Shown piece after piece: positions 1-64,000 of a stretch of DNA of 64,000 nt. Made by a program: the position numbers and the translations under genes. The stretch is from Bacteroides sp. (GTDB lineage: Bacteria > Bacteroidota > Bacteroidia > Bacteroidales > Bacteroidaceae), in NCBI GenBank assembly GCA_021201335.1, contig JAJQFD010000018.1, forward strand, positions 17,329 through 81,328, given 5' to 3'. The first letter of the stretch is position 1. The number at the start of each line of letters is the position of its first letter. The notes under the pieces were generated by a model. It searched no databases. It had not been told where the DNA came from and saw only the letters and a program-made list of their open reading frames with translations.

Positions 1-1323
1 CTGCCAGTTAGCACCATCGTATTCATATTCATCTGTCAGATCGGTAGTAGTAGCTGTGCTTTCCCAATGAGTAATAGTTTTCTGAAACTCAGCAGCCATA
101 AATGTTGTATCCGACAATCTGAATGCAATAGCTTTAACTGTATTCGGTGCTACTAATGGATATTTGTAGGCTAAGAAACTAGGCATATACGCCTGAGCGG
201 TGGTAGCGGTAAAATAATCAACACCGATAGCTACATAATCAGCAGGCTGTAAAATATCCACATCCGTTACGGCAACCCACGCTTTTTCTGTATATTTATA
301 AAGAGCTGTTTTGGCTGTATATTCCACAGGTTTTTGCGCCGCTTCTTTTACTACTATATTATCTAATCTGATGGTAGTAGTTTGATAAACACCATCCGCA
401 CCATTACCTACATACTTAAATGCAATATAGATTTTCTTTCCACTATAGGCTTCTAAAGAGAAATCCGCCACTGGGGTTATATCTCCGCTATTATTGGAAG
501 AGGTGGCGAAAGTAAAATTACTTGTAATATCATCCCAGGTAGCACTAGAGATATCAGTAGGAGTAAATCCATTCAAATCAGAAGATATAAGAATACTTAT
601 TCTTCCTCCTTCTTCCCTGTAATTACAAAGCAAAGCGTCAAATGCTAACACTAAACCTGAGGTTATCGTTATAGGCTCTTTAGTGATTAAATAAGATTCC
701 AATGCGCCATCATGTTTATAGGCAGCTTGTTGAGCATAAGTGTTTCCATCGTAAGTACTCGTTCTCCATGTGAAAGAACCAACAACAGGTATATCCTCCC
801 AATTATTTAAAGTTTTAGACTCAAAATCGTCAGAGAATACAGGTGCACTCCCGTCTTCAGCTGCCTCATTATAATTGGCAACTACAATATCACCCTCTGT
901 CGACTCATCGATAGAATTGGCTAAAATATCTGGCAGAAAATTCTTTGCTGGCTTTGAAGGAGAAAAATAATTTAAAGATGAACCTTCTCCCCAAACTTCC
1001 TGATAATTTTCTGACGTTAATGTGTAAGGTTTGGCGTCATTTATCGCCTGTACGTACTCCGGAATACTCAGCGTAAATTTATAATCCACCATCGCAGTAG
1101 ATCCCTTATCCGCAGTTTTATACTTCGTATCCAGCCAGCCAGGTAATGTGTTTTTTGCCGGATTGCCTTCCGAGAAGATTGCCCCTGCGTAAGATGTTAC
1201 ATATTTAGCCACATTCGTGATCTGGCTTGCTTCATCCAAACCTGGGAAATCCGGTTCATTATTGCAGGAATTGAAAGTAAGCAATCCCGCAATAAAAGCA
1301 CTGAATAAATATATTTTTTTCAT
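1..1323 (-). CDS. Secreted lipoprotein with choice-of-anchor J-like module (3' end outside window)
   Basis: I read this gene directly from the minus strand; it begins with ATG at 1323 and stays open to the window edge (441 codons), so its C-terminus is missing. The N-terminus MKKIYLFSAFIAGLL followed by TFNSC is a lipoprotein signal peptide with the lipidated Cys at about residue 20. Residues about 150-310 contain FSDDFES, a W-rich strand and a closing RLDNIVV strand, the pattern of choice-of-anchor J beta-sandwich modules, which often bind ligands at the cell surface. It lies 25 bp downstream of a TonB-dependent receptor on the same strand, so it is probably the receptor's surface lipoprotein partner. 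The substrate is not evident. No SusD-like helical repeats are visible. Confidence 0.75.
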   Translation of the reverse strand, partial: MKKIYLFSAFIAGLLTFNSCNNEPDFPGLDEASQITNVAKYVTSYAGAIFSEGNPAKNTLPGWLDTKYKTADKGSTAMVDYKFTLSIPEYVQAINDAKPYTLTSENYQEVWGEGSSLNYFSPSKPAKNFLPDILANSIDESTEGDIVVANYNEAAEDGSAPVFSDDFESKTLNNWEDIPVVGSFTWRTSTYDGNTYAQQAAYKHDGALESYLITKEPITITSGLVLAFDALLCNYREEGGRISILISSDLNGFTPTDISSATWDDITSNFTFATSSNNSGDITPVADFSLEAYSGKKIYIAFKYVGNGADGVYQTTTIRLDNIVVKEAAQKPVEYTAKTALYKYTEKAWVAVTDVDILQPADYVAIGVDYFTATTAQAYMPSFLAYKYPLVAPNTVKAIAFRLSDTTFMAAEFQKTITHWESTATTTDLTDEYEYDGANWQ

Positions 1324-1348
1324 ATATGAATGTCTTTATCGGATTTAA

Positions 1349-4008
1349 TTAAAATCTAACTTTTATACTTGTAGACCAGGTGCGTCCGAAACCATAAAAT
1401 ACGGTTGCATCTTCCCAGCCATGTCCACCAGTTTTAGCACCATTGTCTCTTGCATCAGTGATGTATCTTTCATTCAAAAGGTTATTGCAATTGGCGGTCC
1501 ATGTAGCATTCAGGTTACCAATTTTAAAACGATAACTCAGGAATCCGTCGAACACAAAAGCACTTGGAATTCGCCACGGCTGTACGATATCAAAATCGCC
1601 GGACTCAAAATTTGTTGTACCGGTAATATCATAATCCGAATAGTTTCTACCTTGGAAAGTTCCGTCCAGACCTATACGTAGACCTTCAAGCACTTCATAC
1701 GAAACACCTAAATGAGCAGTTGTTTGTGCTGAGTTACCAACTTTCACATCTTTCATGTTCAAAGTTACATATGCATGATCTGCTGAACCGGGTGTTGTTT
1801 CAATTCTATTTTTATCAATCGCTTGTCCACTACGGTTATACCAATAACCTGTTGCATTACTCTGCCATTTCCAGTCTCCAAATGAGAACATACCCTTTAT
1901 TTCCATTTTTGGTATCGGCTTATAAAGAAATTCTAACTCAATACCCTGATGAAGTGCATCAACTCCTGACATATTCAAATAAGGACTTCCTTGTTGATCA
2001 GTAGCTGTTTTCACTGTTGATTTATCAAGCCAATTGGTACGATAAATATTCAGATTGGCAGTTAAGTTTCGGGAAGTATACCCATAACCAACTTCAAAAG
2101 AGAGTACTTTTTCATTCACTGATTTATCATTCAACAAGTTACTGGTATTTGAACTCAGAAATATACCATAGGAAAGAAATGGAGTACGTGAGAAAAAACC
2201 TAGATTGGCAAATATATTATGATTAGCCGTTAAATTATAGTTCGCTCCTCCTTTAACACCAAAACCTAATTTCGTCTTGCTATCTGACTTCTCATTATCG
2301 TAATAAAAACGATCTTTTCTTTGGGCAGTATTTATATTCGCATTCCCAGATACAAAGGCAGATAATTTATCCAACGAATATTCGGCCTGTCCAAACACAC
2401 CGTATTGACCAACGAAACTATCATAATCCCGATACACCACATCTCCGATGTACAATCTCTCATTCACCCATGCCGGATCATCTTTAAATTTACCTTTCGC
2501 ACGATCCGGGTCAATGACATATTCACCACCATATAAATCCACTATCTTGGCTTTATGTCCTCCGACATAATAACGCAAGTCAACACCACCCTGAATGTTT
2601 ATCCGGTCATTGATCTGGTTAGTGTAGGTCGATAATAGACCATACCACACATGGCTGTTGATGTTTTTGGCAACTGCTGCCAAGCTTCCATTATCAGAAG
2701 CAGCATTATCCGCCATTAGGCCAACGTAGTCAAAAGTTCCGTCATTCTTGCGGTATCCTGTATTAGGAATACCGTTAGTAGCTCCATAAAGGGATGAATA
2801 ATTACTACCGACACCCCGGTATCCATAACCATTGCCAATGGATATATAAGCAGAAGAAGACAAACTGGATTTTCCATCAATATCCCAGATATGATTCAAA
2901 GAAATCTGAGGTTTGTGATAGACATTATAGTTTGTGCCTACACGCTCCTTACCATTTGCATCAAAACCGTAGGTCGCATTGTAGCGATAACCGGCACCAG
3001 TCCCTATTTTCTTCTGTTTTTCCCACTCAGCAATCGTCAGCCGGTCATACCTTTTATTGTGTTTTTGTGGAGATCCTGTTGCTGTTAATGACAAAGAATG
3101 TTTGTCGCCAATCATCTTTGATATATTAACAAACCAAGCGTAAGCATCAAATGCTGTACCTTGTATATATCCATCTCCCCATGTCTTAGATCCTAAAACT
3201 GAAAAAGCCCAACCTTGCTCATTCAAACCTGAAGAAAGACTGAAAGCAACTTTGTTATAGCCATCATTACCCATTCCATAAGAAACAGAACCTCCTTTTT
3301 GAGCATCAACCGAGTTGGTAATAATATTAATTGAACCACCCACAGAAGGTGCAGCTATCTTCGAAGCTCCTAAACCTCTTTGCACCTGCATTGTTCTGGT
3401 TACATCAGTTAATCCAGTCCAGTTTGACCAGTAAAGACCACCCCATTCCATATCATTCATCGGAACTCCATTTACCATAACAGCGATATTGGGTGATGCA
3501 AAACCACGAATATTAATACGGGAATCACCGTATCCCCTCCTTCTTTTGTTGCATATACCCCCGGAGTTGATTTCAATATTTCAGGGAATTCCTGGGTTCC
3601 CAGCCTCTGTTCGATGAAAACCGGATCAAGGGTTGAAACAGCGACAGGAGTTTTACGGGAAATAGCCACCGATGAAGTAATAATAACGTCATTGAGCATT
3701 ACTGCATCCGGCTTCAATTTTATAATTCCTACATCTCTGCTTTGTGATACTTTCACAGTCTGTTCCTGATATCCAAGATAGCTGATTTTCAATGTGCCGC
3801 CAGGTGTTACACTGATCGCAAAATAACCATCAATATCGGTCACAACACCAGTTGATGTTCCGCTTACAGTAACAGCCGCACCAATTAGAGGCTCGTTTGT
3901 ATCGGCATCTACAACCTGTCCTTTCACATTATTCTGGGCAAAAGCTGTACCAGCAGATGTTACAGACAGTAATACAACCAGAAGGAAATGAATTAGATGT
4001 CTTCTCAT
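1349..4008 (-). pseudogene. TonB-dependent outer-membrane receptor, single-base frameshift
   Basis: This is an outer-membrane TonB-dependent receptor of about 886 residues once one base is restored. The start at 4008 gives the signal peptide MRRHLIHFLLVVLL ending near AFAQ; an upstream ATG at 4050 is in frame but would bury it. A carboxypeptidase-like regulatory domain (GQVVDADTNEPLIGA) comes first, then the plug and a C-terminal barrel ending in STSIKVRF. The reading frame breaks after residues KEGG at the four-C run 3534-3537 (plus strand). Adding one base restores GYGDSRINIRGF running into MVNGVPMND, a standard plug sequence. The break separates the plug start from the barrel, so the gene as written gives no functional receptor. 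It could be a true lesion or a homopolymer miscall. The downstream lipoprotein at 1-1323 is probably its partner. Confidence 0.85.
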
Positions 4009-4133
4009 AAGTGTTAATGTTAAATAGATAATTTTAAATATATGAAACAAATATAGCGCATATTTTTTGGATAAACACTACATTTTTATTTCACTTTCAA
4101 AAGAGTTATTAACAGAAAAGAGATAGGTAATAA

Positions 4134-4197
4134 AAAAGAGATTATTTTACCATAAAATTTACACTTTTATATAAATAATGGTAAAATAATCCCTTTT
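4134..4197 (-). terminator. Rho-independent terminator of the acyl-CoA synthetase gene
   Basis: Two arms of about 20 bases (4134-4153 and 4178-4197) pair with a single mismatch around a 24-base AT-rich loop. On the minus strand the hairpin is followed by a run of six T. It lies between the synthetase stop at 4233 and the receptor start at 4008, so it probably ends synthetase transcription. Confidence 0.7.
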
Positions 4198-4232
4198 CTC
4201 AAGCTATAACTAGGATAAGGAAAATCTGTCAA

Positions 4233-6299
4233 TCAATTATCTTTTATAATTCTTATCCGTGCATCCACCGCCACTACATCTTTCTCAGTAGCCAGTAATG
4301 GATTTATATCCATTTCTTTAATTTCAGTTGCAAAACGAAGAAGCGTTGATAACCGTACAATAATCTCCGCAAATTTATCTTCATTTACTCCTTTCTGTCC
4401 ACGGGTACCCTGTATAATCTTATAAGCTCGCAAAGAATGGATCATGGAATAGGCTTCTTCATAAGACAAAGGTGCCAGACCTGAAGATACATCTTTCAGT
4501 ACTTCCACAAAAATACCACCCAAACCACAGAGAACTACATGACCGAATTTCTCTTCATATTTTGCACCAATAAATAGTTCCGTTCCTTTCAGCATGGGTT
4601 GAACCATCATAGCGCGTGCATCGGGTATCTGCATCATCCGATCAAACTCTAAGGCCAGATGTTGTGTACTGGTAATATTCAATACGACCCCACCGACATC
4701 CGATTTATGAACCGGACCCACCACCTTTGCGACTACCGGAAAACAAACACGCTCTGCATACGCCAGAATTTCTTCTTTCTGATCTGAAACAAATTCTTCG
4801 ACAATCGGAATGCCTGCTGATCGCAATAAATCCTGCACATAATGAGGCGCAATATATCCGTCTTCCGGAATTGAATCAATAATCCGCCGGATTTTAGGAA
4901 CATCCACGCCAAACAATTCGATTTCGTTGGTAGCCGGTCTGGAAGCATTCATAATACGAGAAAGGGCTGTTCCCAGGGTTACTTCATCGGCAAAATTTAC
5001 ATGTCCTTTCTGCAGGAAGTCGTCCACCTCTCTTCCGGCAGTGTGAATAGAAGGAAGCACCGGAAAGACCGGTTTCTTACCTGAGAGTATTTTTTGATGT
5101 AAAACTTCATACGTTTCGAACATGGTAACAAGTCCAGGAGTACCAAATATAGCCAGAATAGCATCAATGTTATCAAATTTCTCCTGACAGTAATCAATGG
5201 CAATACTTAAATGATCGGGTGTACCTGTAGCCAGGATATCAATTGGATTGCTTACGGAAGCACCCGGAAATAATTTGCTTTTAAGTTCTTCTGCTAAAGG
5301 GCCCTCCAGCCTCGGAACATTCAAACCGCCTTTGGAAAGAGCATCGGTAAGCATCACTCCTGGCCCTCCGGCATGGGTAACAATAGCGAAATTACGTCCT
5401 TTCAACTCGGGAAGTGTAAAGATACAACCCACCGTAGTCAGTTCTTCCCGGGAAAAGCAACGAACAATACCTGCTTTCCGGAATAAAGCTTCCACCGCAG
5501 AATCAGAACTGGCTATAGCTCCGGTATGTGAAGAGGCTGCCCGGCTTCCGCTTTCGGAACTTCCCGCTTTAATGGCCGCTATTTTACAACCTTTTTTAAT
5601 CAGGGAAGAGGCATGAAACAACAACCGATCAGGATCTTTTATACTTTCCATATAGAGAAGTTTGATATCTGAATCTTTCTTCGGATCAAAATGCTCATCC
5701 ATGTACTGCAATACATCTTCAACTCCTATTTGTTTGGCATTCCCTACTGACCAAACAGAATTAAACAGCAATCCTTTGTTGATAGCAGATTCCAGTATAT
5801 ATACAGCTGTTGCACCGGAACTGGACACCAAATCTACCCCTCGTGGATTAAGATGGGGAATAGGTTGGGTAAATACACTATGATGACAGGTATTTAATAA
5901 TCCGATACAATTAGGACCAATCAAAGAAGCGCCGTATTGATTGACAGTTTGAAGTATCTGTTCTTCCAGAACAGCCCCTTCGGGTGTTTCTTCACCAAAA
6001 CCAGCTGATAAAATAATAAAAGCCCGGGTGTGTTTCTTGCTGGCGAGTACTTCCACTGCCGCCGGACAAGAAGCCGCCGGAATAGCCAGAATTGCTAGAT
6101 CTGTATCCGGAAGATCAGCTACATCCGAATAAGCAACTACTCCTTGCACTTCTTTTTCTTTCGGATTCACAGCACGCAATTCACCCTCATATTTGCCGGC
6201 GATCAGGTTTCGTAAAATAGCTCCACCAGGTTTATGTACATTATTCGAAGCGCCTACTACCGCAATACTTCCGGGACATAGTAACTGTTCAGTTATCAT
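4233..6299 (-). CDS. ADP-forming acetate/acyl-CoA synthetase, fused alpha and beta domains
   Basis: This 688-residue protein carries both halves of the nucleoside-diphosphate-forming acyl-CoA synthetase family. The N-terminal CoA-binding domain (about 1-130) starts with GSIAVVGASNN. A succinyl-CoA-ligase-like region follows and holds SHTGA, whose His (about residue 258) is the phosphorylated catalytic residue in this family. The C-terminal ATP-grasp domain (about 470-688) includes MVQPMLKGTELFIG and EMDINPLL. It interconverts acyl-CoA plus ADP and phosphate with acid plus CoA plus ATP, so it can make ATP from acetyl-CoA or another acyl-CoA during fermentation. The acyl group is not certain. 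It is monocistronic by position, with a terminator at 4134-4197. It ends in TGA, showing that TGA serves as stop here. Confidence 0.9.
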   Translation of the reverse strand: MITEQLLCPGSIAVVGASNNVHKPGGAILRNLIAGKYEGELRAVNPKEKEVQGVVAYSDVADLPDTDLAILAIPAASCPAAVEVLASKKHTRAFIILSAGFGEETPEGAVLEEQILQTVNQYGASLIGPNCIGLLNTCHHSVFTQPIPHLNPRGVDLVSSSGATAVYILESAINKGLLFNSVWSVGNAKQIGVEDVLQYMDEHFDPKKDSDIKLLYMESIKDPDRLLFHASSLIKKGCKIAAIKAGSSESGSRAASSHTGAIASSDSAVEALFRKAGIVRCFSREELTTVGCIFTLPELKGRNFAIVTHAGGPGVMLTDALSKGGLNVPRLEGPLAEELKSKLFPGASVSNPIDILATGTPDHLSIAIDYCQEKFDNIDAILAIFGTPGLVTMFETYEVLHQKILSGKKPVFPVLPSIHTAGREVDDFLQKGHVNFADEVTLGTALSRIMNASRPATNEIELFGVDVPKIRRIIDSIPEDGYIAPHYVQDLLRSAGIPIVEEFVSDQKEEILAYAERVCFPVVAKVVGPVHKSDVGGVVLNITSTQHLALEFDRMMQIPDARAMMVQPMLKGTELFIGAKYEEKFGHVVLCGLGGIFVEVLKDVSSGLAPLSYEEAYSMIHSLRAYKIIQGTRGQKGVNEDKFAEIIVRLSTLLRFATEIKEMDINPLLATEKDVVAVDARIRIIKDN

Positions 6300-6438
6300 A
6301 TAATCGTTTTATTGTCAATTTTTACACTTTGTTTTATAAACAATCTATTCCGCCCAAATATACAGAATAATCCATAAAAATAGTCCACGCCAACTGGATT
6401 AATCTATCAAAAAGACACAACTCCACCTTCCGAAAGCA

Positions 6439-6482
6439 AAGGATCTGTTCCATAGCCATTGTGGGTTACAAAACAGATCCTT
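6439..6482 (-). terminator. Hairpin downstream of the M3 peptidase
   Basis: An 11-bp perfect stem (AAGGATCTGTT with its complement) encloses a loop of about 22 bases, 28 bp past the peptidase stop. The T-run after it on the minus strand is short and interrupted, so the terminator role is plausible but not strong. Confidence 0.45.
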
Positions 6483-6509
6483 CATTCTATTAAGATATAG
6501 ATATCCCGG

Positions 6510-8600
6510 TTACTTTACAAATCCTCTGCTCTTCAATAAGTATACAGAATTGGGTTCAGCACCCCGGAAGTTTTTGTACAGTACCATTGGATCTTCACTA
6601 TCCCCTTTTTCAAGTACATTGCTACGGAATAAATGAGCCGTCTTCTGATCAAAGATACCATTTTCTTTGAATGCCTCAAAGGCATCTGTATCCAATACAT
6701 TGGCCCACAGATAGCTGTAATAACCTGCCGCATAGCCACCAATAATATGATTGAAATAAGTGACGCGATAGCGGGGAGCTATTTCAGGAATCAGTTTCAA
6801 CTTATCCATTACTTCTTTTTCGAAAGCAATAGGGTCTATTTGTTCTGTCTGGGTCAGATTATGAAGTTCCATATCAAGCAGCGCAGCAGCCAGTAATTCC
6901 GTTGTCATAAACCCTTGGTTAAAAGTGGACTGTGCCTGTATTCTTTTAATCAGTTCATCTGGTATGGATTCACCTGTCTGGTAATGTTTGGCGTAGGATT
7001 TTAAAACTTCAGGTTCAGTAGCCCAGTGTTCCATCACCTGAGAAGGAAGTTCCACAAAATCGCGTGCGACATTGGTACCGGAAACACCTACATAATTACA
7101 TTTAGTCAGGAGTCCGTGAAGAGCATGTCCAAACTCGTGAAAAAGGGTTTCCACTTCTTCCAGTGTCAGTAAGGAAGGTGTATCTCCTACTGGTTTGGTG
7201 AAACTGCATACGTTGCATACCAGCGGTCGAATATTTCCTTTCTGCTCACGGTAGTTACTCATCCAGGCACCCCCGCTCTTTCCGGCACGGGGAAAATAAT
7301 CCACGTAGAAAATTCCCAGTTGCGAACCGTCCGCATCTTTCACTTCAAATACTTCCACGTCCGAATGATATACAGGAATACCTGTTAATGGAGTGAAAGT
7401 GATTCCATACAGTTTATTGGCTACATCAAATACACCATTGCGTACATTCTCTAGCTTGAAGTAAGGTTTGATTTCCTCTTCATTCAGATCATATTTCGCT
7501 TGCCGGAGTTTTTCGGTATAATACCACCAATCCCAGGCTGCCAACTTTTCGCCTTTCTTTTCTTTATCCATCAGGGTTTGTAACTCTTTGGCTTCCGCCT
7601 GTGCTTTCGGCAGTGAATATTTCCAAAGGTTATTCAGGAAATCCATAACGGTAGCCGAGTTCTTAGCCATTGTATTATCAAGTACAAAGTTTGCATAATT
7701 GTCATACCCTAATAAATGTGCTTTCTCTACCCGAAGGGAAATAATGCGGGCAATATTTTCTTTATTATCGTTGGCGTCGTTGTTATTACCCCGATTAATA
7801 TAGGCTTTATACATCTTTTCCCGTAAAGCCCGGTTATCAGCATATTGAAGAAAAGGCAGACGACTTGCATTGTGAAGCGTAAACATCCATTTACCGTCTT
7901 CACCAGCAGCTTTCCCTTCGGCAGCTGCGCTTTCTTTAAACCAATCGGGCAATCCGGACAGATCTTCTTCTTTATCCACCATTAACTTAAATGCATTGTT
8001 TTCATTCAATACATTGTTACTAAAGGTCAGTCCAAGAGTGGAAAGTTCTTTATTGATATCACGCAAGCGAGCTTGTTGCTCTTCATTCAGATTCGCACCG
8101 GCACGCACAAAACCTTTGTAGGTTTTATCCAGTAACCTTTTCTGCTCGGTAGTCAGGTTCAATGCGTCCTTTTTCCGGTTTACCGCATCTACTTTTTGAA
8201 AAAGTGCCTGATTCAGATAAATATTATCACTGTGTTCTGAAAGGGCAGGGGCAACTGTCATCGACAAATCAGTCAGTTCCTGAGTTGTTTCGGCCTCTGT
8301 CATATTGAAAAACACCAAGTTTACCCGATCCAGTATTGGGGAACTGTTCTCCAGAACCACGATTACATTGTCGAAAGTAGGCTCTGCCGGATTCTCGACT
8401 ATAGCTTTGATATTCTCTGTTTGTTCTTTTATACCCGCATCAAAAGCAGGCTGATAATGCTCCAGTTTAATCTGGTCAAAAGGAGGTACTTCAAACTTTG
8501 TTTGAAACTTAGTTAGAAACGGATTGTCCGTTTTCGAAGGGGTTGTGCAAGAATACATCATACTACATGCAGCGGCTAAAATCATTAACTTGCTTTTCAT
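6510..8600 (-). CDS. dcp: M3-family peptidyl-dipeptidase (Dcp-like) lipoprotein
   Basis: The 696-residue product matches M3 zinc metallopeptidases of the dipeptidyl carboxypeptidase / oligopeptidase A group, which trim dipeptides or cut short peptides. The zinc motif HEFGHALHG is present with His at about 488 and 492 and the catalytic Glu at 489. Length and the FVELPSQVMEHW motif downstream agree with the family. The N-terminus MKSKLMILAAACSMMYSC is a lipoprotein signal with the lipobox Cys at 18, so it should act in the periplasm or at a membrane face. It starts 22 bp after the stop of the phosphatase-family gene and may be the last gene of a four-gene operon with the two rhomboids. Confidence 0.92.
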   Translation of the reverse strand: MKSKLMILAAACSMMYSCTTPSKTDNPFLTKFQTKFEVPPFDQIKLEHYQPAFDAGIKEQTENIKAIVENPAEPTFDNVIVVLENSSPILDRVNLVFFNMTEAETTQELTDLSMTVAPALSEHSDNIYLNQALFQKVDAVNRKKDALNLTTEQKRLLDKTYKGFVRAGANLNEEQQARLRDINKELSTLGLTFSNNVLNENNAFKLMVDKEEDLSGLPDWFKESAAAEGKAAGEDGKWMFTLHNASRLPFLQYADNRALREKMYKAYINRGNNNDANDNKENIARIISLRVEKAHLLGYDNYANFVLDNTMAKNSATVMDFLNNLWKYSLPKAQAEAKELQTLMDKEKKGEKLAAWDWWYYTEKLRQAKYDLNEEEIKPYFKLENVRNGVFDVANKLYGITFTPLTGIPVYHSDVEVFEVKDADGSQLGIFYVDYFPRAGKSGGAWMSNYREQKGNIRPLVCNVCSFTKPVGDTPSLLTLEEVETLFHEFGHALHGLLTKCNYVGVSGTNVARDFVELPSQVMEHWATEPEVLKSYAKHYQTGESIPDELIKRIQAQSTFNQGFMTTELLAAALLDMELHNLTQTEQIDPIAFEKEVMDKLKLIPEIAPRYRVTYFNHIIGGYAAGYYSYLWANVLDTDAFEAFKENGIFDQKTAHLFRSNVLEKGDSEDPMVLYKNFRGAEPNSVYLLKSRGFVK

Positions 8601-8622
8601 AACTCATTTTAATATAAAAGGT

Positions 8623-9720
8623 TCAATCCTTTTTAGAAATATAACACCACATCGGATAGTGATCGGAGTCCCGAATGGAACGGTCGACTGTACAGCGATA
8701 ACTTTGCAGGTTTTTACTGATTAAGATATGGTCTATCCGAAAATAAAATCTATTTCGATTATAAGAAATCCCCAAACCTCGGCCGGATTGCGTGAACGCA
8801 TCATCCAATTGTTGGGTCAAAAAACGGTGTGAATAGGAGATCGGAGAATCATTGAAATCACCACATACAACTATATACTTATGCGGAGACTGGCTTATCT
8901 CTTTGGAAACTGTCTTGGCTTGCTTTGCACGAATCACGACAGTCTCTTTCAGTTTTCCTAACAAGTATGCAATATCCTGCTTCATCTTCCTCGAAGCTTC
9001 CGGAGATTCGAGCATTTCCTGATACAACATTCTGTCTTCCACTGTCAGTTTGTTGGATTCCAAATGATTGTTGATCAATGTCAGCGTATCTTTTCCTATT
9101 TTTATTTCGTATAAAACCGATCCGTTACTCTGACTCTCAAAAGCCAAGGGCCGGGAGGAAAGAATCGGGTATTTAGAATAACAGGCTGTTCCGTTACCTT
9201 TACTATTACCTATGCGATAAATTGCTTGGCAAGGATAAGCTTTGAGAGCGTCATCAAAATCTTTCTGGGTCAAACGTTTTTTATCACCCGATGGAACAAA
9301 CTCCTGCATACATATAATATCCGCACCACTATCCCGGATATAGTTTAAAATCGGATTACCTCCTTCTACTTTTTGTAATCCGCCGAAATTCATCACATTA
9401 TATGTTAACAGTTTAATATTGTTTTCCGGAATATCCGGATTGGAAAAACGGAAAGGGACATACGTAATAATTTGAGGGAGACAGAGTAGAAAACCTACAA
9501 GAGGAAACCAGCTTACACTGCTACGGAATATCATCCAGAAAAACAGAAAACAGCCATTAATAAATAAGAAGATGGGAAAAGTAAGTCCCATACAACTTAA
9601 TAACGGATACTTCTGCGGATTAATATATGGACTATAGGCTGCCAGTAAGAGCAGCCCGATAAATAACGCGTTTACCAACATCGTTACTGTTAAGGCAATC
9701 TTCCCAATATGCTTCATCAA
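8623..9720 (-). CDS. Membrane-anchored endonuclease/exonuclease/phosphatase-family protein
   Basis: This 365-residue protein begins with two or three hydrophobic segments within about residues 1-95, then an endonuclease/exonuclease/phosphatase fold. Signature pieces are LLTYNVMNF (start of the domain), CMQEF (metal-binding Glu), NNHLES, VVCGDFNDSP (Asp and Asn of the active site) and the closing SDHYPMW (catalytic Asp-His). The family is a set of metal-dependent phosphoesterases acting on nucleic acids, lipids or inositol phosphates; the substrate here cannot be read from sequence. The domain probably faces the periplasm. Its start is directly adjacent to the upstream rhomboid stop, so the two are co-transcribed. 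It ends in TGA. Confidence 0.85.
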   Translation of the reverse strand: MMKHIGKIALTVTMLVNALFIGLLLLAAYSPYINPQKYPLLSCMGLTFPIFLFINGCFLFFWMIFRSSVSWFPLVGFLLCLPQIITYVPFRFSNPDIPENNIKLLTYNVMNFGGLQKVEGGNPILNYIRDSGADIICMQEFVPSGDKKRLTQKDFDDALKAYPCQAIYRIGNSKGNGTACYSKYPILSSRPLAFESQSNGSVLYEIKIGKDTLTLINNHLESNKLTVEDRMLYQEMLESPEASRKMKQDIAYLLGKLKETVVIRAKQAKTVSKEISQSPHKYIVVCGDFNDSPISYSHRFLTQQLDDAFTQSGRGLGISYNRNRFYFRIDHILISKNLQSYRCTVDRSIRDSDHYPMWCYISKKD

Positions 9721-10623
9721 CTATTTTTTACTCGCGTCAAAAAGCGTTTTCTTTTCTTCATCCGATAAGTTCTGATAACCGGACTTCTTTATTTTATCCA
9801 GAATGCGATCTACTTCATCAGACTGCGCCTTTTTCTGTGCGTTATAATTGTAATCTTGGGGGTTTCTGTTGTAATGCACCTTCATGGTGGGTTTCTTTTT
9901 CTTCTTCCGGGTCTTCCGATCGAAAAGACTGCTGAACCAATCAAAAAACATATTGATCCATTTCGTCAAATCTGCTCCTCTACTGAGGCTTGCTGCAAAC
10001 CACAATCCAGCTAATGCACCCCCCAGGTGTGCAATATGTCCTCCGGCATTGCTCGATGTTAGGAATAATAAATCCAAAGCTACCACAACTAGTGCCAGAT
10101 ATTTTAACCGGAGTGTACCTAATAAAAGCAGTCGGATAGGGTAGTTAGGTTCCCGGTAGGCAGCAGCCGTTACAATAGCTAATATCGAAGCAGAAGCACC
10201 GACCATGGATGATATATTAACTTCCATGGCAAAATAAGGAAAAATATTATAAGCCAGCATAAAGAGCAGTCCACCGCAAATACCGCCAAATATATAAACT
10301 CCGCGAAGATGCTTTCCCGAAAAGAAAGTGAGAAATATGCTTCCAAACCAATACAGCCATAGCATGTTGAAAAGGATATGCCATATATCCGCATGCATAA
10401 ACATATAGGTGAAAATAGACCAGGGCTGATAAAGAAAGCGAGTGAAAGAAGCAGGCAATTCAAACCATTGCAGAATATAAGCCGCATTGTGATTAAACAA
10501 CCTGAAAAAGACACTTAACAAACTGGCTACGAGGAATACACCGACATTGATATAAATCAGTCGGATAAAGGTATTTCCCCTTTTAAACATATCTTTCAGA
10601 TTATCGAAAATAGGATGTCTCAT
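9721..10623 (-). CDS. Rhomboid intramembrane serine protease (with C-terminal tail)
   Basis: This is a 300-residue rhomboid protease with about six hydrophobic segments between residues 20 and 215. The catalytic serine lies in GASASI (Ser about 144) and the catalytic His in AHLGG (His about 199). The conserved HADIWHILFNM stretch at about 77-87 is the usual L1/TM2 motif. After the membrane core comes a basic stretch (TRKKKKKP) and a charged tail of about 80 residues ending LSDEEKKTLFDASKK, which occurs in Bacteroidetes rhomboids and is probably cytosolic. Its start overlaps the preceding rhomboid gene by 23 bp, so the pair is translationally coupled. Substrates are unknown. Confidence 0.9.
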   Translation of the reverse strand: MRHPIFDNLKDMFKRGNTFIRLIYINVGVFLVASLLSVFFRLFNHNAAYILQWFELPASFTRFLYQPWSIFTYMFMHADIWHILFNMLWLYWFGSIFLTFFSGKHLRGVYIFGGICGGLLFMLAYNIFPYFAMEVNISSMVGASASILAIVTAAAYREPNYPIRLLLLGTLRLKYLALVVVALDLLFLTSSNAGGHIAHLGGALAGLWFAASLSRGADLTKWINMFFDWFSSLFDRKTRKKKKKPTMKVHYNRNPQDYNYNAQKKAQSDEVDRILDKIKKSGYQNLSDEEKKTLFDASKK

Positions 10624-11326
10624 TGTCGTTCATTTTTCTTCCTTTCCAATAGAGAACATTCTTCTTTTTCCAGTACATAATTAAAATGAAACCGAAGATC
10701 ATTCCACCCAAGTGAGCAAAGTGAGCCACATTATCGTTGGCATTATTCGACACTCCTAGAATAAGTTCAAGAGCCGCATATCCGATAACAAAGAACTTGG
10801 CTTTAATAGGAAAGGGGAAAGGTATAATAAATAACTGGTTGTTGGGAAATAACATTCCAAAACCTAGCAAGATGCCATATACAGCTCCTGAGGCTCCTAC
10901 TGTTCTCCAGCCATTCAATGCCTGGCTAACAACCATCATTCCTCGCTCCGTATTGATCATCATATCGGCAGTTAAACCGGGAAACATCGTATGGAATTGA
11001 ACAAATTGAACGGCTTCCTGTATAAGTCCTGCACCGATTCCACAAACCAGATAATAAAATAAGAAGCGTTTGGGTCCCCAGACTTCCTCCAAAACCCGGC
11101 CAAACATCCATAAAGCAAACATGTTGAAAAAAAGATGTGCCCACCCTCCATGCATAAACATGTAGCTGATTAATTGCAGGATATTAAAATTGTCGGCCAT
11201 AAAGAAATGTAAACTCAGATAAGAGTCTAAATATATTCCATATCTCTCGGCCACAAGCGTCCCCAAAAACATCAAAACATTAATGATAAGGAGGTTTTTG
11301 GTAACTGGAGGCATTGTATTCATCAT
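10601..11326 (-). CDS. Rhomboid intramembrane serine protease (short form)
   Basis: This 241-residue rhomboid consists almost only of the six-helix core. The HGGWAHLFFNM motif (about 59-69), GASGAVYG with the catalytic Ser at about 146 and AHLGG with His at about 205 are all intact, so it should be an active protease. It is the first gene of a tightly packed group (rhomboid, rhomboid, phosphatase-family protein, M3 peptidase) and overlaps the next gene by 23 bp. A TAnnTTTG box lies 32 bp upstream of the start. The pair differs in length and tail, which suggests different substrates rather than a recent duplication. Confidence 0.9.
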   Translation of the reverse strand: MMNTMPPVTKNLLIINVLMFLGTLVAERYGIYLDSYLSLHFFMADNFNILQLISYMFMHGGWAHLFFNMFALWMFGRVLEEVWGPKRFLFYYLVCGIGAGLIQEAVQFVQFHTMFPGLTADMMINTERGMMVVSQALNGWRTVGASGAVYGILLGFGMLFPNNQLFIIPFPFPIKAKFFVIGYAALELILGVSNNANDNVAHFAHLGGMIFGFILIMYWKKKNVLYWKGRKMNDNETSYFR

Positions 11327-11357
11327 ATCTTCAATTAAAAATTAGTATATATAGGAG

Positions 11358-11365
11358 CAAAAGTA
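11358..11365 (-). promoter_or_regulatory. -7 box of the rhomboid operon promoter
   Basis: On the minus strand this reads TACTTTTG, matching the Bacteroidetes -7 consensus TAnnTTTG, 32 bp before the first rhomboid start. I do not see a clear TTTG -33 box at the usual spacing. Confidence 0.45.
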
Positions 11366-11559
11366 CGAATAAAAATCCTGTAGGTGGGAGAAATTGAATC
11401 CGTATTTATTCTTTTTCGATAAATTAGAGATTTTTTGATGAATCTGTGAAAAGAGGAAAATCTTTAAATAGACCGATAATCCTACCTCCTTTATATTCAC
11501 AGCCTCTTCTTCTCCTGCAAAAACCCCGCTAATACGCTGATAGTTTGGATATTTTTCTT

Positions 11560-11567
11560 TAAGTTTG
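11560..11567 (+). promoter_or_regulatory. -7 box of the argS promoter
   Basis: TAAGTTTG matches TAnnTTTG and lies 40 bp before the argS start. A TTTG at 11544-11547 is too close to be a standard -33 box. The rest of the 281-bp gap between the rhomboid operon and argS is AT-rich and shows no gene. Confidence 0.4.
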
Positions 11568-11607
11568 CGCCTTAAAAACAGATAATTCCACGGAAATACA
11601 TTGAACC

Positions 11608-13401
11608 ATGAATATAGAAGCGAAACTGATTACCTCCGTTGTGGATGGAATTAAATCACTTTACGGACAGGAAGTACCTGCCGCACAAGTGCAACTACAG
11701 AAAACCAAAAAAGAATTTGAAGGGCACTTAACGCTGGTTGTTTTTCCCTTTCTGAAAATATCCAAAAAAGGACCGGAGCAAACAGCGCAGGAAATCGGCG
11801 AATATCTTCAAAACAATGAACCTGCCATAGCATCCTTCAATGTAATCAAAGGATTCCTAAATCTGAGTATTGCCTCCTCTGTTTGGATTGATTTATTGAA
11901 TACAATTCATCAAAATGAGACCTATGGTATTGTGCCTGTTACGGATGCTTCACCACTGGTGATGATCGAGTATTCTTCTCCTAATACCAACAAACCGCTT
12001 CATCTGGGGCATGTACGCAATAATTTGCTGGGAAAAGCACTTGCCAATATTGTAGAAGCAAACGGTAATAAAGTGGTAAAAACGAATATTGTCAACGACC
12101 GGGGTATTCATATCTGTAAGTCTATGCTGGCTTGGCAGAAATACGGAAACGGGGAAACGCCTGAATCATCCGGGAAGAAGGGCGACCACCTGGTGGGCGA
12201 CTATTACGTAGCGTTTGATAAACATTACAAAGCCGAAGTAGCCGGATTCATGGAGAAAGGAATGACCAAAGAAGAAGCGGAAGCTGCTTCTCCCTTGATG
12301 AATGAAGCCCGCGAAATGCTGGTGAAATGGGAGGCCGGTGATTCGGAAGTCCGCTCTTTATGGTCGATGATGAATAGCTGGGTATATGCCGGATTTGATG
12401 AAACCTACCAAAAAATGGGTGTAAACTTCGATAAGATTTATTATGAATCGGAAACATACCTGGAAGGAAAAGATAAAGTATTGGAAGGACTGAAAAAAGG
12501 GTCTTTCTACCAAAAGGAAGACGGTTCTGTTTGGGCAGACCTGACAGCCGAAGGATTGGATCATAAGCTGCTTCTCCGTGCAGACGGTACTTCCGTTTAT
12601 ATGACTCAGGATATTGGTACTGCCAAACTTCGTTTCGATGACTACCCGATTAACAAAATGATTTACGTAGTAGGCAATGAACAAAACTACCATTTCCAGG
12701 TACTATCTATTCTGCTGGATAAATTAGGCTTTGAATGGGGAAAAGGGCTGGTTCACTTCTCGTATGGTATGGTGGAACTTCCGGAAGGAAAGATGAAATC
12801 ACGCGAAGGTACTGTGGTAGATGCCGACGACCTGATTGAAGAAATGGTAAAAACGGCCCGCGAGACCTCACAGGAGCTTGGCAAGCTAGATAATTGTACT
12901 CCTGAAGAGGCGGAAAACATTGCCCGCATCGTAGGATTAGGTGCTTTGAAATATTTCATCCTGAAAGTGGATGCCCGTAAAAATATGACTTTTAATCCGA
13001 AGGAATCAATAGATTTTAACGGAAACACTGGGCCTTTTATTCAATATACATACGCACGTATCCAGTCTGTACTTCGCAAAGCTGCAGAAGCAGGTATTAT
13101 CGTTCCGAACGAGTTACCCGCGAATGTAGATCTGAATGAAAAAGAAATGGGATTGGTGCAGATGGTAGCGGATTTTGCTACCATTGTTAAGCAAGCCGGA
13201 GATGATTACAGTCCGTCCATTATCGCGAATTATGTATATGACCTGGTGAAAGAATATAACCAGTTCTACCATGATTACAGTATTTTACGCGAAGAAAACC
13301 AAGATGTGAAGTTGTTCCGTATTGCTTTGTCTACTAACATATCGAAAGTAATCCACATAGGAATGGGATTGCTGGGGATTGAGGTGCCAAACAGAATGTA
13401 A
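11608..13401 (+). CDS. argS: Arginyl-tRNA synthetase
   Basis: This is an intact class I synthetase of 597 residues that charges tRNA-Arg with arginine in the cytoplasm. An N-terminal additional domain (about 1-110) precedes the catalytic core with SPNTNKPLHLGH, the HIGH-type signature at about 132. The KMSKS-type loop reads KMKSREG at about 395. The C-terminal helical anticodon-binding domain ends in GLLGIEVPNRM. Length and end fit Bacteroidetes ArgRS. It is monocistronic, with a promoter box at 11560 and a strong terminator at 13490-13530. Confidence 0.97.
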   Translation: MNIEAKLITSVVDGIKSLYGQEVPAAQVQLQKTKKEFEGHLTLVVFPFLKISKKGPEQTAQEIGEYLQNNEPAIASFNVIKGFLNLSIASSVWIDLLNTIHQNETYGIVPVTDASPLVMIEYSSPNTNKPLHLGHVRNNLLGKALANIVEANGNKVVKTNIVNDRGIHICKSMLAWQKYGNGETPESSGKKGDHLVGDYYVAFDKHYKAEVAGFMEKGMTKEEAEAASPLMNEAREMLVKWEAGDSEVRSLWSMMNSWVYAGFDETYQKMGVNFDKIYYESETYLEGKDKVLEGLKKGSFYQKEDGSVWADLTAEGLDHKLLLRADGTSVYMTQDIGTAKLRFDDYPINKMIYVVGNEQNYHFQVLSILLDKLGFEWGKGLVHFSYGMVELPEGKMKSREGTVVDADDLIEEMVKTARETSQELGKLDNCTPEEAENIARIVGLGALKYFILKVDARKNMTFNPKESIDFNGNTGPFIQYTYARIQSVLRKAAEAGIIVPNELPANVDLNEKEMGLVQMVADFATIVKQAGDDYSPSIIANYVYDLVKEYNQFYHDYSILREENQDVKLFRIALSTNISKVIHIGMGLLGIEVPNRM

Positions 13402-13489
13402 AGTTTTGAAGATAAAAACTGGTATGGTTTTTGCAATACTTTATTAAATCACAATTAACAGATAAACTACGAATATCTATATAATATCA

Positions 13490-13530
13490 GGTCGGATAGG
13501 GCTACAGGCTCTTATCCGACCTTTTTATTT
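13490..13530 (+). terminator. Rho-independent terminator of argS
   Basis: A GC-rich stem (GGTCGGATA paired with TATCCGACC) and a short loop are followed by CTTTTTATTT, 88 bp after the argS stop. This is a textbook intrinsic terminator. Confidence 0.85.
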
Positions 13531-13579
13531 CATTTTGGCAGTGCTTTACTCTCTTTCTACCAATGCATTTTCAAATCCA

Positions 13580-13727
13580 ATTTTGTTAAACAAAAAGACA
13601 TTTTTGTTAACCGCGCGACACTATTTTGTTACACGAGAAACCCCACTTTGTTAAGCAATCAACGCCATTTCGTTAACCAATCGAGGTCATCTTGTTAAGC
13701 AACAAATCTCATTTTGTCAATCCACCC
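13580..13727 (+). repeat. Degenerate tandem array, period 22 bp, seven units (core TTGTTAA)
   Basis: The core TTGTTA or a one-base variant starts at 13583, 13604, 13626, 13648, 13670, 13692 and 13714, giving spacings of 21, 22, 22, 22, 22 and 22. Cores are conserved (ATTTTGTTAA, often followed by CAA) while the other half of each unit varies. The first unit contains a dyad, TTTTGTT-A-AACAAAA. No ORF explains the spacing. It lies between the argS terminator and a large palindromic element. The repeats are too short and too variable for a CRISPR array. Confidence 0.75.
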
Positions 13728-13885
13728 ATTTCAATCAATTAATTGCTTTATTTCAACGAATAAAACGAGAGAGAAGAATAATAACCCTGTCACATTCTGT
13801 CATCTTTAGCAGGGAAAAATTGGCATACAACATATGTTATGTATATTTATTGCCCGTTACAGTAATTTAACAAGTCCGAGATAAC

Positions 13886-14525
13886 AGGTTGTCAACTTCA
13901 ACTTAATAAATTTAGCGAAGGCTAAACCAGCGGTCGACGAAGTCAAAGCCTGACAGATTTAGCCTAGGGCCAGCGTGCAAAATCAGCGCAGCCCGGGGTT
14001 TAGAATACACAAGACCGAGGAGTTCTGCAAGAACGGCATATGATACTAAATCCTTTTATATGTCGTGCCTGTAGCACTCCTTAATTATGGTGGGTTACTA
14101 CCCAGTCATATTCGAAAGATAACATTCTTTAGTAATCCAGCCAAGAATCTAAGGTCTGTTAAAAATCCCGGAGGGATTACAGGTGCATAACCACGGGATT
14201 ACATCCCGTGGAAACAGCTAACCCGACTCTACTCTCACAGCCCCGACAGGGGGTGAAGAATATATTATTGACCCACTTCGCGGCTCACGGAGATATTTCT
14301 ATATCCTATCCCGTGGGATATCCATCCCACGGTTATGCACCTGTAATCCCTACGGGATTCTTCGAGATTTTAATGTCTTCAAATCTTCCGAACATGACTG
14401 GGTTAATACCCCAAGTTGCACTCACTTTGTTCGCTAATCCTGGGCTAAATCTGTCAGGCTTTGACTCCGTCGACCATTGGTTCAGCCTTCGCTTAAAAGT
14501 AGATTTCCCTTAAGTTGACGACATT
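13886..14525 (+). repeat. 640-bp imperfect long inverted repeat (palindromic element)
   Basis: Left and right halves are reverse complements in nested blocks. The outer arms are 13886-13972 with 14433-14525 (shared core GGCTAAATCTGTCAGGCTTT on the right). The middle blocks are about 13973-14002 with 14401-14432 and about 14091-14120 with 14385-14412. The inner arms are 14164-14212 with 14305-14353 (sharing GGTTATGCACCTGTAATCCC). The centre near 14240-14252 holds a small CCCCGACAGGGGG hairpin. The left half carries an extra stretch near 14003-14090. A transcript would fold into a long branched hairpin. A shortened copy of the outer arm occurs at 21973-22011, so this is a dispersed family, perhaps REP-like or MITE-like. 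An ORF inside it is best explained as repeat sequence. Confidence 0.75.
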
Positions 14526-14600
14526 AAACTAAAACACCCGTCATCAATAGAAAGGGTTATAGATTTCCTAAAAATACTATCACAATATCGTTTTCATCCC

Positions 14601-14915
14601 TTACTCCATCCTGAATATCTCCGGCAACGGAATAGAAACTGGTGAATTATCCGGGTTTGTTTCCATAATATCTGCCATATAATCCCACCATTTCTGAACA
14701 ATCGGATTCGCACCCATATCCTGCGAAGACTCTTCTCCTTTTACTTTTTGGCAGGCAAATAAAATATTGGTTTCTTTATCCCAGAAGATGGAGTAATCAT
14801 ATACACCGTTATCCGATAATAGTTTTTTCATCTCCGGCCAGATTTCACTGTGCCTTTTTTCATACTCAGCCTCACATCCGGGCTTGAGGAACATTTTAAA
14901 AGCTTCTCTTTTCAT
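14601..14915 (-). CDS. rhaM: L-rhamnose mutarotase
   Basis: This intact 104-residue protein is an L-rhamnose 1-epimerase (mutarotase), a small ferredoxin-like fold enzyme that interconverts alpha and beta anomers of L-rhamnose before isomerisation. It shows the family landmarks: FKMFLKPG near the start, YEKRHSEIWPEM (with the catalytic-region His at about 22), YSIFWDKETN, a WWDYM segment at about 76-80 and a C-terminal EIFRME. Length is exactly typical. It starts 8 bp after the end of the three-domain rhamnogalacturonan enzyme, so it is the third gene of the PL11 operon and should process rhamnose released from rhamnogalacturonan I. Confidence 0.95.
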   Translation of the reverse strand: MKREAFKMFLKPGCEAEYEKRHSEIWPEMKKLLSDNGVYDYSIFWDKETNILFACQKVKGEESSQDMGANPIVQKWWDYMADIMETNPDNSPVSIPLPEIFRME

Positions 14916-14923
14916 TGTTTGTA

Positions 14924-17900
14924 TTATTTTAAATTGATATAGACAGGCTTATCCCTGTCGCAAATGATTTCTCCATTTCTGTATTCAAGCTCAGCTACCT
15001 GTATAGTACTGCGACGGGTATCCGGAGTATCGGCTTTTATACCGCTACCCGTACGACCCGGATGGGTGAAATAAAAAATATAAGCACGTCCGTTATTTAC
15101 TACTACGTCAGCATGCAATCCTTGTGTCCAATCATCCGTTCCGGTACCGGCATTTTGCAGAATATTATTTTTTTTGTCGTGTCCAGCTTTCCATATCGGG
15201 TGAACAATAAACTCCTAAGCCATCCCAGTTATCTACAATCATGAAGTACTTTCCTTTCCATTGGAATACTTTCGGGCCTTCGCCACGGCGATCAGCAATT
15301 ACTTTCCCATAATTCGTCCAATTGGTAAAGTCTTTGGTTTCAGAATAATAAATAGATTTATTATCCCGTTCATTGTTGTAATACATACGCCAGGTTCCGT
15401 TGGGAAGTTTGATCATTCCTGCATCGATCACTTTATCAGATATCAGGTTACATTTGTTCTGGAAATCCCAGTCGATCAGGTTATTACTTACCAGGTGTAC
15501 AATCTCCCTCTCATGCCCCCAGTCACTAAATATGCCGGGAACTACCGTGAGGAACATGTGGTACTTGCCACCTTCTTCAATGACATCGGGTGCCCAATAG
15601 GTATAGTCTTTCCCGCCGTAGGTAATTTTAGCATCACATTTATACTTCCAGGTAGCACCGCCGTCGACAGACTCTGCAATGCCAATGGGAGTACCATGCA
15701 CCCAGTCTACTCCCTTGGCTTCTTTCAAATTGGCGCGACGATTGGTATAGAACATAAACCAACGTTGCTCTTTCGAATTCCAGATAACGACTGGATCGGC
15801 TGCCCCGTCGAACTTGGAATCCCGATACAAGGGTTTATCCGCATTTTTATAGGCACGGTTCAATGCGCCGGGTAATACATATTGATTCAACTGACAGTCT
15901 TTGAGTTGAGCCAGTCCTTCAATGGCTGCTTTGCATCCCAGGATGGCACCATCAAAAGTTGTATGTACCCGGTCTACAAAATAGGCTTTGGTTGCTTCCT
16001 TACCTATTGCTTCGTATTTACGGGCAAGTATGTCATTCATATCCATGTAAGGAACGTTTTCCTGTTCGGCTACTTCTCTCGACCATTTACCGTAAGTCTG
16101 GTCATTTCTTATCATCCGGTCGCCTTCCCAGCTGTTACCGGGAGTGTGTGACAAAACAATCACATGGGCTCCCCGCGCTTTTGCCTGACGAATGTAGATA
16201 CGCAAGTAATGACCGAAAGTAAATACTTCCTCCGGTCCTCCATGACGTTCCATAATAACAGTCTGTGATTCATTTCCAATACCTTTCAGGGAGGCGCGTG
16301 CCCTCCCTGTATTCAGCGGACCACCGTCATTGTGACCAAACTGGATAAACAGATAATCTCCTTTTTGAATGCCGAATAATACCTTATCCCATAATCCTTC
16401 CGTATAAAAGGTACGACTGCTTCGCCCACCTAACGCATGATTTTCCACTGAGATACGACTGGTATCAAAGAACCAGTCGAAGAAGCTTCCCCAGCCCCAC
16501 TGACCGCCATCACCTTTTCCTCTGCCGTTCTTCATGGTAGAATCACCAATCATAAAAACAACGGGAGATTTTTCATTCACCCGCGTACTTCCTGCCGGAT
16601 CTCCTGCTCCTACACTAAAAATAGGTGCCGGCGTGGTCTGTTCCATTGTATAATACTGCACCGCACTATCATTCATCTTTGGAAATTGCTTCTTCAGCAG
16701 GTTGATCATTTCAGCACCGGCCCAAAGCACCGGCCCATAACCATGTGCTGCATATGCATTGACCGGACGATAGTAATAAAAAGCCGGATCAAAAGCCATA
16801 CCGGTGCCTACACAGGTGCCTTCCACTTCTCCTTTGGTATTGATTTGGGTTGATACGGCATGCCAGCCCAATTGAGCTACCGGACCGTAAGCCACCGGAT
16901 CAATCCACCCATTGTTGATACCGCGTGCAATACAATACACAAAAATAGCAGTCGCGGATGTTTCATGATAAGAATCATTCCGGTCGAGCAGTTGACGCCA
17001 GAACCCTTCTCCGCTCTGGTAAGAAGTAATACCTCTTATATGAGCACGGTATTGTTCGAGTATTTTATGATAATCAGGATGACTCTGGGGCAAAGCGTCC
17101 AGTACTTCCGTCATAGTCAGGATGGCCCATCCGTTGGCACGTCCCCAATGGAAAGCAGGATGATCGGGCATACTTTCTACCCAGCCATGACGATAAAGTC
17201 CTTTTTCAGGAACAAACATGCGTTGAGAAAACTGCAATATCTGTTTAACGGCTTCATTATAGTATTTCATCTCTCCCGTGAGTTTACCCATTTGCACGAT
17301 GGCCGGAACAGACATAAACATATCATCCAGCCAAAGAGTGTTTTTCTGAGGACGGTTACGGGCAAAGGTACCATCACTTAATCTGTACTCCCGGTACATG
17401 ATGTAATTCATATAGTTATCAATCACCGGTCGCAGATCCATGTTACGATCATCCAGTTGTGCTTTAATCATGGCTGCACACATTGCTCCGGCATCATCCA
17501 GCGCATGAGGTGTCAAAAGTTGTCTCATTTGCAAATCAATCACACCATAATCATTCATTAACCGACGAAAGTGAGGTGCTATCTCTGCCAGCATCTTAAA
17601 ACGGGTAGTTACATAATTTCGGTAAGCATTGTCATTGGTCGCTTGTGCTGCTGCGAGCATAGCAGCGTATGTTACTCCCCATTCGTAACTGGTCAGACGG
17701 AACAAACCTCTGTCGAGAATGGCATTTTCATCCATCTGCGCATAATCAGTAATTACTTTGCCGGTTTCTTTATCAATCACCCTGGCCGGAGTAGCCTCAT
17801 CCAGATAACGGAGCACTCTATCCATGTCTGTTTTGATTTCCTGCATGGTTAACATACTATACGGAACTTTATAATCGGGCTGAAGCAAGTGCAGGGGAGT

Positions 17901-18014
17901 ATTCAGGTCGTTGACAACCTCTGCTTTTTTCTTCTGTTTTTGAGCGTGTAGGGGACAACTGCTCCATACGGCAAGCAATCCCAAAAGAATCCATGTTTTT
18001 TTAAAGAAATTCAT
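14924..18014 (-). pseudogene. Three-domain rhamnogalacturonan enzyme: GH105-like, SGNH acetylesterase, GH43-like propeller; late frameshift
   Basis: The protein would have about 1029 residues in one chain. After a signal peptide (MNFFKKTWILLGLLAVWSSC) comes a GH105/GH88-like alpha-toroid (about 45-440, with YEWGVTYAAML and GRANGWAILTMTEVLDALP), which removes unsaturated galacturonyl-rhamnose ends left by lyases. Next is an SGNH rhamnogalacturonan acetylesterase-type domain (about 480-690) with GDSTM, GQWGWGSFF, FGHND and DRVHTT as its catalytic blocks. Last is a five-bladed propeller resembling GH43/GH117 enzymes (about 735-1029). Near residue 949 an eight-base T run (plus strand 15168-15175) is one base too long; removing one restores NNILQNAGTG and joins the last 80 residues. 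The first two domains remain complete, so partial function is possible. The PL11 gene lies 23 bp upstream. Confidence 0.85.
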
Positions 18015-18037
18015 GATAGTATGATTAGTTAATTGAA

Positions 18038-19918
18038 TTATTTAAACTCATATCCGCGGAACCATCCTTTCTTCAAATCAGATCCGAAGTAAAATCCGGG
18101 CTGAGTAGGTTGATTGTATGCCACATTCTGGGTAGCAATACTGATCCGATATACCGGATCTTCCAGGAAGGTATGGAAACGGTATTCGGTAGGAATAGTA
18201 GAAACATATAACCGAAGTGAACTATTATCTTCCGATCGTAACAAAACTTCTTCTCTCCAGTCGCCCAATATATCTCCCTGCAAACAAGGATTGGATTTGC
18301 TGCCATTATTGGAAAGAGCTCCTTCAAATTTCACCAGTGGTTTACAAATACCGGCTTCCCAATCATATTTGCTCACCACATTTTTATCCAACAGTTCACG
18401 TAAAAGATCTCCGTCCCACCAAACAGCCATATTTACAGAAAGCGTACGCATTTCAGGATTGACCACTTCACCTTTGAAATTACGGATACCTTCGGAACTC
18501 CATGTCCACATTTCCACACCAGGGTTTGTGGGATCAATATCAGCAGCCATCGCACGACCTACATCCGTAGGCGATTGTATCTGGAAAATCACTTCACCCG
18601 TTTCTGCATCCCGGAAAGAAGAACCATCCCGTTTATTTTCATGGCAATCCCATACTTGCAACTTGGGATTATCCGGGTCGAATTGCGTCAGATGAAGAGC
18701 ATCTCCATACCCCATTCCGGTAGAATAAAGCCCTTTTCCGTTATGATCAATCGTACAGGAACCATACACTATTTCATCACAGCCGTCTCCGTCTACATCT
18801 GCTACCCGAAGATTATGATTACCCTGTCCGGCATAATCTTTCCATTCAGGATTATTGCTATCGAACACCCAGCGATTTTTCAGCTTCTTACCGTTCCAAT
18901 CAAATGCAGCCAATACGGTGCGGGTATAATATCCCCGACACATCACGACACTGGGGTCAACCCCGTCGAGATAAGCCACACAAGCCAGGAAACGATCGCT
19001 TCGATTGCCACGTTTATCTCCCCAACCCATTAAATCCCCGCGTGGAGGAATATAATCGACAGTTGAAAGAGCTTCTCCGGTTTCACCGCTAAATACAGTC
19101 AGGTATTCCGGGCCATCCAGAATACGTCCGGCACCATTCCGGTAATCGGCATTGGCATTCCCTATTACTTTTCCTTTTCCATCAATAGTGCCATCAGCTG
19201 TTTTCATCACCACTTCAGCCTTGTTATCGCCATCCAGGTCGAACACCATAAATTGAGTATAGTGTGCTCCGGCCCGAATGTTATTTCCCAGGTTGATTCT
19301 CCAGAGAAAAGTTCCGTCTAAACGATAACAATCTATGAGTACGGGACCCGTATAACCATCATGAACATTATCGTGGGAATTGGAAGGATCCCATTTCAGA
19401 ATGATTTCGTATTCACCGTCTCCATCTACATCCCCAATACTGGCATCATTAGGAGAATAGGTATAATTCTGTCCGGAAGGAGTAATACCATCGGCAGGTT
19501 TATTTAAAGGAATATTCAGATATCCCAAAGGTGCATCCGCCGGAAGGGTATAGGTTCCACCTGTCAGTTTCTTCTTTTTGGTTTTACTTACCGGTTCTAC
19601 CTGATAAGTAGCCGGCAAATTTCCTACATATTCGTCGTAATAGCATGTAGAGACTTCAATGGGATTCTCAGTCAGAAGTTTCCCGTCCCGATATACATGG
19701 AAAGCCACATCCGTCGGATCCGATGAGAGATACCGCCAGGAAACAAACACTGTGGTAGGGGATTGACGTAAAGCGACTACTCCCCGCCCTAACTTTTCAC
19801 GTTTCAGTTTGGAGAAATTATAAGCTGGCTGAGCTGTTGAAGACAGAAATATACACAAGAACGAAAAAAGACAAACAGCCCGAAGATGTGACCAGATAAA
19901 AAGGCAAAGGTTTTTCAT
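18038..19918 (-). CDS. Rhamnogalacturonan endolyase, PL11 family
   Basis: This enzyme cleaves the alternating rhamnose-galacturonate backbone of rhamnogalacturonan I by beta-elimination. It matches family PL11: RGVVALRQSPTTVFVSWRYL near the N-terminus, a fibronectin-like opening, then repeated calcium-binding propeller motifs such as IGDVDGDGEYEI, FDLDGDNKAEVVMK and VADVDGDGCDEIVYG, ending in QPGFYFGSDLKKGWF. I place the start at 19918, where MKNLCLFIWSHLRAVCLF gives a signal peptide ending near STAQP; the in-frame ATG at 19990 would add 24 residues before it. The mature enzyme is intact, about 626 residues with signal. It leads an operon with the three-domain enzyme and rhaM, and is divergent from a PL22 gene. 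Confidence 0.92.
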   Translation of the reverse strand: MKNLCLFIWSHLRAVCLFSFLCIFLSSTAQPAYNFSKLKREKLGRGVVALRQSPTTVFVSWRYLSSDPTDVAFHVYRDGKLLTENPIEVSTCYYDEYVGNLPATYQVEPVSKTKKKKLTGGTYTLPADAPLGYLNIPLNKPADGITPSGQNYTYSPNDASIGDVDGDGEYEIILKWDPSNSHDNVHDGYTGPVLIDCYRLDGTFLWRINLGNNIRAGAHYTQFMVFDLDGDNKAEVVMKTADGTIDGKGKVIGNANADYRNGAGRILDGPEYLTVFSGETGEALSTVDYIPPRGDLMGWGDKRGNRSDRFLACVAYLDGVDPSVVMCRGYYTRTVLAAFDWNGKKLKNRWVFDSNNPEWKDYAGQGNHNLRVADVDGDGCDEIVYGSCTIDHNGKGLYSTGMGYGDALHLTQFDPDNPKLQVWDCHENKRDGSSFRDAETGEVIFQIQSPTDVGRAMAADIDPTNPGVEMWTWSSEGIRNFKGEVVNPEMRTLSVNMAVWWDGDLLRELLDKNVVSKYDWEAGICKPLVKFEGALSNNGSKSNPCLQGDILGDWREEVLLRSEDNSSLRLYVSTIPTEYRFHTFLEDPVYRISIATQNVAYNQPTQPGFYFGSDLKKGWFRGYEFK

Positions 19919-19944
19919 AAAAACTAGTAGTTGATTAGTAAATA

Positions 19945-19952
19945 CAAAAATA
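19945..19952 (-). promoter_or_regulatory. Candidate -7 box of the PL11 operon
   Basis: On the minus strand this reads TATTTTTG, a match to TAnnTTTG, 27 bp upstream of the chosen PL11 start. No convincing -33 box was found. The position supports the start at 19918 rather than 19990. Confidence 0.4.
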
Positions 19953-20027
19953 GCTTTTTGATCTTCATATTTACCTATAAGAATGTACAATTAGATGGAA
20001 TTCTGTTCGAAAAGGCTTAAGAGGTAT

Positions 20028-20056
20028 TTTGCTAACAGAAGTTTTATTTATTTTTG
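20028..20056 (+). promoter_or_regulatory. Candidate Bacteroidetes promoter of the PL22 gene
   Basis: TTTG at 20028-20031 and TATTTTTG at 20049-20056 are separated by 17 bp, which fits a -33/-7 pair of the Bacteroidetes primary sigma factor. The ATG follows 53 bp later. This box and the one at 19945 leave a compact divergent promoter region between the two pectin genes. Confidence 0.5.
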
Positions 20057-20109
20057 AGTTTTGCATCCTCATTAGCCTAATACTATACATACACATTCCT
20101 ATATAACCC

Positions 20110-21398
20110 ATGAAAAAATCTCAGAAAATGAAACCAGTAAAAACTAAATCTTACTTCGTGTGTATCTTTCTGTTTGTGGCTATTCAAACAACTTATGCAC
20201 CAATCGGAAAACGTTTCCCTTCAGAAATGTCAACTTATCCCGATCCGGTAACAGGACTCACCGTCAAAGTGCTGACCAACCACCCGGAATACAGCGATTC
20301 CCGTATTTACCAGACACACCCGCAATGGACGTATGATAATAAATATATTGCTTTCCGTTCGCAACGCACGGGCTCGGGCCAGTTATTTTTTGTAGAGGAA
20401 CAAACGGGAGAAATTATCCAGATTACGGATGGCGCCAGAAACGGAGACTATAACCTTTCCCGAAAAAAGGGATTGCTTTACTTTTTGCGTCGACCTGAAG
20501 GTAAACCCGCTCAAGTCATTGAACTGGATTTTGAGCGCGTACTGAATGACAGTAAGAAAGGAAAAATGAAACCTCATGCTTCTTATGAGCGTCTGGTAAC
20601 CGAATGGCCCGATTCATTAAAGATTTCAGGAGGAATGGGCCTGGACGTAGAAGAAGATATACTGTATGTAGGAGTAACCCTCCTTATGATGCCGAAAGCT
20701 GGCAAAACCCAATTGACGATTCGAAGCACCGGATTAAGAACCATCCGGGAGGAATCCGAACCATTGATGTGAAAACCGGAGAAATTGGTTTTGCCTTCAA
20801 CGTAGACTTCACGATGGGGCATGTTCAGGCCAGCCCTTTTGTGAGCAGGGAAATTGTATTCTGCCACGAGACGGGAGGAGATTCGCCTCAGCGAATGTGG
20901 TTTGGCGATATGACCACAAATACATATCAACCTCTTTATATCGAATCAGATTACGAATGGGTTATCCACGAAACAATTACGGATGCCGACCATGTTTACT
21001 TCAATGTGCTCTGTCACCTCGAACACCTGAAAAAGAAACCGTCGGGGATCTTCTCCATTAATTTACGCAATGGCCATGTGAGAGTTCTGGGACAAGTGCT
21101 TTCGAATGATATGAATCCTGAATTGAAAGCGATTCCGGCAGAGGCAAATAGTTTCTGGCATTGCAATGGGTCGTCCGACGGAAAATGGGCGGTAGGCGAT
21201 GATTTCACCGGGAATATTACGCTGATCAATACAAGAACAGGGCAAATGCACTTGCTCACCACCGGGCATGTGATGAAACCGGATCATGCTCATCCGTATT
21301 TCAGTACGGATAATAAGCGGGTATTGATTCAATCGGGAAGGTTATCGGAAGGGAAACGATTGAACCTGATGGTAGTGGATATACCGGAGGGGTGGTGA
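20110..21398 (+). pseudogene. Oligogalacturonate lyase, PL22 family, single-base frameshift
   Basis: Oligogalacturonate lyases split short galacturonate oligomers by beta-elimination. The restored product is about 429 residues, the usual length for PL22. A signal peptide (residues about 12-30) precedes the GKRFPSEMSTYPDP and HPQWTYDNKYIAF motifs, and the seven-bladed propeller continues to HAHPYFSTDNKRVLIQS near the end. The frame breaks near 20675: the text GTAGGAGTAACCC should read one base longer so that GV is followed by NPPYDAESWQNP. The downstream half is then continuous to the stop at 21398. As written only about 190 native residues would be made. It is transcribed divergently from the PL11 operon and would act on the homogalacturonan part of pectin. 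Confidence 0.85.
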
Positions 21399-21686
21399 TG
21401 GTTAGAAAAAGTCGCAAGTAACAGGACTAAAAGTTCTGGGAAGATGGCAATAGACAGAAGGGTGCGTCAGGGGGGCGACAATAATCACCCTTTCTAACTT
21501 CGAAGAGTACAGTTCAAACGGTACGAATAACAGAATCAGATGCTAACACAGAACCTAACAGAAAGAAAAGAATAGCTCCCCCATACCCCCTCTTGGGGAA
21601 AATGTGTGAGTGAGGACGTAGACAAGAATTTTCAATTTCCCCTAATTCCCACTCAACTGCCCTGTAGCTATTTGTGGGCGTGGTTC

Positions 21687-21780
21687 GAAGTCTGTTGATA
21701 GAGTAGCGCTACTCTCTTGCTACGATAGCCCTACTCTCTTGCTAGAGTAAGCCTACTTTCTTTCCTGAATAGCACTAGAA
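21687..21780 (+). repeat. Degenerate tandem array, period 22 bp, four to five units (core CTACTCTCTTGCTA)
   Basis: Units begin at about 21687, 21709, 21731, 21753 and 21775, all exactly 22 bp apart. The second and third are the best conserved (CTACTCTCTTGCTA), the first and fourth are degenerate and the fifth is only partial. The junction of units one and two forms a perfect dyad, GAGTAGCGCTACTC. The array sits in the 655-bp gene-free stretch after the PL22 gene. The rest of that stretch (21399-21686 and 21781-21972) shows nothing I can name. Confidence 0.7.
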
Positions 21781-21972
21781 AAGTAAATGCTTAGCCTCTG
21801 TCTGAAATCTTTATCACAACAAGTTTTTATGAAAAACAGAATTGAAACATCTTCAAAAAAGCAGGTTTAAAATTTAGAGAATCCGAAACCATGTTGTACC
21901 TTTGCAGCCAGAGAAAAGCATTTCTTTGGCATATAAAGTCATATGTCACCCGAACATGAATGAGTGTTGCTC

Positions 21973-22011
21973 GCTGACCCTGGGCTAAGTCTGTCAGGCT
22001 TTCAGCCTTCA
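21973..22011 (+). repeat. Short copy of the 14-kb palindromic element arm
   Basis: GCTGACCCTGGGCTAAGTCT with GTCAGGCTTTCAGCCTTC repeats the outer right arm of the element at 14433-14494, with about 20 central bases missing. This shows that the arm is a dispersed repeat in this genome. Confidence 0.6.
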
Positions 22012-22053
22012 CCCCCAGCCGAGACAAAAACTTAGGACATAACCCTACACAGA

Positions 22054-22506
22054 CTAATTATTTCCCTTTTCAAAAACAAACTCTTTAAAAATACGATACG
22101 AAATGTTGCTCTCCCTATCCACAAAAGTAGCATACAACCTATATTTCTCTGTGTCAAATACTTCTTGTACAGGAATGAAAAAGAAAATATCCAAATCTCC
22201 TCCAGGCTCTATAATTATCCCCACATCGAGTACAGTCACATTTTCAGGTCGAGGCAAAGTTATCCAGTTTCCATCCTTAAAAATCTGAAATTCCCTACCT
22301 GTAAGTAAAATCTTTCCTTTGGTATTATTTACTATCTTGGTTTTTAAACCACCTGTCTCAAAGTTTGATTCATTAGGTATAAAATAAGCCTGTATTTCGT
22401 CCGTCTTATTTTCCACTATCAAACCATCAATAACATGAACCGCCTCCGCATAAGTCAATAACGGTTTAATAAAATGAATAAAACCATACAATCCTTCTTT
22501 GACCAA
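22054..22506 (-). CDS. Unknown protein, probably a lipoprotein with a damaged N-terminus
   Basis: I do not recognise this protein. The open frame continues upstream of 22506 to about 22578 without an ATG; the only start-like codon is a TTG at 22506. In another frame just upstream, a hydrophobic stretch RIFLLIFHC ends in GLGC, which looks like a lipoprotein signal peptide cut off by a frameshift and lacking a proper start. If so, the intact protein would be a small lipoprotein of about 180 residues. The body is rich in beta-strands (YRLYATFVDRESNISYRIF) and may form an immunoglobulin-like domain. The gene stands alone on the minus strand. Confidence 0.45.
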   Translation of the reverse strand: MVKEGLYGFIHFIKPLLTYAEAVHVIDGLIVENKTDEIQAYFIPNESNFETGGLKTKIVNNTKGKILLTGREFQIFKDGNWITLPRPENVTVLDVGIIIEPGGDLDIFFFIPVQEVFDTEKYRLYATFVDRESNISYRIFKEFVFEKGNN

Positions 22507-22682
22507 ATCATTCCTCGCATCTAAAGAATCCGCAATATCACTACTAATAATCCTGGAAGTATTTTTATTATTCGAAGAAGGTTAGGTGCATACAGCCTAA
22601 CCCGCAATGAAAAATTAATAAAAATATGCGTTCAATTTTGAATTTATATTAGCAATCTTACAAAATACAAAACCTCCGTCTT

Positions 22683-23375
22683 TTAATAACCCTGTTTGTC
22701 CAGATTATCTATGGTAGATATAATCGTTTTTTTGCATTCCTCAAACAAATGGGGTGCGACAATACTCCCCCCGGTATAAACAAATGCTTTATACACATTG
22801 TCCTCCAATGATAAAAGGAAAAAATCATAAACATCACCTTCGGCAAACATCTTAAGCTCCCTGTGGCTCATATTATTAATTAAATGGTTGGTTCCATTCT
22901 CTTTCATTTCCGAATATCTTGCCAACTGATTCTCCATTTGCAGCGTTATATTATAGGCTTTCGCCAATTGCCGTAACAAATCTTTATCTTTCATATATTG
23001 CATAAGCAAAGAAGATTTGAATACTTCATAAGAACCGCTTTCAACATGAATAGAATGGATATCTCCAATTACATGTCTATACATATTCAAGGTATCCGCA
23101 TGTATTTCTTCTATATCGTTAATGTTCGATTGCAACATATGATATATTCGTTGCTCGGTTTCCCATTTTTTCTGACTATAGCAAACTCTGTCGAGGTTTT
23201 CCCACAATTCCGTTTTTATAAGACCCATTACTTCTTTTATTTCTTTTTGTTTGGAACGACGGGTCGACACATCGGTGATGGTTAATGTAATTAATACCCC
23301 AATGATAACAATAGACAGGTCTCTTATATATGTAAGCACCATTGAATCTTTCAGCCATTGAATAATTTTCTTCAT
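22683..23375 (-). CDS. Unknown single-pass membrane protein
   Basis: This 230-residue protein has a short basic N-terminus, one transmembrane segment at about residues 17-35 (IRDLSIVIIGVLITLTITD) and a long, charged, mostly helical domain. This layout resembles Bacteroidetes proteins such as DUF6090, in which one N-terminal helix precedes a helical domain, but I see no diagnostic motif. The start ATG follows an AT-rich stretch. It lies on the minus strand, divergent from aldA, with about 200 bp of AT-rich sequence between them. No function can be assigned. Confidence 0.65.
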   Translation of the reverse strand: MKKIIQWLKDSMVLTYIRDLSIVIIGVLITLTITDVSTRRSKQKEIKEVMGLIKTELWENLDRVCYSQKKWETEQRIYHMLQSNINDIEEIHADTLNMYRHVIGDIHSIHVESGSYEVFKSSLLMQYMKDKDLLRQLAKAYNITLQMENQLARYSEMKENGTNHLINNMSHRELKMFAEGDVYDFFLLSLEDNVYKAFVYTGGSIVAPHLFEECKKTIISTIDNLDKQGY

Positions 23376-23579
23376 GTTGTTTTAATTTTGTCGTTTTAAT
23401 GATTGTTGTTGTCCAAACAAAGATAAATATTTTCGGAAGAAACTATTAAATCGTAATTAAAAACATAAATATCATTTCAATTAAAATAAAAATCATTTTT
23501 TTTAGTATTTATCTCATTCATTCCTTTAATTTTATGGGCCGAAAAACTTGTATTATTTTAATATATAAAGATTTGTACC

Positions 23580-25016
23580 ATGAAAGAATTGAAAATGTTT
23601 ATTGACGGCAAGTTTATTGAAAATGCTTCCGGTAAGTGGATTAATGTATTGAACCCTTCAACTGAGGAAGTAATTTCTAAAATGCCGGACGGTACCGTAG
23701 AAGATGCCAAAAGAGCAATTGAAGCCGCTGAGAGAGCGCAGGAGCAATGGGAAAGAACCCCTTCTATCGAGAGAGCTTCTTATTTAGTAAAGATAGCAGC
23801 AGGCATCCGCAAACGCGAAAAAGAACTGACTGATATTATTGTCAGAGAAGGTGGAAAAACCCAGGGACTGGCCAATGTGGAAGTACTTTTTACAGCCGAT
23901 TATCTTGACTATATGGCTGGATGGGCACGCCGGTATGAAGGAGAAATCATCCCCAGTGACCGTCCAAGAGAAACAATCATGCTTTTCAAAAAAGCGATTG
24001 GGGTTACTACTGGTATCCTGCCGTGGAATTTCCCATTCTTTTTAGTAGCCCGTAAAGCAGCACCTGCTTTGATAACAGGAAATACCATTGTGGTGAAACC
24101 CAGTCAGCTGACTCCGGAAAATGCTTATGTGTTTGCACAAATCGTGGAAGAAGTCGGACTTCCGGCTGGTGTATTCAATTTGGTAAATGGTAGAGGCTCT
24201 GTTATTGGCCAGGAAATGGCTGCCAATCCTAAAGTAGGTATGGTAAGTCTTACTGGTAGTGTTAGTGTAGGGCAACAAACGATGGCTGCAGCCGCACCCA
24301 ATATTACCAAAGTTTCTTTGGAGTTAGGTGGCAAAGCACCGGCTATTGTTATGGCTGATGCCGATCTGGATCTGGCAGTGAAAGCTATCATTGATTCACG
24401 TGTAATTAACACCGGCCAAGTATGTAACTGCGCCGAACGAGTATATGTTGATAAGAAAATTAAAGCAGCTTTCATGGAGAAACTAATTGCCGGCATGAAG
24501 CAGGTAAAAGTAGGTAATCCGAGTGAAGTAGCTGACCTTGATATGGGTCCGCTGATTGATGCCGGCGCTTTAAAATCCATGGAGGAAAAAGTACAGAAAG
24601 CCGTTGAACAGGGAGCCACAATTGCATGTGGCGGTAAACGAATCGGTACAAAAGGATACTTCTTTGAGCCTACCGTATTGGATAATGCAACCCAGAAAAT
24701 GGATATTATTCAGGAAGAAACGTTCGGCCCCGTACTACCCGTTGTAGAATATACCGATGTAAACGAAGCTATTGCCTGGGCCAATGACTGTGAGTACGGT
24801 TTAACTTCTTCTGTATATACACAAAACCTGGACAATGCGTTCAAGATGATGCGCTCGCTGAAATTTGGTGAAACCTATATCAACCGCGAGAACTTTGAAG
24901 CAATGCAAGGCTTCCATGCCGGATGGCGTAAATCAGGTATTGGCGGAGCCGATGGTAAACACGGTTTGGAAGAATACCTGCAAACACATGTAGTTTACCT
25001 GGAAACCAAAGAATAA
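23580..25016 (+). CDS. aldA: Lactaldehyde dehydrogenase (NAD-dependent aldehyde dehydrogenase)
   Basis: This intact 478-residue enzyme matches AldA, which oxidises L-lactaldehyde to L-lactate (and glycolaldehyde to glycolate) with NAD. Visible motifs are ILPWNFPFF (cofactor and substrate pocket), VVKPSQLTP, LTGSVSVGQQ, the catalytic-Glu region SLELGGKAP, and NTGQVCNCAERVYV with the catalytic Cys at about 282. L-lactaldehyde arises from L-rhamnose and L-fucose catabolism, which fits the nearby rhamnogalacturonan genes. The lutABC genes follow on the same strand after about 100 bp and would oxidise the lactate produced. Confidence 0.92.
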   Translation: MKELKMFIDGKFIENASGKWINVLNPSTEEVISKMPDGTVEDAKRAIEAAERAQEQWERTPSIERASYLVKIAAGIRKREKELTDIIVREGGKTQGLANVEVLFTADYLDYMAGWARRYEGEIIPSDRPRETIMLFKKAIGVTTGILPWNFPFFLVARKAAPALITGNTIVVKPSQLTPENAYVFAQIVEEVGLPAGVFNLVNGRGSVIGQEMAANPKVGMVSLTGSVSVGQQTMAAAAPNITKVSLELGGKAPAIVMADADLDLAVKAIIDSRVINTGQVCNCAERVYVDKKIKAAFMEKLIAGMKQVKVGNPSEVADLDMGPLIDAGALKSMEEKVQKAVEQGATIACGGKRIGTKGYFFEPTVLDNATQKMDIIQEETFGPVLPVVEYTDVNEAIAWANDCEYGLTSSVYTQNLDNAFKMMRSLKFGETYINRENFEAMQGFHAGWRKSGIGGADGKHGLEEYLQTHVVYLETKE

Positions 25017-25027
25017 TTAATAAAACG

Positions 25028-25098
25028 AAAATGAGAGTTGAAAATTGAGAAGTAACTGTTCATCAAACGGCTAAGGCCCAATTTTCAGCTTTCATTTT
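25028..25098 (+). repeat. Imperfect inverted repeat between aldA and lutA
   Basis: Arms 25028-25049 (begins AAAATGAGAGTTGAAAATTG) and 25078-25098 pair over about 20 bases with few mismatches. A transcript would form a stable hairpin in the aldA-lutA gap. It may attenuate or separate expression of the two genes; there is no T-run of a standard terminator. Confidence 0.5.
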
Positions 25099-25117
25099 CA
25101 ACTTTCAATTTACTGAA

Positions 25118-25857
25118 ATGAAGGTCGGACTATTTATCCCCTGTTATGTGAACGCTATTTATCCGGAAGTTGGAGTGGCTACTTATAAGTTACTTAAACA
25201 TTTGGGCGTAGAAGTAGATTATCCACTTGATCAAACTTGTTGTGGTCAGCCGATGGCCAATGCCGGATTCGAGGGGAAAGCACTTCCGTTGGCTTTGTCT
25301 TTTGAGAAACTATTTGATAAATATGATTATGTGGTGGCTCCTTCTGCTAGTTGTGCTTCCTTTGTGAAGTTCAATTATCCACGGGTGTTGAAAGAAGGGG
25401 GTCATTTGTGTGAAGCAAGCACCAAAATTTATGATGTTTGCGAGTTTATTCATGACATATTGAAACCAACTTCTTTACCCGGTATTTTCCCTTTCAAAGT
25501 AAGCCTGCATAACAGCTGTCACGGTGTACGGGAATTAAAATTATCTTCAGCCAGCGAATTAAATATCCCCGCTATTCCAAATTAAAGAACTTACTGAAAC
25601 TGGTGGATGGTGTTGAAGTATTCGAACCTGAAAAGGTAGATGAATGCTGCGGTTTTGGTGGTATGTTCGCTGTAGAAGAAGATGTTGTTTCCACTTGTAT
25701 GGGAGAAGATAAAATAAAGAATCATATCGCTACTGGCGCATCCTATATTACCGGTGCGGATAGTTCCTGCCTCATTCACATGCAAGGGATTGTTGAAAGA
25801 CAAAAACTACCAGTCAAATTCATTCATATTACCCAAATATTATCTGCCGGACTATGA
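25118..25857 (+). pseudogene. lutA: Lactate utilization protein A, single-base frameshift
   Basis: LutA is one of three subunits of the cytoplasmic iron-sulfur L-lactate dehydrogenase complex that oxidises L-lactate to pyruvate. The product has two cysteine-rich CCG domains: QTCCGQPMANAG near residue 46 and ECCGFGGMFAVE in the second half. The frame is lost at a four-C run (25567-25570); one more C gives IPRYSKLKNLL and a 246-residue protein of normal length. As written the second CCG domain is cut off. The stop TGA overlaps the lutB start (ATGA), so lutB translation is coupled to lutA and could be affected. AldA upstream supplies the likely substrate. Confidence 0.88.
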
Positions 25858-27224
25858 GTACAAAACATGCAAAAGCTGCCGAACGGTTCATTGCCAATAA
25901 AGAGCAGGAGCAATGGCACAATCAAACGTTATGGTTTGTCCGTCAGAAGCGGGATAATCTGGTGATGAACATACCAGAATGGGAAGAACTCCGTAATCTG
26001 GCCCATCAGATTAAGATGCACACTGCAACACATCTAGATACTTATCTCATCCAGTTTACAGATCAGGCTGCCGCTAATGGTATCATTATACATTGGGCCC
26101 AAGATGCGCAGGAGCATAATGAAATAGTATTCAATATCCTGCAGCAGCATAAGGTTAAGAAACTCGTGAAAAGCAAATCCATGCTGACCGAAGAATGCCA
26201 TCTTAACCCCTATCTGGAAGAACGGCAGATTGAAGTAATAGAAAGCGATCTGGGTGAACGAATCCTTCAGTTAATGGGTGAAGCACCTAGCCATATCGTG
26301 ATGCCCGCCATCCATTTGAAAAGACAGGAAGTAGGAAAACTATTTGAGGAAAAGATGCAAACAGAAAAGGATAACAGTGATCCCACTTATCTGACTCATA
26401 CTGCACGCCGGTTCCTCAGAAATGAATTCCTTACCGCTGATGCTGCTATGACAGGTGCGAACTTTGGTATTGCCGAGACTGGGGAAATCGTAGTTTGTAC
26501 CAACGAAGGAAACGCCGACATGGGAACATCTCTGGCTCCCCTTCATATTGTATCCATGGGAATAGAGAAAATCATCCCTAACTTAAAATCAATGGCGGTT
26601 TTCAGCCGTCTGTTAGCCCGTTCTGCAACGGGACAACCCGTCACAACCTACACATCTCATTATCGCAAACCCCGGGAAGGATCTGAAATGCATCTGGTAC
26701 TGGTAGATAACGGGCGAAGTTCGATTCTGACTTCGAAAGATCATCAACAATTATTAAAGTGCATCCGCTGTGGTGCCTGCATGAATACTTGTCCGGTTTA
26801 TCGGCGGAGCGGTGGTTATTCTTATACTTATTTTATACCCGGCCCCATCGGTATTAATCTTGGAATGTCAAGAGATCCGCTTGCTTATTTTGACAATGTT
26901 TCCGCCTGTTCTCTGTGTTATTCCTGCAACAATGTTTGTCCGGTGAAAATTGATCTGGCAGATCAGATTTACTTCTGGCGGCAAGACCTGGATAAATACG
27001 GAAAAGCTGATTCGATGAAGAAAGTTTTATCCGGCGGATTGAAATTCCTGTTCGGGAAACCCAAACTCTATAATACGGCACTAAAGTTTGCTCCTCTTGT
27101 TAACATTACTCCCCGTATTTTGAAGTACAACGGTTTGAATGCCTGGGGAAAAGGACGGGAGCTTCCGCGCTTTGCCAAAGAATCATTTACAGAATTGTGG
27201 AAAAAAGGAAAAGTTGATAAATAA
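25854..27224 (+). CDS. lutB: Lactate utilization protein B, iron-sulfur subunit
   Basis: This intact 456-residue protein is the LutB subunit of the L-lactate oxidation complex. The N-terminal LUD-type domain carries TANFGIAETGEIV-like sequence (here GANFGIAETGEIVV). Two 4Fe-4S clusters are bound by CIRCGACMNTCPVY (about 303-316) and CSLCYSCNNVCPVKI (about 351-365). Its start overlaps the lutA stop by four bases and lutC follows 12 bp after its end, so lutABC forms one transcription unit. The short C-terminal domain after the clusters is typical of the family. Confidence 0.93.
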   Translation: MSTKHAKAAERFIANKEQEQWHNQTLWFVRQKRDNLVMNIPEWEELRNLAHQIKMHTATHLDTYLIQFTDQAAANGIIIHWAQDAQEHNEIVFNILQQHKVKKLVKSKSMLTEECHLNPYLEERQIEVIESDLGERILQLMGEAPSHIVMPAIHLKRQEVGKLFEEKMQTEKDNSDPTYLTHTARRFLRNEFLTADAAMTGANFGIAETGEIVVCTNEGNADMGTSLAPLHIVSMGIEKIIPNLKSMAVFSRLLARSATGQPVTTYTSHYRKPREGSEMHLVLVDNGRSSILTSKDHQQLLKCIRCGACMNTCPVYRRSGGYSYTYFIPGPIGINLGMSRDPLAYFDNVSACSLCYSCNNVCPVKIDLADQIYFWRQDLDKYGKADSMKKVLSGGLKFLFGKPKLYNTALKFAPLVNITPRILKYNGLNAWGKGRELPRFAKESFTELWKKGKVDK

Positions 27225-27236
27225 TCTCAGATAAGA

Positions 27237-27815
27237 ATGACTACACGGGAAGATATTATAAAGAAATTAAACCAGCACACTTCGACAAGATACGAAATGC
27301 CTGATATTGAACTGACCACCATCACCTATCCGGACTTAACCGATCAGTTTATAAATATTAGCCAGTTCGTAGGAGGGAATGCTTTACTACTAAAAAAGGG
27401 CGAAGATATTAATTCCATCATTCCTACTCTTTATCCGGAAGCCAAACAAATTGTCTCAAACCTACCTGAGATCAATATCGCTACAATCAACCCAGATGAA
27501 GTGGATGACCCTCATCAATTAGACAACCTGGACTTATCTGTCATTCAAGGAGAAATTGGCGTGGCTGAAAATGGCTGTGTCTGGATTCCCCAACAAGTAA
27601 AGCAGAAAGTCATTTACTTTATCTCCGAGTATCTGGTTATTTTGCTGGATAAAAATAAGTTAGTTCCTACCATGCATGATGCTTATCAGCTTACGAAAGA
27701 GGAAAAATATGGATTCGGTGTATTTATATCCGGTCCATCGAAAACGGCGGATATTGAACAGGCATTAGTGGTTGGTGCACACGGAGCCAAAGGTGTTACA
27801 GTTATACTCTATTGA
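27237..27815 (+). CDS. lutC: Lactate utilization protein C
   Basis: LutC is the small LUD-domain subunit of the lactate oxidation complex. The 192-residue product shows the domain's core signatures: LDLSVIQGEIGVAENGCVWI, a SEYLVILLDKNKLVP strand pair and the closing GPSKTADIEQALVVGAHGAK. It ends convergently with the zeta-toxin-like gene, the two stops overlapping by 14 bp. It is intact and in line with LutC length in Bacteroidetes. Confidence 0.9.
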   Translation: MTTREDIIKKLNQHTSTRYEMPDIELTTITYPDLTDQFINISQFVGGNALLLKKGEDINSIIPTLYPEAKQIVSNLPEINIATINPDEVDDPHQLDNLDLSVIQGEIGVAENGCVWIPQQVKQKVIYFISEYLVILLDKNKLVPTMHDAYQLTKEEKYGFGVFISGPSKTADIEQALVVGAHGAKGVTVILY

Positions 27816-28542
27816 TAACATACTTAATAAACCATCCGGGAAGGTTCTCTTTATTATACCAAACGGTCAGTTTTCCTTTCTCGGCTTCCGCAATCAGTCG
27901 CATAGAATCCGAATTATCGAAAAGGTAGGCCCTGTCGGTAGCAAAAATAGCGGGCATTAAGTTTTCAAGTGTTCGTGTATACCGAGTTACCACCTTTTCA
28001 GGGTCCACGTCATGACCGCCTTTTTCCACCCGGTTGGCTATTCGGGAGAGATTAAGCACCGGATCATCCAGACAAATAAAGTATAGATAAGTTTTATATC
28101 CCTGTTCTTTTGCTTCCATTATTTCTTCTAGTTTGGAAGGATGGCTCATGACTGTTTCGAAAGAAAAACTCTGAGTAGATTCGCGTAACTTTTCACGGAT
28201 AAACGAAGTAATAAGAGAAGCTTCATAGCTATGAGTATCTTTGGACTTGTCGACAATGATATTTTCCTTGATATAAATATCAATCGGATGGTTTAAGCTT
28301 TCTGCTTTTTCAAGCAAAGACTTACCCGTGGAAGATTCGTAGAATTGTTGCAAATCATCTTCCGTAAGATTCAGATTGTATTTATCCAGATTGATAAATC
28401 CACGCTCCGAAATTTCCTTCTCAATCAGATCAGAATTTACAAAAAGCCCGGGATTAAAGTTTTCTTTGAAGATATCGAATAAATAAGATTTACCAGACCT
28501 GTTAGGGCCGGCAAAGACTCTTAATCTTTTGGTTTTAGACAT
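27802..28542 (-). CDS. Zeta-toxin-like P-loop kinase
   Basis: This 246-residue protein resembles the zeta toxin / predicted ABC-type ATPase family. Zeta toxins are kinases that phosphorylate UDP-N-acetylamino sugars and so poison cell-wall synthesis; other members are uncharacterised. The Walker A motif near the start reads GPNRSGKS, with Arg where the family usually has Gly. FVNSDLIEKE is the typical substrate-site Asp region, and SFETVMSHPSK matches the family's conserved region. It overlaps the upstream small gene by 22 bp, the arrangement of an antitoxin-toxin pair. It overlaps lutC's end on the opposite strand. Toxicity is an inference from family and context. Confidence 0.7.
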   Translation of the reverse strand: MSKTKRLRVFAGPNRSGKSYLFDIFKENFNPGLFVNSDLIEKEISERGFINLDKYNLNLTEDDLQQFYESSTGKSLLEKAESLNHPIDIYIKENIIVDKSKDTHSYEASLITSFIREKLRESTQSFSFETVMSHPSKLEEIMEAKEQGYKTYLYFICLDDPVLNLSRIANRVEKGGHDVDPEKVVTRYTRTLENLMPAIFATDRAYLFDNSDSMRLIAEAEKGKLTVWYNKENLPGWFIKYVINRV

Positions 28543-28781
28543 ATCGTCATCCCTTTTTTCAAATCCGGTATATTGGATTTGATTTTCTCTATTTTCTTTA
28601 TTACCCGGATCTCACCATTCGGAAGTCTTTCAATCAATTTCCCGTTTGAAATAACCTGTACAGGTAAATTCAGCGCAATGGATTCTTTTCTGGCCCGCGC
28701 GGTAGCCGTCCGGGCAGACTTAAGAAGCAGCTTTCGTTCTTCTGCCGATTTGTTCTTTCTTCTTTCCTTATTCGTATCCAT
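28521..28781 (-). CDS. Small protein upstream of zeta-like toxin, candidate antitoxin
   Basis: I place the start at ATG 28781, giving 86 residues; a longer frame to 28967 runs into the region upstream of the next gene and lacks support. The N-terminal half is strongly basic and helical (ERRKNKSAEERKLLLKSART), and the C-terminal half has short strands (PVQVISNGKLIERLPNGE). It overlaps the zeta-like gene by 22 bases, so translation is coupled and the products are probably made in fixed ratio. The role as antitoxin rests on this position only; I do not recognise the family. Confidence 0.6.
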   Translation of the reverse strand: MDTNKERRKNKSAEERKLLLKSARTATARARKESIALNLPVQVISNGKLIERLPNGEIRVIKKIEKIKSNIPDLKKGMTICLKPKD

Positions 28782-28958
28782 ACTATACTCTGTCTTTAAT
28801 AACAAAGATACATGATATTTTGATGAATTATCTCTAAAAAGTGAAAAGAATTGATTCTTCCCTGCCTTCCCAATTTGTTTATCCGGATAAAAAAGCGAAC
28901 CAATCCTTATGCAGTTTCCGATATACTTATTATTTTTAAACTCTAAAACAGGGAAAAC

Positions 28959-31900
28959 ATGCAGCAACGACTCATTATTGCTTTATATCTTTTACTATCA
29001 TCTGTTTACTCCTTTGCCTCTATTGAAATCCGCTCCAGGCAAATAACCATTGCAGACGGGCTGGCTAATAACAGCGTAAGGTGCTTTATGCAAGATAGCA
29101 AAGGTTTTATCTGGATGGGGACACTTAATGGATTAAACCGATATAACGGAAATTCTTTTATCAGTTATTACCCTTCTTTTGATAATTCCTTATCTCTTTC
29201 CGAACGCAAAGTTTATGATATAAAAGAAGACAAAAACGGTTTTTTATGGCTATACTTCTCATCCGAACGATTCAGTTGTTACGATCTTAAAAAGGCTTGT
29301 TTTGTTGATTATACGGGCTGTAATGAATTCCTTCAAAAATATTCTGCACGGACTTTTGCGTCCAATGGGGATGTATGGCTTAGCAATGATGTCAATGGTG
29401 CCCGACGAATAATCTACGAAAATAATTCATTCCGTTCGGTTCCTTATAAATGGGATCTGGGTAATTTACCCAGCAATAAAGTAAACTTTGTTGCCGAAGG
29501 AAAGAACGGCACCATCTGGCTGGGAACAGAAAGCGGATTAGTACGGGTGATAGAAGATGAAAACGTTTTTGTAGATAAGAAAGAAGATTTTTACCAGATG
29601 GCCCTCTTTGAAGGAAACTGTTACTTCTTAACCCGGGAAGGAAAAGTATTTGTCTATGATGAAACATCCTCTCAACTCAAACTAAAGGACCAACCAGACC
29701 AGCGTTTAGGAAAGATCACCGGACATTTTGTACTCAAAGATGATTGGGTGATTCTTACCACGGAAGGAGTTTTTACCTACAATTTCCTTTCCAATCAACT
29801 ACAACCCCGTTCGGATTTCTTTGGTGAGAACATTCTATCTGCCATGACTGTAAAAGACAATAAAAACAACGTCTGGGTTTCCAATCATACAGGCAGAGTG
29901 TGGTATATTAATACGCAAACCCGCAAGCAGAAAGTATTTAACCTGATACCTGTAGAAAAGATGGGATATATAGATTCCGAACGCTACCAGGTTGTTCACG
30001 ATTCGCGCGATATTATCTGGATATCGACCTACGGAAACGGTTTGTTTGCTTATGACCTTCAAAAAGACGAATTAACCCACTTTAAAGCAGGGATGGATGG
30101 GTTCAGCCATATCACTTCGGATTATATGCTCGGAGTAATGGAAGATCGTTCTGGCGAGATTTGGATCAGCGCCGAATTCTCCGGTATCTCACGTATTTCC
30201 GTGATTAACGAAGGCTCGTACCGGTATTTACCGGAAAACCCAAACTTGCTGGACCGCTCGAACACCATCCGAATGGTCTCTGTTATCGATGACAATATCT
30301 GGATTGGTACCCGTAAAGGAGGAATCTACGTATATGATTCGAATTTCAATCTCCAATCTTCCCGAAAAGACTTCCATTCAAATATCTATGCCGTAGTGAA
30401 AGATCACGAGGGAAAAATATGGATGGGAAGTCGGGGAGACGGACTTTGTATAGATGATGTCTGGTACAAAAACAATTCCTACGACCCTCATTCACTGAGC
30501 AACAATAACATATTCTGCATCCATAAAGACAGTAAAAACCGAATGTGGGTAGGCATATTCGGAGGCGGACTCGACCTGGCTGAAAAAACAGGTAATTCTT
30601 ACCGCTTCCACCATTTTTTCAATAATTCCTATTCCCAAAAACAGACGCGTACGATTTGTGAAGATAAAAACGGGAAAATATGGATTGGAACTAGTAACGG
30701 CATCTATGTCTTCGATCCGGATTCAATCATAAATAACCCTGAAAAATACTATCATTATACTTATTTCAAAGGAGATTTGACCAGCAATGAAATAAAATAT
30801 ATCTTTTCTGATTCCAAAGGTAATATGTGGATCGCTACATCCGGTTACGGGTTCAGTATTTGTACCCCAGGCGAAGACTACAACAAGCAAACGTTCGAGC
30901 ATTATGGAACCAAAGACGGGTTATGCAATGATGTTATACAGTCAATTGCCGAAGATAAACAAGGCAATATCTGGCTGTCAACTGAATACGGGCTTTCCAA
31001 GTTTGTGCGTTCACAGAAAACGTTCGAAAACTACTTCTTCTCGGCATATTCGCAGGGAAATATTTTCACGGAAACAGCCGTATGCCAATGTCAAAACGGA
31101 GATATATTATTCGGTACAAACTATGGGTTTATTGTATTTAACCCAGCCAAAGTAAAAAAGCCATCCCTTTCGTTTCCTGTGGTGTTTACCAACCTTAACA
31201 TAAATGGGGTTAATATGCTTCCGGGTGATCAGGATTCTCCTTTAACCCGTTCCCTGGCTTATTCGAATGAACTGAAACTTACCTATCAGCAAAACTCTTT
31301 TACGATCAACTTTTCTTCTTTTAATTATGCAGATGCCGGACAAACCAAATATTCTTATATTCTTTCGGGTTACGATAAGAACTGGAGTGCACCTTCTACC
31401 GTTAATTTTGCTTCTTATAAAATGCTACCTCATGGTACGTATGAGTTACAAGTAAAATCATGCAATAGCTCCGGTGTGTGGAACGATACCATTTCTACCC
31501 TCAAGGTAATAGTAGCTCCCCCGTTTTATTTAACCATCTGGGCTTTTCTGGTGTATGCTTTGTTATTAACAACTGCTCTCTTCTTTACTTACCGGATCAC
31601 GAGAAACTTCAACAGGCTCCATAACAAAATACAGATTGAGAAACAGCTTACGGATTACAAACTGGTATTCTTTACCAACATATCTCATGAATTCCGCACT
31701 CCTCTCACCTTGATACAAGGAGCGTTGGAACGGATTCGGAGAATGAATATCTCCCATAAAGAGATGGCTTATCCTTTGCAAACCATGGAGAAAAGCACGA
31801 AGCGTTTATTGCGGCTTATCGACCAGTTGCTCGAATTCCGGAAAATGCAGAATAACAAGCTGGCCCTTTCATTGGAGAAAACCGATGTAGTAGCCATGCT

Positions 31901-33212
31901 CTATGAAATATTCCTGAGTTTTGAGGACATGGCCGAGTCCAAGAATATGGATTTCCAGTTCGTTCCCTCCACTACCTCCTACAAAATGTACGTGGACAAA
32001 GAAAAACTGGATAAGATTACTTACAACTTATTATCAAACGCTTTTAAGTACACTCCACAAGGAGGGAAAATTCGTCTTCATATAAATGTCGACTCCGAGC
32101 ATGATCTATTGGAAATACAAGTAAGTGATACGGGAGTAGGAATTCCCAAAGAAAAGCGAAGCGAGTTATTCAAACGATTTATGCAAAGTAATTTTTCCGG
32201 TGAAAGTGTAGGTATCGGACTCCACCTGACTCATGAGTTAGTTACCGTTCACAAAGGAAATATATCATATAGCGAAAACACCGAAGGTGGCTCGATTTTT
32301 ACAGTGACACTTCCCTTAAATATCAATGTATATGAAGACAACGATTTCCTGATTCCCAATAACGTTCTGATGCAAAAGAAGCAGGAATCTATTGTTCAGG
32401 AGCATTTCGGAGAAATAGATAAGCCGGAAGACTTACCTGCCCGCCCGAACCCACTCAACAAACAGAAAGTACTCGTCATTGAAGATGACATCGATGTACG
32501 TCAATACCTGAAAGAAGAACTAAGCGCTTATTTCGAAGTTGAAGTGGCTGAAGATGGTACAACTGGTTTCCAGCTTGCTCAAGAGACTGCCCCGGATTTG
32601 ATAGTATGCGATGTGATGATGCCCGGAATGAACGGATACGATGTTACCCGCAAGCTGAAAGCAGAATTCAACACTTCGCACATACCGGTTATTCTGTTAA
32701 CAGCCCTGAGTCTTCCAGAAAATCACCTGGAAGGTATCGAGAGTGGAGCCGATGCCTATCTATCCAAGCCTTTCAGCATCCGTTTGCTATTAACCCGTAT
32801 TATTAAACTATTGGAGCAGCGTGAAAAACTAAAAGAGAAGTTTTCAGAAGAACCTGGTATCATACGGACCGCTATTTATGCTTCCGACCGTGATAAAGAA
32901 TTTGCAGATCAGCTACACTCCATTTTAACGGCCAACCTGGGCAATTCCAGCTTCTCTGTCGATGAGTTTGCCTCGCTGGTCAGTCTGGGAAGAACCGTTT
33001 TCTACAAAAAAGTGAAAGGAGTAACCGGTTATTCACCCAACGAATACCTGCGCATCATGCGTATGAAGAAAGCCGCTGAACTCTTACGGGAAGGGCATCT
33101 TACTGTTTCCGAAGTATCTTACAAAGTGGGCATCGACAATCCGTTTTACTTTAGCAAGTGCTTTAAAGCCCAGTTTGGAGTGGCACCATCGGTATTCCAG
33201 AAAGGAAAATAA
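28959..33212 (+). CDS. Hybrid two-component system regulator (sensor kinase, receiver and AraC domain in one chain)
   Basis: This 1417-residue protein is a one-chain sensor of the type that controls glycan-use genes in Bacteroidetes. A signal peptide (MQQRLIIALYLLLSSVYSFA) is followed by periplasmic two-component propeller repeats (many KGFIWMGTLNGLNRY-like strands, about 25-750), a Y_Y_Y domain (about 770-850) and a transmembrane helix near 855-878. The histidine kinase has the phospho-His in SHEFRTPL (about 910) and an N-box NLLSNAFKYTP. A receiver follows with VIEDD and the phospho-Asp in CDVMMPG (about 1218). An AraC-type helix-turn-helix ends the chain. All key residues are present. No SusC/SusD pair is adjacent, so the target is open. 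Confidence 0.95.
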   Translation: MQQRLIIALYLLLSSVYSFASIEIRSRQITIADGLANNSVRCFMQDSKGFIWMGTLNGLNRYNGNSFISYYPSFDNSLSLSERKVYDIKEDKNGFLWLYFSSERFSCYDLKKACFVDYTGCNEFLQKYSARTFASNGDVWLSNDVNGARRIIYENNSFRSVPYKWDLGNLPSNKVNFVAEGKNGTIWLGTESGLVRVIEDENVFVDKKEDFYQMALFEGNCYFLTREGKVFVYDETSSQLKLKDQPDQRLGKITGHFVLKDDWVILTTEGVFTYNFLSNQLQPRSDFFGENILSAMTVKDNKNNVWVSNHTGRVWYINTQTRKQKVFNLIPVEKMGYIDSERYQVVHDSRDIIWISTYGNGLFAYDLQKDELTHFKAGMDGFSHITSDYMLGVMEDRSGEIWISAEFSGISRISVINEGSYRYLPENPNLLDRSNTIRMVSVIDDNIWIGTRKGGIYVYDSNFNLQSSRKDFHSNIYAVVKDHEGKIWMGSRGDGLCIDDVWYKNNSYDPHSLSNNNIFCIHKDSKNRMWVGIFGGGLDLAEKTGNSYRFHHFFNNSYSQKQTRTICEDKNGKIWIGTSNGIYVFDPDSIINNPEKYYHYTYFKGDLTSNEIKYIFSDSKGNMWIATSGYGFSICTPGEDYNKQTFEHYGTKDGLCNDVIQSIAEDKQGNIWLSTEYGLSKFVRSQKTFENYFFSAYSQGNIFTETAVCQCQNGDILFGTNYGFIVFNPAKVKKPSLSFPVVFTNLNINGVNMLPGDQDSPLTRSLAYSNELKLTYQQNSFTINFSSFNYADAGQTKYSYILSGYDKNWSAPSTVNFASYKMLPHGTYELQVKSCNSSGVWNDTISTLKVIVAPPFYLTIWAFLVYALLLTTALFFTYRITRNFNRLHNKIQIEKQLTDYKLVFFTNISHEFRTPLTLIQGALERIRRMNISHKEMAYPLQTMEKSTKRLLRLIDQLLEFRKMQNNKLALSLEKTDVVAMLYEIFLSFEDMAESKNMDFQFVPSTTSYKMYVDKEKLDKITYNLLSNAFKYTPQGGKIRLHINVDSEHDLLEIQVSDTGVGIPKEKRSELFKRFMQSNFSGESVGIGLHLTHELVTVHKGNISYSENTEGGSIFTVTLPLNINVYEDNDFLIPNNVLMQKKQESIVQEHFGEIDKPEDLPARPNPLNKQKVLVIEDDIDVRQYLKEELSAYFEVEVAEDGTTGFQLAQETAPDLIVCDVMMPGMNGYDVTRKLKAEFNTSHIPVILLTALSLPENHLEGIESGADAYLSKPFSIRLLLTRIIKLLEQREKLKEKFSEEPGIIRTAIYASDRDKEFADQLHSILTANLGNSSFSVDEFASLVSLGRTVFYKKVKGVTGYSPNEYLRIMRMKKAAELLREGHLTVSEVSYKVGIDNPFYFSKCFKAQFGVAPSVFQKGK

Positions 33213-33244
33213 ACGCTTCGTTTTACCTCTCTTTTCAACCTAAA

Positions 33245-33277
33245 AAAGGGAGCTCCATCCTTTTGGAGGCTCCCTTT
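33245..33277 (-). terminator. Hairpin terminator between the hybrid regulator and the HU-HIG gene
   Basis: Arms AAAGGGAGC-TCC and its complement pair with one bulge around a short loop. On the minus strand the hairpin is followed by TTTTTTA, so it most likely ends HU-HIG transcription; on the plus strand the T-run is only three bases and may still stop the regulator transcript. Confidence 0.6.
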
Positions 33278-33315
33278 AACAGACGCGCATATTCTTTTTC
33301 GGCTAGTGTTATGTA

Positions 33316-33828
33316 CTATGCAGCCGGATCAATAAAGCCACCATTGTCATTACCACCGCCATCACCATTATTGTTTCCATTATCCGGATCGGTGGTTGGG
33401 TTGGTTTGGTTCTTGGCCTTATTGATTTTTTCAAAAGTTACTCCAGTGAACATTGAGCGGGTTGTTCCGTTGAATTTATTACGGGTGTAAGTAGGAGTGA
33501 AGCGTACTTTCAGATCGGTGATCTGACTGGCACTCACTTCCTCTTCCGTATCAACTCCATTTCCCGTTGAACGACAAGTTATCGTAAATGTTCCGAGTTG
33601 GTCGAGGCATACGGAACGGCTATCTAACAGGTAACCCTGTATAACGTCCATTAAATTATCTATCACATTGAGTGAATCACCCGGTGTTAAAGATGATCTT
33701 TTGGCTATCTGCATGGCCAGATCATACGCAGTGACTGGTTCTCCGACTTTTACCAGCCGGGGATGCCACTGATTTTTTCCTTCTTTGGTTTCCATTGTAC
33801 TTTGGAATGTTGTAAACAGTAAAGGCAT
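33316..33828 (-). CDS. HU-like DNA-binding protein (HU-HIG family) with Gly/Asn/Asp-rich tail
   Basis: The product (about 170 residues from the start at 33828) matches the Bacteroidetes HU-HIG family, HU-fold proteins related to histone-like HU. The family's usual opening is seen as LFTTFQSTMETKEG and WHPRLVKVGEPVTAYDLA. The core VCLDQLGTFTIT and ASQITDLKVRFTPT strands follow. The C-terminus (about 140-170) is a low-complexity tail with PDNGNNNGDGGGNDNGG. DNA binding is the likely activity but the target is unknown. The 591-bp stretch upstream, up to the nucleotidyltransferase gene, holds no other gene but contains a 23-bp-period array at 34181-34311. A terminator lies just downstream. Confidence 0.8.
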   Translation of the reverse strand: MPLLFTTFQSTMETKEGKNQWHPRLVKVGEPVTAYDLAMQIAKRSSLTPGDSLNVIDNLMDVIQGYLLDSRSVCLDQLGTFTITCRSTGNGVDTEEEVSASQITDLKVRFTPTYTRNKFNGTTRSMFTGVTFEKINKAKNQTNPTTDPDNGNNNGDGGGNDNGGFIDPAA

Positions 33829-34180
33829 AATCAAAATAAGTTTTTGGTTAAAAAATAAAATTTATTATCACACTATAATTAATTAGGAGGATGAAAGACT
33901 ATTTTTTATCATGCGCGTCTTTAATAATTCATTTCCTTATCAAATATAATGCAAATATAATATCAAAAGATAATATATAAAAGTTTTAAAGCGTATTTTT
34001 TATGATTATCTGATTAATTTAGATGAATTCTAAATAAGAATGAAAAGAGCAGGAAATGATTATATATAGTAAGGTGTAGCGTTTATAAATGAATCGGGTA
34101 CGTTAGATTAATACCTTTCTTCAAACCTTAATTTTAAAGCGTATTAGGAATCCATTAACGGAGAAAATGAATCTCCAAAG

Positions 34181-34311
34181 ATTGGCGCGGCCCCAGTCCG
34201 GGAACTTGCGCTGCGCAAATAGGTATAACTTGGGCTGCGCAACTCCGAAGACTTGGGCTGCGCAAGAAGAAGGATTGGGGCAGCACAAGTCATTCTTCTT
34301 GCGCTGCGCAA
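34181..34311 (+). repeat. Degenerate tandem array, period 22-24 bp, six units (core TTGCGCTGCGCAA)
   Basis: Unit starts are about 34181, 34205, 34229, 34252, 34274 and 34298, spaced 24, 24, 23, 22 and 24. The core CTTGCGCTGCGCAA, or CTTGGGCTGCGCAA, contains the dyad TTGCGC-T-GCGCAA. The first and fifth units are degenerate. The array is far richer in G and C than the sequence on either side. It lies between the HU-HIG and nucleotidyltransferase genes, which are divergent. The rest of the 591-bp gap is AT-rich and shows no gene. Confidence 0.75.
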
Positions 34312-34419
34312 AAGATAATACCTAAAAACTATAATTTTGATAATCTCCCCTATATTCTTAGATACAAAGTTACTCCAGATAAATTCTTTTTAATTATTTT
34401 GCAGAAAATTCAGTAGAAG

Positions 34420-35152
34420 ATGAAAAATATTATTCTCGATAAATTAGCCCACATAGAAAAAGAACACTCAATTCGGATTCTTTTCGCTTGCGAATCGGGC
34501 AGCCGGGGCTGGGGATTCCCCTCTCCGGATAGTGATTATGATGTAAGATTTATCTACATAAGAAACCTGTCAGAGTATCTTTCTGTAAAAACGATAAAAG
34601 ATTCAATGGATTTTCCAATTGATAAGGAATTAGATATCAATGGGTGGGACTTAAGAAAAGCCTTAAACCTATTAACCAAATCCAATGTGAGTCCTTTTGA
34701 ATGGCTGCAATCGCCCATTATTTATTTTCAGGAGGATCATTTTGCAGAAGAAATGAAACAATTGACTGATTCCTACTTTTGTCCGTGCGTTCATGTACGC
34801 CATTACCTGGAAATAGTCAAAATAGCCATGAACCAAATTGAAAATGATCAGATAAATATAAAAAAAACTATTTTATATATTGCGTCCCCTACTGGCAGCG
34901 CTGTGGGACATTGAACGAAAAATAGTATCCCCCATGCATATTATTCCGTTAATGAATTTATTGCCCGATCCTCTCCGAGAAAAAGTAGAATCATATATTC
35001 AACTTAAATCAACCTCAGAGGAAAGGTTCATTCTTAAAATCGACCCCCAACTAAAAGAATGGATCGAACAAACATTTGCTTTTTGCAATGCACAAGCGGA
35101 TGTATTAGAGAAAACTACTTTTTCTGCCGAACCGGCAAATACTTTTTTTTAG
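34420..35152 (+). pseudogene. Nucleotidyltransferase-superfamily protein, single-base frameshift
   Basis: The protein belongs to the pol-beta-like nucleotidyltransferase superfamily (predicted group related to COG3541). The active-site motif GSRGWGFPSPDSDYD lies at about residues 27-41, with the paired Asp residues in DSDYD. The frame breaks in an eight-A run (34860-34867); one fewer A gives KKLFYILRPLLAALWDIE and joins the second part, a helical tail ending in TFSAEPANTFF, for about 243 residues. Substrate and role are unknown; members of the superfamily transfer nucleotides to small molecules, proteins or RNA. It sits directly before a second, larger gene of the same superfamily, probably in one transcript. 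Confidence 0.8.
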
Positions 35153-35169
35153 AAAAATGATTGAAAGAT

Positions 35170-36228
35170 ATGACCATCCAGGAACTAAAAGATAAAAACC
35201 TACTTTTATTGGAATGCATCAGTGGAAGCAAAGCATATGGCTTAGACACTCCTACTTCGGATACAGATTTGAAAGGTGTATTTTACTTACCCAAAGATAT
35301 GTTTTTCGGTACGAATTACATTCCCCAGATCAGTAATGAAACCAACGATGAAGTGTACTATGAATTAGGAAGGTTTTTTGACCTACTAACGAAAAACAAC
35401 CCAAATCTATTGGAAATGCTGGCTTCACCCGAAGAATGTATATTATACAAGCATCCCCTGATGCAAATCCTGACACCCGACTTATTTTTATCCGGGTTGT
35501 GTAAAGATACGTTTGCAGGCTATGCCATCTCACAAATCAAGAAGGCCCTGGGGTATAAAAAGAAGATTGTGAACCCCATGGAGAAAGAGAAAAAAGAGGT
35601 GTTGGATTTCTGCTATATTCTGGATGGATATTCTTCTCTGTCCGTAAAGGAATGGCTTCTCCGGAAGAATTATGTGCAGGAAAGTTGCGGACTTTCTTCC
35701 ATTGCCCATACCAAAGGAATGTATGCTTTATTTTATGATACTACCGGTGAAAACAAGTACAAAGGAATTATTCGCAAAACAGAAGCCAATGAAGTTTCGT
35801 TATCCTCCATTCCAAAAGGAGAAAATCCCATTGCATACCTTTCATTTAATATCGAAGCCTACTCCATGTATTGCAAAGAATACAAAGAATACTGGGAATG
35901 GGTAGACAATAGAAATGAAAACCGTTATGCGGGAAATCAACAGCATGGAAAAAACTACGATTCCAAGAATATGATGCATACCATCCGGCTTCTACAAGTT
36001 GCTGAAGAAATATTTAAAGATGGAAAGTTAAACATAAAGCGCCCAAACAGAGAGGAATTACTCGCCATTAAAAAAGGTGATAAAGAATACGATGAATTAG
36101 TAAAAATGGCCGAAGATTTAATGAGTAGTATCGAGTATTATGCATCTGTTAGTAATTTGCCCGCTTCTCCCGACAGAACAAAAATAGAACAGATATTAGT
36201 GAAGATACGGACGGAGCTTTATGGGTAA
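35170..36228 (+). CDS. Nucleotidyltransferase-superfamily protein, larger form
   Basis: This protein (about 352 residues from the ATG at 35170; an upstream in-frame TTG at 35161 is less likely) has the same active-site layout as its neighbour: SGSKAYGLDTPTSDTDLKGV at about residues 17-36, with Gly-Ser and the DTD acidic pair. A long helical part follows, with KALGYKKKIVNPM. It belongs to the predicted nucleotidyltransferase group related to COG3541. The substrate is unknown. It follows the frameshifted paralogue after 17 bp and its end is 3 bp from the convergent DUF4294 gene. The sequence is complete. Confidence 0.8.
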   Translation: MTIQELKDKNLLLLECISGSKAYGLDTPTSDTDLKGVFYLPKDMFFGTNYIPQISNETNDEVYYELGRFFDLLTKNNPNLLEMLASPEECILYKHPLMQILTPDLFLSGLCKDTFAGYAISQIKKALGYKKKIVNPMEKEKKEVLDFCYILDGYSSLSVKEWLLRKNYVQESCGLSSIAHTKGMYALFYDTTGENKYKGIIRKTEANEVSLSSIPKGENPIAYLSFNIEAYSMYCKEYKEYWEWVDNRNENRYAGNQQHGKNYDSKNMMHTIRLLQVAEEIFKDGKLNIKRPNREELLAIKKGDKEYDELVKMAEDLMSSIEYYASVSNLPASPDRTKIEQILVKIRTELYG

Positions 36229-36231
36229 AAC

Positions 36232-36837
36232 TTATATTTGCCCACTCTCGATCAACAGAATAACTCGTTCCGTTAGTTGATCATCCCCCTGCGGATCGTA
36301 TTCTTTTTTAAGACTCGCTCCGAATAAACTGGCAAAGGTTTGATAAATACCGGCTCGGAATGGTCCAATAAAGGCTTTTACCAACTCATAGGAAGACTGA
36401 TGGCACTGTCTGTCAATCAGTTTAATAAGCATTTTACCTTGTGAGAAAGTGAGTTTTTTCATTTGTGGAGTATATTGTTCTTTCAATCCTTTCTCCACAT
36501 TTTTAATATGCCGTTCTTTAGCCTTTTCATCCGGTAATGTTTGCAGGTATTCGTACGTTTCAATTACCACCTTATATATTTCCTTCGATATAGGTAATGT
36601 CTTCTTTACGTTTCTAACCAGTTTATCATACTCTTTTTGCTGTCTTTTATTTTTAAAGACAAGTGGTTTGAATATATATACCTGAGGTAATTTTACCCAC
36701 GGAATGGTATCTCCTTGATATATAGTGGCAGGAACCAGATAACTTTTATCCGGTTGGTTTTCTTCCTGGGCCTGGCAGAGCGAAATACCAGTTAAGGCAA
36801 ATAGGCTAATTATTAATAAGTTAAGCCGCAGTTTCAT
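36232..36837 (-). CDS. DUF4294 family secreted protein
   Basis: This 201-residue protein matches DUF4294, a Bacteroidetes family of unknown function. It has a signal peptide (MKLRLNLLIISLFALTGISL ending near CQAQ) and then the family's conserved start YQGDTIPWVKLPQVYIF, where GDTI and LP are hallmarks. Tyr- and Lys-rich helices follow, and the FIGPFRAGIYQTFASLFG stretch is near the C-terminus. It is exported to the periplasm or beyond. The gene lies on the minus strand between two plus-strand genes, and a TATTTTTG box sits only five bases upstream of its ATG (36842-36849), too close for a normal promoter unless the transcript is leaderless. Confidence 0.85.
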   Translation of the reverse strand: MKLRLNLLIISLFALTGISLCQAQEENQPDKSYLVPATIYQGDTIPWVKLPQVYIFKPLVFKNKRQQKEYDKLVRNVKKTLPISKEIYKVVIETYEYLQTLPDEKAKERHIKNVEKGLKEQYTPQMKKLTFSQGKMLIKLIDRQCHQSSYELVKAFIGPFRAGIYQTFASLFGASLKKEYDPQGDDQLTERVILLIESGQI

Positions 36838-36955
36838 CTTACAAAAATAGAAGATTATTTCTTATTCTGCTTTTTTTCTTTGTCCTGTTAACTAATTTAA
36901 ATTACCTTCGTCCGCCATTTAATAAATTAAAACACAGCAAAAATCTTTGGAGAGA

Positions 36956-38977
36956 ATGAGTACCAGATGCCTCATTATGCTATTCGTATGCATCTTTTTT
37001 ACGATGAATACCAATGCTCAAAATGTTTCATCTACTTCCTGGAATGAAGTTATAGAACAGTTAGCCATATCCGCCGAAGACCAGGATATTGATTTGAGCT
37101 CTGAAATAGAAGAATTATCCGAGCAAATAAGCGAACCACTCAACCTAAATACCGTCACAAAAGACCAACTGGAACGTTTTCCTTTTCTCACAGATATTCA
37201 GATAGAGAATATATTAGCCTATCTTTATATAAACGGCCCCATGAAAACTATATACGAACTCCAATTAATTGAAAATCTCGATAAACAGACTATTCAATAC
37301 CTGCTTCCTTTTGTTTATGTCGACATAGTTAAGGAGAAAGATCCGATACCCACCTTGAACAATATACTTAAATATGCTAAGAATGAAGTAGTCACTCGCT
37401 TTGATATTCCCTTTTATCAGCGAAAAGGATATGAAACGGTTTATCTGGGCCCCTCACTTTATCATTCCCTGCGCTACAGTTTTCGTTACCGTGACCAGCT
37501 GTATGCAGGAATAACCGCTGAAAAAGACGCCGGTGAACCGTTCGCAGCTTTACACAACAGAAAGGGATACAATTATTATTCCTTTTACTTTTATCTGCGG
37601 AATATTGGTTGGCTTAAAGCACTGACACTCGGTAATTACCGGCTCAGTTTTGGACATGGATTGGTAATCAGTAATGATTTCACAATGGGTAAAACCTCTT
37701 CTTTATCCACCATTAACTTTCGGAACAATACCATTAAGAAACATTCTTCCAGCGATGAATACAATTATTTCCGAGGAATAGCTACCGCCATTCAATGGAA
37801 TCGAGTTGTTCTCTCCGAATTCTATTCTCATCGATCCTTCGATGGAACGGTGTCTGATACTTCCATTAGTTCCATCAACAAAACAGGATTACACCGTACA
37901 GAGAAAGAAGCCGACAGGAGAGGAAGCCTTACTCAGCAACTGGCAGGTGGAAACATTACTTACCAGAAAAATAATTTCAAAATAGGAGCCACCGGTATTT
38001 ATTAATTCTTTGATAAACCATATGAACCCCAGAAAAGGGAGTATTCCAAACACAACCTGAGAGGTAATCATTTCTATAATCTGGGCATTGACTATGCCTA
38101 CCGATGGAACAGATTCACCTTTACCGGAGAAACAGTCAAAGGAAAAAAAGACGGAATAGCTACTATAAACAGTATATCCTATTCATCACCATCCAACTAT
38201 CAATTCATCTTTGTTCACCGTTACTATTCCATTGATTACTGGGCCTGGTTCGGGCGTTCTTTCTCCGAAGGAGGTTATGTGCAAAACGAGAACGGATACT
38301 ATCTGGCGATGGAAGGAAGTCCGTTTCGGAACTGGAAATTCTTTGTTTCAGCAGATTATTTCAGGTTTCCGTGGTGGAAGTATCTGGTTGATAAACCTTC
38401 TTCCGGCTTCGACGGTATATTGCAGACAAGCTGGTTTCCCCGGAAAGACCTGAATATGTTTATCAGGTATCAGTATAAACAGAAAGAAAAGAACTATATA
38501 GACGAAGAGAAGGTAAAAACTGTCAGACCGATTTACCATCATCGTTTCCGCTACCGGATGAATTATACTCCACTCCCTGAACTGTCGCTTCGTTTTACAT
38601 TTGATTATAACACAATTTATCCGCAGGGAGTAACGCCCAGTCAGGGATTTCAATTCACACAGATGGCCGGATACAGCTTCCAAAAAATACCCTTGAAACT
38701 GGAAATTCAGGGAAGTTATTTTCATACGGACGATTATGCCTCCCGTATATATGCTTATGAGAAAGGTTTACTATATACATTTTATACCCCGTCTTTTTAT
38801 GGAAAGGGCCTCAGACTAACAGCTCATTTTCGGTATGATATTCAGAAGAATTGGATGATTATCGCTAAATACGGCCATATTACTTATTTTGACAGAGCAG
38901 AGATTGGTTCGGGAAACGATTTAATAAAAGATAATAAGAAACAGGATCTACAGCTACAATTACGTGTCAGGTTTTAA
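36956..38977 (+). pseudogene. Helix-hairpin-helix protein with beta-barrel-like body, in-frame TAA
   Basis: The start at 36956 gives MSTRCLIMLFVCIFF, a signal peptide ending near NTNAQ; an upstream in-frame TTG is less likely. Residues about 55-125 form a ComEA-like helix-hairpin-helix stretch (LNTVTKDQLERFPFL). The remaining 550 residues alternate aromatic and polar positions like an outer-membrane beta-barrel and end in DLQLQLRVRF, whose terminal Phe fits barrel proteins. At 38003-38005 the frame holds a TAA; the same frame stays open beyond it (FFDKPYEPQKREYSKHNLRG) to the stop at 38977, so a substitution is the likely cause, such as CAA to TAA. The whole protein would be 673 residues. Its function is not established; similar helix-hairpin-helix/barrel proteins occur in Bacteroidetes. 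Confidence 0.8.
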
Positions 38978-39000
38978 TTAACTTTGTTCTTGAATATATA

Positions 39001-39789
39001 ATGAAGTATCGCATGTCAACCATCATATTTCCGGCTCCTATCTTTGGACCGGTTCATTCACGCCGTTTGGGTGTTTCTTTGGGTCTTAACCTTCTTCCGG
39101 GTAATGGTAAAGTTTGCTCTTTCGATTGCATCTATTGTGAATGTGGTTACAACAAAGATTTCAGAACCAAATCTCCTCTTCCTTCCCGTGAAGAAGTCAG
39201 CACGGCTTTGGAAGCAAAACTGAAGGACATGAAAGAAAACGGTCCTGCACCGGATGTCTTGACGTTTGCAGGAAACGGAGAACCCACCATTCACCCTAAA
39301 TTCCCGAAAATTATCGACGATACAATTGCTCTGCGCAATCAGTATTTTCCGGAAGCGAAAATAAGTATATTAAGTAACGCCGCTCATATAAACCGCCCAA
39401 AAGTATTTGAAGCCCTTCGCAAAGTAGACAACAATATTTTGAAACTGGATACCGTAAATGAAGATTACATCCGGTTGGTTGATCGGCCCGCCGGCCGGTA
39501 TGTACTTTCTGAAGTAATTGAAAATATGAAAGCCTTCCGTGGTGAATGTATTATTCAAACCATGTTTGTAAAAGGAACCTTCAATGGCATAGATGTGGAT
39601 AACACCACAGACGAATACGTACTTCCATGGATCAATGTTGTGAAAGAAATTGCTCCGCGACAAGTGATGATTTACACGATTGATCGGGAAACTCCTGACC
39701 AATTCTTGCGAAAAGCTACTCACGAGGAGTTGGATCGAATTCTCGATTTGCTGAACAATGAAGGGATTCCGACAACGGCTTCCTATTAA
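39001..39789 (+). CDS. Radical SAM protein
   Basis: This 262-residue protein carries the radical SAM signature CSFDCIYCECGYN, the three cysteines that bind the catalytic 4Fe-4S cluster (spacing CxxxCxxC), at about residues 38-45. The opening FGPVHSRRLGVSLGLNLLPG and the GNGEPTIHP motif (SAM binding) fit a small Bacteroidetes group of radical SAM enzymes close to the wyosine-like / MoaA-type folds. The reaction is unknown. The start at 39001 or 39013 is not settled; the shorter one begins MSTIIFPAPIFGP. It follows the barrel-protein gene by 23 bp. Confidence 0.85.
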   Translation: MKYRMSTIIFPAPIFGPVHSRRLGVSLGLNLLPGNGKVCSFDCIYCECGYNKDFRTKSPLPSREEVSTALEAKLKDMKENGPAPDVLTFAGNGEPTIHPKFPKIIDDTIALRNQYFPEAKISILSNAAHINRPKVFEALRKVDNNILKLDTVNEDYIRLVDRPAGRYVLSEVIENMKAFRGECIIQTMFVKGTFNGIDVDNTTDEYVLPWINVVKEIAPRQVMIYTIDRETPDQFLRKATHEELDRILDLLNNEGIPTTASY

Positions 39790-39791
39790 AA

Positions 39792-39836
39792 AATGAGTAG
39801 AAAACAAAGATTCATTCTCTTTGTATCCTACTCATT
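39792..39836 (+). terminator. Hairpin terminator after the radical SAM gene
   Basis: A 9-bp outer stem (AATGAGTAG with CTACTCATT) and a 5-bp inner stem (CAAAG with CTTTG), separated by an internal loop, lie between two convergent genes. CTTATTT follows on the plus strand and TTTTT on the minus strand, so it can serve both. Confidence 0.6.
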
Positions 39837-39858
39837 CTTATTTCAAAAGGGTTATTAT

Positions 39859-41151
39859 CTACTGCTGAACTGCTGTTACTTTCCATATACAATTGGAAGC
39901 GTCATCACTTATCAATAGGGCTCCAGTCGGAGTAACGGCCACACATACCGGACGTCCATGTACAATTCCTTTCTTAGTATCCACAACAAATCCGGTAAGA
40001 AAATCTTCCGGAGCACCTACTGGCATCCCATTGGCAAAAGGAACGAATAATACCTTATAACCTGACAGTACTGATCTATTCCAGGAACCATGCTGAGCTA
40101 TAAACATTCCATTCTGGTAACGTGGAGGGAACTGATTACCCCTATAAAAGACCAACCCTAGTGAAGACGTGTGAGAACCTAAGTCAATATCAGGAACAAT
40201 CGTCTTCGCAACCAGATCCGGACGCATTCCCGTCATTCTCGGATCTTCATTTGGGCCATAGTAAGCATACGGCCAGCCATAAAAACCGCCTTTCTGCACA
40301 TGGGTAGCATAATCAGGTACTAAGTCATCTCCCAATTGATCACGTTCATTTACGGCTGTCCACAAATTACCTGTTACAGGATCCCAATCCATTGGTACCG
40401 GATTCCTCAATCCGGATGCATAGATTATTTCGCCACTTCCATCCAGATTTACTTCCAGGATACAAGCACGACGTTCTTCTTCGTCCAATCCGTATTCAGC
40501 ATTATTGCTGGCTGAACCTATAGAAATATAAATTTTATCTTTTGTTGTATTCGTTATTATATTACGGGTCCAATGATTATTATATCCTCCGGCCGGCAAA
40601 TCAACTATTTTTTCACCTTCACCAGATAAGGAAGTACTTCTTGGATTATAGGGAAATCTAAGCAATGCATCCGTATTAGCAACGTAGAAATAATTGTCCA
40701 CTACTAACATGCCAAATGGCTGGTTTAGTCCGGTTTTATAAATATAGTGACTATCGTATTTTCCATCTCCATCTTTATCCCTGAATAAAGTAATTCTGTT
40801 TCTCACAATGTAATTTTGGAATTCGCTTTTTGCCGTTCCATGTTTATTATATTCATCTTTATCCGGCTTTTCGGTAGCAGCTTCGGAAACAAAAACATCT
40901 CCATTAGGAGCTACGTAAATCCACCTGGGATTGTGAAAATCTTCTGCAAAACGAGTAACTGTAAAACCTTTGGGTGTAACAGGCATTTTTCCATCCGACC
41001 ACCCTATAACCTTGCTAAAATTATTCACTAAAGGAGTGGCATAAGGTTCCGGAAGCACCGGAGGATTAATCTGAGAATGTACCGAACTTAAAAACCCACC
41101 TATTGTAAGCATTAAAACCGTACATAACATAAAAACAGTTCTTTTCTTCAT
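39859..41151 (-). CDS. PQQ-type sorbosone/glucose dehydrogenase-like secreted propeller
   Basis: The 430-residue product has a signal peptide (MKKRTVFMLCTVLMLTIGGF ending near VHSQ) and a six-bladed propeller of the L-sorbosone dehydrogenase / soluble glucose dehydrogenase group. Blade motifs include FHNPRWIYVAPNGDVFVSE, LNQPFGMLVVDNYFYV, SIGSASNNAEYG, ASGLRNPVPMDWDP and FIAQHGSWNRS. Members oxidise sugars or aldehydes with PQQ, but the fold does not prove cofactor use. It is divergent from a TonB-dependent receptor, with 165 bp between them; the receptor might import its product or the cofactor. The sequence is intact. Confidence 0.82.
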   Translation of the reverse strand: MKKRTVFMLCTVLMLTIGGFLSSVHSQINPPVLPEPYATPLVNNFSKVIGWSDGKMPVTPKGFTVTRFAEDFHNPRWIYVAPNGDVFVSEAATEKPDKDEYNKHGTAKSEFQNYIVRNRITLFRDKDGDGKYDSHYIYKTGLNQPFGMLVVDNYFYVANTDALLRFPYNPRSTSLSGEGEKIVDLPAGGYNNHWTRNIITNTTKDKIYISIGSASNNAEYGLDEEERRACILEVNLDGSGEIIYASGLRNPVPMDWDPVTGNLWTAVNERDQLGDDLVPDYATHVQKGGFYGWPYAYYGPNEDPRMTGMRPDLVAKTIVPDIDLGSHTSSLGLVFYRGNQFPPRYQNGMFIAQHGSWNRSVLSGYKVLFVPFANGMPVGAPEDFLTGFVVDTKKGIVHGRPVCVAVTPTGALLISDDASNCIWKVTAVQQ

Positions 41152-41316
41152 ACTTCTACTTTTTAATCATTACTATCTAATCTGTTTATCTTTGCTTTTT
41201 AACAATGGGTTAGTATTAGTGTTCACTTTATTCATCCATATTTTTCATAAACCATGAACCATGTATTATAAAATATGTTATAAATAAAAATTTCACAGAA
41301 GAACGCTGATTACCAA

Positions 41317-43424
41317 ATGAGACAGAAGACAATTAAAAACCATATGTGTAGACTAATAACGAACCTTTTGCCCCTTCTTTTCTATCTTTTACTTACTCAA
41401 AATTTATTCGGAAACAAACCGGATTCGATTGATAGTAATATGCCAGAAACAAAACTTCCAGATGTACAAATAATCGGTTATTTGCAACCTCAATTCCATT
41501 GGGAAACTCCTGTTTCAGTAGGAATTATCAGTCAAAGAAATTTGCAGCAACAATCAGTCGTATCCATGGTATCTGCCTTGAACACGGTTCCGGGAGTACG
41601 CATGGAAGAACGTTCGCCAGGGAGTTACCGATTGTCCATTCGGGGAAGTCTGGTGCGATCGCCTTATGGTGTTAGGAATGTAAAAATATACTATAACGAT
41701 TTTGCCTTAACAGACGCAGGTGGAAACACTTACCTGAATATTTTGAATGTAAACGATATGCAGAACATTGAGGTATTAAAAGGTCCTGACGGCAGTTTAT
41801 TCGGAGCGAATTCCGGTGGAGTTGTTTTATTAAATTCAAATAAGAATACAGGTCCTGCATTAACAATCAATGCGTATGGTGGTTCCTACGGACTGGCTGG
41901 TAATTCCATCTATCTAGCTCAAAACAGCGGAAAACACTTCTGGACAATTCGACAATCTTACCAGCGTTCAGATGGATACAGAAACAATTCCGGTAACTAC
42001 AGGTTGTTTCTTCAAGCTTCCGATAAATGGCATTATAAATCAGGAAATTTTCTGGAAGGGATGATCTTTTATTCAGACCTGGATTACAAAACACCAGGAG
42101 GATTAATACTGGTACAATACGAGAAAGATCCGAAACAATCTCGTCCTCCAACCGCTACTATGCCAGGTTCAGCGGAGCAAAAAACAAGAATCTCTACCCG
42201 AATGTATTTTGGTGACATACACCATCAGGCAAAAATAACCCCCTATCTAACTCACCACATATCCCTTTGGGCAAACCATGTGGACTTTGTCTATCCTTTT
42301 ATCACTAACTATGAAATAAGAAAGGAGGATAATTTAGGAGTCAGGACTTATTTTACCCTGAAAAATCCGGAAACTGATATTTCCCGTTCCTGGAATCCTT
42401 CTTTAAATATTGGATTTGAAGGTTTATGGCTGGAAACAGATGCCTATAATTATGATAATCATGCCGGAGTTAAAGGAGATATTCAGACTTACAATAATAT
42501 ACTTAACCATCAGTATTTTGGTTTCCTGCGAGGACGCTTGGCCTGGCGTGATAAACTGGTTATGGAAGCAGCCGTATCACTTAATTATAACGGCTATCAC
42601 TTCCGGGATACTACCCAAATAAAGAATAGCTTCCCGGCTGTTTGGATGCCACACTTTGCCATCAATTATTCACCTGTTAATCCTTTGTCAATCCGATTAA
42701 CAGTGAGTAAAGGATACTCCATGCCTACTACCGCTGAAATAAGGCCTTCTGATGATAAAGTCCATGATAATCTGATTGCAGAACAAGGGTGGAATACTGA
42801 ATTAGGCTTTCGATTGAATGTATTAAATGGCCGTCTAAGATTGGATGCTTCAGGTTTTCATTACTTGTTAAAAGATGGGATTATTTCTCAAATGGACGAA
42901 AAGGGGAATACTTTCTTTATTAACTCCGGAAAAATCAAACAACTGGGAATAGAAGGAAACGGTTCGTGGATTATCCTTGATAAAAACGAAAACCGTCCTT
43001 TCCTGAAAAGATTACAATGGAACAGTAGTTATACTTATTCTCACTTTTATTACGACAGCTACCTCAATAACGGAAATGATTATTCAGGTAACCGGGTTGC
43101 AGGAGTTCCCCGAAACGTTTTTATTAACAACCTGGAAATGGATTTACCTTTTAATATGCACTTCTTTCTACAACATAATTACACCAGCAAAATTCCTTTG
43201 AATGATGCCAACGATGAATATGCCAAGCCTATTATTTAGTCTCAGCCAAACTAAGCGTATATCCGAAAAGGAAAACCTTTATTCCTTCGCAAATCTATGT
43301 ATATGTTGATAACTTGTTAAATGAAAAATACAGTTTAGGGAATGACTTGAATGCTTTTGGTAAAAGGTACTACAATGCAGCTCCTACTATTAATTTTCAG
43401 GTAGGAGTGAGCTGGAACTTATAA
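41317..43424 (+). pseudogene. TonB-dependent receptor, frameshift near the C-terminus
   Basis: This outer-membrane receptor has a signal peptide (about residues 10-32), then a plug with IGYLQPQFHWETPVSVG, PGVRMEERSPGSYRLSIRG and GPDGSLFGANSGGVVLLNS, and a barrel of about 500 residues. The final part is cut: the frame ends after EYAKPII at a single T where two T are expected (43230). One added T gives AKPYYLVSAKLSVYPKRKTF and a normal C-terminal strand FQVGVSWNL, for about 702 residues. Loss of the last strands would prevent barrel closure. The layout without a carboxypeptidase-like domain resembles siderophore- or vitamin-type receptors rather than SusC; the substrate is unknown. It is divergent from a sorbosone-dehydrogenase-like gene. 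Confidence 0.85.
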
Positions 43425-43426
43425 GG

Positions 43427-43957
43427 TTACTGATATAACTTATTAAACAAATCCCAAATAACTATCCCTGCCATTACCGATACATTCAAAGAATGTTTGG
43501 TACCGTATTGGGGTATTTCTATACAACCATCAGAATGGTCAATAACTTCTTGTTTCACTCCCTTTACTTCATTACCAAATATAACTGCATATTTTTTAGT
43601 TTTATCTAAATGAAGTTCATTCAACATGACACTTCCTTCCGTCTGCTCAACAGAGTAAACAAAATACCCTTCTTTTTTGAGGTTATCAACAGTTTCAACA
43701 GTATTTTCAACATATTCCCAATCTACGGTGAATTCAGCTCCCAATGCTGTTTTATGTATCTCTGGATGGGGGGGACAAGCTGTAATACCACACAGGTAGA
43801 TACGTTCAATACAAAAAGCATCCGATGTACGAAACACCGATCCTATATTATGTAAGCTGCGAATATCATCCAATACAACCACTAAAGGTATCTTTTGAAT
43901 GGACTTAAATTCTTCGACACTGATTCTGTTTAGTTCTGTTATCTTTAACTTCCGCAT
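43427..43957 (-). CDS. SpoU/TrmH-family RNA methyltransferase
   Basis: The 176-residue protein is a compact SPOUT methyltransferase that transfers a methyl group from S-adenosylmethionine to a ribose 2'-OH of RNA. It shows motif 1 LDDIRSLHNIGSVFRTSDAF (the N and R are catalytic or structural), motif 2 YAVIFGNEVKGV and motif 3 PQYGTKHSLNVSVMAGIV. It lacks an added RNA-binding domain, as in TrmL/TrmH-like short forms; which RNA it modifies is not clear. A TAnnTTTG box lies 18 bp upstream of the start. It ends 3 bp from the convergent TonB receptor. Confidence 0.88.
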   Translation of the reverse strand: MRKLKITELNRISVEEFKSIQKIPLVVVLDDIRSLHNIGSVFRTSDAFCIERIYLCGITACPPHPEIHKTALGAEFTVDWEYVENTVETVDNLKKEGYFVYSVEQTEGSVMLNELHLDKTKKYAVIFGNEVKGVKQEVIDHSDGCIEIPQYGTKHSLNVSVMAGIVIWDLFNKLYQ

Positions 43958-43974
43958 GATTAATAACTTTTGTG

Positions 43975-43982
43975 CAAAAGTA
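43975..43982 (-). promoter_or_regulatory. -7 box of the methyltransferase promoter
   Basis: On the minus strand this reads TACTTTTG, a match to TAnnTTTG, 18 bp before the methyltransferase start. Confidence 0.45.
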
Positions 43983-44416
43983 CATGTTTCATCATTGATT
44001 GTGAAAAGAAGTGTTGAAAACCTGTGGTTAGTTACTCAATAAACCTGAAAAGTTTTTTGGCTTAAAGTCTTGCAGATTTCATAACTAATTATAATGTCGG
44101 CAAGAACGAACAATCCAAAATAAATAACCGGATTTTTCAATACCTATTTAAACACCTTTTTTAGCCTATAAACATATACTTTATAACTTAAAGTTTTTAA
44201 CTTTGTACTTTATCAACAGCCTGTTAATGCTAATGTATAAATGACTAATTATCAAGAACAAACTTATTTTCTAGATGTTTATAATGTACTAATAGCTTTT
44301 TATTTTGGACTAATAACTTATTTACCAAATAAAAGAACAAGAAATATCCAACAGTATTAACAGGCTATTATCACTATCATATTTTTTCTAAAATCTTAAA
44401 AGAATATATATAAATA
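43983..44416 (+). other. Long AT-rich leader upstream of nadA
   Basis: The 434 bases between the methyltransferase promoter and nadA hold no gene. A TAACTTTG box (44198-44205) matches the -7 consensus and would give a leader of about 200 bases. Within that leader, AACAGCCTGTTAAT (about 44214) and ATTAACAGGCTATT (about 44357) are near-perfect inverted copies, so the RNA could pair end to end. A regulatory leader is possible, but I recognise no known riboswitch. Confidence 0.4.
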
Positions 44417-45409
44417 ATGAAAAAAGCTGAGTGGTTAAAAACTGGTTTCGCTAATGAACCCATCTCAAAAGATATAGATTTAAAAGAAGCTATCCAAGCA
44501 TTTAAAAAAGAAAAGAATGCCGTCATTATGGCTCATTATTACCAGACTGGCGATATACAAGATATTGCCGATTATGTAGGTGATAGTCTGGCATTGGCTC
44601 AGTGGGCTGCGAAGACGGAAGCAGATATAATTGTATTGTGTGGTGTTCATTTCATGGGCGAAACCGCTAAGATCCTTTCTCCTACTAAGAAAGTGCTGGT
44701 TCCTGATCTTAACGCAGGTTGTTCGCTGGCTGATAGTTGTCCGGCAGAACTGTTTGAACAATTTGTGGATAAACACCCCGGATACACGGTTATTTCGTAT
44801 GTGAATACAACCGCTGCCGTAAAAGCTGTAACAGATGTTGTAGTGACTTCAACCAATGCTAAACAAATAGTTGATAGTTTTCCAAAAGATGAAAAGATTA
44901 TCTTCGGTCCGGACCGAAACTTAGGAAATTACATTAATTCAATTACTAACCGGAACATGTTACTTTGGGACGGTGCCTGCCATGTGCATGAACAGTTCTC
45001 TGTTGAAAAGATTATAGAATTAAAAGCCAAATATCCTGAAGCAGATGTATTGGCACATCCGGAATGTAAAAGTACTATTCTGGCTTTGGCAGATTATATC
45101 GGTTCTACAGCTGCTTTATTAAAATATTCGATGAACAGTGATAAAGATACATTTATTGTAGCAACTGAATCAGGTATTTTGCATGAGATGCAAAAAAGAT
45201 CACCGGAAAAGACCTTTATTCCTACTCCGCCAAATGATAGTACCTGTGCCTGTAACGAATGTAGTTTCATGCGGTTAAATACAATGGAGAAGCTTTATAA
45301 CTGTCTGAAGTATGAGTATCCGGAAATTGAGGTTGATCCGGAAGTTGCAGAAAAGGCAGTGAAGCCTATACAAAAGATGTTGGAAATATCAGAGAAATTA
45401 GGACTATAA
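44417..45409 (+). CDS. nadA: Quinolinate synthase
   Basis: NadA condenses iminoaspartate with dihydroxyacetone phosphate to quinolinate in de novo NAD synthesis, using a 4Fe-4S cluster in the cytoplasm. The 330-residue sequence is intact with the three cluster cysteines in GCSLADSC (about 102), HPECKS (about 217) and CNECSFM (about 282). Also visible are MAHYYQTGDIQD, CGVHFMGETAKIL and GPDRNLGNYI. The partner L-aspartate oxidase (nadB) and nadC are not in the window. A long leader precedes it and a strong bidirectional terminator follows within 4 bp of the stop. Confidence 0.96.
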   Translation: MKKAEWLKTGFANEPISKDIDLKEAIQAFKKEKNAVIMAHYYQTGDIQDIADYVGDSLALAQWAAKTEADIIVLCGVHFMGETAKILSPTKKVLVPDLNAGCSLADSCPAELFEQFVDKHPGYTVISYVNTTAAVKAVTDVVVTSTNAKQIVDSFPKDEKIIFGPDRNLGNYINSITNRNMLLWDGACHVHEQFSVEKIIELKAKYPEADVLAHPECKSTILALADYIGSTAALLKYSMNSDKDTFIVATESGILHEMQKRSPEKTFIPTPPNDSTCACNECSFMRLNTMEKLYNCLKYEYPEIEVDPEVAEKAVKPIQKMLEISEKLGL

Positions 45410-45412
45410 TAG

Positions 45413-45455
45413 AAAAGCAATAAAGGCTAACAGTACGTTAACCTTTATTGCTTTT
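45413..45455 (+). terminator. Strong bidirectional terminator shared by nadA and rdgB
   Basis: A 19-bp stem with one G-T pair (arm AAAAGCAATAAAGGCTAAC) closes a 5-base loop and is flanked by A-rich and T-rich sides. It serves nadA on the plus strand and rdgB on the minus strand; its last bases touch the rdgB stop codon. Confidence 0.85.
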
Positions 45456-46041
45456 ATTTGAACTCTTTGAGGAACTCACATAACTTATTAACAGCTATTG
45501 CCCGATGGCTGATTTTGTTTTTAATTTCATTGCCTAACTCCGCAAATGTTTGATCAAATCCGTCAGGCATAAAGATCGGATCATAACCAAAGCCGGCTTC
45601 TCCTCTTTTCTCTTCAATAATCTTTCCCTGAATAATTCCTTCGAATAAATAAGGTTTTCCATTCAGCAGTAAAGAAATGACAGTACGGAATTGCGCTTTT
45701 CTATTTTCTACTCCCTGCAATTTATCTAGTACTTTCAGCATATTGGCCTGAGAGCTTTTATCTTCTCCGGCATAGCGCGCTGAATAAACTCCGGGCTCAT
45801 TATTCAATGCTTCTATTTCGAGGCCTGTATCGTCCGCAAAAGCATCTAATCCGTAGTTATTATAAACGTATTCTGATTTGAGCAATGCATTTCCTTCTAA
45901 TGTGTCAGCAGTTTCTGGAATATCAACATCACAATGAATATCTTTTAGGCTGAGTAATTCGATATTATCTCCTAAGATAGCTGCTACTTCTTCCAACTTA
46001 TGAAGATTATTGGTAGCAAATACAAGTTTTCTTTTCTTCAT
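45454..46041 (-). CDS. rdgB: XTP/dITP diphosphatase (non-canonical purine NTP pyrophosphatase)
   Basis: This intact 195-residue protein removes deaminated purine triphosphates (ITP, dITP, XTP) by hydrolysis to monophosphates, a nucleotide-pool cleansing step. Motifs are [13 protein letters not shown] at the start, [23 protein letters not shown] in the middle and [17 protein letters not shown] near 145, all typical of the HAM1/RdgB family. The start ATG is adjacent to the YitT gene stop, so the two form a small operon, probably with leuS upstream as well. It ends at the shared terminator. Confidence 0.94.
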
Positions 46042-46932
46042 TTATTTTACTTTTATTCGGTCGAATCCTTCGCCGTAAACCCCAATAACTGAACTTTGAG
46101 AGATAAAAGCATTCGGATCAATGTCTTTCACTAAACGGAAGATACTTACTGATTGACTTTTTTTGGCTAGAATCACAAGTACTTTCACTTCATTCTTACT
46201 ATACCATCCCGTTCCGTTTAATACAGTTACTCCCCGGTGTGTATCAGAAATGATCCGGTCCGCAATCTTATTGTATTCTTTCGAAAAGATAAAGAATTGA
46301 ACAGACTGTCGGGCACTGTTGATAATTAAATCGAGGACGTAACTGATTACAATCAGCGTAACAAAGCCAAATACAACTCTTTTCCAATCTTCAAAAACAA
46401 AGTAACAAGAAGAGATAATAACAATGTCACAGTAAAGGATCATCCGTCCGAATGTAACATCCCTGTATTTGTTAACTACGGCTGCAATGATATCCGTACC
46501 TCCAGTACTACCATTGTTAATAAAAACAATACCCAGACCTAAACCACACAATGCAGCACCTAAAACACAAGCCATAAATTCCTGTCCTTCTCCAATGATC
46601 TTCATATTACCGATAACTTCCTGGAATAAACCTAGCAGAAAGGTAAGCATGAAAATAGCAAATAAGGTTTTGATGGTGAATTTGGCACCAAGTATCTTCA
46701 TAGAGAATATCATCAATATGGCATTGATGGTGAAGTAAGTGTATTGGATAGGGAATCCGGTAGCATAAAAAACAATTGCGGCGATACCCGTTACCCCACC
46801 GGTGGTTATTTGATAAGGTAGGAGAAAGGCGGCCCACCCCATAGAGTAGCAGGCCAGCCCGAATGTTATAAAGATCAAATCCCTGAATTCTCTCAGAATA
46901 ATGGATTTATCAATCTTTTGTTTTGGTTTCAT
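46042..46932 (-). CDS. YitT-family membrane protein
   Basis: This 296-residue integral membrane protein matches the YitT/YqfU family: five or six hydrophobic segments (about 15-200) with LPYQITTGGVTGIA and FINNGSTGGTDIIAAVVNKY, then a C-terminal cytosolic DUF2179-type domain (about 215-290, ending VIGVYGEGFDRIKVK). The transported or sensed molecule is not known. Its start codon shares one base with the leuS stop, so it is translated from a leuS-yitT-rdgB transcript. It is intact. Confidence 0.88.
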   Translation of the reverse strand: MKPKQKIDKSIILREFRDLIFITFGLACYSMGWAAFLLPYQITTGGVTGIAAIVFYATGFPIQYTYFTINAILMIFSMKILGAKFTIKTLFAIFMLTFLLGLFQEVIGNMKIIGEGQEFMACVLGAALCGLGLGIVFINNGSTGGTDIIAAVVNKYRDVTFGRMILYCDIVIISSCYFVFEDWKRVVFGFVTLIVISYVLDLIINSARQSVQFFIFSKEYNKIADRIISDTHRGVTVLNGTGWYSKNEVKVLVILAKKSQSVSIFRLVKDIDPNAFISQSSVIGVYGEGFDRIKVK

Positions 46933-49766
46933 TAAATAACGATATTGACGATCTTCTTAGGTACAATAATAATCTTTTTAGGTTCTTTGCCATCGATCCA
47001 TTTAGCCGAGCGTTCGTCTTTCAATACCTCAGCCTGAATATGATCATTCGTTGCATCAGCTGCAAACTCCAGGTTAAAACGAGCTTTTCCGTTGAAGGAA
47101 ATTGTGTAGTTAATCACATCTTCTTTCAGATATTCTTCGTTATATGCCGGCCATTCAGCATCAAATACAGAACCCGTATTACCCAATGTTTCCCATAGTT
47201 CTTCTGTAATGTGGGGAGCAAAAGGAGAAAGAGCGATAATTAATGGATTCAATATTTCTTTTTTGTTGCATTTTAAAGTGCTAAGTTCATTCACACAAAT
47301 CATAAAGGCGCTTACAGAAGTATTGAAAGAAAATACCTCAATGTCTCCGGTTACCTTTTTGATTAGCTTGTACAACGCTTTTAGCTCTTCTTTGGTAGCA
47401 GGTTCTTCATTTACCTGATATTCTCCCTGACGGTTATAGAATAACGACCAAAATTTGCGGATAAAGCGATATACTCCATCAATACCATTTGTATTCCAAG
47501 GTTTGGATTGCTCCACCGGTCCGAGGAACATTTCATACATACGCAACGTATCTGCTCCGTATTTATCAACGATTACGTCTGGGTTTACAACGTTGAACAT
47601 AGATTTACTCATCTTTTCAACGGCCCATCCACAGATGTATTTACCGTCTTCCTCCAGAATGAACTCTGCAGTGGCAAATTCCGGACGCCATGCTTTGAAG
47701 GCATCTATATCTAATACATCATTAGATACAATGTTGACATCTACGTGTAAAGGTGTTACATCGTATTCCTCTTTTTTATGCAAGGAAACAAATGTATTTG
47801 TATTTTTAATACGATATACAAAGTTACTCCTTCCTTGTATCATTCCCTGGTTAATTAGCTTTTGGAAAGGTTCTTCTTTGATAGCCACTCCGATGTCAAA
47901 CAGGAATTTATTCCAGAAACGAGAGTAAACCAAGTGTCCGGTAGCATGTTCGGTACCACCTACATATAAATCTACATTTTGCCAATAGTTGATAATATCC
48001 GGTGCGACCAGGTAACTCTCGTTATTCGGATCCATATAATGCAGGTAATAAGCGGATGAACCGGCAAAACCAGGCATCGTATTCAATTCAAGCGGGAAAA
48101 TAGTAATATGATCGATCAGTACATTGTCCACTACCTTTTTGTTTACAGTGTCCCATGCCCAATGAGTTGCATTTCCCAAGGGAGTTTCTCCGGTTTCAGT
48201 AGGTAAGTATTTATCTACTTCGGGAAGTTTTAAAGGCAGATATTCTTCTTCAATCATATAAGGCATATCATTCTTGTAATATACAGGGAATGGTTCGCCC
48301 CAATAACGCTGACGGGAGAATATAGCATCGCGTAAACGATAGTTTACTTTTACTTTACCCAGTCCGGTTTCTACGATATATTTTTTAGTTTTCTCAATGG
48401 CTTCTTTTACGCTCAATCCGTTTAATATCAGTCCGCCTTCGGTAGCTCCGGGACGGGGAGAGTTTTTCATAATACCTTCTTTGGCATCAAAGCTCTCTTC
48501 TGATATGTCACAGCCTTCTATTAGCGGACGAATTTCCAAACCAAAATGTTTGGCGAAAGCATAGTCACGACTATCGTGAGCGGGTACAGCCATAATAGCT
48601 CCTGTACCATATCCTGCCAGTACATAATCACTGATCCAAACGGGAATAGCTTCGTTGGTCAACGGGTTAATGGCATAGCTTCCGGAGAAAACACCACTGA
48701 TACTACGGTCGGCAATACGATCTCTTTCCGTGCGTTTCTTGGTACGTTCGATATAAGCACTAACTTCTGCTTCTTGTTCCGGAGTAGTCAACTGACATAC
48801 TAATTCACTTTCAGGAGCTAATACCATAAATGTAACACCGAATACTGTGTCGGCGCGGGTCGTGAAGATGGTAAATTCCAGGTCTGAATCCTTTACTTTG
48901 AACTGCATTTCCGCACCTTCACTACGGCCAATCCAGTAACGTTGGGTTTCTTTCAGAGAATCTGTCCATTCTATGGTATCCAATCCATCCAACAAACGTT
49001 GAGAATAAGCGGAAACCCGCAAACACCACTGGCACATTACTTTCTGGGTAACAGGGAAACCGCCACGTTCAGAAAGTCCGTCGATAACTTCATCGTTGGC
49101 CAGTACGGTTCCCAAGCCTTCGCACCAGTTAACCATCATATTTCCTAGGTAAGCCATCCGATAGTTCATCAGTACTTCCTGTTTCTTTTGATCGTTCATG
49201 GCCTTCCATTCGTCGGCAGTAAAAAACATTTCTTCACTATGGGCGATGTTCATCCCTTCGGTACCGACTTGTTTGAATGTGCTAATCAGTTCTTCAATGG
49301 GACGTGCCTGTTGTTTATCGTAACAATAATAACTATTGAACATTTTGATAAATGCCCATTGGGTCCATTTGTAATAAGCCGGATCGCAGGTGCGAATTTC
49401 TCTGTCCCAATCGAAAGAAAATCCTATTTTGTCAAGTTGTTCGCGGTATCTTTGGATGTTTTCTTCTGTTGTAATTGCAGGGTGCTGACCGGTTTGAATG
49501 GCATATTGTTCTGCCGGCAAACCATAAGCGTCATATCCCATCGGGTTTAATACATTGAATCCCCGGAGTCGTTTGTAGCGTGCGTAAATGTCCGAAGCAA
49601 TGTATCCCAGTGGGTGTCCAACATGCAATCCGGCTCCCGAAGGATAAGGAAACATGTTGAGCACATAGAATTTTTGTTTCGAAGAGTCTTCAGTCACTCG
49701 GTAGGTTTTATTTTCCTCCCATCTTTTCTGCCACTTTTTTTCGATCTCCCTGAAATTGTATTCCAT
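46932..49766 (-). CDS. leuS: Leucyl-tRNA synthetase
   Basis: This is an intact class I synthetase of 944 residues, charging tRNA-Leu. HIGH-type motif HVGHPLGY follows PYPSGAGL near residues 42-56. The editing domain has [13 protein letters not shown] and the conserved region [16 protein letters not shown], where mischarged tRNA is hydrolysed. The KMSKS motif reads KMSKSMFN near 717. The C-terminal anticodon-binding domain ends at the stop, which overlaps the next gene. It is preceded by a TAnnTTTG box 62 bp upstream and by a 454-bp stretch without genes, which contains a 23-bp-period array. Confidence 0.97.
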
Positions 49767-49828
49767 AGCGGTAATCCTTTTGTAATGATAGAGTTAGTAC
49801 TATTTTTGTTTGATTTTCAAACAGCGTA

Positions 49829-49836
49829 CAAAGATA
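49829..49836 (-). promoter_or_regulatory. -7 box of the leuS promoter
   Basis: On the minus strand this reads TATCTTTG, a TAnnTTTG match, 62 bp before the leuS start. A weak TTG lies about 23 bp further upstream. Confidence 0.45.
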
Positions 49837-49997
49837 GTGAAAGTTTCAGAACTAGCTTTCAATGCATTCATATATAATGAATTACTTCTCTTATTCATAG
49901 TATCTTTTTCTCGTGTTTTTATATAGAATTCATCTTGACTTTTTATTTGATTAAGCAGTTATTTATCTTTCATACATATAATACTAATATAACAACC

Positions 49998-50066
49998 GGA
50001 TGTAGTTATATATAACATGGGGATATAGTATGCCACTACACCCGGGTGTAGTAACCATAGTATATT
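49998..50066 (+). repeat. Degenerate tandem array, period 23 bp, three units (core GGNTGTAGT)
   Basis: GGATGTAGT, GGATATAGT and GGGTGTAGT start at 49998, 50021 and 50044, both spacings being 23. Between units two and three lies a perfect 16-bp dyad, CTACACCCGGGTGTAG. It sits in the 454-bp gap between leuS and the GH20-like gene, whose other parts (49767-49997 and 50067-50220) are AT-rich with only the leuS promoter box. Confidence 0.55.
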
Positions 50067-50220
50067 CATAAAGAAAGATATTAAAAGGGAGAATAAGAAG
50101 AGAAAATGGGTATAAAACAATTTTGGATAAGCGAAGAAGAATAGCGACTACTCTTGTCTGCTATTCTCCCTGGCATCATCCGGAATAAATCTGATAAGTT
50201 TTTAAATATAGATATATAAA

Positions 50221-51798
50221 TTATTGGTTTTTCATTAACCACTGATACAAAGCTTTCATCTTTTCTGTGCGGATACCATTAATATATTCCGACTGGTTTT
50301 CTTTCAGGTAACCTTTATTAATCGCTACAAATCGTTTATCCAACGCTTCGGCCTCGGCAAGGATGGATTTTAATTCGTTCATCAATCGGGTGTCATGAGA
50401 ACGATCGTAAGCAGGAGATTCATAAAAGATTTCTATTTTCTTATAATCCAGGTAATTAATCCGGATATCCAGTATGAGTTTGTAATGCTCGAATTCTTGC
50501 TGGTTCTTTTTAGAAACGACTTTCGCAAACTTATCCCGTAGCTTTATGCAGTTTTGAAGGACTTCATCCACTGTTTGGTTCTTAGAATCTTTTCCTCCCC
50601 GGTGCAGGATTTCCTGCGGATGAGTGAAGTACTCCCAAAGCATTTCTGCGTCGGCAGGCGTAAGCCCGTATTGTGTGCGGGCATAGTCCATCACAAACTG
50701 ACGTCCTTCTAAAGGAGCGGAGGAATTGACCGCCGTGCAATAAGCATCTATCAGGATATTAAAGGCTGACATCGGATACACATTCCGGATGGGCTGCATA
50801 TTGATTATTTCCCAATAAGTATCGTAATGAAATTCATAGGTGCCACTGGTTGATCAGGAAGTTTGGATCATTCCTGTATATCCCTTCTCGCGGGCAAAAG
50901 GAACAAAAGTAGTGAGGTTGTTGAAGTGCTTTTCCCATTGAGTGAGATAAACGTTATCCGGGCCGGAACGTAAGGAAGGCGCTCCCCAGACTTCTACCCC
51001 GGCAGCATAGAGATTATCGAGTTTACCAAAACGGTTTGGCTCCCATCCGTAGTTCCAGTCTACGAATACCAATCCTTTGGGTAATTCGTTCAAAGCCTCG
51101 GGGTGCATTAAGATAATATCTGCCCAGATAATGGGAATTTTACCCATCTCCACCACGAGTTCGCTCATCGCTTTGATGTAATCCACAAAGAGGCGGGACT
51201 TGCCTTCCCGAGCAGCTACGGCCGAACAGTCTTTACAATCTCCCAGTAAATAAGTCTCATCTGCACCGATATGGAAATATTGGGAAGGATGCAAAGCGGC
51301 TACCTCCTGAAAGATTTCACGGAATACCTTTTTGGCAGGTTCTATTTTCAGCGGACAGACCTGAGATACTTCTTTGGTATCTTCCCGTAATGCGGCATAC
51401 CGGTCGTGACGAAGAATATATTCGCAATGGCCAAAGCAGTTTTGCAAGGGAATCACGTCTATCCCTTTTTTACTACAATAGTTCACCAGGTCTTTCACTT
51501 CTTCTTCGGTATAAGAATACTCGTTACAGAGAGTAGCATGTTTCCGAAAAGGAAAGGTAGCTTCGTATTCCATCACGATGGTATTAATTCCTTTTTGAGA
51601 AAGGTCATCTACCAACGACTTGATGGCGGAGAGCGTCATTACCTGTGTACGACAATCGATATAAAAGGCTTTCACCTGGAAGGTATGTTCTTTTTGGGGG
51701 CTTTTTGCCTTGGCATCACTTACCACTCCAAAGGAGATAAAAGCAGCTAATAAGCAGAGAAGAACAGATTTGAAAGAAGTATAAGAGATAGATTTCAT
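50221..51798 (-). pseudogene. GH20-type beta-N-acetylhexosaminidase, in-frame TGA at a Trp position
   Basis: GH20-type hexosaminidases remove terminal N-acetylhexosamine. The signal peptide (about residues 1-31) is followed by a TIM-barrel domain with LQNCFGHCEYILRHDRY and the catalytic pair in HIGADETY (Asp-Glu). Then the frame meets a TGA at 50854-50856, within GYTGMIQTS-stop-STSGTYEFHY. Beyond the stop it stays open and continues into a 170-residue helical domain (NMQPIRNVYPMSAFNILIDA) to 50221, for 525 residues in all. Families of this type read QTSWSTSG here, so TGG changed to TGA. The chain would lose its C-terminal third. It is the last gene of the GlcNAc operon, 12 bp after nagB. Confidence 0.88.
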
Positions 51799-51810
51799 AG
51801 TGTTATTCTT

Positions 51811-52569
51811 TTAAATGATATATTGAGCACTGTGCGAATCGCAATATAAAGTTACTGCCGGATGGGTACGGAGTATGGATGCCGAACAAGTAGAAGTGAT
51901 CGGACCATTCACTGTAGAGACTATAGCCTTTGCTTTGGATTCGGCCGGTACAATACAGAAAATCCGGTGGGCTTTCATCATACTGGGAATGGTTAAGGTA
52001 ATGGCTTGCGAAGGAACCTCCTCCAGCGAGGGGAAACATCCGTCATTCACCTGCTGATTGTGGCAAACTTCGTCCAGCGTAACTACCTTTACCTCTTCAG
52101 GATCGTCGAACAAAGCCACATGCGGATCATTGAAGGCAATATGTCCATTCTCCCCGATGCCTATGAAAACGATATCCAACGGATACATGGCCAGCTTTTC
52201 GGTGTAACTGCGGCAAACCTCTTCCGGTGAGGAACTTTCACTGAACAGGTAATGAACGGATTTCAGGGAGATCTTGGAAAACAGGTTTCTATCCAGGTAA
52301 TTCCCGAAGCGTTGGGGAGCCTCTTTTTCCAATCCGATATACTCATCCATGTGGAAAGCATTGATTTTCCGCCAGTCGATGGGATACGTCCTGAGAGCTT
52401 CCAGAAACTCATTCTGAGAGGGAACGGCCGCAAAGAGAATGTTTATTTCCTCTTTTCGTTCGAATAATGAACGGATATGCTGGGCCGCATCATGGGCAGC
52501 CATCCTTCCCAATTCATGGCGGGTGGCATATATTTTGATCTCTAAAAGATCTTTTGTAAGTTCTTTCAT
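51811..52569 (-). CDS. nagB: Glucosamine-6-phosphate deaminase
   Basis: This intact 252-residue protein belongs to the NagB/6-phosphogluconolactonase-like family. It converts glucosamine-6-phosphate to fructose-6-phosphate and ammonia. Visible are NAFHMDEYIGL (catalytic Asp-Glu region), VFIGIGENGHIAFNDP with the catalytic His in GHIAFN, and an ending of LYCDSHSAQYII. It starts 5 bp after the end of nagA on the same strand, and follows NagA in the pathway. The sequence diverges somewhat from the classical E. coli NagB but the key residues are there. Confidence 0.92.
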   Translation of the reverse strand: MKELTKDLLEIKIYATRHELGRMAAHDAAQHIRSLFERKEEINILFAAVPSQNEFLEALRTYPIDWRKINAFHMDEYIGLEKEAPQRFGNYLDRNLFSKISLKSVHYLFSESSSPEEVCRSYTEKLAMYPLDIVFIGIGENGHIAFNDPHVALFDDPEEVKVVTLDEVCHNQQVNDGCFPSLEEVPSQAITLTIPSMMKAHRIFCIVPAESKAKAIVSTVNGPITSTCSASILRTHPAVTLYCDSHSAQYII

Positions 52570-52574
52570 TTCTT

Positions 52575-53765
52575 CTAATACACTATTTTTATTCCATTTA
52601 CAAACGTGTGTTTTACCTGAATCTCTTTATCAAAAACAACGATGTCTGCGTCATATCCTTTGGCTATCTTTCCTTTCCGGTTGTCTATTCCCATAATAGT
52701 AGCGGGAGTAAGCGTCATCATTTTCACGGCATCCGTAAGGGGTTGTTCCGCCACCTGGTACATGTTCCGTATCAATCGGTCGGCCGTAGCCACGCTTCCG
52801 GCAAAGGATTGCCGGTCGGGTGTTTTGGCGACTCCATCTTCGATGATCACTTCCTGTCCCTTGGTTAAACTTCCCAGGAGACTTTTCCCTTCAGGCATGC
52901 CTGCTCCCCGCATGGAGTCGGTAACGAGGGCTATCTTTTCCGGACCTTTTATCTTAGCAACTAATTGTATCAGGGGTTTGGGCACATGAATGCCATCGGC
53001 TATGATTTCGATGGTCATATCATCCATCAGATATCCGGCTTCTATACAGCCTGCATAGCGGAACGCGTTTCTGCGGGTAATGCCATTCATACAGGAATAG
53101 AAGTGTGTGATGTGAGTATATCCCGATTTATAGGCTTCTACTATATCTTCATAAATCGCATCAGTATGAGTAATGGAAGGCAATATCCCCCGTTCGGAAA
53201 GGACACGGCCGAATTCCAAAGCACCCGGTAACTCCGGGGCGATGCTCCACCGGACAATATCCTGACTCCTACCGAGAATTTCCATATATTCTGCCGGTAC
53301 CGGGTTTCGCAGGTATTTAGGGTCTTGCGCTCCCCGGAAGGCATACGAAAAGTAAGGCCCTTCCAGGTGCAAACCTCCAAAGGCAGCTCCTTCCTGTTGG
53401 TCTTTCACCTGATTGTACACAGCCAGAAAAGAAAATAATTCCTCATTGTCCGAGGCTAAAGTTGTGGGATAAAGCAGCGTGGTTCCATATCTGGCATGTG
53501 TTTTGGCAATATGAATACAGGCTTCCGGGGTACAGTCCATAAAGTCGGCATCACCGGCACCGTGGGTATGTATATCAATGAAACCGGGGGCAATGTATCC
53601 TCCTTCGGCATCAATGGAAATAGCATCCGGTATTTCGACGTCTCCTGGTTCTATACCGATTATTTTACCTTCCGAGAGGAGAACCGTTCCTATGCCCAGG
53701 TTACGGTCTGGTGCGAGAATCTCCCCGTTGTATATCCGTGTTATTTTACTTTGTTTTGTTTCCAT
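52575..53765 (-). CDS. nagA: N-acetylglucosamine-6-phosphate deacetylase
   Basis: The 396-residue protein is an amidohydrolase that removes the acetyl group from GlcNAc-6-phosphate, the step before NagB. The metal motif GFIDIHTHG (His-x-His), HLEGPYFS with the active-site Glu, SITHTDAIYED, THFYSCMNG and LVTDSMRGAG (the catalytic Asp) are all present. A small beta-sandwich domain is formed by the two ends. Its start overlaps the end of the transporter gene by 25 bp, so the two are coupled. The sequence is complete. Confidence 0.93.
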   Translation of the reverse strand: METKQSKITRIYNGEILAPDRNLGIGTVLLSEGKIIGIEPGDVEIPDAISIDAEGGYIAPGFIDIHTHGAGDADFMDCTPEACIHIAKTHARYGTTLLYPTTLASDNEELFSFLAVYNQVKDQQEGAAFGGLHLEGPYFSYAFRGAQDPKYLRNPVPAEYMEILGRSQDIVRWSIAPELPGALEFGRVLSERGILPSITHTDAIYEDIVEAYKSGYTHITHFYSCMNGITRRNAFRYAGCIEAGYLMDDMTIEIIADGIHVPKPLIQLVAKIKGPEKIALVTDSMRGAGMPEGKSLLGSLTKGQEVIIEDGVAKTPDRQSFAGSVATADRLIRNMYQVAEQPLTDAVKMMTLTPATIMGIDNRKGKIAKGYDADIVVFDKEIQVKHTFVNGIKIVY

Positions 53766-55081
53766 AAATCAGACCAGTTTTGAATTTTATGACCGTAGTA
53801 AGCATAAAAGATAAGATATAAAAAGCAGGGTATCAAGACAACATAACCTAGTCGTAAGCCATAACTATCGGCTATTAACCCGTAGATAACGGGCATAAAA
53901 GCATTTCCGCACAGTGCCATAACCATTAGGGAAGCTCCCCGGTTGGTCCATTTACCCAGATCGTGGATGGCTAAAGGCCAGATTCCGGCATAAATTAAAG
54001 CGTTGGGAACTCCCATCAAACAAAGAAACCAGATAGAAATGTCTGTATCCATTCCCCCAATACGAACCTGACCGGATAAGAAGAGAACATAAAGAGACAG
54101 AATCAATCCTAAGGTTGTGACAATTTGAAGTATGGTTTTCTGACTAAAGACCTTCGGGATTAATACAATCCCCAGAAAGTATTTACACAGGGCACACGAG
54201 AGTGTAATGCTGGGGAAGATTTTGGCTTCATTCAAATTAAGGCCCATCATTTCGGCATAACTAATCACTGTATCAATGGAGATTACTTGTGCTGCGACAT
54301 GAAAGAAGATAGCAATCACTCCCAGAATCAGATAAGGATAAGAGAGCACGGACTTCCGATCGGCAGGCGTGTTCGATTCGTCTCCCTCTTCCTGAGAAGT
54401 AGATAATTCGGGCAATTTAATAAGCCGGATGGCACAACCAAATAAAAACAGAAAAGCCGAAAGTACGGAATAAGGGACGATTACTCTTCTGATGAGCTCA
54501 TCTAATAATAAACTTTTCTCTGTACTTTCAATAGCATTTGCTTTGATCAGGTCAAAGAGTTCGGAATCAGAAGATTTAAGAATTACGGCAGCAAATAACA
54601 AAGGAGCAATGATTCCTGCTATTTTATTGCATAATCCCATGATACTCATTCTTCGGGCAGCCGTTTCAATGGGGCCGATGATGGTTACATAAGGATTAGC
54701 AGCAGTTTGAAGAATAGACAATCCGGTACCAATGATAAAGAGTCCCGCCAGGAAAACCCCATAGGTACGGGTATAGGCAGCCGGAATAAACAGCAACGTA
54801 CCCAGTACCATAAACCAAAGGCCAATCATAATGCCGGATTTGTATCCTACTTTATTCAAAAGCTTGGAGGCGGGTATAGACATTACCAGATAGGCAATGT
54901 AAAAGGCCAGTGCCACCAGATAAGACTGGGTGTGAGTAAGTTCGCAAGCTACCTTAAAGTAGGGTATCAGAATGACATTTACCCAGGAAACCAGTCCGAA
55001 GATAAAGAACAAAGCTCCTAAGGTAAGCATGGGAATGAAAGAACTCTGTTTCGCTGGCTGAATTGTTTCTTTTGTCATCAT
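53741..55081 (-). CDS. Sugar MFS transporter (NagP/FucP-like)
   Basis: This 446-residue protein has about twelve hydrophobic segments and belongs to the FucP/GlcP family of sugar-proton symporters. It begins with a cytosolic stretch, then MLTLGALFFIFGLVSWVNV, and shows LQTAANPYVTIIGP (the family's LQ.AANPY motif) and the loop between helices six and seven. By position between nagA and the NagX-like gene it should import GlcNAc or its oligomers across the inner membrane; the family also includes fucose, glucose and galactose carriers. The first two codons are both ATG. Downstream it overlaps nagA by 25 bp. Confidence 0.88.
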   Translation of the reverse strand: MMTKETIQPAKQSSFIPMLTLGALFFIFGLVSWVNVILIPYFKVACELTHTQSYLVALAFYIAYLVMSIPASKLLNKVGYKSGIMIGLWFMVLGTLLFIPAAYTRTYGVFLAGLFIIGTGLSILQTAANPYVTIIGPIETAARRMSIMGLCNKIAGIIAPLLFAAVILKSSDSELFDLIKANAIESTEKSLLLDELIRRVIVPYSVLSAFLFLFGCAIRLIKLPELSTSQEEGDESNTPADRKSVLSYPYLILGVIAIFFHVAAQVISIDTVISYAEMMGLNLNEAKIFPSITLSCALCKYFLGIVLIPKVFSQKTILQIVTTLGLILSLYVLFLSGQVRIGGMDTDISIWFLCLMGVPNALIYAGIWPLAIHDLGKWTNRGASLMVMALCGNAFMPVIYGLIADSYGLRLGYVVLIPCFLYLIFYAYYGHKIQNWSDLWKQNKVK

Positions 55082-55101
55082 GGCAGGTTCAATAATCTAA
55101 G

Positions 55102-56229
55102 TTATAGTTTGATGTAAATCCGCTTTTTATAGAGAATGTATCCAAAGATCCAGATAAAACCGATGAATAGCAATGCATACACCAGTGAACCGAGATAATC
55201 TCCAAACACAGGCTGTAACACAGAGTTATACAGGAACCATTTTATACTGGCGGTTCTCTCTCCTATCTGGATTTTAATAGCACTGACCAATACAGCAACT
55301 ACCCAACCCACCACGTACATAAAGAGAGGATTTACTCCGAAAGCCTCAAAGAACCGACACCATTTCTTACGGCCTCTGATATCAATGATCCATATCATTA
55401 AAGCCAGAAACAAAGATCCTAACCCGCAGGTAATAATGGCATAAGAGCTGGTCCATAACTTTTTATTAATCGGATCTAAATAGTGCAATAAGTAACCGGT
55501 GAAGAGAAGAATCGATCCGAAGATAAATATATGCTCCACCCGTTTGTGGTTATCCTTGACTTCCGTAATCAAACGCCCTACGAAGACACCGAGCATCACA
55601 TGGGTAATGCTGGGTAAGGTGCTCAATAATCCTTCGGGTTCAAAAGGGAAGAATCCACCATCCGGAGTATATTCCTTAATGAGATGTCCCGCACCGAGTA
55701 CTGCTACATCAATGATCGAAATCAGGTTATCCGCGCTATGCACATACCCATTAAAGAGTTGCAGGAGGAGGATATAAAGGAAGAATATTCCTCCGGCTGT
55801 CCAGAGGAAATATTTCTTTTTGACGACCAGAGTTAGCAGGGCACCCCCAAAATAAGCGAGGGCCAGCCGCTGCATCACTCCCAGTATCCGGAAATTCTCG
55901 AGGGAGAAGTTACCATAACATAACTTTGAGAAGGTCTCCAATGCCAGGCCAACGGCAAAGATAGTAAGTGTACGGCGCAGTATTTTCGCAAAGACTTGTT
56001 TGTTCAAACCCGCGTCGAACTTCCTCAACGAGATATGTAGGGAAACTCCCATAATGAACATGAAAAAGGGATAAATCAGGTCTGTAGGGGTTAGACCATG
56101 CCACTGCGCATGCTGTAGTGGGGCATAGACAGACTGCCATGAGCCGGGATTATTTACCATAATCATTCCGGCGATGGTTATCCCTCTCATCACATCCAGT
56201 GCAAGTAATCTATTTTGATGGGTTGACAT
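55102..56229 (-). CDS. nagX: NagX-like membrane protein (heparan-alpha-glucosaminide acetyltransferase-like)
   Basis: The 375-residue protein has about ten membrane segments and belongs to the DUF5009/NagX group, related to human heparan-alpha-glucosaminide N-acetyltransferase. The landmark opening reads LALDVMRGITIAGMIMVNNPG with the AQWHGLTPTDLIYPFFMF motif, whose His is the active-site residue of related enzymes. NagX is repeatedly found with GlcNAc genes in bacteria and is thought to act on the sugar at the inner membrane, but its reaction is not firmly known. Here it lies between the transporter and GH18 gene. The sequence is intact. Confidence 0.82.
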   Translation of the reverse strand: MSTHQNRLLALDVMRGITIAGMIMVNNPGSWQSVYAPLQHAQWHGLTPTDLIYPFFMFIMGVSLHISLRKFDAGLNKQVFAKILRRTLTIFAVGLALETFSKLCYGNFSLENFRILGVMQRLALAYFGGALLTLVVKKKYFLWTAGGIFFLYILLLQLFNGYVHSADNLISIIDVAVLGAGHLIKEYTPDGGFFPFEPEGLLSTLPSITHVMLGVFVGRLITEVKDNHKRVEHIFIFGSILLFTGYLLHYLDPINKKLWTSSYAIITCGLGSLFLALMIWIIDIRGRKKWCRFFEAFGVNPLFMYVVGWVVAVLVSAIKIQIGERTASIKWFLYNSVLQPVFGDYLGSLVYALLFIGFIWIFGYILYKKRIYIKL

Positions 56230-56266
56230 ATTTCCAGCTATTAATAATTCAAAATACTCTCAGCTT

Positions 56267-57307
56267 TTATTCAGAGAAAACCTCGTTAATCACTTCCAGC
56301 AGGCTTTCTTCCTTTTTGGGTGAATCATGGGAGATGGCCCAGATCATAATTCCTCCATATCCGTTATCTTTCACAAACTCCGACTTCGCCTTGATGGTAG
56401 GTCGACCGTTGTAATAAAGCAAGTCAATCTGGTCTTTCTCTGTAGGTTGCTGATCCGGGTATTGCACCAGAATATCCTTATAATAAACGTGCGTAGCTCC
56501 TACGGGCGATTCCCGGGAAGGAAAGAGAACTCCGTAAAAAGGAACACCCAGAATGATTTTTTCCTTAGGAACTTGTCTTACTACTTCCCATTGTTTCGCC
56601 GCATTGACAAAATGCTCCATGCTGACGTGCTGATCAATTAAGGAAGATTTCCATTTTCCAGTGAAATCATACACCATTACATTCACTAAATCCAGGTATT
56701 GGAACATGGAGTTCCGGAAAACGTTGTAGTTACCCCATCCATTGTTCCACTCAGGATATCCGGCGCTGGTAGCAGCAGTCAGTAGCTTCCCTTCGGGTAA
56801 TGCTTCCCGAAGCTCTTTATAGAAAATTTCCAGTGCGATGGCTTTCTTCTCGTCTACTTCTCCGGCAGTACCTCCGGGGCCACCCGTCCATTCTTCGTAG
56901 TCGATGTCCAGACCATCCAAATCCATTTCCTTCACCGCGGCAATGAGTTCGTCTTTCAGACGTTTTCTGTAAGCGTCGTTTTGCAGTACATCCGACATGG
57001 TTTTAGAACTTCCGCCACCAACTGACATTAAAACTTTTACCCCCTTTTTCTGTCCTTCTTTATAGATAGGCACTAAAGGTTTAAGTGCATCAGCCAGTAA
57101 AGCTCCTTCGGTAGAGACTCTACCAAAGGCAATACTTAAATGGGTGAGCTTATCCCAGGGAACTTTATATTCCGGCAATTGTTGAGATTGCAAATACCCG
57201 AACACAATTTTTGTCGGTTGTGTATTTTGGGTATCCTCATCACTGGAACAACTACAAATAAAACTTACCCCGATAAAAATTCATAGAAATATACTAGTCT
57301 TTTTCAT
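56267..57307 (-). pseudogene. GH18-family chitinase / endo-N-acetylglucosaminidase, in-frame TGA in signal peptide
   Basis: GH18 enzymes cleave chitin or the core GlcNAc-GlcNAc link of N-glycans. The catalytic motif is present as LDGLDIDYEEW near residue 135 (Glu is the acid/base), and FYNGRP-like and YGGIMIWAISHD motifs follow. The start ATG at 57307 overlaps the preceding stop (ATGA). The lipoprotein signal MKKTSIFL is broken at codon nine by TGA (57281-57283), after which the same frame gives IFIGVSFICSC and continues open to 56267. The codon may originally have been TGG or CGA. Without a start downstream of it, secretion would be lost. The restored lipoprotein is 346 residues. Between chitinase and endo-F type the sequence alone does not decide. 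Confidence 0.85.
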
Positions 57308-57672
57308 GGGGTTGGCTGTATAGGGGGTACTACTTTCAGAACATATTCCCTGAAATTATCCACGTTATTGCGGGATACCTCGAACCTGAGAGCATACACT
57401 CCCGGTTCATTAATGGTATATTGTAAAGTAGCAGATGTTCCAATAACAGCTCCGTCCAATGTCCACTTCATAGTCACACTTCCATCGGCGGGAGAAACTT
57501 TGATGGGAAATTCCATCGGTTCGCCTGCTGTCACCGTAATTTCATCCGGCATATTGGTATAGATATAAGGAATCTCTTTTTCACCATACGTCGGGTTATG
57601 GGCAGAATCATCTTTGCATGCACCTAACACCCATAGCAAAGAAAGTAATAGAAAAATATATTTAGTTTTCAT
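57304..57672 (-). CDS. Small PKD/Ig-like lipoprotein
   Basis: The 122-residue product begins MKTKYIFLLLSLLWVLGAC, a lipoprotein signal with the Cys at 19. The rest is one beta-sandwich of PKD/Ig-like type (ITVTAGEPMEFPIKVSPADG and MKWTLDGAVIGTS, then YALRFEVSRNNVDNFREYVL). In such operons this place is typically held by a surface glycan-binding protein; with only one module it may be an accessory binding protein. It is intact, lies between the SusD-like and GH18 genes and is translationally coupled to GH18 by an ATGA overlap. Confidence 0.7.
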   Translation of the reverse strand: MKTKYIFLLLSLLWVLGACKDDSAHNPTYGEKEIPYIYTNMPDEITVTAGEPMEFPIKVSPADGSVTMKWTLDGAVIGTSATLQYTINEPGVYALRFEVSRNNVDNFREYVLKVVPPIQPTP

Positions 57673-57702
57673 AAGTATTGTATTAGTAATTGCTGTATTC
57701 CA

Positions 57703-59303
57703 TTATTCTTTATCCCACCATACACGTAGGGTCCAGTCGTCTGATCCTCCCAACCGTTTCACTGCTTCTTCCCGGTTCTCCCGGTTCTTGATTTGCTCTT
57801 CCAGGGGGTATTCCATTCTTCTTGGCATTTTACCATTTGAATTATTCACTTCCGGAAAACGATTGTAGAATTTAGTATATTGAGAAGGCATTCCTGTACG
57901 TCTCACGTTTGACCAAGCTTCGATCGGATCGAGGATATACAGAATCCACAGTTGTTTGTTGAGTTCTTCCATCGCTTCTGTTCCATTTCCTAATACCTGA
58001 GAATCAACGAAACTATTAATTTCTGAATCCGAAGGCAAAGTGGCTCCAAAGAGTTCCCACTGTTTAATCGCGGCAGTTAGTCCTCTTTTATAGAGATCCT
58101 CTGCCGATTCCGAAGTAATCCCCCAGCCTCGGATAACTGTTTCCGCTAACAGGAACTGAGTTTCCGCATAGCTTAAATGTATATAAGGTGACCCGGCGGC
58201 TGTAATAAGCTTAGACGGTTGAAGACGTTGGTAATGGTGGGTAATGCTGACTGATTTACCTCCTATTTCTGCGGTAATGGCAGGAGCCCATACGGTTTCA
58301 CTTCCAATACCCGTTCCATAGATAAATGTTTGCGAAGGAACTGCCATGTGTTTACCCAATGTATTGTAAACAATATCCGTAATATCGGTACGATTCGCAT
58401 CGTTCAAGTAGCAACGGCCAATGTAAAGCAGTCGGGGATCATTCACGGAAGATAAAGCTTCCAACATATCGTCCGTCATTCGGAAAGTACTGGCTGAAGG
58501 AGTAGAAAGCAAACGGTTGGTATACCCGTTACCCGGACCGGCATCGATGGTACTTTCTTCATGGGTTACATAGCAAATATTCGCATTGGATGTCATTAAA
58601 CCTGCGTCGAAAGCTGCTTTGGCTTCAGCTTTGGCCTTCTCCGGATTTACTTTTACCAAGCGCATAGCAATCCGAAACCAAAGGGAATTGGCAAACTTTC
58701 TCCACTTCTCTAAATTTCCATTGTAATAAAGATCGTACTGAGGCGCTGCAGCCAGGCTGGTCAGTTGAGCGGATGCTTCTTTCAGCTCTTTCAGGAAATT
58801 CATGTAAATAGCTTCCTGCGGATCATATTTAGGTTTTACAATTCCCTCTTCGTATATTTTGCCCGCATCGAAATAGGGAACATCTCCATAATAATCGGTT
58901 AGTTTCAGGAAGGTTTCCACTTTCAGGATACGACCGATCGCATTCAGGTTTGTATACTCTTCCTGATCTTTCGTCAGGGAAATCAGTGCAGTTACATTTT
59001 TCACCATGTCGGGATAAACGATTATCCACAGACGTTCCATGTAAGCCAGATTCTTCTTTCCTTTGTCACCATGCTCCGTAGCACCATAGTCGCCCGTCCA
59101 CTGATTCAGAAAGCCGCCGGGATAGGCCAGGTATCGGTGTGTATTCTGATGATTCTGGGAATGAGCCAGTTGTACCGTAGGAATCAACAAATCCGGGGGA
59201 AGAGCTGTCGACTTGGTTGGATTTTTATTTAGTTCTGTCAGGTCGGTACAAGCGGACACCAGAAACAACGTTACGATTGCGTATATCCAATTATTTTTTT
59301 CAT
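57703..59303 (-). pseudogene. SusD/RagB-family glycan-binding lipoprotein, frameshift in signal peptide
   Basis: This is the SusD-type surface lipoprotein that caps its SusC partner and presents glycan. The body shows the helical TPR-like family traits: TDLTELNKNPTKS, YPGGFLNQWTGDYG, ALSSVNDPRLLYIG and RMEYPLEEQ near the end. From the natural ATG at 59303, seven A follow; eight are needed to read MKKNNWIYAIVTLFLVSAC, a normal lipoprotein signal. The run is 59294-59300 on the plus strand. As written, translation from that ATG stops after nine codons, and the remaining frame would have only a TTG start. The restored protein is 533 residues. It lies 13 bp after the SusC gene. Confidence 0.88.
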
Positions 59304-59316
59304 TTTTGCCTGCATT

Positions 59317-62300
59317 TTAGAATTTAACATTGACTCCGAAACCGAAAGTACGGTGGGAAGGTAATGAACCATATTCAAATCCCTGGCCATTTCCATTATT
59401 ATAAGAAGACTCGGGATCGATATTCTTTAGTTTAGTATACAACAGGAACAGGTTACGTCCATAGGCGGATAAAGTAAGAGACTGAATCGGCGTTTTAGCA
59501 AACCACTTTTTAGGGAAATTATAAGATAAGGAAACTTCTCTCAATTTTATATAGGAGTTATCATAGATAAATGGTTCGGGAGAGTTTTCCTGGATGGCCA
59601 ACCAGTAAGAATACGGATTGACATATACATCGTTCTGTTCGTAAACGGGTTTACCATCTTTTTCTCCTACTACTTTCACACCCTTACCCAGGAATCCTCC
59701 TGTAGGTGTCCACTCGTCTGTTGGTTTTTTGGCTGCTTTGCGTAGTTGTTCAGACTCATACCATCCTTCTCGTCCTTCCAGTGTATTTTTAGAAGTACCT
59801 TTGGTGTGCGACTGAAGCATACTCATGGAATAAACATCAGCTCCGAACTTCATATCAACCAATACACTCATGGATAAGTTTTTGTAAGAGAATACATTTC
59901 TGAAACCCAGTGTAAAGTCATAGTTACCATTCCCCAGCACAGATACATTTTCATCAAATGTGGGTAAACCATTCTCGTAGATAACTTCACCTGCTTCATT
60001 CCTGCTCATCTTCTTTCCTACGATCACTCCGTATGGCTGACCTTCGCTGGCATAGATATAGGCATTCGCCCAACGAGCAGAAGCCAATTCATAATCCTGC
60101 ACATCTTCATGTAGTTTTACTACCTCATTCTTGTTCTTGGCAAAATTCACATTGGTATCCCAGCTAAAGTTTCTGGTTTTTACCGGTACGGCATTGAGAG
60201 CTACTTCGATACCTTTATTTGAAATTTCACCCGCATTAATCATAGCCCGGTTATAGCCGGTTGACTGGGAAATGGGTAAAGAAAGTATCTGATCTTTCGT
60301 GGTTTGCTGGTAAAGCGTTAAATCAATACCCAAACGGCTATCAAAGAATCTCATATCCAGTCCGACTTCAATCGAATGAGTGGAGGTAGGTTTCAGTTGA
60401 TTGTAAGGAACCACCCCCGACGTAATCTGTCCTAACGGAGTTCCATTTACCGAATAAGTTTTCAATCCATACTCCAAAGAAAGCCTGTAAGGATCGGTAT
60501 CACCTCCTACTTTTGCCCATGAACCACGTACTTTACCAAATGTCAGCCATTTACCATGCTCAAACAGGTTGGAAAAGATAAGGCTACCCGATACGGAAGG
60601 ATAAAGATAAGAACGATTGTCGGGGCTTAATGTGGAAGATACATCATTACGAAGCGTTACATCCACATAAGCCAGGTCTTTATAACCCACACTGGCCTGG
60701 CCAAAGAGGGAACGTACTTCCTTCCGGTTCAGGAAGTGTTCGGTTTCCATTTTACTGTAATTGGTGATATCCTGTAAGTCGGGTACTACCTGCGTTCTGC
60801 CTGACTGCAACATAGATTCAAACCGATATTGCATCAGGTTAGCACCTACGAAACCGGAAATATCAAAATTACCGAACTTTTGCTGGTAACGCAACATGGC
60901 TTCGAAGTTATATTGTCGTACGTTGTTCGTGCGTTCTTTCATTGATCCGTCTGTTACATCCGGCGTATACATCGGAATAAATTCTGTTACCCGGAAATTA
61001 TACGTATCTACACCGGCACGGGCGGTAGCGAATAAATGCTTGGTAAAATAATAGCTAAGTTTTGCTTGTCCGATCCAGCGATCCCGATTCGATTTATTGG
61101 TCATTTCATTGATAATCCAGTAAGGATTGATTCGGTATTTATCCCCGTTCCATTCATTATAACGTCCGGCCTCATCTTTGTAATTAGATGCCAGCCACTT
61201 CTGGTCAAAGTTAGGGGCAATCCCGATGAGTGCATTACCAATGTTATTCGGACTATCCGACAAAGCAGGACGGTTCTTAACTCCTTCGGTAGTATAGGTA
61301 ACTTGCGCATCCACCACTATCTTTTTACCAATCTTGGTATCTCCTTTAAACGTAAAACTCGTACGATTCAAGTCTGATTCAGGCACTATATCCGAGTTGC
61401 GCATATCTGAAATGGAAAAACGGTAAGAACCTTTATCATTTTTAGAGGTTAAAGCGATGGAATTGGTAAAAGTCACACCCGTATCAAAGAAGCTGAGGAT
61501 GTTGTTATTTACATTTCCGTAATTCTTTAATTCCTGGTTATAAATAGGAATCGTCAGGTTGGGATCTAACTTTCCTCCCCAGGCCACCTGAGTCGTTCCC
61601 GATGCATTTTGCCAGTCTAAAGGAGGTTGCCCATTCCTACCCTGACCATATACACGCTGGTAGTCATCAAAATAAGTCAGCAACTTCACCATGCTTACAT
61701 TCGAAGAAACTTCTACTCCAATTCCTTTTCTGGCTTGTGCGGATTTGGTCGTAATTAATACCACCCCGTTGGATGCTTTGGAACCGTAAAGAGCGGAAGC
61801 AGACGGGCCTTTCAGAATGGATATATTTTCAATGTCATCCGGATTTAAAGAAGAAAGCACATCGCCGTAGTCATATCCTCCCCATTTGTCGGCACCTGCC
61901 ATTTCGGTATTATCAACCGGCATTCCGTCGATTACATACAGCGGTTGGTTAGAACCACTTAACTGAGAATTACCCCGGATGATAACGCGAGTAGATCCGG
62001 AAGGACCGGCTGGGGTAGAAGAAATATCCACCCCTGCCACTTTACCTGAGATAGCGGACATCACATTTTGTTCGTTACCTGCTGTCAGACTTTCGTTATT
62101 TACAGAGGCAACCGCGTAACCTAGTGCTTTAGCATCGCGTTTGATACCCAGGGCAGTCACCACTACTTCTTCAATATTAATGGTACTTTCCTGTAGCACA
62201 ATAGACAATTTGGAACGACCTTCTACTTTGATTTCTTCGGTTCTCATTCCAATATAGGAAACTTTCAGTACCGCATTACGGGAAGCTACTCTCAGGGTAA

Positions 62301-62514
62301 AGTTGCCTTCTATATCCGTAATAATTCCCTGATTGGTTCCTTCTTCCCTAATAGTGGCACCGATAATCGGTTCATTCTCTTTATCAGTCACCTTTCCGGT
62401 CACTGTAAAACCTCCCTGTCCCATTGACAACAGTCAACCGAACATGCATAGTATGGTAAAAAAGATCCTTCGCCCGGAAGTTGTCTTTTTCGGTAGTTTT
62501 TCTAGTTGGAACAT
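59317..62514 (-). pseudogene. SusC/RagA-family TonB-linked receptor, in-frame TGA in signal peptide
   Basis: SusC proteins are outer-membrane channels that import oligosaccharides with SusD. The 1065-codon gene starts at ATG 62514; residues 1-26 (MFQLEKLPKKTTSGRRIFFT, then ILCMFG) are a signal peptide that runs into TGA at 62434-62436, where a Trp is expected (CMFG-stop-LLSMGQGG). Beyond it the same frame holds a carboxypeptidase-like domain (GKVTDKENEPIIGATI), the SusC motif EEVVVTALGIKRDAKALGYAV, a plug with GGYDYGDVLSSLNPDDIENI and a barrel ending FGFGVNVKF, unbroken. An internal start after the stop would yield a protein without signal peptide. The partner SusD gene follows. Confidence 0.9.
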
Positions 62515-62555
62515 TTTATTCGTTGTTTTTCAATTAGATTAATTTGTTTTGCTTT

Positions 62556-63709
62556 TCACTTTCGGATATAATAGTGGTTTTTGTATTGGGTCGGCGTCAT
62601 TTTATAAATTCGCTTAAAGGTTTTAGATAGATTGACATAATCTTCATAACCCAGATCTAAATCAATTTCAGTTACACTTTTGGTGCTGGTTAGCAGTTGC
62701 TCGGCAAAGAGTCCGATCCTGTATTCGAGCATATACTGATAGAGAGAATGTCCCACTGTACTTTTGAATCGTTTCTCCAGTACTCTTCGGGATACATGCA
62801 CACGGTCGAGGATTTCCTTAATGGTAACCTGCCGCAGACTATCGTCTTCGATCATTCGTATCACCGATAATACCAGTGGGTCATTAATGGCATATCCTTC
62901 CGTTGATTTTCGCCTTTCGATGCGGGTGGGATTAATCACAATATTAAATTGTGGCAAATCTTTATTGTTGATAATCTGGTGCAATAACTTCGCTGCCTGA
63001 TATCCTCCATTCTCCACATCCAGCACAATAGAAGATAAAGGAGGATCCGACATGTTACACAATATTTCATCATTATCCACACCCAGCACGGCTACGTCTC
63101 CCGGTACGTTGATGTTTTGCATACAACATACCTCGGTTATTCGCAATGCGAATGAATCATCGCAAGCAAACAAGGCAATGGGCTTAGGTAAGCTGAGAAG
63201 CCAATCCTGCAAAGCCGAAAGATCGGACGTGGAATCATAACGTATATTGTGATCTTCATTATAACAATACACGTTTTTCCCCAATTCTTTTAGCCTGGCA
63301 CAAAAGCCTTCTTCTCTTTCACGCGACCATACCGTCGTCCGGGTTCCATAAAAAGCAAAGTCGGTATACCTTTTCTTCAAAAAATAATTTGCTGCCATGG
63401 TTCCGGTTCCCCAATAATCTCCGGTAATGTTCGAAATACCACTAATTCTATCCGTATAATTTTGTAATATGATGGGAATACCTATTGATTTAAGTCGTTG
63501 TATATTTACGTTGGAAAGTTGTCCGATAATTGCATTTGACCCCATTTCTGGGCAATTTTTATGACGGTTTTCTCGTATAGATCATCCCGGGTAAGCGGAA
63601 TTCTGTAAAAACTCCAGTTCCCTACCTCCTTAGAATATCTCAGGAAGCCTTTCAGCAACAATCTGCTGTACTCACTGGTGAAATCGGATAATAGGAGAAT
63701 CTTTAACAT
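62556..63709 (-). pseudogene. XylR-type regulator (periplasmic-binding-like plus AraC domain), frameshift
   Basis: The restored protein is 384 residues. The N-terminal 250 or so are a LacI/XylR-like sugar-sensing domain (MLKILLLSDFTSEYSRLLL, then FACDDSFALRITEVC and VAVLGVDNDEILCN). Two AraC-type helix-turn-helix motifs follow (VTIKEILDRVHVSRRVLEKR and TEIDLDLGYEDYVNLSKTF). The frame breaks at a four-C run on the plus strand (63540-63543); five would give QKWGSNAIIGQL. As written the gene makes 56 native residues only. It precedes the SusC gene by 42 bp on the same strand and probably controls the GlcNAc operon. A TAnnTTTG box lies 49 bp upstream. Confidence 0.88.
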
Positions 63710-63757
63710 GTCTTTCAGGTATTAAACATTGATATAGTGACTGTTAACTGGATAGTA

Positions 63758-63765
63758 CAAATATA
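63758..63765 (-). promoter_or_regulatory. -7 box of the regulator/GlcNAc operon promoter
   Basis: On the minus strand this reads TATATTTG, matching TAnnTTTG, 49 bp before the regulator start. The remaining sequence up to 64000 holds no gene that I can see. Confidence 0.45.
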
Positions 63766-63875
63766 TAGGCCTTTGATTTATGAATAAACGTCAATTTGCG
63801 AAATAAATTTGTGCTTTTGCGTCAATATAAAGATTTAATTCGAGAACGGCAATGGTGGAAGAGTTAAAATAGAAA

Positions 63876-63906
63876 CCAGCTGGCATGAGGGTGTTGTGCC
63901 AGCTGG
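63876..63906 (-). terminator. Hairpin with two CCAGCTGG copies, possible terminator
   Basis: CCAGCTGGCA and TGCCAGCTGG form a 10-bp stem with an 11-base loop. CCAGCTGG is itself a palindrome and occurs twice at 23-bp spacing (63876 and 63899). On the minus strand the hairpin is followed by TTTCTATTTT, a weak T-rich tail, so it may end a gene beyond 64000. Confidence 0.4.
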
Positions 63907-64000
63907 GTAAGGAGGGTAGGGAGTTACCAACGAAAGAATATTTGATATAAGTAAGTAATCAAAATTAAGCAGCAATATGCGAGTAGTTAATGAACAATTC

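Follow-up and report, generated by a model that had tools for sequence, protein, structure and literature searches.

Phased rows of near-palindromes between Bacteroides genes as candidate binding arrays for HU-HIG proteins

What is a row of seven short repeats, set about 22 bp apart behind an arginyl-tRNA synthetase gene, and does it stand alone? The window, i.e. the whole stretch of 64,000 nucleotides of Bacteroides sp. that was analysed, contains the row at 13583..13725 (no strand assigned), with near-palindromic units starting at 13583, 13604, 13626, 13648, 13670, 13692 and 13714. The spacings of 21, 22, 22, 22, 22 and 22 are exactly those given in the initial annotation, while of the seven TTGTTAA cores claimed there four are exact and three carry a single-base change (TTGTTAC, TCGTTAA and TTGTCAA). 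The core of this family (F1), TTGTTAA[G/C]CAA, is near the palindrome TTGTTAACAA, and the remaining half of the unit is variable. When 13402-14207 was dinucleotide-shuffled 500 times, the best lag score averaged 6.3 with a maximum of 12, and no shuffle reached the 21 of the real sequence. The left neighbour is argS (11608..13401, + strand; PF00750, PF05746, PF03485). Between this gene and the array lies a terminator-like stem-loop of argS (13489..13522, + strand; 13 pairs, 6 of them G-C, then a T run; a consensus match only), and the array is therefore probably outside the argS mRNA. The first Pfam-supported gene on the right encodes L-rhamnose mutarotase (14601..14915, - strand; PF05336) and is convergent with argS.

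At the argS loci of 29 relatives, an array was called in one only, with a different core, and the window array was not called in the other 28. The F1 core recurs elsewhere in the same genome. TTGTTAA pairs number 13 there and 0 to 2 in each of 24 other genomes of the genus, except G018 with 4; these counts stand beside a reversed-pattern control of 0 to 3 per genome, and AT-rich simple repeats inflate the matches in two genomes of other families. A phage or plasmid origin was rejected, as neither the window array nor one array of the relative G003 had a match in the phage or plasmid collections.

Three other features of argS loci were noted. A large REP-like interspersed repeat (CCACGGGAT...ATCCCGTGG) adjoins the window array (window 13911-14510, also 21966-22010); it was found again in other contigs, is about 70% similar to repeats flanking a RAYT (PF01797) gene in L229, and is a repeat system separate from the phased arrays. 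In many Bacteroidales, a gene for a canonical HU (about 90 aa) lies directly upstream of argS (L012, L019, L020, L023, L027 and others, at about 2550-2900); the window has a rhomboid gene as argS neighbour instead. Tandem arrays with a period of 41-42 occur at argS loci of Parabacteroides and Tannerella (L026, L030, L053), perhaps as a double-pitch form.

The row is not a single locus. Two further arrays were found in the window, rather than the three claimed by the initial annotation, and their cores do differ as it stated. Family F2 lies at 21700..21780 (no strand assigned; core near AGAGTAGCGCTACTCT, period 22) and family F3 at 34182..34312 (no strand assigned; core TTG[C/G]GCNGC[C/G]CAA, period 23), each with 0 of 500 shuffles reaching its score. 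The next-scoring places, near 4040, 23381 and 35036, did not have the appearance of arrays on inspection. The autocorrelation proposed in that annotation covered 91,031 noncoding bases in the source genome and gave a peak with varied cores: six-mer matches at lags 21, 22 and 23 were 140, 355 and 316, compared with a background of about 48 (sd about 9) from 20 dinucleotide-shuffled versions, and echoes appeared at lags 44 (208), 46 (206), 66 (105) and 69 (103). A fixed-threshold caller was applied to 864 kb of the source genome, consisting of the window and stretches of contigs C35, C11, C30 and C13 (the whole genome has 4,997,259 bases). It reported 37 noncoding arrays at lags 20-24, against 0, 0, 1 and 0 in four control lag bands. 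The idea of a class of element thus held.

Grouping by eye gave about 13 core families among the arrays of the source genome; most are near-palindromic, and four units are common. Each family has its own fixed pitch, and several occupy many loci. Besides F3, example cores (pitch in brackets) are AG[G/T]TATATA[A/C]CT (23), CGGTWACCG (22), CTAAGCTTA (22), GGATGTACATCC (23), TTTCACNNNNGTGAAA (22) and the TTGTTAACAA of F1 (22). Family F5 was traced across the whole genome with 36 BLAST matches, and 15 of the 18 loci examined consist of four dyads at 23, 23, 23; the others are a four-dyad locus with one spacing of 26, a three-dyad locus and one without dyads by the motif used. In G003, all 14 elements with the main core are four TGTACA dyads exactly 22 bp apart, these elements having been selected as four-site chains. 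Neither the dyad symmetry nor the common four-unit format figures in the initial annotation; nor do the HU-HIG genes discussed below. Overall, Bacteroides chromosomes carry scores of intergenic rows of near-palindromes at a pitch of 21-23 bp, and the families differ between species groups. A second array type, with period 32 (GGTTGAC..TTTTTTCTTTTATC), is found beside the F9 arrays and beside one F1 array, with the same order of parts (C11, C35, C30; e.g. L108:3414-3560).

Among relatives, lag 22 ranks highest in G003 (600 kb; 292, median 40), G012 (200 kb; 114, median 7), G083 (120 kb; 19, median 3) and Parabacteroides bouchesdurhonensis (140 kb; 27, median 4). Phocaeicola vulgatus (140 kb) has no clear lag-22 peak (lag 20, 18; lag 22, 17; median 4), and no array was found in 100 kb of E. 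coli K-12. The cores are restricted to species groups. Of 95 Bacteroides genomes, 8 have paired TGTACARAAS sites, each with 70 to 171 forward matches, and the remaining 87 have none; paired GAAACTNNAGTTTC sites occur in 14 of the 95, a set disjoint from the 8.

The four main-core arrays in 100 kb of G003 lie at the same place in G049, G165 and G073 (12/12), and 11 of these 12 orthologous arrays have four units, one G073 copy having three. Two longer or extra chains at these orthologues are one chance site and one extra array (in G165). In 14 pairwise comparisons at the four places, identity was 0.89-0.99 in the arrays, 0.57-0.91 in the flanks and 0.71-0.92 in coding sequence, where the value of 0.71 is too low since at locus A in G049 and G073 the compared coding sequence lay partly outside the BLAST match. 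The array was the most conserved part in 14 of 14 comparisons, with the narrowest margin 0.93 against 0.92. Thirteen comparisons had no gap column in the array, and the remaining one had lost exactly 22 bp. In the G012 clade, the caller placed arrays of a single core at the corresponding position of 9 out of 13 loci, and their unit numbers varied; G108 is one of the four loci that it missed, and its sites are present at the place by pair search. Judging from the conserved places and sequences within clades and the different cores between them, the arrays are old and maintained within clades, with cores that turn over between clades. It had been suggested that the period is kept while the sequence is lost, and this does not stand: each family keeps its core, F1 retains TTGTTAA[G/C]CAA while the other half varies, and whole arrays of the G003 clade are nearly unchanged between species. 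Selection on spacing was half of the matter, for the pitch is constrained but the sequence is constrained too.

With respect to genes, 26 of 30 arrays between co-directional genes are closer to the 3' end of the upstream gene (median 130 vs 354 bp, P 6e-5). A preference for convergent genes was seen in the source genome (12/36 vs 26/175), but it was not significant in the pooled data (14/57 vs 65/400, P 0.13). A link with terminators was rejected, because a terminator lies between gene and array in 12 of 50 array-gene pairs, compared with 33 of 108 array-free gene ends (within 150 bp). The array neighbours are ordinary genes, namely 68 proteins with 138 Pfam families in the source genome and 54 proteins with 120 families in G003.

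The repeated DNA-binding family among these neighbours is HU-HIG (PF18291), with 2 of 68 proteins in the source genome, and one proper HU-HIG protein together with one HU-LysM protein below the HU-HIG cut-off in G003; the link was noticed after the fact among the 138 and 120 neighbour families. In the window, the gene at 33316..33834 (- strand; PF18291, 59.9 bits vs a cut-off of 26.2) adjoins the third array, and its product is a candidate binder of F3. Both HU-HIG genes within the 864 kb adjoin arrays, F3 in the window and F9 in C35. Two more of the source genome adjoin F5 (C48) and F1, the TTGTTAA family (C47); the loci of these two had been retrieved for the arrays that they contain. Identity among the four proteins is 27-49%, and their C-termini read ...FIDPAA or FVDPAA. 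One HU-HIG gene of G003 has a TGTACA array beside it and is kept in G049, G165 and G073; since 120 of 1364 G003 genes adjoin an array, this adjacency could be due to chance.

Further HU-HIG genes were reached through protein search or the argS neighbourhood, independently of arrays. An array of six GAAGTCNNGACTTC units (22, 22, 23, 23, 23; 0/1000 shuffles) lies by the gene in a Prevotellaceae genome (L066), another (3/1000 shuffles) by the gene on a scaffold filed as phage (L357), and four GTTACTGAG-type units (21, 21, 22, the last two read by eye; 0/1000 shuffles) by the gene in Treponema saccharophilum (L360). Just upstream of HU-HIG genes are CACGGCCGTG (22, 22, 22) and TTATCANNNNTGATAA (four units by eye, only two chained by script) at two loci of Bacteroides finegoldii, L367 and L368, and TTTCACNNNNGTGAAA (22, 22, 22) in Parabacteroides distasonis (L370), the last being the core of family F12 of the source genome. 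No accepted array was found beside the genes of L356, L358, L359, L361, L362, L364, L365, L366 and L369; at L359 and L366 the score was above that of the shuffles but little or not at all above that of the control lags, and L363 offered no gap for testing. Therefore, 9 of 18 testable HU-HIG genes not reached via arrays have an adjoining array, 3 from the discovery set (the source genome and G003) and 6 of 15 from the later ones. Across ten records, 17 gaps flank HU-HIG genes and 5 of them pass, one of the five (L366) being weak, compared with 3 of 55 other gaps. The corresponding P is 0.012, or 0.041 without L366, and is slightly too small as it was computed with 16 rather than 17 HU gaps. The PF18291 assignment is Pfam-confirmed for L356, L358, L359, L360, L066 and the source-genome and G003 genes, and is based on tblastn and record names for L357 and L361-L370.

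A recurrent island of DUF4248 or DUF3987/BT4734, HU-HIG, smalltalk and amidase genes was seen at L358, L359, L361-L363, L365 and L366, and its HU-HIG genes have no accepted arrays. Cell-wall amidase, carboxypeptidase or smalltalk genes mark the islands in which six of the nine negatives lie, and the seventh island gene is the untestable L363. For this reason we suspect two HU-HIG classes, standalone and island, a split that was made after seeing the results. By it, 9 of 10 standalone genes have an array, but the class was drawn up after the results were known, and two negatives lacking annotation (L364, L369) are not counted in it. One HU-HIG gene of Bacteroides finegoldii is outside an amidase-type island, and no array was found beside it.

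HU-HIG reportedly underwent expansion in Bacteroidetes, and a profile built from five HU-HIG proteins gave matches to HU and IHF structures. HU binds DNA with little specificity and IHF recognizes single long sites, which differs from the rows of sites found here. DNA targets of HU-HIG were not found in our search of open-licence full-text papers.

With a genome-wide class at a common 21-23 bp pitch and its conservation in one clade directly established, and with standalone HU-HIG genes apparently often next to an array, we propose that the window array and its class may be binding arrays for dedicated HU-HIG proteins, relatives of the HU/IHF family, a reading for and against which we are evenly balanced. 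Each family would be paired with its own HU-HIG paralogue. Dimers would sit on the near-palindromes, nearly on one face of the helix, with 11 bp or about one turn for each subunit, and four or more dimers would lie side by side on one array. The protein binding on one DNA face suggested by the initial annotation agrees with near-palindromic sites, half-sites of 11 bp and missing RNA signatures, although the binding itself is our inference. Bending and wrapping of DNA are established for the HU and IHF families, and by analogy the bound array may be bent or wrapped into a compact nucleoprotein block. As the arrays are mostly downstream of genes, the likeliest roles would be to mark or insulate gene ends and to fold the chromosome locally, and a protein whose gene has an array beside it could control its own gene by feedback. 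More tentatively, and in our judgement somewhat short of probable, Bacteroidota may possess a private address system in which each standalone HU-HIG paralogue owns one four-dyad family, with one copy at its own gene and the rest over gene ends, while the pairs co-diversify fast between clades and even reach Spirochaetes.

Intergenic arrays more conserved than the surrounding genes imply a functional element, even without a HU-HIG partner. No description of phased arrays as a class was found in the open-licence full-text literature. The proposal joins two unexplained things: phased repeats dispersed through the chromosomes of a major gut lineage, and the HU-like HU-HIG family with its several diverged copies per genome. 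If it is true, the clades would share one geometry, four dyads set two turns apart, for a set of architectural DNA proteins that are addressed by sequence and whose codes have diverged. Under the address system, the expanded family would gain targets, and the unexplained repeat class would become a many-channel nucleoid-marking code.

An unlikely alternative is that other proteins bind the arrays, for example Lrp/AsnC-type octamers or unrelated regulators, and that HU-HIG genes are no more than frequent neighbours of arrays, as would suit the 9 of 18 testable HU-HIG genes without one. In the part of PMC2995911 consulted, the Lrp/AsnC dimer is the minimal unit, the centre-to-centre spacing is two or three helical turns, and about 100 bp are wrapped. 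Dimer sites at two-turn spacing, an octamer of four dimers and DNA wrapping all resemble the four-dyad format and the binding mode proposed for it, but the arrays are mostly at gene ends and not at promoters. Lrp relatives are also too few for about 13 array families, a single E. coli Lrp query giving none in 864 kb of the source genome and one in 600 kb of G003, and Lrp is thus unsupported as a partner. Besides HU-HIG, no protein family recurs beyond 3 of 68 or 3 of 54 neighbours.

That the arrays are non-autonomous mobile elements or minisatellites without host function, whose copies a transposase spreads in trans and whose repeats expand and contract, seems rather improbable to us. This was proposed for BrickBuilt of Porphyromonas gingivalis, a partial published precedent for the arrays; the initial annotation recognised no described system. 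In the consulted text of PMC4596501, BrickBuilt comprises 23-nt intergenic repeats with one half conserved and strain-specific repeat numbers; it has 19 dispersed copies of 1 to about 23 units, leader and tail flanks and IS5-like terminal inverted repeats, and is described as a mobile minisatellite/MITE with promoter activity. The same text mentions 41-, 23- and 22-nt repeats noted earlier in strain W83. Our arrays are likewise dispersed, intergenic tandem units of 22-23 nt, half conserved and half variable, in Bacteroidales. Flanks common to family members point the same way, with a leader and tail in F5, 84% similarity over 360 bp in F2, and one 32-bp-period flank in F9 and one F1 array. On the other hand, BrickBuilt is one family, and that text contains no set of families with a common pitch, dyad analysis or HU-HIG partner (the comparison is by description, not by sequence). 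The pitch is fixed here, and array places are kept over species with identity above coding sequence. G003 elements share no flanks except for one duplicated pair, and short inverted ends CTTGTACA...TGTACAAG were seen at them. Unit number is nearly fixed at four in the G003 clade and variable in the G012 clade, differing at one locus there as a mobile element might. Transposases were not enriched among the 68 and 54 neighbour proteins.

REP elements are intergenic palindromes mostly downstream of genes (PMC3733652; PMC1525189, as far as the consulted parts go), a position shared by our arrays (26/30). Like the arrays, REP/BIME elements are species-specific; they have a partner gene beside copies, and REPs show an excess of G-T pairing (PMC3733652). 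The arrays differ by their fixed 21-23 bp pitch and by having no such excess. RAYT transposase genes number 3 in the source genome, 1 in G012 and 0 in both G003 and G083, all of which have arrays, and RAYT was rejected since two of the four genomes have none. The arrays are close to BrickBuilt in architecture and to REP/BIME in place and habit, and are filed under neither. Of four RAYT loci, one has a 22-bp array with a AATCGACCGTATT core upstream of its RAYT gene (L229:643-735).

Finally, structured RNA or DNA hairpins, whose inverted repeats would act after transcription as those of REP/BIME elements may, are very improbable, even though arrays fold somewhat better than spacer-shuffled ones on both strands (mean z -1.5 and -1.7; 25 and 28 of 52 below -1.5) and double changes that keep the pairing occur at locus A in G073 and locus C in G117. 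With about 7 dyads per array, two chance double changes are by our estimate unsurprising, and apart from them covarying arms with G-U tolerance on the transcribed strand were not seen. The array dyads have no loop. Paired arms differ more often than chance, with 5 of 43 paired in F5 (21.5 expected), 6 of 19 in F3 (9.7 expected) and 10 of 28 at position 4 in G003 (15.7 expected), where the sites share descent and are hence not independent trials. Sense-strand mismatches show no excess of G-U (82 vs 98 A-C). The window has no Rfam family at gathering score, the arrays gave sub-threshold miRNA and other matches only, and membership in a structured-RNA family of Rfam was rejected. The RNA reading is disfavoured by the arm differences and the lack of G-U bias, and we read the array sites as putative protein sites that are asymmetric, each half-site spanning about 11 bp (ACARAASAWTK in G003). 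Elsewhere in the source genome, a FopS-family sRNA (RF04319, above gathering score) was found at L090:7815-7884.
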